Assembly (NCBI RefSeq): GCF_026151205.1
Contig: NC_087073.1
Coordinates: forward strand, 18,566,837-18,630,836
From: Bolinopsis microptera
Taxonomy: Eukaryota; Ctenophora; Tentaculata; Lobata; Bolinopsidae
Length of the DNA: 64,000 nucleotides
Reading direction: 5' to 3'
The translations under genes and the position numbers were made by a program. The notes beneath the pieces are model-generated. The model saw nothing but the letters and a program-made list of their open reading frames with translations, was not told where the DNA came from and made no database searches. Positions 1 to 64,000 of this stretch are shown in pieces; positions within the stretch are counted from its first letter, which is position 1; every line of letters starts with the position of its first letter.

Positions 1-925
1 TTAATATATTTGCCAATTCCATAAAGAAAATAGAGATGTTTTATAAAGTTTCGTTAGACGAGGAATGGACTATAACCGCTTCAAGGTGAACACATTTTTC
101 TTTCTTCTGCAAAGATTTTTAAAATTTAGGGAGGTCCTCTAAATTATCAATATAGTTGCTTAGTAACAGTATGTTTTATTTGGGATTTTACGGATTATCA
201 TGCAGATGTTCGACCCATTTTAATGTTAAATTTTAGATGATATTTATTAGCTTTTCTCTATTCATGCCTCTTCTTTAGTTCATCGGTGTATACGGTAGAC
301 TCAGCTCAATAATCGCTTAATGACCGGGCTACAACTGCTCCTGCAGCAACCGGCCGAACAATTACTTTGTGTACATCGGTAATGGCCCTACCACTTCATC
401 ACACTCAATTCTAAGTTTTAATGAGATTTCCGAATCCCATTTTGATCCCATAATCATTCGGATATTTGGTAGGCAGCTTAGAGGGGGTGGGGTTTAGAAA
501 TGCCTACGATTATAGTGTCTATACAATAGCTGTATGTGATAGCTAATGGGGACACGGGACTCGGGAGGGGTATAAAACGGCCAGAATCTCGCTTTCTTTG
601 TAATGCAAATGATCTTAAATATCAACGAATATAGAGATGTACACCAAAACACTTGCCTAGAAATTCAGGTGTTTAGTTTTGTCATTGGCGTGTAACAACT
701 TGAGCAGATCACGACGTGGTCCTGCACCCCAAGCCAACGTTATCTGTAAAACAACAACGACTTCCGGTCAACGTTGCTCCGTTACTTAGCTGCATGAGTT
801 TGCGGTAATACTATAATGTCCACTGTTATTCTACGTGCACACTCCATCTCTTCTAGAAACTACGTCGGTACTTAGTTATAGTTTATTTGTTACGTTGTGT
901 GAAGTGTGTGATATCTGGGTGTTAA
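1..925. other. 5' flank of the TRPM-like gene, no gene seen
   Basis: I see no convincing coding region here. A TATA-box-like string TATAAAA lies at 571-577 in a locally G-rich stretch, about 580 bases before the first ATG that is in frame with the channel. It could be a core promoter, but the distance is long unless a 5' UTR intron or trans-splicing is involved. The role is inferred only. Confidence 0.35.
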
Positions 926-1120
926 ATGTCACCTGTTGACGAGTCACCTTCACCCCGTGATGAGGAGACTGGGATTGTCCCGCCAGATGAAGAAGGAGGT
1001 AACACCACGCAACATGATGAAGAACTAGGAAATATTGTTCCTCCTGTTGAAGAACCGGTTTCAACTGAGCCGCCGGTGAGAGAGTTAGAGAATGGTGAGA
1101 CTAAACCAAGGGACCGACAA
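926..1120 (+). other. Possible N-terminal coding exon rich in Pro and Glu
   Basis: An open frame starting at ATG 926 encodes an acidic, proline-rich tract with repeated PP-x-EE motifs, which looks like a disordered N-terminus and not random sequence. A good donor (CAA|GTAAGG) ends it at 1120. The only phase-compatible acceptor I see (before 1189) lacks a pyrimidine tract, and the better acceptor at 1178 gives the wrong phase. It may be the real first exon of the channel, or a 5' UTR open frame. Confidence 0.35.
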
Positions 1121-1152
1121 GTAAGGATAAACGTTCCTGACGAGAATATCCA

Positions 1153-4100
1153 ATGGATCGCATGGACATTCCCACCAGGACCCGAGAGTTGGATGAGTTA
1201 TCAGTTGGGAGTAAAACAACACTTGGGAGTCTTGGAGGGAGAAAAAGGAAAGTTAAACACTTTAACCTGACTGATCTGAATCGGTACGGAACTATCGAGT
1301 CTAGCTACTTGTGTGAGAGCAATCGCGAGGAAAGGATAGAGAAAACTGATCTGTACGTCAAGCGAGTCAAAGACATTCACTTTATCACTCAGTCTGAGGT
1401 GGACTCTATGAAGAAAGCGCTAAGGATTCAGATAACTGAAGATTACGAGGGAGTCCCAGAGATGATTGGCAAGATAAAAATCAAAGTTTGTAACACGTAC
1501 GTTGCTGATAGGAAGGGTCTCGCTGGGCCATCGGGCGATCAACTGTGCTTTTGTGGGAAACCAAAGGAAGATGAGAAACACCAGGCATTTTCAGAGTCTA
1601 AAGAGTGGACAAGTTCGAGACATACCAAAGATGTAAAGACAAATACTTGGGGTAAGGTGGCCCTGGCTGGGTGCCAAGCTAACTTTGTGAGGTTATGTGA
1701 AGACACGAGTATGAAGAGAATAGAGGAGTTGTTGATGAATGTTTACAAGATGAAGAAACCTGGTGTTATCGTCTCTGTTTTAGGTTTGTTCGTTATTCTG
1801 GCTTCTCACTTAAGTACGAATGCAAATTCTTTATATTTATCTTCTGAATGCAGATTAATATTTTCTTATAATTATATTTATCTTCTGAACATACGAGTAA
1901 ATTGGCTCTTGTTTAAATGTCTTGAACCAAAAAACTGTTTACTTTACTTACTTAATAATAAACACCATTACAAAACAGTGCTAATTTACAATTCCAGGCA
2001 GCACATCTGAGCTGGAGATGTCAGATAAACTGGAGGATGAGATAGAGAGGTGTCTGCCTAAAGCTGCTGCTGCCTGTGATGCCTGGATGTTTACACCTGG
2101 AGTAAACGGAGGCTGCGGGAAACTCGTGGGTAATGGAATCAGGACTTACGGTTTGTCGCTCTACACCGTCGGGATTGTAGCCTGGTCCTCTTTAAACGAT
2201 AGAGTAAGTTTAGATTGGGTTACTGAATTAAGATAACCATTACCAGACTTCTTACAATGTTATTGAGATTACTTGAACGAAATATCTCGTGATTTTAACT
2301 AGGATTTGCTATTGATATCCACTTCTATCGTGACAAAGAACTTGCACAGGCCCGAAAGAGATTGACTGATCAGACCAACGAACTCGGAAATACCATCCCA
2401 TACCCCACAAATGTAGGGGAAACTGATGTTAGACATTTGGAACAAAACCATACCACTTTCTTGATGGTGGACAATGGACGAGACGATGTCTCTAGCTGCA
2501 TCAAAGCTGCCACAGATTTAAGAATAAAGTTTGAGGTCCGTTAACTCATGCCATTGACCATTTAGTAATCAGTAGCTCTATCAATTCTATAAATTTAGTT
2601 ATCTAAAGCTAAGCGTGAAGTTTAATGTTATGTGTTAGGACTTATACATCCATTCGTACTTACGTTTTAGCTGTGAAAATCTTTATTGCTATTAAAATCT
2701 GAATTTTCAGAATCATATGAAGAAAAGTGCGGATGTTCCGGTGATTAGTGTCCTGAACAGAGGAGGACTAAAGTCTGTGTTTGTGGTAACTCAGAGGCTA
2801 TGTGATGACGATACCGTGATAGTACTGGCTAAAAGTGCTGGATTAGCAAGCTTTATTCAAAAGTTGAAGGAGCACTGCATCTGGGTAAGATTATTCAAGA
2901 AGTTAATGTGGTTAATTAATAGTGCCTTCATAACTATCGGTTCCATGCTCAAAATAGAAGCAGTTGTCAAACATCTACCATCTGTTATCTGTTATCTACT
3001 ATCTGTTATCGATATCATCGAACAGTTAAATAGTTTTAAATAATCTTATAGGTCAACAAGAAATTGGAATCTTCTGACAAGCTACAAGAAAAGACAAAGA
3101 GAGCCAAAGAACCGTGCAAGTGTATTGAAAGTGGAGGGGTGTTTAAAGCCGACCTAAGAGCCTGTATCCACATCACCAGAAAGATGGCTAAACATCTTTC
3201 CATGGAAGGAGTGTCACAGCAAATTTGGGATATGATGTATGACTTCGCTGAAGTGTGTGTACAGCGGCTGTCACAAATATTCATTTACGATCAAAGATCA
3301 AAGACCGAGTTCGATCAATTGCTTCTTGATGCGATGGTCGAAAATGACTCCGGGGTGGGAAAGAAATTAGAATACGCTTTTGAACTAGGAACAGTTGAAG
3401 TTGTTGAAAGCATGCTGAACGACTCAGCTGAACGACTGCGATCAAAGACTTTAACCAACCTAATCATGAAAGCAATCATCATGAACCGCCCAAAGATGGT
3501 CAAACTTTTCCTGAACACCTGTCAAAAGTCTCAGCTCCTGCAGCTGAAGTTCAACATGCCGGTGCTGTACGACAGTGCTCTCTATTCCTACGGGGGAGGT
3601 CACTTAGTACGACTCATCACATACTGGGTCAGTGATAGTATAATTCCGGGCGCTACAAGTCTTGGAATATATCGTTACGACGAAACTGAAAGTATTGATG
3701 AGGGGGTTTGTGAGGAGACAGATGAGCGCTCTTTTGGGGCCATGTGGAACCCTCAAGCTATCAGACTCATTGATAACCTGATAAACGAATTAGCAGGAGA
3801 CTCCTTTAATTCTTCTGTTGGTTGCGAAGAGGACCCCTTCATGGAGCTCACTTTATGGTCTGTCATGATGTTAAGGAGGGAGATGGCGCTGATGTTCTGC
3901 AAAAGATCTGAGGAGCCTATCAGATGTGCTTTATTGTGTCTGAAGCTACTGTCACAGATGGAAAAGAGGAACAATGTGTTGGTTAACACGGAAGAGGATG
4001 AGAAGGTCTCGGAGATGAAGGAAGCGTTTGAGAGTCTGGCTATTTGTACTTTGGAAGCATGCTATGCTGAGAACCCTGAAATGACTTTTGCAGCTGCGCG

Positions 4101-6578
4101 TTCTCGGTGGACTCGAGTCAAGAACTACGATTATCTGGAACTTGCGTTTGAGGCGGAGTCAAAACGATTTATCGCGCATCCAGCTTGTCAGGATATCTCA
4201 GAGAGAAGATGGAGAGTAGGATTTGTGAAAGACGAAGGTTTCTGGAAAGTTCTTCTCATATGTCTTTTCCCACCTCTTATCCTAATTCCTGGTCTCATTG
4301 AATTCGATGTGTTTGCAAATCGTCATCAAGATGGACATGAACGAGCGTGGTGGGACAAAATTTTTGTTCGGTTCAAGATAGTCGGAAAATCGCCCATGAT
4401 AAAGTTTTGGATGAGTGCAGTTTTCTCCTTGGTGTTTCTAATACTTCACCTCCGAGTGCTGTACTTGGATACGAAACCTGTCTTGAATCCTGAAGTAGAC
4501 ACTGTCAGTTGGCCCTTCATCATCCTCGTTTTCGTTTGGTTCTGTCTGTTGGTCATTGACGAGGTTGGTTGTTTACTTTTGGATATAATATATTTTAAAC
4601 CCTTTATATTAAGTCCTATTAAGTCTAGTACGTTTTTTATTACCGTTTCTCTGCTTGTAGGAAATGTAATTCACTGAACTAACACTACCTCTCTTTCAGA
4701 TTATACAGGTATTTACCGAGAAACTATTTTATTGGTGGAAGAACGTTTGGAACAGGCTCGATATGGTGAACTACCTCATATTCTTTGTTGGTTTGATTCT
4801 ATGTATGGCGTACATTTGCACCGATGATGGAGGAAATTGTTCTCTTTCGTACAAAGCAGACGGTAGGTCTTATTGCTGATTCCCTCTACATTATAGATGC
4901 CCAAAATTAAAAAGAATGCGTATTCAACAAAGCAAAGTTTTCGATATGGCATAATATGACAAAGCAATCATTTGATTTCAACCTATTCAGGAGCTCTCTA
5001 CTGCCGGGATCCTGCGAAGGCTGTGTGTAAAGATTCCGACGCTGTGAAAGTTCATGCGGGTAGGATTTTATTGAGTATTGTGACGGTCACAATGTCCTTG
5101 AGATGGAGCGTGTTCATAACCAGTGATCTTACCCTCGGTCCTATTGTGCTCATGCTCTTCGAGGTTAGTTCTTATCTGTATAAATTATTACCTCTGGTAA
5201 TAATCTATGAATGTTGGACTGTTCAGAGGAGAGATGTTTTGTTGTAGAACATTTCAAATTTTTAGATTTTTAGCCCATTCAAAGTCTGCGGAAAAACATT
5301 AGAGTACATAGCGATGCAGTTGAGAAGGTAAATCTCCTATTTTGTCGCTTATGTGTATTTAAAACTGCGTCAACTCTTTCTCAGATGGCCACAACGTTCG
5401 TGAACTTCTTCATGATATTCACTGTGGTTCTTCTTGGTTTTGGAGCTGCGTATATCGGCTTGCTTGTAGAGGTTGGAACTTTTAGCATGAAGAGAAACGT
5501 TATCGGCATGGTCTATTACACTTACTTCCAGGTATGTATTCACTTTTTACACGTTAAAAACAGCTAACAAGTCTAGTTTATCGTTGTTGACTTTTGGAGC
5601 TAATTAATGAAATAATTGAGCCTAGTTAATCATTCAGGAATAAAAAATACCAAACATTCTCGTCTTATTAATTTTTAATTCGTGACCCTCATCCCAACAG
5701 AGCCTGGGAGAGTTGTTCCTTGAAAACCTGGAGAGTCCCGGAGCTTACTATCTGACCAACAATCCGAACGTGACTGAATCTTGGTACCTAGATAGTGATG
5801 TTAACGGAGCCTACTACTATGTCGCTCTCTTCCTACTCTTCATGTTCATGATTATTAGTAATCTGATGTTGCTTAACATTCTTATTGCTATGTTCACGGA
5901 GAGTTACGAGAAGATTAGTTCTAACCAGAAAACCATCTGGAAATTCCAAAGGTAACTGGCTCATTGTGATCTCAAATTTAGATTTATAGTCTGATTATAG
6001 GCCAAAGAAATGAAATGATCGTGTTTCCTCGACCATCCTGTTTGCTAGCTTTTTAATTGGTTTTGTTATACTTATAGTGAATACTGGTCAGTGGTATCGG
6101 TAATATGAAGTATACTATTGCATATAAAACGCATTCTCTTTCAGGTACAGTTTGTTGAAAGACTACGAGGGCAAATACCTGCCGGTTCCGCTTAACGTTA
6201 TTCACTATCCATTGTCATTCACAAGATGGATATGGAAAAAGTTTAACCCTAAGAATAAATATATCAACCCTCTAAGGAAGAGTATAGACAAACATTTAAG
6301 GTTCGTTAATGTATTTTATTCCATTTCTTGTTATTTTTCTCATGTACGAGTCAGTAATTTCAGTACATCCATTAATTTCAACACGATAATAGAATTAAAA
6401 TCAATGATGATAATCGTATATTTTAATAAGTTAGCCTAATTACGAATTAACGACCATTATTTAATCCCACAGAGCGTTCGTTAAAGAAGGTCTGCAAACA
6501 TTCTTAAGGCTGTATGGGGAGCGACAGGAGGAAGACTCTAACTCTTTAAAGTTTGCCAAATATGCTCAAGGACTCTAG
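1153..6578 (+). CDS. TRPM-like cation channel, about 1,270 aa, at least 12 exons
   Basis: A membrane cation channel of the TRPM branch. Exons read by eye: 1153-1783, 1998-2203, 2303-2535, 2711-2884, 3052-4563, 4700-4862, 4991-5163, 5274-5327, 5385-5531, 5701-5951, 6145-6300 and 6473-6578 (TAG). The first four exons encode the TRPM N-terminal homology (SLOG-like) region, with recognisable text such as NFVRLCEDTSMKRIEELL and HLEQNHTTFLMVDNG. The long fifth exon runs from the mid-homology region into S1-S2. S3-S6 follow, with a pore loop after YYTYFQSLGEL, S6 ending NILIAMF, and the TRP helix IWKFQRYSLLKDY. The C-terminus stops soon after, with no alpha-kinase or Nudix domain. The start is uncertain: an upstream ATG at 926 opens a Pro/Glu-rich frame that I could not join cleanly. 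Exons 2 and 3 do not join in phase with canonical sites. The 54-nt exon adds 18 residues before S5. Family call is secure, ion selectivity is unknown. Confidence 0.85.
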
Positions 6579-7138
6579 CTCTCGTTTATGGTTTAGTTGT
6601 AATTTATCATGGTATATTTTAAAAGGCGCGCCTTATATATATATTTACTATATCTCCGCATATACAATATACTATATCTCCGCATCAACCACATCCAATC
6701 ATGAATCATGTTTGTATTTCATATTTATATATTTTAAGTTCATACATTTTGCGAATGAATTAATGATTTTAAGCTGTACAAATATCAAATATCGATGGAT
6801 CGAATTTTACGTTAGGTGGCTGGCTCACTCAAAATTGAAAATGAATCAGAGATAGATTTATGTTTTTATGTTTGTGAATATTTTGATTCACGTACTTACA
6901 TCTTTAATGATGGCTAGAATATTTTATATTAGGTGACTGGCGCACTCAAATGAATAAGATTAAGAGATAGGTTTGCATTTTCGTCTTTTGATATGTTCAA
7001 TGTTAGTGAATATTATTAAAGTGACGTATTGACACCTCGACTAAATAGCTTTTTAAATCGAATAAGTACACGTTTTCTGGACATTTGATAAAATTTGTAA
7101 TGTGTAATGAAAAACTTAGATGATTTAATTCCTTCTTT
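6579..7138. other. AT-rich 3' flank of the TRPM-like gene
   Basis: No gene seen. The stretch is very AT-rich. A near-duplicate phrase (GGTGGCTGGCTCACTCAAA near 6813-6833 and GGTGACTGGCGCACTCAAA near 6932-6950) suggests an old local duplication of about 120 bases. Confidence 0.4.
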
Positions 7139-7595
7139 TTTTTGTTGAAATGTGAAAATTCAATTAATTATTAAAATTATATATACTGATATACATTAAT
7201 CAAGCGTTACATTATAGACATAGTCGAGCCATGCAAAATTACAATAACATATAACATTATTTTGATATTGGATATATTATTACTAATGTATTTATACATA
7301 AGTAATCATTTATAAATGGTACTGCACGCAGTATCTGTAATTGTATACTATAAGTTGCATACTTGATATATATATGCAGTATGTGGCCGGATGACAACTA
7401 ATATAACTAAACTAAAAAATAAGCTGCTTGAATATATATTGATTGACGGTGTCAACCCATCGAGATCGTTGCTCTGCGAAGCAGAGCAACGATCGACGAA
7501 GCGAAGCAAGAATGCTAGTTTGCGCGGCGCGTCGAAGCGGCGAAGTCCTCCAAGAATATACAACAATTAATTCGGCTGAACCAACATTGCTCTAA
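7139..7595. repeat. Dispersed repeat, copy 1 (partner at 14418-14633)
   Basis: It shares ordered blocks with 14418-14633: AAAATTCAATTAATTATTA, AGCGTTACAT, GCCATGCAAAATTACAAT, AAATGGTACTGCA, GGCCGGATGACAACTAA and AATTAATTCGGCTGAACCAA. Copy 1 is about twice as long and carries a GC-rich hairpin block (about 7450-7560) that copy 2 lacks. It is probably a non-autonomous element or relic. No coding potential was seen. Confidence 0.7.
7464..7494. repeat. 14-bp hairpin with a GAA triloop
   Basis: Perfect inverted arms of 14 bases (GATCGTTGCTCTGC and its complement) are separated by only GAA. It lies inside the dispersed repeat at the point where the second copy has no such block. It belongs to a set of unrelated hairpins in this island that all use a C-TTC-G or C-GAA-G turn. 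Confidence 0.85.
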
Positions 7596-7621
7596 CCAAA
7601 GCCCTCTCGCTTGCAGTTATA

Positions 7622-7675
7622 CATTATAGCGTGCGAAACAAGCGCGTCGACGCGCTTGTTTTGCACGCTATAATG
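7622..7675. repeat. 54-bp near-perfect palindrome centred on TCGA
   Basis: The arms start CATTATAGCGTGC and end with the complement GCACGCTATAATG. The centre is GCGCGTCGACGCGC. Only one position in each arm is mismatched. It ends exactly where the GGGTG satellite begins. A diverged version of the left flank (AGCCCT-TCGCTTG) recurs at about 47418-47435. Confidence 0.85.
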
Positions 7676-7754
7676 AGGTGGGGTGGGGTGGGGTGGGGTG
7701 GGGTGGGGTGGGGTGGGGTGGGGTGGGGTGGGGTGGGGTGGGGTGGGGTGGGGT
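7676..7754. repeat. GGGTG pentanucleotide satellite, about 15 units
   Basis: An uninterrupted run of GGGTG. The G-rich strand could form G-quadruplexes. Its abrupt start at the end of a palindrome suggests that the two arose together or that the palindrome seeded slippage. Confidence 0.95.
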
Positions 7755-8183
7755 CGATGGTTGGGTGGGATGTGGATGCCATGTCTGTGTCCATCCTGAT
7801 TTTGGAATAATATGCATGTCAACCTACATACAATATAATGAGAAATATGTATTATGAAGAAGTGTTACCGGTGGAGATTCTTGACGGATTAACAAACCGG
7901 TAAATCAAATGTAAAAAATGCGGTTTTAAACAATAACCTATGTCTCCTAGCAGTGGACACTGGCGTCATAGCGCCCGGATCAGTACACAGTATATAGCAT
8001 GTCCTGGTGTCATTGCTGTAGCGTAGCTAGCTGTGTCGCCTCCCATGCTCTAGCGGACGGAGTCACTCCTGGAGTCTCACACTCTCGGCCGGGGGTTTCC
8101 TCCAATCTGCTGGCGATGATAGAAATTTGTTTACTAAAATAGCCATAGGAATGGTAACACTTGTAACTTGTTCAAATATTTTT
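7755..8183. other. Intergenic stretch, no gene seen
   Basis: No coding region, RNA gene or clear repeat structure recognised here. Confidence 0.4.
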
Positions 8184-8223
8184 TAACGGGTGATACTCGT
8201 AAAATATCTGTTCCATATATTGG
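8184..8223 (+). repeat. Solo TTAACGGGTGATAC terminal-repeat module
   Basis: It carries the same 40-base sequence that forms the terminal inverted repeats of the small elements at 10787-11026 and 11028-11193. Here it stands without its right-hand partner and runs directly into the left arm of the 8224-8587 foldback. It is likely the remaining end of an element into which the foldback is joined. Confidence 0.8.
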
Positions 8224-8587
8224 ATTTGACCAAAACCCATAATCATGGGTAGAGTGGAGCGCTGCCAGTGTCTCTCTTTCCCAAACAAAAGGCAATGATA
8301 TCAATTTGAATGACCGTTATCAAATGCAAAATGATACCGAGAATGAAATCGGTCGCTCGCTTTTCCCACTCATTCATGGCTTACGAATTGTAATAAGTTT
8401 CGATTTATAATAAACATGTAATCTATTTCAATTGTAAATGAATGGGAAAAGCGAGCGACCGATTTCATTCTCGGTATCATTTTGCATTTGATAACGGTCA
8501 TTCAAATTGATATCATTGCCTTTTGTTTGGGAAAGAGAGACACTGGCAGCGCTCCACTCTACCCATGATTATGGGTTTTGGTCAAAT
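8224..8587. mobile_element. Foldback element, about 150-bp arms and 60-bp loop
   Basis: The left arm (8224-8377) and right arm (8438-8587) are almost perfect reverse complements, from ATTTGACCAAAACCC inwards. The left arm has a four-base insertion near the loop. The loop (8378-8437) is AT-rich and non-coding. High arm identity implies recent formation or gene conversion. I found no clear target-site duplication. Confidence 0.9.
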
Positions 8588-9480
8588 ATCATCTCTTTTT
8601 GATTATAATGTCAGGGTACTTTACAAATGTAAACTCATAACTTCATTAATATTAATAAGGAGGTGATTTCAACAATTTCGAAATTTTTCCTTTAAAAACA
8701 TTCCCTTGTGTTTAGGTAAGCATATCGGTCGATCACTGACTGAATATGCCACTTTATACTCAGTCAAGTTGGCATTAAATTCATTTATAATGACATTGAA
8801 CTGTCGTGGCAAAGCAGAATTTGTTCAAAATCACGAATGAGCAAAATTTGAACCTTTCGCACGTGCAAACTTTGAGCGGACGTTGCGTGCGCATCCAATA
8901 CTAAATCGCCGTAAATTTTTGCATAGCGGTATTTTATATATAGTTTGATAAGCATGAAAAGTTTCAAAGTATTTCCTGAAGAACTGTTATCACAACGGCC
9001 TATGACACAATTTAGACCTTTAAAAAGCAAAATTGAGCTCCACAACCCAAGGGATGGTGTAACACCAGAGAATACTAGAACGTAAAATTAGCGTTTTTAT
9101 AAAATTATTCTTTAAAAAAGCACTAACTTCAATAGCGAATATCTTTATGAAGGAGCAAGCTAGAAAAAGTTTCCGGTAGATTTTCAGAATGCTTAAACAA
9201 TTATCTAACTTCATTAATTCCTCAAATTTTGAATAAAATTACTCCTTAATGGCGTAAAATCGATTTGAAAAATGATTACTTTGTGAAAAATCAAGTTTTA
9301 AAAATGGTTAACTTGATGACGTCATCAAGTGGTGATGATGACGTTGAATTACTTTTTAACACAATGTAAACTAAAGTCTAAACAATTATCTTCAAGACCT
9401 GTGGTCCGAAATGGCTGTATCTTTTATACTTTAGAATCTACGGACACTTAAATACAGGCTATAATTCACTGGCAAAGCGT
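8588..9480. other. Intergenic, with a perfect CRE palindrome at 9311-9330
   Basis: No gene seen. The 20-base perfect palindrome ACTTGATGACGTCATCAAGT contains the TGACGTCA consensus bound by CREB/ATF bZIP factors. Whether it is used is unknown, because the nearest recognised gene starts are more than 5 kb away. Confidence 0.45.
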
Positions 9481-9486
9481 CTATCC

Positions 9487-9530
9487 CTGAATATATATAT
9501 ATGTATGTATATATGTATATATGTATATAT
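9487..9530. repeat. AT/GTAT microsatellite
   Basis: A short impure run of ATATAT and GTATATAT units. Confidence 0.8.
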
Positions 9531-9871
9531 CACGACAATCTGTCGTAAAACAGGGGTTCTAGAAAACCCATTTCCCGATGCTCCTGAAACCTGAAACTTT
9601 GTTTGCAGTCGATTTGGTCAACGTCTAGACGCCCTGAAAAATTTCAGATTTCTAACTCAATTTTAACATGGTTTTTAAGGCACCTGAATATGGCGATTTT
9701 GGGTTTTTTACCGAATTTCGTATAACAGTGCTGGCGAGTATGTTATGCAAATTTCTTGAAAATCTCAACATAACTATTTTTTATTCCTGTCATCTTTGAC
9801 ATCAAATTAGAATGTTTTGAACTAAAAATAAATCTGCTGAACGACTTCCGATGAGTCTTAATGCCTGAAAA
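9531..9871. other. Intergenic stretch, no gene seen
   Basis: No open frame or RNA gene recognised. It leads into the GC-rich hairpin pair. Confidence 0.4.
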
Positions 9872-9935
9872 ACTCCTGCCGGAGGCGGCGGCCTTCGGCC
9901 GCCACCTCCGGCCGGAGTGCACGCTTCGCGTGCAC
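9872..9935. repeat. Two overlapping GC-rich hairpins with TTC triloops
   Basis: The first hairpin (9872-9918) has 22-base arms with two mismatches around TTC at 9894-9896. The second (9917-9935) is GTGCACGC-TTC-GCGTGCAC with perfect 8-base arms. They share two bases, so they cannot both be fully extruded. The GC content is far above the surroundings. Confidence 0.9.
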
Positions 9936-10079
9936 GAAAGAGGCTTCCGACGTGTACCAAAGGGGTTATAATAGTAAAGGGGTTATAGTAGTAGAGGGGT
10001 ACAATAGTAAAGGGGGTGCATAGTATACCCCCAATAAAGACACCGCTCGTGCTTGCCAGCACTGTGACAGGACCGTCGA

Positions 10080-10130
10080 CGAGTCCAACTCGGCGCGCGT
10101 CCTGGTAAGTTGTAAACCTACAATCAATTC
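10080..10130 (+). repeat. Module B: GTCGACGAGTCCAACTCGG unit
   Basis: One copy of a unit that recurs inside the small TTAA-ended elements at 10.8-11.2 kb and, diverged, at 47264-47310. Its right half contains the self-complementary GTAGGTTGTAAACCTAC (here with one change). Confidence 0.75.
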
Positions 10131-10355
10131 TCAGAGCGGAAACAAAAATTGTTTTGCTTATAACTTGCGCGGCTTACCTTAATATATTAGCATTGTAAAA
10201 CTTGTAAAAATAAATTAGCTTTAATGTTTAAAGCTGGGGTAGTAATTGAAGTCACAATATTGAATTTGGTAAAACTAAAAAAATTGAAATTCATTTTCAT
10301 TTCAAAATTTGTGAATAATGTATCATTTTTGTTTGAAATGTACACCACTAGTATC

Positions 10356-10470
10356 CGCTAGTTTGCGCGCGGCGTCCGCTAGCTTCCGCTAGCCATCCGC
10401 TAGGTATGAGTGCTGCATTTTAGCGCGTCTCCTTTAGGCGTCCGCTAGTTTCCGCTAGCTTCCGCTGTGT
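10356..10470. repeat. Cluster of TCCGCTAG octamers
   Basis: About seven irregularly spaced copies of TCCGCTAG or near matches, most followed by T or C and TT, interrupted by CG-rich segments. The spacing is not regular, so this is not a simple tandem array. No function assigned. Confidence 0.75.
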
Positions 10471-10504
10471 AACCGCTATATTCCGATAGCTGACTGCTGG
10501 CTTT

Positions 10505-10745
10505 TCCGTTGATTCACGATGTCAATCCTTCGCATCTCGCCGATCTGCATACGGTGGTTTCGAGAAGCATTATTTGATGCGCGCGCGACCCAGTAGTGCA
10601 TCGCGCTACAAGCTTTTCCGTAATTTAAATCAGGCAATACGGACCTGTGCGTCACGCAGTATAGTAGTACGCGTTAACGGTTGTATGTTGTAGCGCGATG
10701 CGTTACTGTGCCGCGCCGAGCTGCCATGAATTGACATCGTCAATT
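10505..10745. repeat. Module C pair in inverted orientation
   Basis: The sequence from GTTGATTCACGATGTCAATCC to GCATCGCGCTACAA (10509-10610) is roughly the reverse complement of units found at 47055-47175. The segment GTAGCGCGATGCGTTACTGT to GACATCGTCAATTAA (10690-10746) repeats 46804-46922. The two copies face each other, suggesting terminal repeats of a degraded element. Confidence 0.75.
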
Positions 10746-10786
10746 AAGGTTGTATGTTTATAACCTACCAGGACACGCGCCTTAAT

Positions 10787-11026
10787 ATAACGGGTGATAC
10801 TCGTAAAATATCTGTTCCATATATTGGAACAGGACCGTCGACAGGACCGTCGACAGGACCGTCGACAGGCAACAGGACCGTCGACAGGACCGTCGACGAG
10901 TCCAACTCGGCGCGCGTCCTGGTAGGTTGTAAACCTACAACACGCGCCGAGTTGGACTCGTCGACGGACCGACGGTCCTGGATACAGGATACACGGAACA
11001 AATATTTTACGGGTATCACCCGTTAA
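10787..11026. mobile_element. TTAA-ended miniature element 1
   Basis: Terminal inverted repeats of about 32 bases start TAACGGGTGATACTCG on the left and end CCCGTTAA on the right, with a few mismatches. The interior has a 12-base tandem array of AGGACCGTCGAC and two facing copies of module B. There is no open frame for a transposase. TTAA at the termini is what piggyBac-type transposition leaves, so it is probably a non-autonomous relative. That assignment is inferred. Confidence 0.8.
10830..10898. repeat. AGGACCGTCGAC 12-mer tandem array, five units
   Basis: Three perfect head-to-tail units, a short GCAAC interruption, then two more. Each unit carries the palindrome GTCGAC. Confidence 0.95.
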
Positions 11027-11027
11027 G

Positions 11028-11193
11028 TTAACGGGTGATACTCGTAAAATATCTGTTTCATATATTGGACCGTCGACGAGTCCTACTCGGCGCGCGTCCT
11101 GGTAGGTTGTAAACCTACAAAGTACGCGTAGACTCATGTGAATTGAAAAAGCTGCCGAGTTATGTCAGATATTTTACGAGTATCACCCGTTAA
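11028..11193. mobile_element. TTAA-ended miniature element 2
   Basis: Starts TTAACGGGTGATACTCGTAA and ends with its reverse complement. The outer inverted repeats are 28 bases, nearly identical to those of element 1, which lies one base to the left. The interior is one copy of module B plus unrelated sequence. No coding capacity. Confidence 0.85.
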
Positions 11194-11210
11194 ATATTTT
11201 TGCAGCCATC

Positions 11211-11262
11211 CTTATAGACTAATAAACTAACAGATTCTTATAGACTAATAAACTAACAGATT
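11211..11262. repeat. 26-base direct repeat, two copies
   Basis: The unit starting CTTATAGACTAATAAACTAA is repeated exactly once, head to tail, just before the non-LTR fragment. It could be a target-site or template-slippage product. Confidence 0.95.
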
Positions 11263-11298
11263 CTTAAATTTCAGTCTGATTGCGTATTTAGGTATTTC

Positions 11299-11685
11299 AT
11301 GGCGTGTAAGGAACTAAATATCCTTCCACTCTCGGTGAGGTTTGATTACAAGGATATATTATATTTTCATAATATTTTTTATGACATGTCAGTTGTGACA
11401 TTTCCACCTTACTTACGACGTTTCATGGGAAGTAGGTTAAGGCGATCACATCTAGACGATCTCAGTATGATTAGTGACATTTCTCCTCAAGTTCCACAAA
11501 ACCTTACGTCAAGCCAGACCAGATGTTCAGGCATTTCTAAGTCTTACTTTTACAGAGCACACATTCTTTGGAATAAACTCCCTTATGAATTAAGGGAAAT
11601 CTCAAGGCCATCCGTGTTTAAAACCCATTTAATTAAGTACCTCTGGACAGTTCTAAACGACCATATAACATCCTCTGACAGTTAA
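11299..11685 (+). pseudogene. Non-LTR retrotransposon ORF2 tail (128 aa)
   Basis: The open frame encodes a peptide with the pattern seen at the C-terminus of CR1/jockey-like reverse transcriptase proteins: YFYRAHILWNKLPYELREIS, then FKTHLIKYLW near the end. No catalytic motifs are present, so it is a 5'-truncated copy. AT-rich sequence with two AATAAA-like strings follows the stop, compatible with the element's 3' UTR. The superfamily is not certain from this tail. Confidence 0.65.
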
Positions 11686-12235
11686 ACAATTTACCTTAAT
11701 GTAACTATATTGTCTAAATATAAATTGATAAAAAGTATAATTAATAAAATATGTTAAATAAAGTGTGTGTGTTTATAATTATGATTTATGGTACATTGTT
11801 ATTTATTATATTTATATTTTAGGCTGTAACCTTATTAGTTCAATGGAATAAACCTAGCATGCCTTGGTTGCAGCATCGCTTCACTTATAGGTGCATTTAG
11901 GGCCCGATGTAATTGCTATGATCAGTTTACTGGTCAACTGGTGTTTCGGTGTCCCTTATTTTGTTTACACTCGGTCACTTGTCAAGGCATGTAAGGTCAT
12001 TCGGCGATATTTTCTTTGAAATAAAATGATGTATTTGTGTAACAATTTGAAAGTTTATTGATAAAAAAAAAAAAATTTTCCGAGCGATAAAGCTACATTT
12101 AACAAAATACTGCAAAATATTTCGTCAAAAAAGCATAAAAGCGCAGCATTTGAATTTTGCGTCTCATAGTTCACTTCTTAATTATATGGATACTTGGCAG
12201 TAGCCCGACCTTGACATACGTTGCATGCCACTTTT
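11686..12235. other. Intergenic, AT-rich
   Basis: No gene seen. An A13 run sits at about 12063-12075, possibly an old retroposon tail. Confidence 0.4.
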
Positions 12236-12252
12236 CGCGCGCGAAGCGCGCG
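12236..12252. repeat. 7-bp GC hairpin with a GAA triloop
   Basis: CGCGCGC-GAA-GCGCGCG, followed at once by a weaker GCCGCC-GAA-GGCAGC hairpin. Another member of the triloop set. Confidence 0.8.
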
Positions 12253-12767
12253 CCGCCGAAGGCAGCGGTGCTCCTTCCTGGTGTATCCATAATATCTCTG
12301 ATATTTGTGATACGTAACATGTATCAAGCCCGACCCCTGTTGGGCTACGACCCCTGTTCGCGAACAGGCGTTCGTTTACCTGGGGACCTCAGGCTATCAT
12401 GTTTATAAACATATAAATAGAGATTAGGCGGAATGACAGGCTGAGCGCGGCCCAGTAAGTGTTCGTGAACAGTTGTTCGTGAATAGTTGATTGGTTACCA
12501 GATCATATGACCGCAAATGTTATGAAATTGGATGGTATGGGGGTGAAACACAGTTATAACTGCAAAAAAACGAACCACACTAGGAACCACACCACAACCA
12601 ACCAAACACCACACCAATCAAACTCCCATACCAACTACTTTCTCACCAAAACATCTCTCCCTCACCAGAACTTTCATCTAGAGCCTCTACTAATCGGAAT
12701 CTTGTATCACGTTGCGACCCCCACGGTCGTTTCACTATGGTGTTATCGTCCTGACGATACAGGGGGA

Positions 12768-12788
12768 GCCGCGCACTTCGTGCGCGGC
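12768..12788. repeat. 9-bp GC hairpin with a TTC triloop
   Basis: GCCGCGCAC-TTC-GTGCGCGGC, perfect arms. A close relative with loop CA instead of TTC is at 48459-48476 (CCGCGCAC-CA-GTGCGCGG). Confidence 0.85.
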
Positions 12789-12921
12789 GGGTCATACAAC
12801 GTATGACAATCGGAATCATCTGCCACAAACCTGGTACCCGTTTCGGGGCTTTAATAGCAGGACGGTTCTGTACCAGGCGCCCCAACAGTTTGACCATTGT
12901 TAATGATCTGACCCGGCGCGC

Positions 12922-12934
12922 GCTACTTCGTAGC
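12922..12934. repeat. 5-bp hairpin with a TTC triloop
   Basis: GCTAC-TTC-GTAGC, embedded in a CG-rich segment. A broken sister (GCTACTTCGAAG) is at about 12970-12981. Confidence 0.6.
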
Positions 12935-13189
12935 TCTTGCCATCGGGCCAACATTTCGAGAAGAAAGCGGCGCGCGCTACTTCGAAGAAATTTAGACGAG
13001 TAACATCCGTCAACCCAGCAGTCTGATCTCAGACCACTTTCCGACAAGGCAAACACTTGAAGTAACCTGTTAGGCCTCGCAATTGACGACAAGATAACGT
13101 TATGGTTCTTCTAGCTGTAAGTGTTCCCTAAGTTCCTACCTTCCTAAACTCCCATTCCATTTTCCTCGACAACAAATAAATCCATCTGG

Positions 13190-14395
13190 AACAGTGGACC
13201 GCTTCTCTACCACTCTCCCTAACCAACATCTTCAACTCCCTTCCTCCAAACCCTATCCTCCTAGCAGCGGTAGGTTAACTCCCACCACATCACCTTCTTG
13301 GCTGACCGGTAAAAGATTAAGAGGTCCGGTCTCAGCCGTGTCTTGGCAATCTCCTCTGGGAACTTCGGTTGCTCATCAAGATCAGATATCACCACCCAGT
13401 CCCGAGATGCACTCAGGATACCAAAACTACCCTCTGCACTCTTCTTCGCTGGAACCTTCTTGCTTCCCTCAGGCACAAAATCAATACATTGCTTAGTCTC
13501 CTTCACTCTATTCTTAGAGGTGTTCACTCGGCGTTCACAATGGAAAGTCACGTGGTCTGTTAGTTGTTTGAGAACCTTATCATGCCGCCACCTGTTACGC
13601 CCTTGGCTCAGCGAGACCCTACAACCGGATATAATGTGTTGTATGCTCCCTGCCCTATCCTCAAACAGCTTGCAAAGTCCATCCTCTTCTTCATTCCACT
13701 TCGATGCTAAGGCTGGTGTGACCACAGTACCGTAAGTCGCACTGAGCATAAAACCTGTGAGCGAATCACCGGACCATACTTAAAGAGTGTGTGCCAGCTC
13801 ATGTCCGTCTTCATAACCTCTTCCCTTCACTGACCCCATCTTGACTGCATCTCAAGAGAGCCGCATTGAACTTCCCTTTCATGCTCGAGGTTTCTTTTAA
13901 CTTTCTGAAGGACCTCAGCTTGTTGTTCCCGGGTGTTCATCCTCTCTGTGGTACTCCTGAAAGTATAAATTTTATTTCAGAAAATTCATCACCTACTTTT
14001 ACTCTCATTGACCTCCCAACTAAAAAGTTCTCAATGATATCAATAATATCCTCGGGAATCCACAAATTCTTTAGCTTAATTAGTAACCGGTAGTGTGGTA
14101 CACTGTCAAACGCTTTAGAAAAGTCGAATTAGAGTATATCTGCACAACCACCTTCTGCCAACAAATCATTGACGGCATCTATGGACATTGGACTCCAGGA
14201 GGTTAGATAAGCAAGATCTGCCTTTCATGAAACCATGCTGCTTCCTGCTCAACAGCTGCTCAACACCATAGAGTATATACTCCCTAAGAAGTTTCTCATA
14301 AGTCTTGCACATGATACAAGTCAGTGACACCGGCCTATATTCATTAGGGTTGTGTACTGACCCCTTCTTGTGCAAGGCCACGACAGTGGCGGTCT
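13190..14395 (-). pseudogene. Decayed non-LTR retrotransposon (reverse transcriptase and C-terminus)
   Basis: Read leftwards from 14395. The RT palm start has KKG, NEYRPVSLT and KQHGFMKGRSC (14381-14166). Then come FDFSKAFDSVPH with an in-frame stop just before it, and the SGVPQRG motif (about 14120-13945). The segment that should carry the YADD box is missing or scrambled. A 162-residue C-terminal frame (13749-13261) has the zinc-knuckle-like and GRNRWRHDKVL motifs, ending MWWELTYRC. Several frameshifts show it is dead. It resembles CR1/jockey-clade elements and sits just upstream of the IRAK-nucleosidase gene on the opposite strand. Confidence 0.75.
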
Positions 14396-14417
14396 TTAAA
14401 AGTTGAATCAGAGTTGA

Positions 14418-14633
14418 TTTTTTATTTGAAAATTCAATTAATTATTATATTTATAAATAAAGCGTTACATTTCAGCCATGCAAAATTACAATGACATATT
14501 TCGATAAACTAATTCATAAATGGTACTGCAATATAAGTTGCTTAATGTTTGGCCGGATGACAACTAACTAAAAAAGAAAAATAAACTTGATGACATAATA
14601 ATTAATTCGGCTGAACCAACACATAGCAAGAGT
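14418..14633. repeat. Dispersed repeat, copy 2
   Basis: The shorter copy of the 7139-7595 repeat, lacking its hairpin block. It ends about 135 bases before the start codon of the kinase-nucleosidase gene, so it may overlap that gene's promoter. Confidence 0.7.
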
Positions 14634-14769
14634 CACATTAACGTTAGGGCCGTTAAGCCTGATAATTTATACACAATGAAAAGCAGTTGAGAATATATTG
14701 CCTGGAGCTCTTTGCAAATATTTTTGATAACGTCAAGAAATACTTTCAGGTTTACATGTAAATGTAATT

Positions 14770-17700
14770 ATGGCACCCAAGAAAATTAGTGATGTTCCCT
14801 ATTCATGCATCAGTGGTTTGTGTCAGATTCTAGATTCCTGCAAAGATCCCCGGCAGAATTGGCGTGGCCTTGCTGAACGGTTGGAATTATATAATGCTAA
14901 AGACATAGCAGGTTTTGAAAGAAAATTAATGCAGCTGGATGGCAGTCCAACTAGAAGTTTGCTCACTGATCTTTCTATGACCGGAAGAAACATTGATGAA
15001 CTTTTCACTCTATTTTACAAAATGCAAAATGAGGAGGCGTTTCAGTTTCTTAAGACATCAGGGCAGGTATCAAAATCTCTTGCCAATAACTTAAAAATGA
15101 AACCGAAACCAAAAGTGGTGAATAGTGCACCTCAAAATCATCCCAGATCTCATTATCCAGATGCTCGTTCAATTATGAAGTACATTGATCAGGAAAATAA
15201 TGAATTTGACCCAACTGTTGCCAAAGGAAATTCAAGTGATTTGAGTCTTTCCATTGTTGCCCAACAGAAAGAGTCAATGACAGATGACATACTACCTGCC
15301 CTGCGGAACAAAGGCCTGATCGAATTCAGTTACAATGAAGTTTGTCAGGCTACTGGCAATTTCAGTGACTGTACACTTACCGGTGGGTGTAAATTAGGTA
15401 TGGGGTCTTTTGGGACTGTCTTCAAGGGTGATTTGAAGAATACAACCTTTGCTATCAAAAAGTTGAATCTGAACAATGACATGCATGCTCGCTCAGTTGG
15501 ACTAAGTCAGTTTGCTGTCGAAGTTTTAACTTTGTCTAAATATAGGCATCCAAACCTGTTAGAATTAGTCGGATATTCACTTGATCCTAGGGCACCCTGT
15601 CTAGTGTATTATTATATGGAAAAAGGTTCTCTCGCAAGCGTCCTTGCTTCTCCAGAGGCAAGTCAAATTCCTTGGGATACAAGATTGCGCCTATCTGATG
15701 ACATTTCTAAAGGGTTGGTGTTTTTACACACAGCATCTGACAAGCCATTGATACACAGAGACTTAAAATCGGCCAATGTTCTGCTAACAAATGATTATCA
15801 GGCTAAGATTGGTGACTTTGGTCTAGCCAGATTGGGATCCGATCATTCTAACAGTATTGTCCAAACAAATCGGTTACAGGGAACTATGGGTTACATATCA
15901 CCTGAAGCTGCTAGAGGGAATATATCCACAAAAACAGATGTTTTCAGTTATGGAGTACTGATGTTAGAGTTAATTACTAATCTTAGTGCGTTTGATCCTA
16001 ATAGAGGATATCAAAATCAATCTCTAGTAGGTTTGATTGAAAAGAAGTTGAGTGGTAATGGTGACTCATTGAATATTATATCAGCTGAGGGTGTAAAATG
16101 GCCCGAAATTGTTGCCAAGGAATTCCTGAACATTTCTCAATCATGTTTTGAAGATCACAACATCAGACCAACTGCTCCAGTCATACTACAAAAAGTGTCG
16201 GATATTATTCAACTCTGTTCTTCGAAAAACGATTTTGAAGCTTGGATTCAGCCAGGGAGTTTAACACTTAACCCTGACAAGCAGGTATTTGAAAACAGGA
16301 AAACAATTCTAGTTCTCACTGGAAATAGACAACAGAGTAACCTGATTCAAAGCAGAATTGGAAAGTTGCTAGAGGGAGAATCGAACACAAGTTCTCTGCG
16401 CTCACTTCAGGATATGGAATTTCACTTCGTCACACTGCCAGATGCTATTATTATAGTCTGCAATCCTATATCTGATTTCAACAAATGTCTGCAAGACTCT
16501 ATCAATCGTTTTAATCCTCATTTGGTAATTTCTTCTGGGCTTTGCCATGGTGTAAGAGGAAAGGTAAAGTGCTTACATTTTATTTCATGACAAGTTACTC
16601 TTTTTAAATTAGTTTATGAATCTTAGTATAGGATTAAGTTGATTTTTTATCAACATCTTAAATCTGATCTACTTATTTGTATTCCAAGAAACGTGTTAGA
16701 TTCGGTAATAACACAAACAGGTTCCAACAAAACCTGTAAACATTTTATATTTCAGGTAAACCTGTGCGATCTGGTGATATCAGAAAGCACTTCTCTTGGA
16801 AACGTCACATATTCCGTAACAAACGAAGTGACGTCCCTCCTACAGACGATACAGAAGAGCGATGCAACTGGTGATGCACTGTGGAAGTTACCTGGACTCC
16901 TGCCAAAACCCCCTGCTCGAACTGCCTCCCAAACTTTACTGTGGATCAGCAAGCTTATCATGGAGGTCAAATCAGTAAGTAATAAATTAATCTTGATTTT
17001 CAGTTCATCACATCTATTTATGACACAATGACTGCTTTATAAATATCAATCGCTTTTAAAATTTAAATAACGATAAGAAATAAAATTACTAGAAGTAATT
17101 CGTCTAATCAGAGATAAGATATCAATAATATATTCAACTATTTAATTCGCGAATATCCCTGTACTGACAGATTATTGAAAATTAAGCTCACATTCAGTAA
17201 ATCAAAACCACTGAATTGTATAAATTAAAATTATTCTGATGTTTGACCATTCAGGAAAAACCAACAGAGTCTCACTGGTTGAAGCAAATAAACTACAATC
17301 ACGGACTGGGACACGATTACTCTGGGTTCATCGAGAATATGAAGATCTACTCGGCAAAGTACCCGTGTCTACATTCAGCTAATATGACACTAGTCTATGA
17401 TCCTATAACAGATACTCTTGATCCAGACATCAACCTCAAGGTTCGTGTTTCCGTTTGGATTTAAAGTTATTTTCCGGACTTTTTAAGTTTTGTTTTTGCA
17501 GCTAGTCTCCGTACAAACGGCGTAATTCAATCTTCTCTCATTCAGTATCGTAATATACATGTACTACATTATACATAGTACATCCTCCCCTAAATATTGG
17601 TAACAATAAAATTATTAACATAACACTATTAATACACACATTCCAGGCGTCAGTGTCAGCCATGTCTCCTGATAGTATACATCTTCGCAAGAGAAAACTG

Positions 17701-18160
17701 AGCCCCAAGTTACATATCGGGTCTCTGAGTCCTTCTGATATTCCTTATACACCTGGAGACGCCTTCACTCGCTTCAAACTCTGTCCTGAGGTATGCTATG
17801 TTGAGTTTAATCGGTTTCTGAAGAGTTATTCACATATTTGATATTCATCAGCTGTTGTTTAAACAGAATTTTCTGTTGAAATTTAAACTATGTATTGTAC
17901 AAGTGACATTGACTATACCGGAAACTAACGTGTCTCCCTGTTTACAGAGTTTGCTGGGATGTGATGTTGAGACACTGCATCTCTACAGTATGTGTGTCAA
18001 AACCGAGACACCCTCTGTCTCAATCAAGAGCGTGTGTGGGTTCTCAGATCCGTACGAAGACACGAGGTTTAATGAAATAGCTACTAATATGAGCGCCCTA
18101 GGAGTGGTTCAGTTTATCGCTACATACCTCAGTCCGGAGTCTAGATCCTGTGTCAGTTGA
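14770..18160 (+). CDS. Death domain, IRAK/Pelle kinase and nucleoside phosphorylase-like fusion, 851 aa
   Basis: Exons 14770-16563, 16756-16974, 17255-17440, 17647-17790 and 17948-18160, all joining in phase 0. Residues about 10-95 look like an IRAK4/Pelle Death domain (NWRGLAERL). Residues about 195-485 are a complete IRAK-family kinase: G-loop GMGSFG at 210, lysine 230 in AIKK, tyrosine-type gatekeeper in LVYYYMEKGSL, HRDLKSAN with D331, DFG D349, and GTMGYISPEAARG. From about 511 a new alpha/beta fold follows: KTILVLTGN, VISSGLCHGVRGKVNLCDLV, and a C-terminus with CDVETLHLY (E789) and CGFSDPYED (D815). That layout fits the PNP/UDP-phosphorylase and MTA/SAH-nucleosidase superfamily, including its usual Glu and Asp. 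The kinase and the first 88 residues of the nucleosidase part share one exon, so the fusion is not an annotation artefact. Predicted role: MyD88-type innate signalling coupled to nucleotide cleavage. The substrate is not shown. Confidence 0.85.
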
Positions 18161-18880
18161 ACTTTCTGTTAAAGTCAGTGTGTTCATTCTTATGATCACA
18201 GAGTTGAACGTTAGGACGATTGTTTATTATGATCGTTGCTGGATATTGCTTATTTTTCTTGTAATCAAACCGTTGAACAACTAAAAAGATTGATATATTA
18301 GCTGATTGTTTTAACCAAAAAGGATCGTTGATATTTCTGCTATTGTTACACATCTAACCTAACCTAACCTACGTCTTTATTGTCTTTAGTTGGCTAGAAC
18401 TTCTATAAATATTAATTGCTCATCAAATTATTTATTTTTGACATGGTTTTACATGTCTTGCGAATTTCTCTTTTATATTACCTTTTTCTTTGATATAAGG
18501 TATACATTATCATTATCATTTCCGGTGGTTTAATATATTTTTTCACCACCCTTTTTCATAGAATTTTAAAGGGAATTGAATTCACTGAATATTTTTTCTT
18601 CTTTATGTTTTTCGTCACCCAAAACGAAAGCTTTTGACATCATTTAGTATCTTAACTTTTACCTCATCAATTGTTTATAATGATATATCATATTTATTTT
18701 GAAGTCGAAAATGTATATTTGTATCGAAGAAATGAGAATTTGTTGTAAATTATAAAATTCACCAAGCTGTGCTTGAAAATTGCGTCGTTTTACTAAGTCA
18801 GCTGTAGGAAATCTTTGAAACATATCATGATTTCCAAGCTATTATATATACCGAACTATTGATGTAATTTTCGTTTTCTG
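18161..18880. other. 3' flank of the fusion gene, no gene seen
   Basis: AT-rich, no coding region. Three TAACC(T) repeats occur at about 18356-18371, too short to call telomere-like. Confidence 0.4.
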
Positions 18881-19610
18881 CTTAAGGGGGCCGGGGGAGG
18901 GGTCTTCATCAAAATTCTTTCGAAATCGACTTTATAGTTGTTTCTGATAGAGGGGAGTGATATCTATCAGCTGCTTTTGGTCCCATGGAAAAATATTGTT
19001 CCTAGCCGAAATTATCGCTGGTCAAAGGTCAGCGCTTATGTGTAATTGTATTGCGCGAGCGATTTTCAATCGCGCGTTCTGAAAATCGAGTCTAAAAATC
19101 TATCTTCTCCTACATTTTTTGAGCAATCACCCTCAAACTTTCAGGATATGTTCTTTGGATCAGTAAGAAGAGAACTCTAGAGCCAGAATTTTGAGTTAGG
19201 CCTTTAAAGATTTTTAATCCGATTTTGAAATTCTTGGACCTCTAAAAATTAAGGTCCAAGAATTTCAAAATCGAATTAAAAATCTTTAAAGGCCTAACTC
19301 AAAATTCTGGCTCTAGAGTTCTCTTCTTACTGATCCTAAGAACATATCCTGAAAGTTTGAGGGTGATTGCTCAAAAAATGTAGGAGAAGATAGATTTTTA
19401 GACTCGATTTTCAGAACGCGCGATTGAAAATCGCTCGCGCAATACAATTACACATAAGCGATGACCTTTGACCAGCGATAATTTCGGCTAGGAACAATAT
19501 TTTTCCATGGGACCAAAAGCAGCTGATAGATATCACTCCCCTCTATCAGAAACAACTATAAAGTCGATTTCGAGAGAATTTTGATGAAGACCCCCCCCGG
19601 CCCCCTTAAG
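18881..19610. mobile_element. 730-bp foldback element with TTAA ends
   Basis: Two arms of about 360 bases are near-perfect reverse complements, with a loop of about ten bases at 19241-19250. The ends are CTTAAGGGGGCCGGGGG and its complement. The arms differ at only a handful of positions. TTAA just inside each end would suit piggyBac-type insertion, but since the whole unit is a palindrome this symmetry is not independent evidence. No open frame of note. A transcript crossing it would form a very long hairpin. Confidence 0.92.
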
Positions 19611-20341
19611 TCACAAACTACTTCTGTTATGTAATTGTACCGTCATGATGTTAAACTGCGACCACTGCATCTACATAGTTTGCATATCAACATGACATGG
19701 TATGTACTATTTATGTATGCGGTATGTTGATATTTTACTGGTATTCAGATACCAAGATATCTGGGCATCATTCATTTCCTGGTACACAGGTAGTTGAGGT
19801 ATACTCTTCACTGCTCCGGCGTACATTTCACCCATTATGTTCAGTTTAATGTGGTACATTAACAATGATTATATCACATGGTGTGATACTAAACCAAGTT
19901 CTAGGCTACTTACCTAGATCACTTTTAGTTTCACATTGCATCTCTAATTGTAGGAAGTCATTATCTTATCTCAATAACTATTGTGCATTGAGTACAGAGA
20001 GCACAATATTATATAGTAACGCAACATGACCTAGCGCATGATGCAATTCCATAATATGATAATCAGTTGATGGCATTGAAGCGTGGTACTATTCTACCTA
20101 TGTGACCTAACAGAGTACTGACTCATTAAATCATTAACAAATTGTATTATGTGTCACGGGTAAAAACCACAGCTATATGGCAAACCTTTTTCCGGTTCTA
20201 ATCAAAATCGAGGCCAAGCCTTTGTGATCATCAACGATTGTTCCGATAAATTTAATTGTAGCAAGTATAAGATCTGATGGAATGGTATTATACCCTATTA
20301 TATTGTTCATAAATCTGATGATAATGTTTAATACAGGTAGG
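19611..20341. other. 5' flank of PMPCB, no gene seen
   Basis: No coding region found. The PMPCB promoter presumably lies here, but I see no convincing core element. Confidence 0.4.
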
Positions 20342-23300
20342 ATGTCAAGTTCTCGGCTGCAAAGTGTACTTGCGCGCCCACTGCGTAAGTTGGTACAAGC
20401 AAGATGTAGTAGCAGTAAAGCTGTTGTTGCCCCTATAGTAACCTCTGACTCTTATCGAAAAGTAAGTTCTTCGACATGATAGTGCACTCTATCGTGTTGT
20501 CATATCACGATAGAGTCAGCTTTCGAAATCGTGACTGATGTAACTAAGACATTCAAAAAATTGAAAAGAGAGTGTGAATTTTAATGATGACGTAATTTCG
20601 AAGATGAGGCAACCATCATGATTTGACAACACTACAAAAATTGCCGTATATTTAATACTCAAGGTACGAATTATCAATAAACTAATTTCCTCAGTCCCTA
20701 CTAAACATAAACCCGACCGAAGTGACTACGCTGAGCAACGGACTACATGTGTGTAGTGAGTACATTGACACTCCTACTGCCACTGTCGGACTCTGGATCA
20801 ACGCTGGTAGTCGCTGGGAAAATGCCGGAAATAATGGTGTCGCTCATTTCTTAGAGCATCTCGTTTTTAAGGTGATTAAACTTTTAAATGATGGTTTTAT
20901 TTTATACCTGTGGGATCGTGGCTGCTGGAACTTTTTCGAGCATTTTGATTAATAATATAGACATAATCATTTGTTTTTTGGCGCAAGAAAAGAACCTCTT
21001 AACTATTGTGATAGTGATTTAAATGGTAACTGACTGAATCTCATTCTTTCAGGGTACATCCAACAGAACACAACACGAACTAGAATTAGAAGTAGAAAAC
21101 ATGGGAGCTCATCTTAACGCTTACACTTCTCGGGAACAAACTGTTTATTACGCAAAGTGTTTTGCTAAAGATGTGGACAGGTCCATGAATATCCTAGCTG
21201 ATATCTTGCAGAACCCAAGACTTGATGAAGGAGCTATCGATAGGGAACGACACGTCATTTTGAGGGAGATGCAGGTAATTTATTATAAAGTTATATAAGA
21301 CATATCAAGAGCTAGAAAATGTAACTAGTTGTAAAACTTGCTGGTACCCCAGCCTAATTTTCCACACTGTATTGCAACGCACCCGTTGAAATAATATGGT
21401 CTAGACGTTTGTTTTGCTCATTTTTATGTCCTTTCAAGTTTCAAATCCAACTGTATGGAGGAAATTGTAGGACACATGCGAGAAACATTATTGTTGCACG
21501 GGATTATACCTCTATTCTTGTAGGTCACCTGTCTTCATGAATTATCTTGACATCATGCTGCATGAATGCTCGCTCCATTTTGCACAGATTGTGGATTTTG
21601 TCGATCCTCTTTCGTCACTAAAATCAAGATTACGGAATACAGACTAACGTTCTGTGAATTTTATTATCGTATAATAATTTTGATTTACGATTTACGGATG
21701 AGATTAAACACAATAAGGGAGGGTTCGTATATTATGTCACGATTATGGGGGAGGGGGTTTAGAAATTGGAAAATAAGCTGACGTATTTTAATTTGTTATT
21801 TATCAACTTCCTGACGGAGGGGGATTTTAAAATGGCGAAATCTTGATGACGTAAAAACATAAACGGTCCCTGCATGAAAAACTTGCTATGACATGCTGCT
21901 TTTAAGTAACCCCGTTATCGTTCGTGACCAGTTTCCAATTTTTCTATCACCTTCGCACAGCGAGGTTAAGAAGTTGAAGGGGATAGTTGGGTATTTTCAG
22001 AGCAAAAAAGTACGAGGAGTTCTTTTAATTGACGGAAGGCGCTAACGCCGAATCAACTCTTGTTAAACCAAGGGCACGGTATTTTTGCGCCAAACGCGCG
22101 CAGTTCTGTCGACGCGCGCGTACTCTATTAAAGTTTTGTAACGACGGGAATGCATTCGTAATTGAATGGTAATTGATTTTCTTATTATCATGTCAATTAC
22201 AACAGTTAATGAGGTAACCGTTAATGAACCTTAGGAGGTGGAAACGAACCTACAGGAAGTGATATTCGATCACCTGCACGCTATTGCCTACCAAGGAACC
22301 CCATTAAGCTACAACATACTTGGACCTACCGAAAACATCAAATCTATTGATAGGTAACATACGTTTGTCTTTTTCTATTAATTTGAGTGTTTGCAGTCAA
22401 CTAACGGGCGCCTGCACAGTGGTTATGATTCATACCGGAAGTTACCTTCGTGTTATTTATTAAGGAAATAACGGAAACATGTCACACTACGCACATAATG
22501 AAACTCTTAAGAATTCTAAATCACGTCAGTGTGTTTGTTTGACGTAATTTTGAATTCTCTAGAGTTACATATACGAGCATTATTTTTTCCGGCTTCTACC
22601 TGACATGAGTGCGATAATTCAAAAATACTGGTAGTTGAGTGTTTCCGTGCTTAAAGATAGTTCCAGGGTTCCACCAAGATCAGGACAAACACGGAAGCTA
22701 CATATTTGGCTACATATTTCCCATATTTTTTATAAGTCGCAGTAAATTAAAGTTTGCGGAAGATATATCCTGTTAAACACTGTACCTGTCGGTTATCCTT
22801 ATACATAATATTAAGGAAGTGTTATTGATTACCTGGTGTTTAACATCTGATTTGACTTCAGAGCGGATTTGTTAGACTACATTGGTCGCCACTACCAACC
22901 ACACCAGATTTATCTGGCAGCAGCTGGAGGAGTAGATCATGCGGAACTGGTCAAACTGGCTGAGAAACATTTCGGGGATATGCAAACTACAAACGTTTCA
23001 GAGGTCGAATATCCTGCAGCCAGATACTCCGGATCTACGGTTAGTCAGTAAAAGATAGAACTTATGTTTACAATTTCGACTTAAGTTGCACTCTAGAACT
23101 TCCAAATTGGACAAATTATGTTTGAGACTGGACTTGTTCAAAGTTTAAACCGTTTATTAATTTGATAATTTCCTCAGATGAACAACAGAGATGACGCAAT
23201 GGGTCTCGCTCACGTAGCTCTGGCTGTAGAAGGTTGCAGCTGGACAAACCCTGATTACTTCGCTATGATGATCGCCAATACTGTGAGTAGCAAACCAATG

Positions 23301-25821
23301 ATGATTTTCCCCCTGATCTTCAGTGACCCACCCTAGAATGAGCATCTTGGCTAGAGGAGTATTTATCCCTACAACCTATTATAACACCTTAACTAGACAT
23401 GTCCATGAGTGCCCCTACGTTTTGTGGCTTCCATTCGCCTAGAAATATTAACAATCAGTTTAACTCATTTCGTTATCTATGAATCTCTGTGCCATACCTA
23501 CTGCTAAAAATTTGTATCGTGGTGAACTACACTGGTCCCGCACTTGATAGCGAGACTGAGTACCCTAAACTCTCACCCCGGATATCGGAAATAATAAGCC
23601 AATCTTCTCATGGGCACGCCGTGCCGTAACCTATAAAATGCAAGTGTCAGCATGGCTTCATAGTGTTTTCTGAATTCTGAAAACTTATACCAAGGTTTAT
23701 ATTCAACAAAACGCGAGTAAGTTCAGCGAAAAGCTCAGATTGTGACTAACTTGTGTCATAATGGGTTTTATCTAAAGTTTGTCTTAGTCTAGGCCTAGTT
23801 ACAAGAAGCATAACTCTTTTTTGGTAGATTATTTAAATTATGGTATCCGCAAAAGTATATGTTTTTGTGGAAGGGAAAACAGTTTCTAGTATCCTGTATC
23901 CTGTACTGTAGAGGGTAATCACACTATATAATGACAACACTATATAATGACAAGCACTTTGTAATGACAGCTGATCTTTGTCATTATATAGTCTGCAAAA
24001 CGGACTATATAATGACAACACTATATAGTGACAAGTTTATCTTATATCGACTTTTCCTTACTTTTCCGTCAGTTCCGTTCCTCTTTCTGTTTAAGGTGTA
24101 GCGTTGACCATCCACGAGAGCGTTGTCCTTTCCTCGTTTACCAGTAGTGTATTCAACAGAAGGAGTAGCCATGATTGATATAGCTTGTCCTTCATTGAGC
24201 CCTATATATACGAGTACCACCACATGATAACAAGCTCCAACGACACCAACGAGCTCCAACAAGTACTCATGTTTCCACTTGAGTACTTGGATCACATCCT
24301 TTCCACAGCTTGCCTTAAAATATTTGAGATGACGGATCAGCTAGTGATGATCTGTGGCACGTTCGATGTTACGCGACCTTACCATTTGAAGGCATGGGTC
24401 ACATCCTTTTAGGTAAATTCGCAGCCGTCTCACATGTCATTATATAGTGTGCAAAACGCACTTTGTAATGACAGGACTATATAGTGACAAGTCATTATAA
24501 AGTGCTTGTCATTTTTTTTTATCTAGACACTTATTTTACTTCGGTGTATTCCAACAGCCACAATGTTACACAAGTGCAACCAGCCAATCACAGGAAGCCG
24601 AAGGATCTTTTTGGCCAGTGACGGTTAAGGTAGTGTGTACCATACTTTCTTCGTCCGAGACTTTGCTGCAATGTGCAGCTCCTCATTTAACCCTCACACC
24701 CGATTTCTCGAGTATTCGGCTGAGTAGACCGGGGGGCTGCATAGACCACTCATGATCCTTAGCTGAACGTCGACGACGCTCACCCCACGACCAGGCAGTC
24801 AGTGGGTTTCGAACTCGCAACCTAACGATTGTAAGACAGGCGTTCTAACCAACTGCGCTACCTGGCCGTTATATAGTGTTGTCATTATATAGTGTGGGAA
24901 TCACTGTAGAGTAAATATAGTTGCTGGTAAGCAACAAATTTAACATTTGATGGAAACCAAGTTTAATCACTCTTCCCTCAGTTGATCGGCAATTGGAACA
25001 GGGCCCAGGGTGGAGGAAGGACAATGCCTAGCGCCTTCGCAAGAAAAGTGTACGAACAAAAACACCCTCAGTCATACATGGCGTTCAACACCTGTTATAA
25101 AGATACTGGACTCTTCGGTAAACTATAAATATTTTTGCAAATTACGATGGAATTCCTAGTAACCCGGCTTTGCAATAGAGAACACATATTATATTATAGG
25201 TCTCTAAAACATGACCCCACAGGAGTATACGGTGTTTGTGAGCCGGATGAGGATGCCGTCCGAAAGTTCATCGGTGCAATCCAATCCGAATGGAGGAGAA
25301 TCTTCCGCTCTGCAAGTCCCGGAGAAGTGCAGCGAGCTAAGAACCTGCTGAAAACTCTGCTGCTCGCCCAGTGTGACGGTTCAACTGCTGTCTGTGAGGA
25401 TATAGGTAGACAAATGCTCACCTACGGTAGGAGAATACCCCTTGCTGAGATCGATGCCAGGGTTGAAGCTGTAACCCCTAGTGTGCTGAAGAAGGTTGTC
25501 GGAGAATATGTGTACGATCGGGACCCCGTTCTCGTTGGAATAGGTGAGTTGCTGTTCACCATTACTTACGGTTAACTTAAATTTTTTCAGATTTATTATG
25601 TGATGTTTCCTGCAAATTTTGACCAATGCAGCTGTATTTTGATTATTTTAGTTGTACGAATGATCACGAATGATTGCACGAATGATCACTCGACCAAGAT
25701 TAGTTTACCAAGTCCTTTTTAATTAGCTACTTCTCTAACCGATCTAACTTTTTCAGGAGCTACAGAGGGACTGCCAGATCAGCTATTAATCAAGTTCCAA
25801 CAGAGTAGTGGTATGGACTAA
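20342..25821 (+). CDS. PMPCB: Mitochondrial processing peptidase beta subunit, 480 aa
   Basis: Cleaves presequences from proteins imported into the mitochondrial matrix, as a dimer with the alpha subunit. Nine exons join in phase: 20342-20461, 20695-20871, 21053-21274, 22235-22353, 22862-23039, 23178-23282, 24982-25117, 25223-25543 and 25757-25821 (TAA). Residues 1-40 are basic and Ser/Arg-rich without acids until late, a typical matrix-targeting signal. The zinc site HFLEH is at 91-95 and the distal ligand glutamate is E171, exactly 76 residues on, as in catalytic beta subunits. The glycine-rich alpha-subunit loop is absent, as expected. The text [12 protein letters not shown] and VYGVCEP matches the conserved C-terminal half. 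AATAAA at 26015-26020 is a likely poly(A) signal. Intron 6 (1.7 kb) holds a transposon with a nested SINE. Length matches the family. Confidence 0.95.
20482..20517. repeat. Short hairpin in PMPCB intron 1
   Basis: ACTCTATCGTG is separated by about ten bases from its exact complement CACGATAGAGT, about 20 bases after the splice donor. It could affect intron structure. No known element. Confidence 0.7.
23914..24903. mobile_element. 990-bp TIR element built from a repeated 15-mer, in PMPCB intron 6
   Basis: Direct repeats ACTGTAGAG (23905-23913 and 24903-24911) look like an 8-9 base target-site duplication, which would suit hAT- or Mutator-type transposition. The ends contain facing copies of CACACTATATAATGACAACA. 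Diverged copies of the 15-mer CACTATATAATGACA recur in both orientations near both ends and in the middle (for example 23922-24034 and 24437-24510). No transposase frame remains. It does not disturb the exons on either side. Confidence 0.8.
24512..24867 (-). mobile_element. tRNA-derived SINE nested in the TIR element
   Basis: Read leftwards from 24867, the sequence begins GGCCAGGTAGCGCAGTTGG like a tRNA. It has an RNA polymerase III A box (TAGCGCAGTTG) and a B box (AGTTCGAAACC, one mismatch to consensus), then a tRNA-unrelated body of about 250 bases and an A-rich tail (A9) at about 24512-24520. The anticodon region reads CTTACAA, closest in look to tRNA-Val, but the stem is degraded, so this is a SINE and not a working tRNA. 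It was inserted into one of the 15-mer blocks of the host element. Confidence 0.8.
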
Positions 25822-26381
25822 GGTCTTCAGATGCCAACGAAGGTTTTTCAGTAGCCGGTAGCAAACATTATAAAAACTACTCGTTCACACAAACTGTTTC
25901 CCTACTCCCTCTGTGATCCGTCAAATTTCGATCTGTGTTATTCATTTTGTATAAATTATTTGGAGTTTTCATGAAACGGATATATCGTGGTTTAAATTCT
26001 ATGAATTTTTGCAAAATAAAACAAAGATTTTATAACATCTTAAATTATAAATAACCATGTTTAAAAGTCAGAATATCTCTGCTTTATCATGTCGGAATTT
26101 GAACACATCTCTGATAATATCTGCTTGGTTATGACCATCCGAAACTCTGTCAACTACTACCAATGTAAACTCTCTCTTGTCTGCCCTGAACTAAGCTAGT
26201 CAGCTACACTCCTTGGTGTCTTCCTTTTATCAAATTACTGCACCCGTTTCGTCTTCATCGTCGCTCTTCTAATCCTTCTTGTGTGGTCACCACTCACCGA
26301 TATCAATGGGGCAGAAAAACCCTTTCACTAAACAATTCTACTCATGTCATAAGTGATCGTGCCTTTGCATGTTTGGTGACC
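25822..26381. other. Convergent 3' intergenic region
   Basis: Lies between the PMPCB stop and the LRRC74-like stop on the other strand. It holds the PMPCB poly(A) signal at 26015-26020 and no other gene. Confidence 0.6.
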
Positions 26382-29300
26382 TTAGAATGAATCCTCATTT
26401 TCTTCAGTATTCACTTTCACTCTTTTTTGTTTTGCAGAATTTCTCATGCGCTCCAAGACAGAAGGAATCTTTCCCATCAGTATTTCCCTGAAAATAATGG
26501 CTGTTATTATCATAACTTGCCATATCCCGAATATTTTTTAACTACACGTTTTATTTTACTGCGCTACAAACTGGATACAGTGCAATAGGTTGAAATGGGT
26601 TTTTCTACTTTTCTATTATCAATACCAATGTAAGAGTGACTAATATCACGTGGTTACTCACTTGTGTGGCACCTGGTCCTCTCTCAGATTAAGTTTATCT
26701 ACTAATCTGTTTAGTTCGTTTTGTCGCAGTCTTAGACCAGCTTCTTGCAAACATTCTTTAAATTCTGATACTGTCAGCTGTCCCGTTTTATCCTGAGATT
26801 CATGGATTATATTTATCCTCCTGATCCTGTAGAAAATGTACTCTTATCTTGGCGCAATCGCCCAAATGATCTTAATCTATTTGCTCCTGAATCTTGATAA
26901 GCAACCGTTTACCTTATCTTTCGCAAGGACCAGGGGGGCGAGCTTACTGAGATTTGTCGTGATAAACTCGTCTAGTCGGAGTGCTGAACTGCAGATTTGA
27001 GTTTATTAGCAGTCGTAACTTGTAATCTACGATTCATTAAGATGTTTTTCATTATCTCGTTACAAAACTATCTATTATATTAACAAACCTTGTCATTGGT
27101 CTGGATCGTTGGTTACCTCCTGATCTACCGTAGTGTATAACAACCTTCTGTTCTTTTTCAAACTCTTGTAGCCTTTCGTATAATCCCTTACTCAGAGGTA
27201 TGTCCTGCAATCAGTCGAAGTCCGAGATTAACATTCCATAATTCGTAATAAAAATCTGTTCATCATATTGATAATTCCTCCTGATAGTACAAGATACCAA
27301 AAACGAACGTTTTTTTATCAGATAGAATAAGATTCACCTCGAGACCAATTATATAAAGTGAAGTAGTGGTCAACCCGTGGAACAAAAGCTCTATGTCAGG
27401 TTCTTTAAACGGGTTGTTTCCCAGTTTGACAATCTTGAGGGTGGTATTGAGCGCTAGAGCTTTTCCTAGTTCTTTACACTCAGATCCTGGTATCCGCGTG
27501 TTTCTGATTGTTGGGTTAATTTTGTCAAAATTCATAAGTTGAAACGGCCACGAATAATGCGCAGTTCAGTGAACATGGATTGTTACTGAATGTTTATAGA
27601 TTATTTTCTTTGTTAAATCACGTCCATCCGTACTGTTATTTGCTCTAACATTTGAATAAAACATGTTATGTATGATATGGTACAATTATCAAGATGTTTT
27701 TAGTGTAACTCTTAGTGTAACTCTAATAGTTGAAAACTTACATTAGATCCAAGTTGACGAGCTGTGAATTAGTCTTAATTGCTTTCGTGAAAGCTGCAGC
27801 ACCCTGAAGAGAGTTTCACACATATTTATTAATTCGGATAAGTTAAATTAGTTGGGGAAAAAAAGCTGGAAAATATTTCAAACTAAATGAGGCATGATAG
27901 AACGTTGTTTATGCTAGAAAACTTACAAGGGCGTCAAGACCGTTGAAAGATACGTTAAGACTGATAAGGCCAGTGTTAGTCGCTACCATCTTCCCTATCG
28001 CTTCACTTCCTCTCGACCGTATCTTGTTCCAGCTGATGTCTAGCTCGTTCAAGGAATCGTTGCTAAGTAACGCTTCAGCTATCGCTTTAGCTCCAAGACA
28101 ACTGCAGATACAAACATTATTCAGCATCTTATCAGGCCTAACATATCCTAAAAAGTAAGAAGAGAGCTTGATGATTGATCAAGTGGTTCTGACAACTTAG
28201 TTTCACTATCCTACCTGAACTGATTCTGTCTGACATTGAGACAAGTTAAAGTGTAGTTAACTTTGAGCATCTGCCCCAGCACCCCAGCAGTTGGGTCATT
28301 CAGCCCGTTCCCAGCCAAGTTGAGATGTTTTACGTAGCTGTGTTCCGAGAGCACATCACACAAGGTCGCCACTCCTCTCAACCCTATCTTGTTATCTTCC
28401 AGACCTGGACAGTGTTAGTACACACTGATATATTAGCTCTCATCAGTATTATTAGTTCAATGTTTATACGTTTACTGATTGATGAAAAGTAATATGATTG
28501 AGAACTTACTGAGCTCGGTTATAAAGTAGTTCTCAGTGAGCATGTGAGCTATAGATACCATTCCATCACAACCTATGTCATTGTCACTCAGGTCCAAACA
28601 CTCAACAAACGTATTACTCTGAATAAAACAGAGCGATCAGTAATATACTACTACATGTAATACCATTGTTTCTCAATACTTGGCTCTACAATCTGCAAAT
28701 CTTACTGGTGGGAATTTACGATTGTCTAAGAGATATAAAATATTGCACTAAATTTCTTACCGTCAGAGCTTGAGTAATCGCGACAGTTTTCCTGCAGCCG
28801 AGTGATTGGTACCTCAGGGACAAGCTGGGGTTCTTTGTTTGTCTCATGAAGTGTGAAACTGGTCTCATGTTCATATCTTCACAAATCTGAGGAATGTAGT
28901 TGTAGAATGTAGAACCATGACATAATATTGCTCATAAGTTTAGTATAACACGATAAGTCAGTTCAAGTTGTGCCTAGATTGAAATACCTAACTATCAGTT
29001 ATGCAGTGTACCTTGAGGTAGTCCCCTATACCCGAGGAGTCGTACTCTGTCCTCTTGGGCGACTCTGTGTCTTCCAGATCTGTATCATACTCTGAACCTG
29101 TCTCTGATGGTACTCTCTGCCAGATTTCAGGGTTTTAGATAGTGAATCTATTAAATACATTCTAGTTCTATAAGAAACTTGTGCTACTTGGTTGGTATAC
29201 AGATTACTCGAATTAGACTAAAATGTGGTCACATATTATGACAGTAAAAGTAATACTCCTACCCGGTGACTGTTGATAGGGAAGGAAGTATCGTCTCCCT

Positions 29301-30264
29301 CTTCTAAGTCCTCATACAGCACACTCAGATGTTTTAACAGTTTAGGATCCGGGTCAGGAGTAACAAACTGTCCGTTGTCATGGTTACTGGGTGGGGGTGG
29401 TAATTGTTGTGCTTCATCGTCGTCTTCGTCCTTTAGCTCGGTCAAAAAGCTCTGAAATTGGTGTTACTGGCTAGTCCTAGTTAGTAGTTAGTGCTAACAT
29501 GGAATATTTTATATCTGTTAACAAGCAGCTCACAAGAATAGGCACTGTAACATTCTGAATTCATAGTTGAAAAATAAAATAAAGTCGAACAATTACCGTT
29601 GTGAAAAAGGCCAGCATATGGAAATTTTTACAAGCTCTGAAGCGTATTTGATTGTACAAAACTGTTTCATGGTGATAGTTAATGATTTTAACTTTTAAAC
29701 AGTAACACGGCATTGAGTTGGAGCGCAAGCAAACACGGCTTTGACGGCAATTTGAAGATTGATTTTTGTGTTTAGTTGATGTGTAGCCAAAGGTGGTCAA
29801 CATGGTGTATTTGCGCTCTAGCATTCTTCAGCCTATCTCTTTAATAGTTTACTAGCCAATCATACAAGAACTAAATGTAATGTCTGTGTTTGTTTACTAA
29901 CTTCGGCCACCATCAAGTATTAAATTATGCTAACTGCTTATTAACGGCTAAGGCAATTCCTGCAACTCTCCTGCAACTGTGCAGATACGACCTAGTACCA
30001 TAGTACCGCGTGTCACGTGACAGATGAGTAAACATGAGTGTTCCACAATTACGTCACAAATTGAATTCCAGTTAAAATATTGGAGAGGATCTATTTTCGT
30101 CGAGCTAAGCAAGTGTACACAGCACTGTGAATAAAGGTACTGAGCATTATTAAACTGTAACATCGAATACAACTTTTAACATAATAGTGATAATACTTCT
30201 GCTACTGGATTTTTAATAACAAAAGTAGCAAAATTCAACTTACATCCTGTGGCAATTCTGTCAT
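26382..30264 (-). CDS. LRRC74-like leucine-rich repeat protein, about 536 aa, 13 exons
   Basis: Exons from the start: 30264-30244 (MTELPQD), 29451-29263, 29116-29012, 28886-28761, 28618-28510, 28404-28215, 28101-27927, 27803-27742, 27503-27338, 27204-27089, 26988-26913, 26826-26662 and 26487-26382 (TAA). All phases agree. An acidic, proline-rich N-terminus is followed by about eight RNase-inhibitor-type LRRs (CLDLSDNDIG, HLNLAGNGL, CLNVRQNQF, ELDISWNKI, SLNVSFNGL). The C-terminal exons give an EF-hand-like helical segment (DKTGQLTVSEFKECLQEAGL). That combination is what LRRC74A/B proteins show, a poorly studied group often expressed in ciliated or germ cells. No catalytic domain is present. 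It probably acts as a binding scaffold. The last exon could start in another frame, but this one matches the phase. Confidence 0.8.
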
Positions 30265-31939
30265 GTTTCACGATACGGTTAGCATATCTTTCGAACAAGT
30301 ATAATCAAGAAAATTACTAAATGAACGCCCTCCCGAGTTTGGGCCTAATAATAACGAGTGGTTTTTACTGGAAGTTCTGACAGAAAGATCAATAAATACC
30401 GTACATTCGAGACGCTCTTAGAAAGAAATGGGTCCAGTAATTCAATATCCTATTTCAAATGATAGGTGTTGTCATGGTAGCAAACGCTATGCGGATGAAT
30501 TGGGACCATGCAGTTGCTTAATATTCTTGATGTTGTAATGTAATAACATTTGTGAACATTATTACCTTATACAGAGATATTTAATACTTTAATGGTAACA
30601 GTATTATACTTATATCTTCCTGGTATTTAGATAGATATTGATCAATTATACCGCTAATTACATAATTACATAATACACAAAACCCAGCTGCATCCTGTGG
30701 TTCGGGAACATTCTTAAACAGACCATGTGGTTATGCCAAAGTGCAAAGTAAGATCGAATTATCATTCCAAAATAAAAACCGGATCACAGAATACACTGAC
30801 AACTCCGAGGCCAGCAAATAATGAGGCTTTTCGTGGCCGTCTTAATCGATTTGTAATCTATTACCGAATCGTGGTTGATATGCGTGAACTACAAACACAA
30901 TCGTTAATAATAATACTTCATATTTAACGAACATTTAAATTGTTATCATTATTCATTGCTGTCATCAAATTGTAGCCAGCACCGGCCATTGGACAATGTT
31001 AACATCGGACGAAGTAGGTTTACGTGCTGATCTGACGAATGGTAGATCCAAATTCGCTTGTCCCTCTCGGCTCTTATTTTGTCGTAATAGTACGTTAATC
31101 GTTACTGCTACATCGTTTAATCTATAAAATCACCATTTTGAAGCAATGAAAGAATCAACCCACCTGATCAGTGATCATTTTCAATTTTGATTCGAATTTT
31201 TTAAGTTACATCTATTGAACATTTTTCAATAGTTATAAATACAGTTATATATACAATTTGTCCTTAAAATTTGATCTCTATCAGAGTGAAATTAAGTAGA
31301 ATCTAAATTTTTTAATTGTCGAATCCAATCAATGGACTAGAAAACTGTGTGTTTGAAAAACTTTAAGACTTAAGATTGATTCTCATCATGATAATTTTAC
31401 GGGATATGTGAGACTGAACCTAACTAATACTGCCTCGATCAAATGTTGACAATGTTTTACTGGCCATCCGGTATTCCACTGACATGCTTGTGAACGGACC
31501 CCTTTGGATGGAAAGCGCTAGACAAAGTACATGAGTACTAGTAGTAACCAGAAAAGTACAAAATACAATTTTGGGGAAGGCCAAGGTTGGGTGTAATCAG
31601 GATGGACTGGGTAATGCAATGGAAACGCTTTAGTTAAGGTAGGGCCGGGGTGGAGTTGACCGCACTCCAGGATCATCAGCCGGATAAGATCCGCGGCAGT
31701 GGGACCTCCAGTTCTGTTATACCTTGCATTGTATCTCGGCAGGGTTTAACAGAACTGGGAGGCTGGCACGAAGAGCAGATAGTTCAAAACTATCTTGCTC
31801 CCCCCACTGAGACCACAAGCACGACTTGTTGCGTGGGCCTTTAAAATCGTTAAAATGGTCGTTAAAATCCAAGAGATGGTTAATAAAATGTCTCTTCGTA
31901 CTTCGTAGTGGTAACCATGAAGTTGTAGAACTGTAATTC
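30265..31939. other. Intergenic, no gene seen
   Basis: AT-rich with no convincing exon. An imperfect hairpin at about 31707-31766 (CCTCCAGTTCTGTTA facing TAACAGAACTGGGAGG) is the only structure noted. Confidence 0.45.
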
Positions 31940-32326
31940 CTATTCTTCAGGGATAGATATGATCACCTCAGCTGGGGCAGGTGCAACCATTATATGATGA
32001 GTTGGGGTACTCTGACACCCCACTGTTCCTTTTCCTTCTTCCATGTCAATGATAGTTGACATGTCTTTAACCACCAGCTGGCTAGGGAGAATGGCTGCTT
32101 CTTTATGTAGCCCAACAGCCACGTTGTTGACGAGGAGGGCGAAATTCCTGTATCGTTCACTGGTCCGCCTGTCCAAATCTGCCAGTTCTTCGTATAGTTC
32201 ACGGACTGAGATGAAGGGAAGACCTCGTTCGAATCCGTGGCAGCAGAATACCATAGTTCCTCCTCCCATAATAGCAACGCCGAGGAGGACGATGGCGATA
32301 AGAATCAAGATTGAACTTGGTTCCAT
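31940..32326 (-). CDS. Small single-pass membrane protein, 128 aa, unknown
   Basis: An intact frame starts MEPSSILILIAIVLLG and includes one strong transmembrane segment (residues about 5-27) without a charged break, then FCCHGFERGLPF, where the two cysteines could be palmitoylated. The rest is a soluble tail with a helical, charged stretch (RELYEELADLDRRTSERYR) and an acidic end EVIISIPEE. I chose the Met before the hydrophobic segment. An in-frame Met 93 bases upstream would give a 159-residue form with a Cys-rich extension. No family recognised. It could be a type III signal-anchor protein or one exon of a larger gene. Confidence 0.55.
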   Translation of the reverse strand: MEPSSILILIAIVLLGVAIMGGGTMVFCCHGFERGLPFISVRELYEELADLDRRTSERYRNFALLVNNVAVGLHKEAAILPSQLVVKDMSTIIDMEEGKGTVGCQSTPTHHIMVAPAPAEVIISIPEE

Positions 32327-32789
32327 TGAAGTAGTGTTGTGTATCTTCGCGTAAGAGAGATGATATGAATAGCACTGACCGTTTTCGTGCAAACAACGGC
32401 TCAAAATGCACGTTGTCATGGTTGGAAGCAGTGCGCACGTGCAGTTTCACCAAGTACGCTTTCATAATTGGATAGATGCCAAATACCCGATAGAATATTC
32501 TGACATTCATCTTTAACATCATACAAGATACGGCAACCGGTCATGTCAGCTATAGCTTAAACTCTTGTGTTTTTCCTTGAATCACTGGCCGGCGAGTGAA
32601 TTAGTAACGCCGGTGTTCGAGCCTGGAATGTGGTCATCTACAATTTTTACTTCATTGAACACACCACTTTCTCGTATAACTTTCAAATATCATGTTCATT
32701 TCCAGAATACGAACCCCAGCCCAGTATACTAGCTAGTTGCTCCAGTTAGTTAAGTACGTGCAGTGCAGCAGCTGTACGTGCAAATACTA
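32327..32789. other. Intergenic, no gene seen
   Basis: No exon recognised. A segment near 32588-32635 (ending GGTGTTCGAGCCTGG) faintly resembles a tRNA-type B box region, perhaps a SINE scrap. Confidence 0.3.
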
Positions 32790-35700
32790 GTAAGGGGAAA
32801 AGTGGTCGATTTAAGGGTTCCGTTGGATTTGAATGTTCACAAGGATTTCTCAACGGAATATGGTAGTTAGGACCCCTACGAACATAATTAGACTTGTTGC
32901 CAATTTTGTATCTCAACAGAAACACCACTTTTACCACTTTTTACCACCTTTGTACCACTTTTCTGGTTTGCCAAATATCTTTAGTTGTGAACGTCGTAGA
33001 AGGCTGAAAATTAACCTAGAATGTTTATCTTATCAAGGAGTAAAACTTTTGTATCAAAAATTTTTACATTGGACAATCAGCTAATTGGATAATTACCAAT
33101 TAGTTAATCACCAAAAAAAGTGAAAATTTTTTATTGGCTCAAAATGATTGAATTCGTTTGAAACACGGAGAAATGTAGTTTTTAGAAAAACTTCAAAAAT
33201 TTTTCACTTAAAATTTTTTTTCGAGACTTATCGAGAAAAAAAGTTTGAAAATTTGAAAATATTTTTTTCCGCCAAAAGTGATCGAATTGCATGAAACGTG
33301 GATAAAAATGCTTTGCAGAAAAACTTCGAAGATTTTTACATTGGGGAATACTAAAATCATCAATATTTGAAGTTGGAGTTCAGTAAATCTCGACATATTT
33401 TAGTAATTAGGAATAGCTTAGCGGAAAGGGCTGGACCTGAAAAAGGTTAACCACACAATATTAGAGTTTCGTAACTAATTACAATACAGCTTTATCAAAT
33501 TCCACATAAAGAAACAGCACAAAAGGACCATTTAAGATCGAACCGATTTTACCTGCTGTACTATCATTTTATTGATTTCAATGATCAAAACCTCTGTCAA
33601 TCTTGCCAATCTATACCGGGTATCTGAATGTACCGGACCTCTTATTTACCTCTATAATTAGACCCAGTTGTGCAAGAAATGCGATTTCTCACAGGGGTTT
33701 CTTTAAACTGTGCACTTTTTATCACTCTCGCAACTCGCAAGAGGCCTGGTATTATAGGGGGGGTATAGGTCCATAGGAAGCGAGTGTAAATATACCTTCC
33801 ATCATCCATTGTGGCTTTTTTGTATTGTGAATGCGCATGCCGCTTCGTTTGCTATGCCATATACCTCGAATAACCCCCATATGTCATTGCCAGGGTCGGG
33901 ATAGAGCTGGAGATAGCATTGAAAAGTTGCTAGAAATAGCTAGATTTAGAGTAAACTGGTGGTAGCTGGGTGGTGCTAGCATGGATGTAGCAGAACGTAA
34001 CTACACGGGGTTTCATTGGAGTTGGTTATTTTAATGGCCAAAGAGTGCCGGAACTAAAGTTACTTAAGATTGCAGTTTAGGGGCAGTGTAAACCACGGTG
34101 TAGTCAGGGACACAGAGCTACAGTGCAGGAGTACTGCAATAGAACAGTGCAAGTGATACAGTCTGCAACAGTAAAACGCCGACGAAGCTAGACTTAGAGT
34201 GAACTGATGGAAGCTGGGTGGTGCTAAAATGGAGGTAGCAGAACGTACTACATGATGAAAACAGGAAAACTAAGGCTGGTTGAGACCTAAAAAGATGTGA
34301 ATCTGTCCTGATAGATCCAGTGAAGAGCGAGTAGCGAAGAGTTTGATCACTAACCTAAAGCTCTAAAGAAGAAGAGGGCTAAAGAGACTCACTTTGATCA
34401 ATAAATCCGGTACGGCAAGGTCTGTAGCCTTGATAAGAAGATACCATGAAGTAATTCATGCAGAAAAGTCGATTTATATAAAGGGTTTCGTTGGATCTAA
34501 AAAGGGTGGGTCAGTCTCTCTGTTTTCATAAGATTCTGATGAAATGCTGTGAAGCTCAGGACGGTGATCTTAATAGGTCGGATAGCTGTATCTGGTTGCT
34601 TCCAGCCCACCCTTGTCGCTTGAAAATAAGTTCACCCCACCTCTTCCAAAAATACAGTTACCAGAGCAGGAAACTCTTCTTCCTCCTCTTCTTTCAACAC
34701 AAACACAATCAGGTTCCAGCTACTCTCCTCCTCTGCAGCCACAATCTTATCTCCTTCTTCGGAGTTTTACTGTTGCAGACTGTATCACTTGCACTGTTAT
34801 TTTGCAGTACTCCTGCACTGTAGCTCTGTGTCCCTGACTACACCGTGGTTTACACTGCCCCTAAACTGCAATCTTAAGTAACTTTAGTTCCGGCACTCTT
34901 TGGCCATTAAAATAACCAACTCCAATGAAACCCCGTGTAGCTACGTTCTGCTACATCCATGCTAGCACCACCCAGCTACCACCAGTTTACTCTAAATCTA
35001 GCTATTTCTAGCAACTTTTCAATGCTATCTCCAGCTCTATCCCGACCCTGGCAATGACATATGGGGGTTATTCGAGGTATATGGCATAGCAAACGAAGCG
35101 GCATGCGCATTCACAATACAAAAAAGCCACAATGGATGATGGAAGGTATATTTACACTCGCTTCCTATGGACCTATACCCCCCCTATAATACCAGGCCTC
35201 TTGCGAGTTGCGAGAGTGATAAAAAGTGCACAGTTTAAAGAAACCCCTGTGAGAAATCGCATTTCTTGCACAACTGGGTCTAATTATAGAGGTAAATAAG
35301 AGGTCCGGTACATTCAGATACCCGGTATAGATTGGCAAGATTGACAGAGGTTTTGATCATTGAAATCAATAAAATGATAGTACAGCAGGTAAAATCGGTT
35401 CGATCTTAAATGGTCCTTTTGTGCTGTTTCTTTATGTGGAATTTGATAAAGCTGTATTGTAATTAGTTACGAAACTCTAATATTGTGTGGTTAACCTTTT
35501 TCAGGTCCAGCCCTTTCCGCTAAGCTATTCCTAATTACTAAAATATGTCGAGATTTACTGAACTCCAACTTCAAATATTGATGATTTTAGTATTCCCCAA
35601 TGTAAAAATCTTCGAAGTTTTTCTGCAAAGCATTTTTATCCACGTTTCATGCAATTCGATCACTTTTGGCGGAAAAAAATATTTTCAAATTTTCAAACTT

Positions 35701-36138
35701 TTTTTTCAAGTCTCGAAAAAAAATTTTAAGTGAAAAATTTTTGAAGTTTTTCTAAACACTACATTTCTCCGTGTTTCAAACGAATTCAATCATTTTAAGC
35801 CAATAAAAAATTTTCACTTTTTTTGGTGATTTACTAATTGGTGATTATCCAATTAGCTGATTGTCCGATGTAAAAATTTTTTGATACAAAAGTTTTACTC
35901 CTTGATAAGATAAACATTCTAGGTTAATTTGCAGCCTTCTATGATGTTCACAACTAAAGATATTTGGCAAACCAGAAAGGTGGTACAAAGGTGGTAAAAA
36001 GTGGTAAAAGTGGTGTTTCCGTTGAGATACAAAATTGGCAACAAGTCTAATTATGTTCGTAGGGGTCCTAACTACCATATTCCGTTGAGAAATCCTTGTG
36101 AACATTCGAATCCAACGGAATGCCACTTTTCCCCTTAC
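32790..36138. mobile_element. 3.35-kb foldback element, about 1.4-kb arms
   Basis: The left arm (32790 to about 34172) and right arm (about 34770-36138) are highly similar reverse complements. The ends are GTAAGGGGAAAAGTGG and its complement, each flanked by TA, as in Tc1/mariner insertions. Arms differ by scattered substitutions and small indels, so the copy is not brand new. The loop (about 34173-34769) repeats, imperfectly, a 60-base block of the left arm (33940-34005 and 34187-34252). Mirror-image open frames in the two arms are not conserved proteins. No transposase was recognised. Confidence 0.9.
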
Positions 36139-36771
36139 TATACCATACAATAGCTTAGATCAGATTAGCTAGATAACTTCACTGCGCGCTGGATATACGT
36201 AACGCGCGCGCGCGTGAGTCGGATAGGAAGTCAAAATACAGTGATTCGGCGTCAGCGCCTTCCAGTTCAATCTTCAGTAGACTGTTTCTTTTCAAGAGAC
36301 GGGCCGAAAATCAGCCATTAAATATAGTTTTCATCTTTCATTCAAGTAAAGAAATATCAAGCGTGAAAAATAAGGAACACCGTTACAGGACAAGAAATAA
36401 TATGTATTGCAATATAAACATTATTATCACATAAAAACAATCACTTAACACAATAATTTGATTGTCAGCAATTGGAAAATTTCGGAAATTAACAAAACTT
36501 AACCCAATATTGAAATAATATGGATAGTTCATAGTTGTGAAAGTGGTACAAGTGAAAGCAAATTGGTATCGTAACATTAAACCTACTAATCAATTTCTGA
36601 AGATCTACTTTTAACCTTGACCCCTTTAACCAGTGGAAAATATAAAATAAAAACTCAGTTCACTAGTACTGCCAATCTACATTATTTTCATGATACTTTA
36701 ATCGTCTTACAAAACAGTGCATGTAGGAGGTGAATTGTAATATCACAAAACTCAGTTTTATATCGAGAATC
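36139..36771. other. Intergenic, with a CG run and module E
   Basis: A (CG)-rich run at about 36200-36215 is followed by GATTCGGCGTCAGCGCCTTC (36243-36262), the complement of a unit in PMPCB intron 3 (22033-22055). Otherwise AT-rich, no gene. Confidence 0.5.
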
Positions 36772-39135
36772 TCAAATATGTTGTCCAAGAGGAGTTAGGG
36801 TTTTGTCCATGAACTTTCTGCGGGAGAAGCATGTCCACCACTTGCTGGGCTTGTCACTGTCACCAAATACCTGAAAACATGGATCAGTATTATCACTAGA
36901 TTCACTGTAAGAACAATAATGTTTGCAATTCAGAAGAAATCTAAATTATTGTCAGGGGAGTAGGAGAATGGTTAAACTAGGATTTATATATATATTTAAA
37001 TCAGGTTTATCAGTACTCCTAATTACCTTTTCAACCATACGTTGTCCTAATTCTTGTCTGCACTGAGTCAAATAACTCCTCATCTTTTCTGAAATATAAA
37101 ACTAAGTGAGCATCGAGAAATAGAGAACAAAAAGAACACTGCAGTCTGCAATACTAAACTGCTGCTGAGAAGATTCGGAAACTAAAATTGTCGTAATTGA
37201 ACATTAATTTTGTACAAATGATCGACTCACCGACTTCTCCCCCTTGAGGTCTAGCATATACAGAGTTAAGAGGAAATCCAGCTTCTCCAGGAAGAGAAAA
37301 GCGGGAGATAGCAAGAGAGTACATGTCCTTTATAGCTTGGTTCTTGCTGGGACTCTTTTGTAGTTTAACAATACAGTCGGTAGCATAGAGGGTCAGGTAA
37401 ATCATCAGTCGGTCTGAGGTTCCCTAAATGTGGGATTGGTTAAATAAATGTTGCTGAATGTGGGGTTGGTCAGCTAAATTTTGCACTATTAAACCGACTA
37501 TATTTTATATACGATGGTTCACATACTTTGAGATTTTATATAAAATTGAAACAATGGAACACAAGTTGTAACGAAATTATAGCAATAATTAGACAAAATA
37601 TTAATAATATTCACAAACCTTAATTTCGTAGTTTTTGAAGAACACGTTAGCTTTGAAGTAGTTGAGGGTTTCGTCTATGATATCTTCTTCGCTATCTGCG
37701 AAGGCTACTTAGGCTTATGTATTTGTTTGTGTGAGTGAGTGAGTGTTTGTGTTGTGTTCCGGGTGGTGATTGCAGACTATTGAGTTGCCTTTGCTGTACA
37801 GTAAGATCCCACGAGAGGCTTTTAACAGATAAATGGCGCCCATGGTAAACACAATCATTCCTTCAAGAATAGCTTTAAACATCTAAAGAAACCCCGACAG
37901 TGCATCTGAAGAAATCTGCCAGGATTGAGGCGCCCATTGTTTAGCAGTAAAGAGGTGATAAACGATGACGAATAGATAGAGGTTTCTTTTTTTGCATGAA
38001 TAACCAGAATGTTGGAAGAGGAAAACACATGAAACTTCTGCAAAACCTAAATCTGAGCGAGCAATCAAATAGAGGAGAAGGTAGTGCGAGCGTTTCTGTA
38101 GAAGTTAAGATGTGGACTTAGGGTGAGGCTTCAGACAATTCATTGTTCCTTTCAATGATTTCCACCCACGAAGACCTGCAGTGACTATACTTACTGTAAA
38201 ATATCGATTGGTTGAGCCAGGTCTGCCTCGACGTTATTTGTCAACGTCTAATAGAGAGTAAAGCCGAGTAATGAATGTTTAAATGATCCATCTGGTTGTT
38301 AATGTTAATATGATGTGTGACAAGTTAGCCTAGTGGGCTAAGATCAGGTAAATCTGGTAAAGTACAAATCTGTAATTATCTAAGAGGATTCAGATCAGAT
38401 ATAACTAATAACTATAGTAACTGAAATACACAATATATAACGGGTAACGCGGTCTATAATATAACAGTTCACAATTCCCCTTAACAACCTCTAAAATTCC
38501 TCCTAACACGTACCTGTACGAGGTGCAGGACCCTTAACAGTAGTACGGAGTGGTAAGAAAGCAATGTTTCCAATCATCGGGCTCTCCTCATCATTAAACT
38601 TGGAGTGATAAGCCTGCAAAATATGTCAACATGAGTCTGCGGAATTTCGTGAGTTGATGGGAAAATGTTAGTGTGTACTTCTACTGTGTTTTATAGGTGT
38701 GTAATGTGTATACTGTATAATGTATATATTGCATTGATCTCTGTAACATTTATACGTATTTTCAACACAAATCAAATTTCTGATTGAGTTTGTTTTGACT
38801 CGGTAAAGTAAATAATAAATAAACAAATTCTAAAATGTATTACTTGCTTCGACATTGCCCAAAAAAGTCATTCAAGCGAGACTAATTATACTGTACTACA
38901 AAGTACGTGCCACGTGTTAACAAGATAATGCACTTTAGCACGATATTCTTATGGGCGAGTCAAAACAAGCACAATCAGAATTACTCTTTTATACGAAAGA
39001 TAACAGGAAATGTATACTCTAATGTATACTCTAATGTATACTCTAATGTATACTCTAATGTATACTCCTGATCCTCATATGAGATTAATTAGTTAATTGA
39101 AGGAAATGACAAATAAAGATGTTGCTTACTGGCAT
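36772..39135 (-). CDS. ARPC3: Actin-related protein 2/3 complex subunit 3, 178 aa
   Basis: The p21 subunit of the Arp2/3 complex, which nucleates branched actin filaments in the cytoplasm. Six exons join in phase: 39135-39130 (only ATGCCA), 38613-38514, 37695-37619, 37423-37231, 37088-37027 and 36870-36772 (TGA). The product starts MPAYHSKF and keeps the family hallmarks [51 protein letters not shown] and the C-terminal [17 protein letters not shown]. Total length equals that of the human protein. The six-base first exon is easily missed by gene finders. It is supported by a perfect donor (CCA|GTAAGC) and by the conserved MPAYHS join. Intron 1 contains a 12-base tandem repeat. Confidence 0.95.
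39011..39067. repeat. TGTATACTCTAA 12-mer, almost five units
   Basis: A perfect tandem array within ARPC3 intron 1, likely a length-variable minisatellite. Confidence 0.95.
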
Positions 39136-39239
39136 TATGTAGAGGAGATCCTTTCCAAGAATAGAAAACCTTGTCACTTGCTAAACTAAAACAGATTTAA
39201 ATTTTCAGTACTTGTAGTTGTAGTGTTACTGTTAAAACT

Positions 39240-39500
39240 CTCGCGGTTCAGTAAATCTTGGGGGGAGGAAAGTTGAGGAAAAAATTGGCAGATGAGCATT
39301 AAAAAATTAAAATGTCTCCCTTGATCTTCCTCTGCTTCTCCCACTTTTACAACTTTTCAAGGCAATGCCCATCTGTGACCATTTGACCAAAAGTGGGGGA
39401 AAAGTAGAGGAAATATGGGTGGATGGGGTCAGGGGTGCAGTAAAACCCGATTTCCCGCATCAAGATTTACTGAAAACCCCGATTCGCCATTTACTTCCCC
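39240..39500. repeat. Possible miniature element with inverted ends
   Basis: GGTTCAGTAAATCTTGGGGG on the left and CAAGATTTACTGAAAACCCC on the right are loosely inverted, enclosing a region with scattered AGTGGGGGAAAAGTAGAGG-like text. No target-site duplication is visible. Low confidence. Confidence 0.35.
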
Positions 39501-40515
39501 CAAATGAGGGCAAATTAACACACAATTATATATGTGTTTGAACAAATTCATTTCCCCAATTTCCGCTGGGTTCTAATGTTCAAATGCTGTTAAATACTAA
39601 GTTGAACTAGCTATGAATCACTCTACAATCGATACATTTCCCGTTCGTGTTTAGCCTTGACAATTGCATTAACTGGGTGGTAAAAATTATTGTAGAAAAT
39701 TAAATAATCAACGAGTCTGACTAATCAATAAGGAATAATTTATTAGTTTTGTTTTTAAATTGATAATTGTTAGTTGAAGCTCTAATCAATTTATTTTGTT
39801 GGATCGTCCTTCCTCAAATAGTTGGTGAAAGTGCAAGAGTTTACTAATCTATTCTATTTGGAAACGAAGGGAAACACAAAATTGAGGATTACAATTTAAT
39901 GTTTTAAAAGTGTTAAAAGCATTAAAATTTTAGCTGTTCAGCATAATTATATCATTATTTTAAATATAGCATAAATAAGTTAAATCTATAACTAAATATC
40001 ATTATCAGGCCTTATTTCATGCTAAGAACAAGAATTCTTTAATTTAGTGTAGTAATCGCATGCACGTGTGATGATTTTTGTGATGAGAACTGACTTCTTT
40101 AATACCCATCCTGAGGTCGTAAATTGACAGGAAAATATTTTCAGATGTCATGACCTTTACTTGTATGTGCCCGACGCCCGTCCATCTGTCTTGAAACGAA
40201 ATCACAGCATTTTCAAAGAAACGGTTTCTCGCTAGAGTAAGTCAGAACATGTGTTTTCAGGGCCTTGTCTTGTGAAATAGTCTTACTTAGGGCTATTTAT
40301 TTATCCTGTGTGTATCTCAGCATGTGCTGCTTTAAGTTATTTTCATGAGCAGAGATGACAGTTACCATAACACATGATGTTTGTAATCATATTTCATTCT
40401 TAACAACGTAAATCAATATAAATTATGAAAACTTCGATATAATATCATGTATCAATTCTAATAAATATATCCTTTATATTAATAATAATTCCGTTAAATG
40501 CCTAAGCTTATATGA
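39501..40515. other. Intergenic, AT-rich, no gene seen
   Basis: No exon, RNA gene or repeat recognised. Confidence 0.45.
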
Positions 40516-40854
40516 CTACACATCACTGCACACAGCGTTAACAAATTTGAATATATCAACAGCGGCAAGACTCCTCTTTGCCATTTCATCTGCACTCAAA
40601 CCCTTAATTAGTTCTCCAGCTATACGTTTTCGCTCAGGATCCACTTTATCTACATCGAATGCTGAAACGATGCGGTGAAATGAACCGAGAGCCTTCTTAG
40701 CAGCCACCCAATTTGTACCCATGTTATCTGTACAGAGGACACTGAGCGCAGCGCAAACATCTATAACTGACTGAGGCGGAGCTGCAAAAGACTTCAGTTC
40801 GGTTAATTGTCGTCTTTCTATCTTCAGACAATCTTCCTTTGCTTTTTGTGCCAT
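40516..40854 (-). CDS. Stand-alone dynein stalk/microtubule-binding-domain-like protein, 112 aa
   Basis: An intact single-exon frame from ATG to stop. The text ERRQLTELKSFAAPPQSVID, then NWVAAKKALGSFHRIVSAFD, then LSADEMAKRSLAAVDIFKF follows the order of the microtubule-binding tip of dynein heavy chains: the hinge L-x-E-x-K-S-x-x-x-PP, W-x-x-x-K, F-x-x-x-x-x-x-FD, and S-x-A-A before the second stalk helix. A full heavy chain has more than 4,000 residues. Here only the tip and short pieces of both coiled-coil strands are present, with no AAA+ ring nearby. It could be a real microprotein that binds microtubules or competes with dynein, a retro-copied fragment kept open by chance, or an exon of a gene I cannot see. 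A 99-bp perfect palindrome lies 122 bases upstream. Confidence 0.6.
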   Translation of the reverse strand: MAQKAKEDCLKIERRQLTELKSFAAPPQSVIDVCAALSVLCTDNMGTNWVAAKKALGSFHRIVSAFDVDKVDPERKRIAGELIKGLSADEMAKRSLAAVDIFKFVNAVCSDV

Positions 40855-40975
40855 CTTGGTTCAGTTGGTAAAATTAAATTTCAATAAAATCAACAAAGCA
40901 TACAATCAAACCCAAGAACTTAACAAAAACAACCACGTCTTAAAAAGACAAGATGAAGCTACCTGCTAACTCAGT

Positions 40976-41074
40976 TATTGTTTACTACTGACCAGGGTTA
41001 TGTTTTCAAACTATAACAGTTAGCAGCTAACTGTTATAGTTTGAAAACATAACCCTGGTCAGTAGTAAACAATA
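40976..41074. repeat. Perfect 99-bp palindrome, 49-bp arms, one-base loop
   Basis: Every base of the left arm (40976-41024, starting TATTGTTTACTACTGACCAG) pairs with the right arm (41026-41074) around A41025. Perfect, nearly loopless palindromes of this length are usually deleted quickly, so it is probably young. It occupies the 5' flank of the dynein-tip-like ORF. Confidence 0.97.
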
Positions 41075-41662
41075 CTGCCACAACATACACTAACTAAGGA
41101 ATAAGACCCAATTGCAAACCCCAAAGATAAATAACATGAGATAAAAAAAAATTGAAGATACCGCAGAATCACACAAATTGATCTTTTACATCCGGTTCCA
41201 CGAAGGCCCTGGTCGGGCGAGCATCTAATTGCAAGGAGTGAGGACTAAAACTGCTCAGAGACACATCAAGAAGAAAAGCTTAGTGTTGAGTTATGGCTAA
41301 TGAAATAAGAGAGCCGCCCTACGTATCGCTAAACACCTGGCACTCGACCAAATCTTAACATTGTACATCATTCAGTGTGATTTTGGGAGTGGAACTCTAT
41401 ATTATAATAATACAGTTCGTCACCCTTTTGGGATGTCGGTAGTAATATGATATATATGTAATACGTTTTGGGAACACGCCAGGGATAAGATCCTTGACCC
41501 CTTCGCAGTTCGCACGCATGTAACGAATCCCGCATATCATTTCGAGTCAAAACTGAAACAATCTCTAGCCACGAGCAAATTGTTGTTATGACAACCCCTC
41601 TGTACTGATATGATAATTTATTTAATCAAATTGAGAATATCTCTCGTGATTGTGGACTAAGT
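41075..41662. other. Intergenic, no gene seen
   Basis: Lies between the palindrome and the ASNSD1 stop. No exon recognised. Confidence 0.45.
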
Positions 41663-44600
41663 TTATCCCTTTTTCGTGAGTCTTCTGCAGACATCACCCC
41701 CTTTCTCCTTCTTTCCCTCTAACTTGGCTATCTTACTGCCGAACTGTATTGCTTTTTTGGGTAGTACACTACTGGTAGCCAGACCTAGGGTCTGTGCTAC
41801 TTTCCTCAGAATTATCTTTTCTCCTTGTCCACGGGGTAGGGTGAAATCAACCTGATGGTTTGAATTTGAATAATCTGAACTTAAAAATTATTTGCATCAT
41901 CAGTCATCATTCTCAAATAAAAAGCCAGCAGTTGAAGAGTATAGGTTGCTATTAACGTCGATCATAAACCATTAAAACACATGATATAAAAACAATTTAA
42001 TTGAGAATCCATAACTCAGGAATAGAACTCAGGATAAAACTCCTGACCTTGTATTGAATAGGAAGAGGGTTCAGGTAAGACACAAAACTCTCATCTAAAA
42101 ATGGGGCCACACAATCTCTCATGTGATCACCTATCACTCTGTTATCTCGACCCAGGTTCCTTTCTGAGATCCTATGATAAGAGATTAGCTATTAATCAAG
42201 AGCATGCTATCTAACAGGTTGGTAAAAACAATCATCAATAGTGATAAGGCGACAAAATAATTGAAATGAAGTGAATTAAGATTTGGAGAACATGGTTACC
42301 TGCCAATATCAAGTTGTATCTCTCTGAGAACACCCTCTAAACCACCCCCGTTCTGCCACGCACCTCTGTGACGGGAGTAACCTCCCATCAGTTCATCTGC
42401 TCCAATACCGGAAAAGAGTAGACGAGCTGAGCTGATCATGTGATCATCCTGAAGTGCAAAATAAACTTGATCTTTAAATTGAAACTTGCTCAAAACAACC
42501 ACAAGTCAGAGCTGAAGCTTAGGTTAACTGAACAGGTATAGCATGTGGCAATTTTAATGTGAGGTGAAGTTAATAACCAGTACGAGTAATACCTGACAAA
42601 GACCTGCACCTCTTGCAGCAAACCAGAGAGCACACCCTATACTGTCGTCTATAACAGTGTTGTGAGGATATAATAGATCTCGGATGTGGTGTTCCCGAGC
42701 TCGCTGGAGCTCTTCTACAGACACGTCCACCTGGGACAAATTTAAATTATAAATTACTTAGGGTTTCAAATTTAGTAAGTTAGTATAAATGACAGCTTTC
42801 AGGATTGTTATATTTAAGTTGGATATGTAAAGCAACTAAAAGTGTAATTTTTAAATTTGTAAGGTGAGATTTACAGAAAAGATGTAAAACATCTAGCTAC
42901 ATGTTTATTAAAATTCTAACTTTTGTTTATGATTAAACCTTGATTAGATTCCAGGTCCTATCAGGAGCAATTGTTTGTAAATCTTGGAGGGAAGCAATAG
43001 CTGATATCCTATCAGGAGTCTTATCACAGTTACCAAAAGAGACGTTCAGCAGATCTATAGGTTCACATGACGGCACTGACCTGCAAACAGTGATTAATAA
43101 ATTTATATTTAATTTACTGTCATTTAATAATGTCCGACAAATAATATTAATATCTACACTCCCACCCCAGGTAGAGTTCACAACGCGAACGCTTACTAAT
43201 TTTATGACAACAATGATCTATGATAAATTACTACAAGTAAGAATGTATGTATATTATAATAAGTTGAATATATTTAATAATCCTACTCTATAATCTAGAA
43301 TGTAACCTGTGCAAGAGCGCGGCTAGTACAGTACAGTCAATACCACCACTGAACAAAACAGCAACTCTAGCGTTGGAGACCCTCCAGTCTCTATTCCATG
43401 TACATTACACTTTACATCACTAGTACAGAAACAGTGTCGAGCAGTGTAATCTGATAGGGAGTCCTATAACATTGTACACTCAAGTAATAACTAATATAAT
43501 AAGTAAATAACAACTAATATAATAAGTAAATAATAACTAATATAATTATACATTATAATAACAATAAGTAATACAATAAATTTTCATATTTGCGATTATA
43601 AATTAGTAAAATGTTGAGTTACATGTTGAATAGCATAAATGATGAATCGTTAATACTATTCAACATGTAAAACTGTGCAGTGGGCGTGGGCACTGTGCAC
43701 CCAGTTGGAAACAATAGAAGTATTGCACCATTAAGTCCTTCTCTATGAATTTAAGTCGGAAAACATAGGAAACATTTCTAAAATTGATAAAACATAGTGT
43801 TTCAAATTAAGCTAACCTTGGTAAATGAGAGGGGAAGCTTGCAGCACTCATCCCTCAGTCGCACTGACTCACACAGAAGTTCAAGAAATATGGAACAAGT
43901 TGACTCCCAATCTAGTTCTTCAGGAGGACCAAAACTTGTGTTAAGTGGGGAAACAGGGCAAGGTATTGTTTCTGAAATAAGATGGCAAAAATCAGTATTA
44001 ATCGAAGTTTGTATTAGCTTTATTTCATGATATTAGAATGTTTGTAGTGCTCAGATATATAAAAGAACTAATTGATAGTTAAACGAGACTTTGAATAACA
44101 TTTTTTAAATGAAAGTTTGATAATGGTCAGTATTTACCTTCTGATATAAAAACTGACTCAAATAAAGTCGTCCCAAAGGTTTGACATTGCTCCTCGCGCC
44201 CATCAAAAGGGAAACACGTCAAGTTGCTATCCGATAAACAGAACACTCCACCAGCAGGTACCTCCAACCAATCATTTTCTGCATCACCCACTGAACTTAG
44301 TACATATCCAACCTCCTGTCTTGAAATAAGTAACGATCTCCGTCCAAAATAATCTCTCCAAAACCACAAGTTCCTCTTATTTTCCTGTGAGAGATTTCTA
44401 GTACAGTGAAACTTGTCTAAGCTTTGAAATCGACAAACGACAGATCTATTAATTAAAGTTCAAAATTTTCTCCACTTCCATAGCGGTGTGTAAGTCAATT
44501 GTATAAAATTCACGAGATCTTATATTACCAACTTACATCATACATTATAGCAGTTGAAGGACCCAGTATACAACTTGCAGCTGAAGGGACGTCATCTTTT

Positions 44601-45859
44601 GTCACTAGATCCAGCAAATATTCTGTATCACTTTCATAACTCTGAAGACAGATTGTATAGAGTCTATACTACAGACAGATAAGAGAACTTATCATTTATC
44701 CTTTTTACAACTCATGACAATAGTAGAAATTAATTACACTACAAATCTATCAAATTTATGAATTGTATATTATCTAAAATGTTGGAAACCAGGTTTAGCT
44801 GATCCAAACTCAAGCTGCACAACATGTAGGCTTTTTTTCGATTGTTCTAACAATTTTTAAGATTTTACTGTCATTATACAGGGTGGGCCAAAAGTCAGTA
44901 CCCATATGTTGGCCTTTATAGCTCAGTCACTGAGTGCCCAATTTAAATACTTCTTTCTGGTATGACTTAGTACCACCACTGGTTCGAGGAATTAGTCAAC
45001 TCGAAAAATATTCGCGTTAATTTTTTTCAAATGGAGGTTCATTTTCACATTTATTTGATAGTTTGGATAGTCGGATCAAGCTAAATGTTATTGAATTGTG
45101 TTTGGCCATTCGAATTACGTTTGTCCTGAAAGAATTAGAACTGTAGCTTCTCAGATGACCGAGATATGAAGCATAACGAGTTTATTCATTACGTGTGATC
45201 AGGTGATTGGTTTACCTAATCACGTGATAAGGTGCCCCCGGTAACTACCCCGTTAAACATTATGGGAATTGTTAAGGGTGCCCAATTAAGGTGTCGTGTC
45301 ACGGTGTCACATAATCACCCAGTCAATTTTGTTAACGAGATACAGAAAATGCTTGATAACTTCGTCATTTCTAATCCGTTTTGCCTTATGTTTTCAGATC
45401 ATATGCAACATTTGATAATCTACCGTCTCTGAAAAAATTAGGCGTTCAGCATGTTCAGAGAAAACAATATAGGTGTTTTAATATTGAATGGGCGTGGTCT
45501 AAAATATTCGAATTTTCAAATTTTGACGACGGAATCCTCGAACCAGTAAGTACAGTATGCCATCTGCAAAGCAACAGCTCTCAAATATAAAACACGGCGG
45601 AGCTATTAAGGCCAACGTATGGGTACTGACTTTTGGCCCACCCTGTACATACCTGAGGATACTGAAAGATTTGCCCGTTGTAAATAAGATGACAACCATC
45701 TCTTGAACAAGGTTGTTTACAAGCTCCCTGCACATACAATATGTATGCGTTCAAGACAACATCATTCAATGACGATGAGCATTGATGGTCAGGACCTCGA
45801 TTCAGCAATCTTTTGTTTCCTGGAGCTTTGCACTTGTAGCTGCAGGAAATTCCACACAT
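41663..45859 (-). CDS. ASNSD1: Asparagine synthetase domain-containing protein 1, about 510 aa
   Basis: Related to glutamine-dependent asparagine synthetase, with an N-terminal class II amidotransferase part and a C-terminal ATP-dependent synthetase part. Its own activity is unproven in animals. Exons from the start: 45859-45653, 44641-44537, 44384-44138, 43971-43817, about 43390-43307, 43080-42939, 42730-42593, 42448-42300, 42171-42048 and 41851-41663 (TAA). Cys2 of MCGIS is the amidotransferase nucleophile. NRGPDH, LWFWRDYFGRRSLL, the P-loop-like LFSGGIDC, EPIDLLNVSF and LLFSGIGADELMGGYSRH are the expected signatures. The exon 4 to exon 5 join does not keep phase with the sites I can see, so one boundary is wrong or a small exon is missing. 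Intron 1 holds a mariner-type element touching the donor. The first coding exon carries the whole N-terminal 69 residues. Confidence 0.9.
43486..43550. repeat. Tandem repeat AATAACTAATATAATAAGTA, three units
   Basis: Units of 20-23 bases in ASNSD1 intron 4. Imperfect. Confidence 0.85.
43619..43670. repeat. 15-bp perfect inverted repeat in ASNSD1 intron 4
   Basis: TTACATGTTGAATAG and its exact complement are separated by 22 bases. Together with the tandem repeat it shows that this intron is structurally busy, which may explain why the exon 4/5 join is unclear. Confidence 0.85.
44879..45645. mobile_element. Tc1/mariner-type miniature element, 767 bp
   Basis: The terminal inverted repeats start CAGGGTGGGCCAAAAGTCAG and extend to about 40 bases with a few mismatches. 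The flanks are TA on both sides (44877-44878 and 45646-45647), the target-site duplication of this superfamily. No transposase frame is present, so it is non-autonomous. It lies in ASNSD1 intron 1. The intron's donor GT is at 45652-45651 (reading -), so the element begins only a few bases into the intron. Confidence 0.9.
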
Positions 45860-46800
45860 GGAAGCTATAATGGGAGATTATACAAAACACAAATAAAATT
45901 AGTCATAACATATTCTGCCCAACTTGATGAATTGAAAAACCCATATTTTAAGTCTTAAAGTTGAGTAACCAAACACAGAAAAAGGGTTACATTTTTTGCA
46001 GATTTTATGGTTACAATGCATAGTTATATATTGCAAATGCAGATGGCTGTAACGGGTCCGGACTAAAGGGTGTGAGACTCCAGGGAGGTGCCCATCTTCA
46101 GAAAGTTGAGAACCTGCTCATGCTAGAAACCTACAATTTTAAACTTTGTTATGCTGAAAAACTATGTTTAATCACTTATGCTAAAAACTGAAGTTTCGTT
46201 AAAACTAGTGCCATAATTTGGAGTCAAATATTCTTAAGAACTTGTATAACTTTTTGCAGCTTTTCATGCATCCCCAACACTGGCCCGACTGCGTCAATGA
46301 GATGATGGGTCGGGCAGCGTTTGACAAGTACAATTGACAACATAACCATGCATTTAGAATTTAAACGATATAATAACTGGTTTTTAAGAATACTTTTTAC
46401 CTTACGTGCTACTTTTTGATGCCGTTTATTTTCATTAAATAATTGCTGTGTTGTATATATATATATACTATGTGTAAAAGTTGTAAACTAAATCCAAAAT
46501 CATGTGAAGCAGTAGTTCTAAAATTACAGCTAAAAATTGTAAAAGAGAAGTGATAACACAGCCGGCTAGCGCTGGATTTTCACAATACGGTACACATCAC
46601 TTAATATAAAATACGAAACAAGCGCGGCGCGCCTCTGAAAATATGCGTGGTGCGTATAAAATTTTGGCTCAATTGTGTTATAATGAACACAAAAAACGTT
46701 TTAATACCTTTTTAATATCATTCATAACAAGCTTACTTGTCTAAATTTAGATTTAGGCATATCATTGTAGTACAAAAACAATAAATACACACAACACAAG
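45860..46800. other. 5' flank of ASNSD1, no gene seen
   Basis: AT-rich with no exon. A short TA microsatellite lies near 46454-46468. Confidence 0.45.
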
Positions 46801-48545
46801 TTTGTAGCGCGATGCGTTACTGTGCCGCGCCGCGCACTCAATGAGGCTTCTCACACCTCGCTAGATCGGCGAGATGCGCTACTGTGCCGCGCCGAGCTGC
46901 GATGAATTGACATCGTCAATTAACACACAAGTATACACAGGATTAAGGATTTATAATTTCCCAGGGTATACTAAAACAAACTTAAAATCTGAAAATCACA
47001 CCATCAACCATGGCCATGTACACCGTGTAAGGCTCGGCAAAGCAATTTATATTGTAGTGCGATGCACTACTGGGTCGCGCGCACATCAAATAATGCTTCT
47101 CGCAACCTTCGGTAGATCGGCGAGATGCACCACTGTGCCTCACCGAGCTGCGAAGGATTGACATCGTGAATCAACAATTAATAAGACTTTGTGCAGTTTC
47201 AGTTGAATTAACAAAATAGACTCATTGTAATTTTGCATCGAACATTAACGGGTGATATTTGTAAAAGTCCAACTCGGCGTGCGTCCTGGTAGGTTTTAAA
47301 CATACAAATTGAACACTGATTTTAAATTACCCCTTGCACCTTGGAGGACTTTGCTTTTTATTTTGATTGACGACCCTACTTTGTACTTCAAAATTATTGT
47401 TGCTCTATCCAGAGCCCTTTCGCTTGTAGTAGCGCTTGAAACATGCGCGCGGCGTCACGCAGTACGCGTAGACTCATGTGTCATGGCTATGGGCTAGGCT
47501 CTAGGTGAAAATTATTGCTCTGCAAAGCACTTTATGTAGCCCGTCGAATTGGTGACGTCCTAGTCTAATGTTTAAACGAATTGAAGATGCAGCTGAATAA
47601 AAAGCTGACTCATGCATCATGACTAGCGCCTTCCGGTAAGATTTTGCTTCAGGTTGTTTATTAGCACACGTTGTAGACCTGCCGCGCGCGAGTAGAGTGC
47701 ACGAGTACAGTCACAGACAACAGAGTACAGAGTAGAGTAAAGTGCGCGGCTGTATCGTGGCTTTCGCCACGGGTGATACTAGGTAGTGCGCCATCGACAG
47801 TGAGCCGCGCGTGCCGACTGTAGGATGGTTTTTTAGCGCTAATTTCGGCCAGCACAATTTTTTTCAAACAAATAGATATTAAGTATCCTTCCCGACCTCT
47901 GATTGCAACAAAAATTGGTAAGCTTACTCATAGACTTACAAGGAAAGTGTCCGAAAAGTTTAAAGCATATCCAACCATCAGACATTATGTTACAGCTAAA
48001 AGCAGCGTATTTTGCCCCATTTTGATCACTATATCAACTCCGATATCCACCAAATTTTTCGGACAGTTGTGAAAGCCCTATTGAAAGGTCGTCGCCAATT
48101 TTCAGAATGATCTCATTCAAGGAACTGAAGATATATCTAAATAATATGACAAAAATCAACGAATTCGGTCAAATTTGGTCAAATTACGCGACTTTTACAG
48201 CTAATTTTGCTCCAAAAGCCGCGCACCATAAAATATGGCACCTAGGCGAAACTCACTGATCTTTCTAAAAAGGTATAACAAATTTGGTACTGTGAAAATT
48301 CTCACAGTCTCTAGAAAACAATGGTACAAAAATTTTAAAAATCCGAGCAAGTTTATTTTTATGGTGCACCCCCTAGTGATACTCGTAAAATTTATGTTTC
48401 AAGATAGTTGTAAAATCTGATTATTGGATTGTGAAATCTCGTTCATCGTTGGCCCCTGCCGCGCACCAGTGCGCGGTAGATCGCCAAGATAGGATGCACC
48501 ACTGGGCCACCCCGAGCTGCAAAGGATTGACATCGTGAATCAAAC
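46801..48545. repeat. Mosaic of shuffled repeat modules (second island)
   Basis: Contains module C in full (46804-46922), a diverged copy (47055-47175) and its tail (48477-48541). It also has a module A-B joint (47247-47310), with CGGGTGATAC-type fragments near 47771 and 48376. A stretch resembling the flank of the 7.6-kb palindrome lies at about 47398-47450, and a module E scrap at 47625-47636. The same modules make up 7.1-11.2 kb in another order. Two hairpins stand out: CGTGGC-TTTC-GCCACG at 47756-47771 and CCGCGCAC-CA-GTGCGCGG at 48459-48476. I see no gene. Confidence 0.75.
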
Positions 48546-51500
48546 CAGCGCGTAGCTGCGTTTCGTAGCGAAATCAGTATCGCTACTATACGTGAGACAA
48601 GGGTCATAGTATAACCTAGCCTGATAGTATAGCTAGAATTGCTTTGTCCATTATTAAAAGCACATGCAAATGGAGTAGCCCCAAGCTGAAGGCAGAAACA
48701 CTGCTTCGCAGATCAGAAATTTAAACTGGCGTTATATCTAAACATTATTCCTCAGTCAGAACGTTGAATGAATATGAATATCGATAAGGGGCGTCGAGTT
48801 AAGCCTGGCAAGCGATAAAAGCTAATAATGATATCGTGTCATGAAGTTTATCAAAGTAGACGACTATAATACATGGCTTATATCAAACACGACAAAATTA
48901 ACCGAACCGAACAAAATCAAATGTAACCGTCGAGACAAGTTTTGGAACTGGTCCAATTAATGTAAGAGTTTAAGTAATGTAAGCAGTGTGCTGGAGTTTT
49001 GCCAGCGCCTGCAATTAGACCGATACGTAGATCGAGTGTATTTATAGTTCTTACGTTAAGCCATAGGTCACGTGACATTTTTTACCAATGCGCGTCGTAG
49101 TAGTTAGTCACGTGATACACGTCATCAAAACACGTGACAGTACGCGGTTGAAATTCTCATGGAATGTCAAAACAAAACAAATCTTGTTGAGCCAAATTAG
49201 CGGGGCGGGATTATAAAAGCTGTGCCGGGGTTATTTATTCAGCGGGAAAAAACTAACAGCGGGAGCCGGGATTATCAGAATCTATTTAGCGGGAGCCGGG
49301 ATTATCAGAATCTTATTCTATCCCGGAGGGGTTTATAACGAGCGTGCTTCGATTTTTTAAAATAAATTACACAAGTTATGAACATTAGGCATCACGTGAT
49401 TTCCTTGGGGATTCGAACAGTTAACTATCAATAGTGAATGAGATCATATCGCAACTTTACATATAATTGATTTGAAGCTAGTAATGACTACGTCTACACC
49501 GATGAGCTCTTTTTGTTAATTATCAATTATCAAATTGTTTTGAATGGAAATAAAACTCAAACTTGATCACCAATACCAAAAGAATCCTTAATCTTAACTT
49601 ATGACTTACAAATTTGATAAATTAAATATACATGAGGTTGTGCTCTGCTAGAATTTAAGTTTTAGCTTCAATTATTGCAAGACTTTATAACAATCACAGT
49701 TCATACAATTACAATACTCATAAATGGCAAATTTTTCAAAGTGCGTTTATTATGTTCAAATAACAACGTAGCATTTGGAATCTTGGCAAAATGAATGGAT
49801 CGATCGATGCAAATCCAGGACCTTGTTCTTAAATAAAATATATAGCAGATACAATAATTGATATCGCAGATAAGGGTGATCCTATTTGAATTTCATAGGG
49901 GATACTTTAATTTTGTTAACTTTAATCTGTGATAATGCATATTATGTTTCTACAACGTTATCTTAAAGCTCATGTGAGAAAATGTATGATGTATGACTTT
50001 CAAATAGTTCTCTTGTGTCACTTTCTGTTATCAGTAATGGTCATTGGTATTTAAGGATTTTATCTAATATGGCACTGAGTATGAAGCACGCCGGAATTTG
50101 TTTTGACAAAGGAATCACCCCGTAGTAAGGATATTACATCGAGCTTAAACGGCACAATATCTGTTCAAATGGTAAAATGAAGAATCAATAACTGGTAATT
50201 GACCGTATATAATCATTAATCATCTCGAATTATCTCCTATGCTAATATGGAAATATATCCTAAAATCATGGCAGACTTAATAAATTAATTTTTCACTCAA
50301 AAATCCAATCGCATCGAAATTGACTTGATTGCACATCACCGAAACCAACTCTAAGCAAGCTTTGACAGGATAAATTTACAATAGACGTCTAAAAATATCG
50401 ACTGTAAAATTCAAAATAAATGAGTTTTAAAGAGGGGTCTCAAAATAGATCTTTTGAGGGTGGCCTGCAGACCACATTCTGAGGACTTACAAGCTATTTT
50501 CAACAAAAACTTGCCACCGATATTTCCACTGAAAATTCTGTGTTTTTGACACATTGAACGAACAAGAGGGAGGTATCATGAAACCCGGGCGTTATTGCGT
50601 ACAAACCTACTGGTGGGGAATTTGGTCGAAACTTGAAAATTGATTTGGTTTTAACTTTCCATTCATCATGCAGCTAAGTCGTGACTTAAGTTTCAGATAT
50701 TAATAAAAGACAACAGCAGATGCAAAGTTTACGGAAGTGATTGCAGTTACGTCAGTGACAGCTTTTACGTCAGCAAATTTACACTGCTGTGTGGAAATCA
50801 TATTAGTGTCAGTTTTACAGCAAATTTAGAAACCCCTCTTCTCCCAAGGATGCTGACTGCTGAGATTATATTTGGACCCTCCCTTATACAGCGATCTAAA
50901 CCAATCCAGATTTTAAGTTTCGACCAAAATTTCAACCAGTCGTTTTGTAACGATGAGAACACACTTCCGGGCTATGTGCCCTAGAACAGACACAAAATGT
51001 AACTTAAAGTATAAATATGCAGCGTGGCGAGTGGAGTGGCACCACTTTCTAATATTCGGACCAGAGAGTACATCTGACTCTCAATAGAGATAAGAGTTTG
51101 CATCCAAAAAACTTTCAATTTCTGAGATGCCCCTTTATATGGCAATGTTTTGCGATAACTACAACTGCGCAGTGCTCATGCAGTAGTCAGGCCCATTTTG
51201 CCGAGGTCATTTTCGCATAGCTTTCAATAGTAATTAGCACCTCAACAAGAAGCCAGAATAGAAGATCCACAATTCAATTTCTACCGGAAAAGGATAAATG
51301 TGTATGTATAAGATGATGGGAGGCGTGGTGCCACTCTTGCTAACATTTAAATAATATTATAAAACCAAGTAAAAGTAAAACTTATCTGGCAACAATTATT
51401 CATCTTCATCAAGCTTCAATTGACTGTGTCCGCAAAACATGTATAGCAATAGTTGTTTTTTACTGCAAGACAGGAACAATCTTAACTCACAGTACAGAAG

Positions 51501-51755
51501 GTCTGAATTCATCCAGTTTCTCAATTACAAGGGTACCGTCTCCCCTCCGCAAGCATCCACTCAATCTCACACCGTGCCTTGCACGTGCAGTTATCTAACA
51601 CCGCGCCTTGCACGTGTAGTTATCTCGCGCAGGACACCCTTCCCATGCCAGACCAAACTAACTGTACCAATTCTCTGAACCGCGTAGCAACGCTCGTAAT
51701 ATGTACAGATCACATCTAGATGTATTGTAAAAGCCATCCTAAGCTTCAAGTCCTG
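48546..51755. other. Gene desert, 3.2 kb
   Basis: No convincing exon. A 26-base direct repeat (AGCGGGAGCCGGGATTATCA and six more bases) occurs at 49258-49283 and 49288-49313. Loosely inverted segments around GGTCGAAACTTGAAAAT (near 50630) and TTTTAAGTTTCGACC (near 50912) may be ends of an old element of about 340 bases. Confidence 0.45.
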
Positions 51756-52629
51756 CTAAGTTTGTTTCTGTATGTGCTGGCCGGTATCTATGGAGTGGTA
51801 GACTGTGGCGCTGTGAGTATCCGGGACGCCGATCACGTGACTCGTCTGCTTGATCTCGTTGGAGAGCTGGTGGTAACCGTTAGTGTGAGGGGTGAAGTAG
51901 GGGCTTGTGGTGGTGGAATACTGGCCGTTACTGTAAGGGAGGTGGGCGGGAAGTTGCACTGCCGGCTTTATGTACGTAGGTAGGCACTGACTGGCAGGAC
52001 CTTCGTTTCTCATCCGCTTCATCGATACCTAATTGTTATCTAGTTAGCATTTCTTTTGGAGGGGGGTACATTAACTAATTTGTCTATCTAGACCATTATG
52101 TATTTACTCTAATTTTCGACCAGCAATCAATAGTAACCCTCTGACACCGATGTAAACATTTCTTTGAGGGTTATCCAAACCATATTTAGGAATAGGACAA
52201 ATACTAATCTTAATTTTATTGAAATCCACCCCCCCCCCCCCCCCATTTATATGTTGTTGGTTAATGTGCGTTTAGTTATACTCGTGAGCAAGTAATGATA
52301 AGAGAACATAAAACTGAAGCAGATCATTTTCAACACAAAACTCCAGACAAGAAAGAAATTTGAATTAGCAGAAATTACCCGAACCTGCGCACAAGAGTTA
52401 AGATTCCCAGGAGACGGACATCGTTTTTCAGATCCGCAGCTGTAAACGGACACACCCTTTCTCGGAGATGCGACGTGTTGCTGATGTTGATGCTGCGGAT
52501 GTTGTGGATGCTGTTGTTGTTGCTGATGTTGTTGCTGCACATGCTGCTGCTGCTGCTGCTGTGGGTGCTGCGGCTGTGGATGCTGCTGCTGCTGCTGCTG
52601 CGGTTGCTGCTGCCGCATTCCTTCCACAA
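51756..52629 (-). CDS. Q/H-rich protein, two 3'-terminal exons (partial)
   Basis: The upstream exon (52629-52379, acceptor TTTACAG) encodes VEGMRQQQPQ followed by a long Gln/His/Pro tract and then SPRKGVSVYSCGSEKRCPSP. Its donor CGG|GTAATT joins in phase to the terminal exon 52028-51756 (stop), which encodes a Ser/Thr/Tyr-rich tail (LPYSNGQYSTTTSPYF). The style is that of a transcription-factor activation domain. The 5' part is not identified. The only same-strand gene to its right is CLOCK, whose vertebrate and insect versions have Gln-rich tails, so these may be alternative 3' exons of CLOCK. That is inference. The CAG tract may be length-variable. Confidence 0.5.
52229..52244. repeat. C16 homopolymer
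   Basis: An uninterrupted C run in the intron between the two Q/H-rich exons. Assembly length may be unreliable here. Confidence 0.95.
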
Positions 52630-52912
52630 CTGTAAAGGGGAATATTCATGAGTCATTGATAACTATCCTAATTGTAATATCAAAACCGTGGTAATTGATA
52701 TCGATCACTCGTCGCTGGTTGCTCGATAATTGGTTTCCTGTGCGCGCCACTAAACGCAGTTACACGTGTCGAGAATCAATCTAGCCAGCAATTTAACCAT
52801 ATTTTAGATTTAATGAGACATCGTTACCTGACAGTTCAATTTTGCTAGGTTTTATTTTGCAGGAGGAATTGTTGTACCTTTGTACTAATCTTTTAAATAC
52901 CTAGACACCAGG

Positions 52913-53365
52913 ATGCCTTTAAACAATGAAGCGAAGTCCGAGATGAAAGCTGCCTTCAAATCATTTGACAAGGACGGCAGTGGGACGCTAACCGCCACCG
53001 ACTTGGCGAAGGCAATGAACTCGGTTGCAGGGGGACTTACCGAGGCACAGTGCACGGAACTAATCAATCTGGCTGATGCGGACGGCGACAAAAAGATGAA
53101 TGTTGATGAGTTTATGAAGATTGTCGAGGAAGGATTGGCTCTGTACGAACAACAGAACCCGGGAGCGGACCTCATTTCAGAGGAGTTCAAAAACTTCGAC
53201 GTGAACGGCGACGGATCGATCGACAAGGACGAGCTGAGACAAGCCATGATCGATATGGGGGAAGAGGTAAATGACGACGAACTGGAGGCCATGTTCAACG
53301 CTGCTGACGCAGACGGCGACAAGATGATTTCAGTTGAGGAGTTCAGGAAAATGTGCGGGCATTAA
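52913..53365 (+). CDS. Calmodulin-like four-EF-hand protein, 150 aa, intronless
   Basis: A cytosolic calcium sensor of the calmodulin/troponin C family. The four 12-residue loops are at 19-30 (DKDGSGTLTATD), 55-66 (DADGDKKMNVDE), 96-107 (DVNGDGSIDKDE) and 132-143 (DADGDKMISVEE). Loop 1 ends in Asp instead of Glu, and loops 2 and 4 have Lys in place of the usual Gly at position 6, so affinities may differ from calmodulin. Length is about that of calmodulin. There is no intron, and GC content and codon choice are higher than in the neighbours, compatible with a retro-copy or a highly expressed gene. AATAAA at 53446-53451 is a likely poly(A) signal. It sits on the opposite strand between the Q/H-rich exons and CLOCK. 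Partner proteins unknown. Confidence 0.93.
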   Translation: MPLNNEAKSEMKAAFKSFDKDGSGTLTATDLAKAMNSVAGGLTEAQCTELINLADADGDKKMNVDEFMKIVEEGLALYEQQNPGADLISEEFKNFDVNGDGSIDKDELRQAMIDMGEEVNDDELEAMFNAADADGDKMISVEEFRKMCGH

Positions 53366-53903
53366 TTACCACTTCAACCAGACAATTATTGAACTTATTG
53401 TTTGCATGAGTACGTGTTAAGAGCGTGAATAACCTGATACTTTTAATAAAATATTTTAACGGTACTATTAGTCCGAATGTTTGTAAGAAATCCATTTCGT
53501 GAAGCGGGCCTTCGACGAAAGAGATGTTTGTTGAAATTTGAATAGGCGATCTGATTATTATATTTATGCTATGAATAGCTCGGTTTACCAAGATGCGATT
53601 ACATTCAATAATTTTAAAACATATACGTAATCTGTTTTCAATATTCTGGAATTTTGTTGTTGACTTCGACAATTTACGTCTTTCAAATTTGTATGCCTAT
53701 TGTCTGCTAATCACAGATACACATCAGTAGTAATTCACTCAACATGACCTCAGGCTGTAAAATATAGCAGGTGGCACTTAGCGCAGCATTTCTCCAGACT
53801 TCATAAACGGACCGTTCCTAGTTTTAAGTTTCAGCTTATCATCATGATCTCAAAATAACTGGATAAGTCTAAAATGAAAATATCTCTGAAAGTTTAAAAG
53901 ATC
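53366..53903. other. Intergenic between the calmodulin-like gene and CLOCK
   Basis: Holds the 3' UTRs of both convergent genes and no other feature. Confidence 0.5.
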
Positions 53904-56090
53904 TCAATACCACAAACCTATATTATTATTGTTGTTGAGGTGTAGGGTCGGACTCTGTTGGGTGTAAGTGGCGGAAACAGGGATCGAGGTGATCTGCTGA
54001 GGCCGCTCTGTGTAACCCGTTGATACTGGCATCCCCACCACAGGCTCCTCCGCATGCACCGGCACGGACCTCAAGGTCACATTTGGCACCTGATGGTGTG
54101 CCGTGACACCAACACTTGGTCCGATGTAGTTACTGACGTAGCCGGGCTGTCCCATCACGATAACATTGGCGGGTGTCGTCACCATAACGTTTGGTGTCTG
54201 TGAGGCTGTAACCATGACATTGGGAGTGCTAGCGGGGTGCTGGAAAGTGGAAGGGGTGGTAATGATTTGGTTAGGCGGAGCAGCAGCATGGGCCGGAACA
54301 GTAGTGACCAGGACACTTCCAGGTTGTCTGATGGGGACACTCCGGATTCCGTTAGTGGGGGGCGGCGAGGATATGGTCTGCAGGAACTGGCCCGGCTGCT
54401 GGGGCTGCTGCTGCGTGGTTTGCTGGATGTAAACAGGTTTCACATCCTCGGGATAGGAACTATTGTACGTGTTATTAGCGGAGTTCTGGAACTGACACTC
54501 CGGGGTGGGTGGGGGGTTGAAGCGAGCGGGGGCACGGAACCGGCCGTGCTGCTCCTCAGTTGAGATAGAGGGCTTGTAACCTGGGAACAGATCATTGAAG
54601 GAGTTGCCATTGGCGTTTCTCTGGTTGTTTTGTTGAACGTACTCAGTGGTGGTAAAAGCGACGAAGTTAGGGGCTGGTGTAGGTGGGTTGAAGTAAGGAG
54701 CAGGAGCTACGCCCGAGACCGGGTTTGAAGCCGGAACTGCGTTGGGCTCTGACGAGAAGCCGAATTGTTTGCGAGGAGGCGTCTCGGGACTAGGGTAGAA
54801 ACTGGCTTGAGAGTTAGGGTCCAGGTAGTGACCACTCTGGGGCGAAAATTGCTCCACTTTCACCTCTGAAGATAACATGTCTTAGTACACATATAACACA
54901 GAGATGACGGCTAACACAAAGGGTATTACTGATTACAAATTAGAGCGAATTTCCGGTTGTAGTAATAACGAAAATGAGGTAATGAGATCAGATACCATAC
55001 TATTAATTTATACCTATGCGAAAGTTGTTCAGATCGGGATGTTAAAAATTAACGACACAGGCAAGAACAGTGCTAAAAGGACACTGAGCAAAAGGAAATA
55101 TAAGTCGGACTAATGTTCTACCTCACTGGAATGGAGTGTAATGACCGGAAATATATGTATGATGTTGTGGACACCGACCGGAGCATACATCTTATTTTAT
55201 GATAATAAGCAATGCATATGCTTTCACAGTATGACACATAAATTAAAAATTCGATTAGTTGTCCTTAGTCTGCACCAGGGTCCACAAACTTATATCGCCT
55301 TTTGCTATTTTAATGAAGCTCATTGTGCAGCGGTATCCCATATCAATAAAATACCAGCGAATTCCTCAGAGAAAGCGCGGTAGTTTTATTACTACATACA
55401 TACCACTGCCGGGCGAAATGGACTCTATCTTGGCGAGCGCTGCTGGTGTTGCGTTCGGCTGCGGAGCAGACAACACCATTTTTTTCTCCTCCGGACCATA
55501 CTGGCGAGCCTTGTTCTGCAGGAACTGCCAAACTTCAGCGTAGCTTACCACGATATTCCGGCACACGATAGATTCTGGCTGTTTGGTTTCCTCGCTGTAT
55601 TTAATCATCCCCCGCGTTTTTACCCATAACCATTGCTGACCCTTCGTCAAGAATCGATATAGACACGTGTCACCCGAACCGTTCTTCGTTACTGAGAAAA
55701 ACCAATTTTATTAGTAAAGTTCATTATCATGATTATGCGCCTCGTTAATATTTTCGTGCTTTGCACATTTTCTAGGAATGGAAATGTTCTCATCTAAGTA
55801 AACTGGGTTCTCATGGCATGATCTAAATACTCCGGTAACATAATGGTTTATACCACTACCAGCAAATGGGCGGTCGGTTCGCATAATCACATAAATTATT
55901 CATGGATTTAACGCATCATTCGTCTAGACGGCCCAGTTTAAATGCCAAACAATTACCACAGCAGACCATTTAACCTTACTTACAGTCAATATGAGATCGA
56001 GCCAGAGCGTTGAGATCCTCATCGTGATAAAAGTTGTACCCACTCGAGCCCAGCAGTTCTGCTGCAGTGTACCCCAGGATTGGGGAGGCG
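53904..56090 (-). CDS. CLOCK: CLOCK-type bHLH-PAS protein, 3' part
   Basis: Circadian transcription factor that pairs with BMAL/CYCLE in the nucleus. Three exons join in phase: 56090-55984, 55691-55404 and 54865-53904 (TGA). The first two encode most of PAS-B and the linker after it: SPILGYTAAELLGSSGYNFY, then LYRFLTKGQQWLWVKTRG and IVCRNIVVSYAEVW, which match CLOCK more closely than BMAL or ARNT. The last exon is a 320-residue low-complexity tail rich in Pro, Thr, Gln and Val with a QQTTQQQPQQPGQ tract, a probable activation domain. The bHLH and PAS-A exons were not found to the right, so they lie beyond a long intron or outside the window. In that case the GPCR and transposon at 60-64 kb may lie within or upstream of this gene. 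Confidence 0.85.
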
Positions 56091-56528
56091 CTGAAAAATA
56101 AATCTGTCAGTCAAGATAGAGGCATCTAGTACATGACTCCGTGTTCGGATAGGCATTAGAGTGACACAGTTATTGTTCCTTCAACAATGAAAAAACTATG
56201 ATGGCTTTTGCTCAATTTTTACCGATAGACACAGTATGTCTATCAGGGCAGGAAGAGATGGCTTATGACTATTAGGAGGGGGTTGCACGGGGGAAAACGG
56301 ATATGACATAGTGTCGCATCCGCTGAGTTGCTCTGAAAATATAATTAACCTTCTATAAATATATTATATAACTTATCATTTGTATGAGGGAGGGGGTGGG
56401 GGAATTGTTTGAGAAAATAACTTTATATCTTTAACATTATTAAGAAACTGTTTACACCATTAAAATATTCAAAACCCCTAAAAGAAATCAAGTCATCCTA
56501 AAATGGTGATCAATACAGATCAAGACAG
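56091..56528. other. Intergenic or CLOCK intron, no gene seen
   Basis: No exon recognised between the CLOCK exon and the retrotransposon relic. Confidence 0.45.
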
Positions 56529-57325
56529 CTAGAGTGAAAATTTGTTTCTCCAAGCAACTCTATCATCGGCTGATATCTTAAGCTTATTAAGATCATTCAA
56601 AGAGTTAAGGTTTAAACCTCTACGGGTCAAATCATTCACAATAATCTTGAACAAATTCTTACGATGCGCACCGACGAGCCCTTTACAGTTTGTTGTGACA
56701 GCAAACTTTAACGCTAATGCTGCGGGGGAGTCATCAGCACTACGCAAGATATGACCTAGGAGCTTCCACCTTGCTTTAGGGAAACGATCTGATAGCTTTA
56801 CTGAGTTACATCTTAGGTATAAGTTTGCATTGGATATTGTTCCATGAGGCCAATAAATGTTCAGTAATGATCTAAGGTGTTTTCTATGGCAAATGTCTAG
56901 TTTTTCTAGTGACTTTGCAGTAGGACACAAACTACTGCAATTATACATGATGATTGATACAATTTGGGCTTCGTATACTGCTATCTTTCTGGTAACGGAG
57001 ATATTCTGCTGAGACAAGATCTTGGTGAACTTATAGAAGGCATTGTTCCCAGCAATGCATCGAGCAGCTATATCACATTCACTACACAACAAAGACCCAA
57101 AAATCTTACTCTTACGCCAATCTTTATTTCCACGTAACATGGTATCATCACGACCAGGGATTGTTTCCCCAACAGGAGCGAGGAAAACATGGGTAAATTC
57201 TGTTTTCTCTGTGTTAATGAACAGGTTAAACTTCTTGAAGACTTCCTTAGCTATTGGTAGGATATCTTTAACATAACAATTTAATTGTGATGAAAGTACA
57301 ATGGTATAACTAAATTGGACGAGAC
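56529..57325 (-). pseudogene. Non-LTR retrotransposon fragment (RT thumb to C-terminus)
   Basis: An open frame read leftwards from about 57325. FSYTIVLSS is a remnant of the YADD box, followed by FNLFINTEKTEF, the FGSLLCSECDI step, the KIAVYEAQIVSIIMYNCSSL and HRKHLRSLL segments, and KLLGHILRSADD. These are hallmarks of the RT C-terminal half of CR1/RTE-like elements. 5'-truncated, with the ADD catalytic pair lost. It lies in the same orientation as CLOCK, possibly in its intron. Confidence 0.75.
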
Positions 57326-58139
57326 TACTTCAGAGGTGTGACAAAACACGTGATTCACATAAACGACATACTGAATGTAGCTCGGTGGAGCTAATGGGTT
57401 AAAGAGACGTGGTAACTGGTAAAACAGCACAGGATTTTGCGGGAGTAAGCAGAAAATCCTTTGATTAAACCATAACTTAATTTTAAGGTGGTACGGTATT
57501 ATACCATACGTTCCAAAATTTAGCTATCATTCATTGTAAATAGTTTAAATGTGTATTATATAATTAACCGAAATTTTTATTCGCTTTACTTTACGTAAGA
57601 TCTCTAACATTTAGTGCAAATTTCAAAGTTCCATATCAGCATAATTATTCAATAAGAATAAGGCTGGAAATTGAATGAGTATCAGTGTTTAGTACTACAA
57701 AGAAGCAGGAACAAGTGGTGGGTATTGAGCGTGTATATTAGAGACAAGAAGAACGCCACTCTTGACTCTTGGATACGAAGAGGATTTGCTTCCTGATGCC
57801 ACCCCTCCCCCTCCCCCACTACGATCACATCTAGAGGCTTTACATAATATGTACTTTATGTAGCTTGTGATCATATTAAGGTAATAGAATCGGAAATCGT
57901 AATCCTCAAAATATCTCTGGAGAGTAGATAAACATTCCAACGACCGCACTCTTACAGATCTTTAGGAGAAACACATGATCATATACCTATATTTCTGTGA
58001 GATAATTTATTATATCAGATTGTATCTAACACTGACTGATCATAGTCAGAATAATCATATCTCTTATATCAGTTGCTAGATTTGTTTTTTAGCTTCTTGT
58101 TTAATGAGTTTAGAAGTTTCGAATACTACTTGGGCTGGT
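57326..58139. other. Intergenic or intronic, no certain gene
   Basis: A minus-strand open frame at 57949-57695 includes a poly-Gly run and ends at a stop, but I recognise no domain and do not call it. Confidence 0.35.
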
Positions 58140-58560
58140 CATAGCATAGTAGTCCTCGGGGCTCGGACTACTATACATCATAAAACAGCAGGTTACCGGT
58201 TAGATTTCAAATGGCCTAAGGTGCAGTTTTTAAAGTGGAATTGATAACGCTGTACTGTAATTACTCCTGAAACTCTTACGAGTGGTTAATGATTTTAAGT
58301 TTCAAAACTTTGAGTTAGTAATTTATTGACTTCTAAAATCTGCTGAGATTTACTGAACTTCAACTGTACATATTGGTAATTTTAGTATTCCCGAAACGTA
58401 AACCTTTCAAATGTTTTCTGATAAACACCCTTGATGAATTCGCACTTCGCACCCTTCTACGATTTTCACAACTAGAGATATTTGACAAACAAGAAAGTTG
58501 GCAAAAAGTGGAATTGAGACACGTGAAAAAGTTTGGAAAAGTTTGTCAGTCATAAATGAC
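58140..58560. repeat. Diverged relic of the 32.8-36.1 kb foldback arm
   Basis: Ordered short matches to the right arm of the large foldback include GAGATTTACTGAACT, ATTTTAGTATTCCC, CACAACTA-AGATATTTG and CTGTA-TGTAATTA. Identity is much lower than between the two arms of the intact element, so this is an older relative present as a single arm. Confidence 0.65.
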
Positions 58561-60118
58561 ACCTGGTGGGACTCAAAAATGTCAAAAATCTTTTGAAAGC
58601 TCGTCGTGCCGGTATATAGATTTTTTTTCAGACGCCATTCTACAGCCGTCCGCATACTTTCGGACGTTTTTAAATTGTATTTAAATATTGATTATGAAAA
58701 CCAGTTTACTTTCGTTGACAGCATTTATCTGCACTCTGCAGTTATTCATAACTTAGATACAATTCTTGTGCAGTGAACGTTAAGTTCCATCTAAGTAACT
58801 TGATATTACTAAAAATAGATGGGCCGGTATTGTAAGTACTACAAGTTTAACTTCGTTCTACTAACCAGTATAGTGACCGTCACTCTTGGTCACCCTCATT
58901 TTATAAGTCGATCACGTGTCTAAGCCTCTAACCCCTGATAACCTCACGTGTACGAGGAAGATTAACACACGGAGAGATGAGATACTTAAACTGAGTAGAT
59001 TGGCAGTGTATCATGGAACATCTACTGTGGCGAAACGGTGCAACATTATTATATTCTTATCGTTTCTTTGTTTGTTCTAAGAGAGTACAATTAGGATACC
59101 ATTTCAAACGCACAATATATTCGATTCGCTTATTGATATTTTCCTCTCATCTTCTTCAATCTTCATATTAATATATTACAATTTTACTGAATTTAAGAAA
59201 GTGATTTTAATCTGCGGCACGGCAATAGTGCGTGACCTGACGTATGTGACCTGACGTATGTTAATGTAGTTAATTGTAGCCTGTAGCTACCCAAGCGAGA
59301 GCTGATTAACTTTAAACTCAACCACCGTGAACAGAATAGAGGGATCATGAGTTTCAACTTTACAGTTGTTATACATCAGTCATCACTTAATATATAATAC
59401 CCAACAAATTACCACTTGTCGTTCCTAGTTATTGTCAGACAACTTAAACTGACAAAAGTATGTTAGAGACACTATGTGGCCATTGCGTCAGTAAGGTGCG
59501 AATGTAAAATACTGTTTTAGAAAGGGCTTTTGAGCCCGCAGAACCTGGTTTTGAGGTCATTGTAGACGTAGGAAATATAACTTTATGGAGCCGGAAATCA
59601 CAATTTTGCACTATGTTAAATATGCACAACAGACCGTTCATAAAACATTGGTCCACCTTAGGAGAGTAGGAGCTAAGGAGCGGAATATTTAGATAAGTAA
59701 AACCAGGAATCAGGATTAGTTCAAAGGCCAAACCCCTAAATTTTAATAAATCATCATCCTCTATTTTCTCGAAAGCTTTATTTTGAGCACAAATAAAAAT
59801 ATGCATGTTGCAGTGGGGTTGCAGTCATATTGAGCCCAAAGAGAAGTCACGTGACCTTCAGAAGCTGAGATCTATAAATATCACACAAACGCGAACTTGG
59901 TAGCCTAATAAACTGAAATGAGTGGTAAAAACTTTAATAGGTGGTTAGTGAAACACTAAGACGAGTTATATTTTATCATTCTAGACGATTAACTAACGTT
60001 CGACAGGTTTTAGGTGTAAGTGCAATTAATCCATTTTAAGCGAGCTGTATTTATAATTTATATGCCCTTTGACCAAATGTTTCTTGCGTTATTGGGATCA
60101 ATTAAATTCATATAAAAC
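58561..60118. other. Intergenic or intronic, no gene seen
   Basis: No exon or structured repeat recognised. Confidence 0.4.
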
Positions 60119-62412
60119 ATATATGGACACGTTCATTGAAGTTTGAGGATATTGGTAAATATTAGTGACCTTACTAAATGGCACGATGATGTAAAATGTG
60201 TCACACTATAAAATTATTTAAACCCTCAATGGTTAGGATAATCGTTTCATCCTCTAGATAAACTTTGTCACATAACGATTTCTTTATCAGACGATAAGAT
60301 ATCGCTTAAATGCGGCCGGCAGTGAGTTGTAAACTTTGTCACACTATAAAAATGTGACGGAGTTTATATGGACCCCTTGTTGCCGTGTTTGACCAAATTT
60401 TCGAATTTCCAATTCATAGAATAGCTGTATATGACTATTATCTACATATTTAGCGACTTTTTTCGTTAAATGGTAGCACCGTGTAAACTTCGTCACACAT
60501 TTAAGAAATTTATATGAGGGATGTTTATGACATCCTGACAAGAAATGCCGAATAGTCTAGCATTATTTTGTGAGCTGAATGTGTTTGGAATTGTTCACAT
60601 ATTTCATTGTTATAGGCAAATACAAATACAGAAGGCAGAAATAGGTAAATTTAGTCACATAAATTTGTATGATATCTCAACATGTGTGAAATTGAGTAAA
60701 TATTATTATACCAACTTAAACACCCTATATTACGTACTATGGATCAATTAACAATATTTCAACCATACGGTCATATAAATTATTATATGGCAGTGATATG
60801 TTAACATTGGATAAATTTCAACACCTGAACAGGGTAAAAATTTGTAAATTTCGTCACAAAAAAAATATTATAACTTTATTTGCTCCGTGTTGGCAAAATA
60901 ACTAGTTTATCGACATAGGTATGGTGATAAAGTAAAATTATATCCTATTCGAGGTATGATTCTTCAAAATAGGGGGCAAGAAATGTAAATTTCGTCACAT
61001 CAGCCCTTGCATTAGTTAGTAGATAGATTTTCTTTCATATCAACAGTCCTTATTATAGTTAGAATGGATTTACACAGGAAATATAGAAACCCATGCCAAT
61101 TTTTTATCACACTGAAATTATACTGTTGGGGCAGGAAAAGTAAATTTCGTCACATTTCAGTAACTTAGTAAAATTAAACTCAGCATTGTTAAACTTGAGT
61201 TCTAATTTGCAGAACAATAACCAACCAATAATTCCTGGAAGAAAATTGAATTTTAACTGAGGTATGGTTCTTTAAAATAGGGGCAAGAAATGTAAATTTC
61301 GTCACATACGTAATTTTAAAATTTAGATAGATTTTCTTTCATACCGATAGTCCTTATTATAATCGGAATGGATTAATACAAGAAATGTAGAAACCAATGC
61401 CAATTTTTCATCACATTGAAATTATACTGTTGGGGCAGGAAAAGTAAATTTCGTCACATTTCAGTAACATAGTAAAATTAAACTCAGCATTGTTAAACTT
61501 GAGTTCTAATTTGATAAATAATAACCAACCAACAATTCCTGGAAGAACATTGAATTCTAACCGAGGTATGGTTCTTCAAAATAGGGGCAAGAAATGTGAA
61601 TTTCGTCACATAAATTTAACCTCTTTATGATGTCTTATCATTTTGTGACGATGTTTACATCAACTGCCCTATACTTGAATCAACTGTATCCGTGTATCGT
61701 CCTTATATAGAGGTTTCCCGCAAAATTTAACTTATTCACGATGTCGTATCATTTTGTGACGATGTTTACATCAACTGCCCTATACTTATATCAACTGTAT
61801 CCGTGTATCGTCCTTATATAGAGTTTTCCCGCCTTCCAAACCAAAATCAGATATAAATGATTTCGGAAATTCACCCAGAATTTCAAATTCCATATAATGT
61901 GACAGAATTTACATCATTTCCCAATAACCAAGTGCATGTATTTGCTAACTTTTCAAAACAACATATTTTAGGGCTATGATTGGCAGAAGAACCATCAAAT
62001 AATGAGTTGAAAAGGTTTTGATGACACCTCACAGTAGAAAAGAGGTATCGTATTCTGAGTGTGACAAAGTTTACGAAATATTGCCTTAAAGCCGTTCGAT
62101 CCGTGCCCTTTAACCAATGTTGTATCATAATTGTTAGATTGACCTAATCTACTATATATCAGACCAAGGAATGATAATTGGGCAGCTATGGTAAACAATG
62201 TCACAAAAATGTGACATTTTTTACATTATAGTGCCTAAAAGCAATACATTTTATTTCTGAGCAGTGCATATGGGAGTATGGGTCATGTGGCTAATGTTCA
62301 GAACTTATGAACACGCTAGATTAATAGATGCTAAAATTAAGCCACTATCGTCGAAAACGCTATTTTAGAAATTTACCAATATCCTCAAACTTCAATGAAC
62401 GTGTCCATATAT
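60119..62412. mobile_element. 2.3-kb TIR element with reiterated GTAAATTTCGTCACA motif
   Basis: Perfect 42-base terminal inverted repeats (60119-60160 and 62371-62412, starting ATATATGGACACGTTCATTG). The interior carries about 18 copies of GTAAATTTCGTCACA or close variants. They are almost all forward from 60191 to 61611 and mostly reversed from 61644 to 62224. Internal tandem units of about 305 bases (starts 60951, 61259, 61563) and 111 bases (starts 61629, 61740) have amplified some copies. No transposase is encoded. Many subterminal copies of one motif suggest binding sites for a transposase supplied elsewhere. Confidence 0.85.
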
Positions 62413-62607
62413 TATTTATTCAAAAGCCCTTTGTGGTAACTTTCGGAATTTAACAATATAACACAAAATATTTGATTACGTGACCATTCTGTAGAAAGTT
62501 TAAAGAATTTAATGAAAATTCATCTATTCACATTCAGTCATCTTTGGTATTTTTATTTCAGCAAACTCGACAATTCGGCATATTTTTGTTGATCAAAAGT
62601 CTACGCT
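62413..62607. other. 5' flank of the GPCR gene
   Basis: Short and AT-rich. The GPCR promoter probably lies here or overlaps the transposon end. An acceptor-like TTTTATTTCAG at about 62551-62561 may mark the 3' end of a 5' UTR intron. Confidence 0.4.
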
Positions 62608-63770
62608 ATGTTTCTCCAGTCTATTATGGCATCTACCGACGATTCGGATGCTACTCTGACTGATGCAGCACGATACACCTGGTCGAGTTGGGTCATATTC
62701 GTTATCTTCGCATCACTCACAGGAGACAGCATCATACTCATCGCCTCAGTCAAGTACAAAGCATTCAAACTTCACAAGGTCATAGTGACCATTATCCAGC
62801 ATGTCGCCCTGTGTGACCTGTATTCAACTACCTACACGCTGGTGAATGTTGTTTCACTCATCACAAACAGGAATATCAACAGATACTTCTGTTACATGGC
62901 ATTCTGGACAACTTATCAGGGTGTTATAGTGAGTGTAAACCTTATCTGTGCCATGTCAGTCAGCAAGCTAATCCTCCTAAAATTCCCTCTGAAATCCGCG
63001 TCATGGTCCGGACGCTTTACTCACAGATTCTGTGCAGTTATTTGGATGGCTTCCCATCTTCTCCCTGCTTTGCATATCTTAGTTGACAAGGAAGGGGTTT
63101 CCTTCGACCACAGGATCCACCAATGCATGTACCAGTACACCTCCGAGATAGGCAAGCTGCTCCTACTTGTAACAACACAGCTGGCGCTTCTAGTCCCAAA
63201 CCTTATCTCCAACATTGCCACGTTACTCTTACTAGGAGAGGCGAGAAAAGGGGCTAAAAAGATGAACAGAGGACTACGTCGACAAGGGCTCATCACAGTA
63301 ATTATTACTGCCACAATCTACACCCTCTCTTATTTACCCTTTGCAATCTACTGCACCGTCTACCTTATCGACCTGGCTAGAGAGGAGACCGTTGGATCGG
63401 AGCAGTTCTACATTTACTATTACAGGGTTGCTAGCAACCTTGTATATCTAAATATCATCACAAATTTCTTCGTGTACACTTTAACAGTGAGGAGTTTCAG
63501 ACGCTGGCTGAAAACCAAGTTATTCAACTTTAAGGGTATTAAATTACTTTTCTTCATCATGTTGTAACACTGGAATATCGCTTCTTTTTTTTTGCAGAGT
63601 GCAGACACGTTATTTATTAATGATTGTTGATTGTTGAGTACTTTTAATACAATCTCAAATTGTCAGGTGAAGCTTCCGAGACGAGGACTGGAGGATCAGC
63701 CGGTGGAAGTAGCAACTGTCGGACAAAAACAATCCCCCCAGTAAGCCAACATGAACACACATTTGTCTAA
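62608..63770 (+). CDS. Rhodopsin-class orphan GPCR, about 340 aa
   Basis: Seven-helix plasma-membrane receptor. TM1 is about 25-49 and TM2 has the conserved ALCD with D70. C95 and C173 can form the TM3-ECL2 disulfide. TM4 has W146, TM5 P198, and TM6 LSYLPF with P244. The DRY position at the end of TM3 reads VSK (118-120) and NPxxY reads NFFVY (286-290). The large first exon can end at 63535 (donor G|GTATTA) and join in phase to 63667-63770, giving a Ser/Thr-rich tail ending HTFV. If unspliced, the frame stops at 63567. Start: Met1 at 62608, with a second Met at residue 7 equally possible. AATAAA at 63850-63855 could be the poly(A) signal. The ligand cannot be inferred. Confidence 0.85.
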
Positions 63771-64000
63771 AGAAGAAGACTTACGCGTAAGAGTTACTTA
63801 CTAAGAGTCATGAAATGTAAGGACTGAGGAGCCAGGACAATGGTAATGGAATAAATATGAATTAGTCTGATTTTTTGTTTCAATTTTGTTGTTTTTACTG
63901 ATTAATGTATTGACCATTTTTTTCTGTTTGTTTTACTGTGTTTTTATGTTTGTTTTTCTGTTTGTTTTACTGTTATTTGCTGATCTGTTATATATTGTTA
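63771..64000. other. 3' flank of the GPCR gene with T/G-rich repeats
   Basis: TGTTTGTTTTACTGT-like units recur imperfectly between about 63927 and 63974. No gene. Confidence 0.5.

Follow-up and report, generated by a model that had tools for sequence, protein, structure and literature searches.

A Death domain, an IRAK4/Pelle-type kinase and a divergent PNP-superfamily domain joined in one ctenophore gene

A single gene in the 64,000-nucleotide stretch of Bolinopsis microptera DNA analysed here (the window) encodes a Death domain, an IRAK4/Pelle-type kinase and a PNP-superfamily domain, and we could confirm that this fusion is real. Judged by sequence, the third domain is a member of the PNP superfamily, and among the proteins compared it is most like bacterial receiver-PNP proteins. 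Of the three catalytic positions of the PNP fold, a Glu (E789) is the only one kept. With key catalytic residues lost, the C-terminal domain is more suggestive of a module for binding or regulation than of an active nucleotide destroyer. On balance, we lean towards an IRAK4/Pelle-type kinase carrying a conserved C-terminal pseudo-nucleosidase that would bind, scaffold or gate signalling.

Gene structure and conservation of the fusion

The gene (14770-18160, + strand) consists of five exons with 851 open codons followed by a stop. Its four introns are all GT...AG and all in phase 0 (Table 1). The open frame, Pfam, PADLOC and the profile HMM agree with the initial annotation, which had placed a Death domain, an IRAK kinase and a PNP-type domain in one gene. 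It had also described the kinase as running into the third domain inside exon 1, and the same run was found in 8/8 homologs. An annotation error as the origin of the fusion was ruled out, as exon 1 encodes both the kinase and the beginning of the PNP domain, and the homologs repeat this arrangement.

Table 1. Exons, domains and key residues of the fusion gene (window coordinates)
Feature	Position	Strand	Description	Evidence
Exon 1	14770-16563	+	residues 1-598: Death domain, linker, kinase, first part of PNP domain	open frame, donor GTAAAG; 8 homologous ORFs with same run and same match end
Exon 2	16756-16974	+	residues 599-671: RGK/VNLCDLVISE strand continued, then insertion begins	
Exon 3	17255-17440	+	residues 672-733: mostly insertion, absent in bacterial relatives	frame and splice sites only; little alignment
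Exon 4	17647-17790	+	residues 734-781: KLHIGSL strand of PNP domain	
Exon 5	17948-18160	+	residues 782-851 and stop: C-terminal part of PNP domain	top of 1512 window ORFs with PNP profile, E 2.1e-5
Death domain	14818-15054	+	residues 17-95	Pfam PF00531, E 9.3e-5
IRAK4/Pelle-type kinase	15391-16191	+	residues 208-474, including K230, D331, D349	Pfam PF00069; IRAK4 best PDB sequence match
N-terminal part of PNP domain	16294-16563	+	residues 509-598; loop 518-524 without water-activating Glu	
E789	17969-17971	+	retained Glu of M-E motif	aligned to P0009 E349 (109/110)
G812	18038-18040	+	position of invariant catalytic Asp	aligned to P0009 D375 (110/110)
D815	18047-18049	+	not the catalytic position	aligned to P0009 D378 (102/110)

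Regarding the N-terminal part, the Death domain lies barely above the Pfam cut-off (22.9 bits vs 22.6). It was matched in 9/9 members of alignment A1 at a loose threshold (E <= 10), with a best value of 2.4e-6. The kinase was recognised by Pfam as PF07714 at residues 207-425 and as PF00069 at residues 208-474. When the N-terminal 484 residues were searched against PDB sequences, IRAK4 was the closest (E 2.9e-53, query 13-415) and plant receptor kinases outscored IRAK1 and IRAK3, both within the best 60 of 139 matches. Together, the Pfam domains and the IRAK4 match place a Death domain ahead of an IRAK-type kinase, which is the order of the IRAK/Pelle family. The catalytic residues claimed for the kinase (K230, D331 and D349) are all present and invariant in 9/9 aligned sequences, and by these residues (Lys, HRD Asp, DFG Asp) the kinase is predicted to be competent.

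A search with residues 498-851 returned eight proteins (P0001-P0008), all of them exon-1 ORFs of the same gene family, with 68-97% identity to the window protein in the aligned region. Every one of them runs from the Death domain through the kinase into the same PNP-like segment. The match ends just past RGKV, which corresponds to the first splice donor of the window gene, at the same codon in all eight. By mean pairwise identity among the nine exon-1 sequences, the kinase (85.1%) is followed by the PNP half (78.6%), the Death domain (70.6%), the linker (55.1%) and the junction (47.6%). The value for the PNP half indicates that this part of exon 1 is under constraint. This conservation of the fusion covers exon 1, exons 2-5 coming from one assembly. 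The database of homologs apparently consists of intron-free ORF calls, so that missing full-length relatives say little.

Relationship of the C-terminal domain to PNP proteins

Membership of the C-terminal domain in the PNP/UDP phosphorylase superfamily was obtained by sequence homology from PADLOC, a profile HMM, hhalign, a single-query search and a scan of raw ORFs. In the case of PADLOC, the domain matched the receiver-PNP model PDC-M60C (E 1e-11) and a PN-superfamily effector (E 1.1e-6). Bacterial relatives were collected with a profile that combined the window domain with P0009. This bacterial receiver-PNP protein matches PDC-M60C at E 3e-134, and its own match to the window domain is non-significant (E 6.0). 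Scoring of 8000 candidates with this profile and retention of the best 120 of 139 matches gave 117 proteins (P0009-P0125), of which seven short ones were left out. The HMM built from the remaining 110 receiver-PNP proteins, from which the window was excluded, scored the window domain at 36.2 bits; of 200 shuffles, which preserve composition only, the highest reached 0.8. The reversed domain sequence was also scored and was not among the matches listed, down to -1.4 bits. By hhalign the probability was 98.2 (E 4e-14), the aligned columns numbering 92 under default settings and 210 when realignment was relaxed.

When the receiver-PNP HMM was run on 1512 unspliced ORFs of the window, the exon-5 ORF ranked first (E 2.1e-5), followed by a chance ORF (E 0.98) and the exon-1 ORF (E 1.2). 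The shuffles and this raw-ORF scan together rule out a chance similarity to PNP. The window domain was also searched alone against 2675 sequences, namely P0009-P0125 and the ORFs from the fetched loci; the best-scoring receiver-PNP protein reached 38.0 bits (E 1.5e-10). In the same search, a longer PNP ORF from the cyanobacterium Calothrix (locus L054, 5536-7035, + strand) scored 28.2 bits, and the C-terminal portion of the window domain matches it well (26.3 bits over 237-340). Given this match, PNP groups beyond the receiver-PNP type may be equally near. The ranking of the Detocs type as closest holds among the groups compared, since the sampling of other immune PNP groups was very sparse.

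General databases gave weaker matches. Pfam PNP_UDP_1 reached E 0.31 with the C-terminal part alone (10.8 bits vs a cut-off of 25.1), and the Pfam scan of the full-length protein gave no PNP match. The PDB sequence search with the domain gave MTA/SAH nucleosidases at E 0.52, and NCBIfam a DeoD-type PNP at E 0.0031. Taken singly, none of these three is decisive. A structural model limited to a fragment of the domain gave no PNP match.

The surroundings of the bacterial relatives were also inspected. In 6/6 loci examined from the 60 fetched, ORFs of 1146-1212 and 158-197 codons precede the PNP ORF. In the two loci tested (L018 and L007), these two leading ORFs are recognised by PDC-M60A and PDC-M60B. 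Pfam places receiver domains in the small ORFs of both loci, below its cut-off, and finds receiver and PNP domains in the third ORF of L018; the large first ORFs of both gave no Pfam match at E 0.001. According to passages of PMC11249213, Detocs has a three-gene layout and its PNP effector cleaves ATP. From this layout, our own reading is that PDC-M60 may correspond to Detocs, a kinase nature of the large first protein being without Pfam support. In place of a three-gene operon with a receiver-effector protein, the window holds a single multi-exon gene in which Pfam found no receiver domain.

Compared with known systems, the window protein resembles the IRAK4/Pelle kinases of the Toll/IL-1R pathway in its N-terminal Death domain and kinase with catalytic residues kept, but differs from them by the extra C-terminal PNP-superfamily domain. 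With the receiver-PNP proteins (PDC-M60C) it shares the PNP domain with common G-x-R-G-K and S-I-K-S-V-C segments; unlike them, it is an animal gene outside an operon, has an insertion and no receiver domain, and has lost the acid Asp, the loop Glu and an invariant Lys. Housekeeping MTA/SAH nucleosidases and DeoD-type PNPs belong to the same superfamily and match weakly, yet the similarity is far below that to receiver-PNP proteins, and their catalytic residues are lost in the window domain.

PNP-superfamily domains joined to immune or death-type domains are also found elsewhere. Animal Death-like/TRADD-N proteins have variable C-termini, some of which include kinases and others PNPase, according to parts of PMC8195603, the main text of which mentions neither IRAK nor Pelle; fungal NLRs carry PNP_UDP domains, according to parts of PMC10197012 and PMC12881547. 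In contrast to the window protein, these are not IRAKs. No description of an IRAK-PNP fusion was recognised among the papers listed by full-text searches of open-licence PMC, a scope outside which most subscription papers fall.

Catalytic positions of the PNP fold

Among the 110 bacterial relatives, and in the numbering of P0009, D375, K371 and K381 were invariant (110 each), E162 and E349 were conserved in 109 and D378 in 102. In MTA/SAH nucleosidases of solved structure, the residue aligned with D375 is the Asp of S-D. From MTAN enzymology, we take the Asp equivalent to D375 to be the catalytic acid and the Glu equivalent to E162 to be the water-activating residue.

In the alignment, the window segment SIKSVCGFSDPYED stands opposite SIKSVCDFADEEKN. 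D375 corresponds to G812 in the window protein, D378 to D815 and K381 to E818, whereas E349 (as E789) and K371 (as K808) are kept. The acid Asp of the S/C-D motif, present in 110/110 relatives, is thus replaced by Gly, and the Glu of the M-E motif is retained. Since G812, like all of exons 2-5, is known from one assembly, the loss of the Asp may be peculiar to this sequence or reflect a mistake in the assembly. Regarding the water-activating Glu after strand 1, no Glu was found in the window loop 518-524, as compared to 109/110 relatives. At loop column 521, Glu occurs in P0008 alone of the eight homologs and Asp in P0004, so a loop Glu is not conserved among the nine exon-1 sequences. Additionally, the S-G-x-x-V segment is not retained.

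E789 and D815 had been named in the initial annotation as the usual Glu and Asp. The former holds as the conserved Glu. For D815 the role of catalytic Asp was ruled out, since its counterpart in the alignment is D378, three residues past the invariant D375.

Possible roles of the C-terminal domain and genomic context

Beyond homology and residue loss, every step in the working of a pseudo-nucleosidase is one that we infer. The Death domain would dock into an assembly of the MyD88 type, and the kinase would relay the signal. The C-terminal domain would no longer cleave the glycosidic bond; it may instead bind a nucleotide, a nucleoside or a partner protein, or aid assembly through the oligomer-forming PNP fold, and could thereby gate or localise the kinase.

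If the domain were instead an active effector, it would cleave a nucleotide or nucleoside by means of E789 and D815 or another shifted residue, would be switched on by the kinase or by Death-domain assembly, and would lead from Toll/MyD88-type signalling to nucleotide depletion. We regard this as rather unlikely. The kinship to receiver-PNP proteins of Detocs-like layout, the retained E789 and K808 with D815 nearby, and the cleavage of ATP by one Detocs PNP effector (passages of PMC11249213) speak for it, but the acid Asp, the water-activating Glu, an invariant Lys and the S-G-x-x-V segment are lost. The same losses leave the earlier proposal of Toll/MyD88 signalling short-circuited to nucleotide depletion unsupported; with E789 alone kept of three catalytic positions, E818 in place of an invariant Lys and S-G-x-x-V gone, depletion below Toll/MyD88 is the less likely reading. 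In our view it is unlikely that the domain remains enzymatic through a remodelled active site (E789 and D815 or others), which would provide an animal IRAK with its own nucleotide-depleting effector and could turn Toll-type signalling directly into an abortive-infection-like collapse.

The conservation of the domain without its catalytic residues would also be consistent with an integrated decoy, an idea that stems from plant NLRs. By analogy, a dead domain would mimic a nucleotide enzyme attacked by pathogens, and its modification would trigger the attached kinase. Against this stand the facts that no pathogen target is known and that the PF01048 matches of the animal's own genome resemble ordinary PNP and MTA phosphorylase types, not a mimicked kind, and we consider such a decoy quite improbable. 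Little credit is likewise given to a relict tail, that is, a PNP domain decaying or left out of most transcripts of a protein that works as a plain IRAK. The lost catalytic residues, the large insertion and the lack of a spliced full-length relative among the matches listed in the protein searches point in that direction, whereas the PNP half of exon 1 is well conserved in nine sequences with a common match end, and exons 2-5 are open and in phase, with exon 5 matching the PNP profile.

If the pseudo-nucleosidase reading is right, a relative of a Detocs-type effector has been placed behind a Toll/IL-1R kinase and retained despite its catalytic residues being gone. Bacterial, fungal and animal immunity have PNP-domain effectors in common, and the question arises whether animals use dead nucleosidase domains for nucleotide sensing or for the assembly of signalling complexes. 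It would also call for caution, as an ATP-destroying activity should not be assigned to every immune PNP domain.

The own-genome search with PF01048 gave five matches, at 12.415-12.446 Mb of contig C7 (L001, L004 and L005, the latter two lying 13-30 kb from L001) and at 12.49 Mb of contig C5 (L002 and L003); it did not list the divergent domain of the window gene. By eye and from their motifs, the ORFs at L001 resemble a trimeric PNP and those at L003 an MTA phosphorylase.

Several neighbours were seen in the window. On the - strand, ORFs at 13937-14441 and 56529-57326 resemble by eye the remains of reverse transcriptases, the latter being without a Pfam match at E 0.01. On the + strand, pieces of a TRPM channel lie at 1141-4674, with a weak LSDAT match (E 0.0043) and a TRPM2-like domain (E 1.1e-19), and the ORFs at 20686-25575 are presumably exons of a mitochondrial-processing-peptidase beta-type gene. 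An intron-free calmodulin-like EF-hand ORF lies at 52889-53362 on the same strand.
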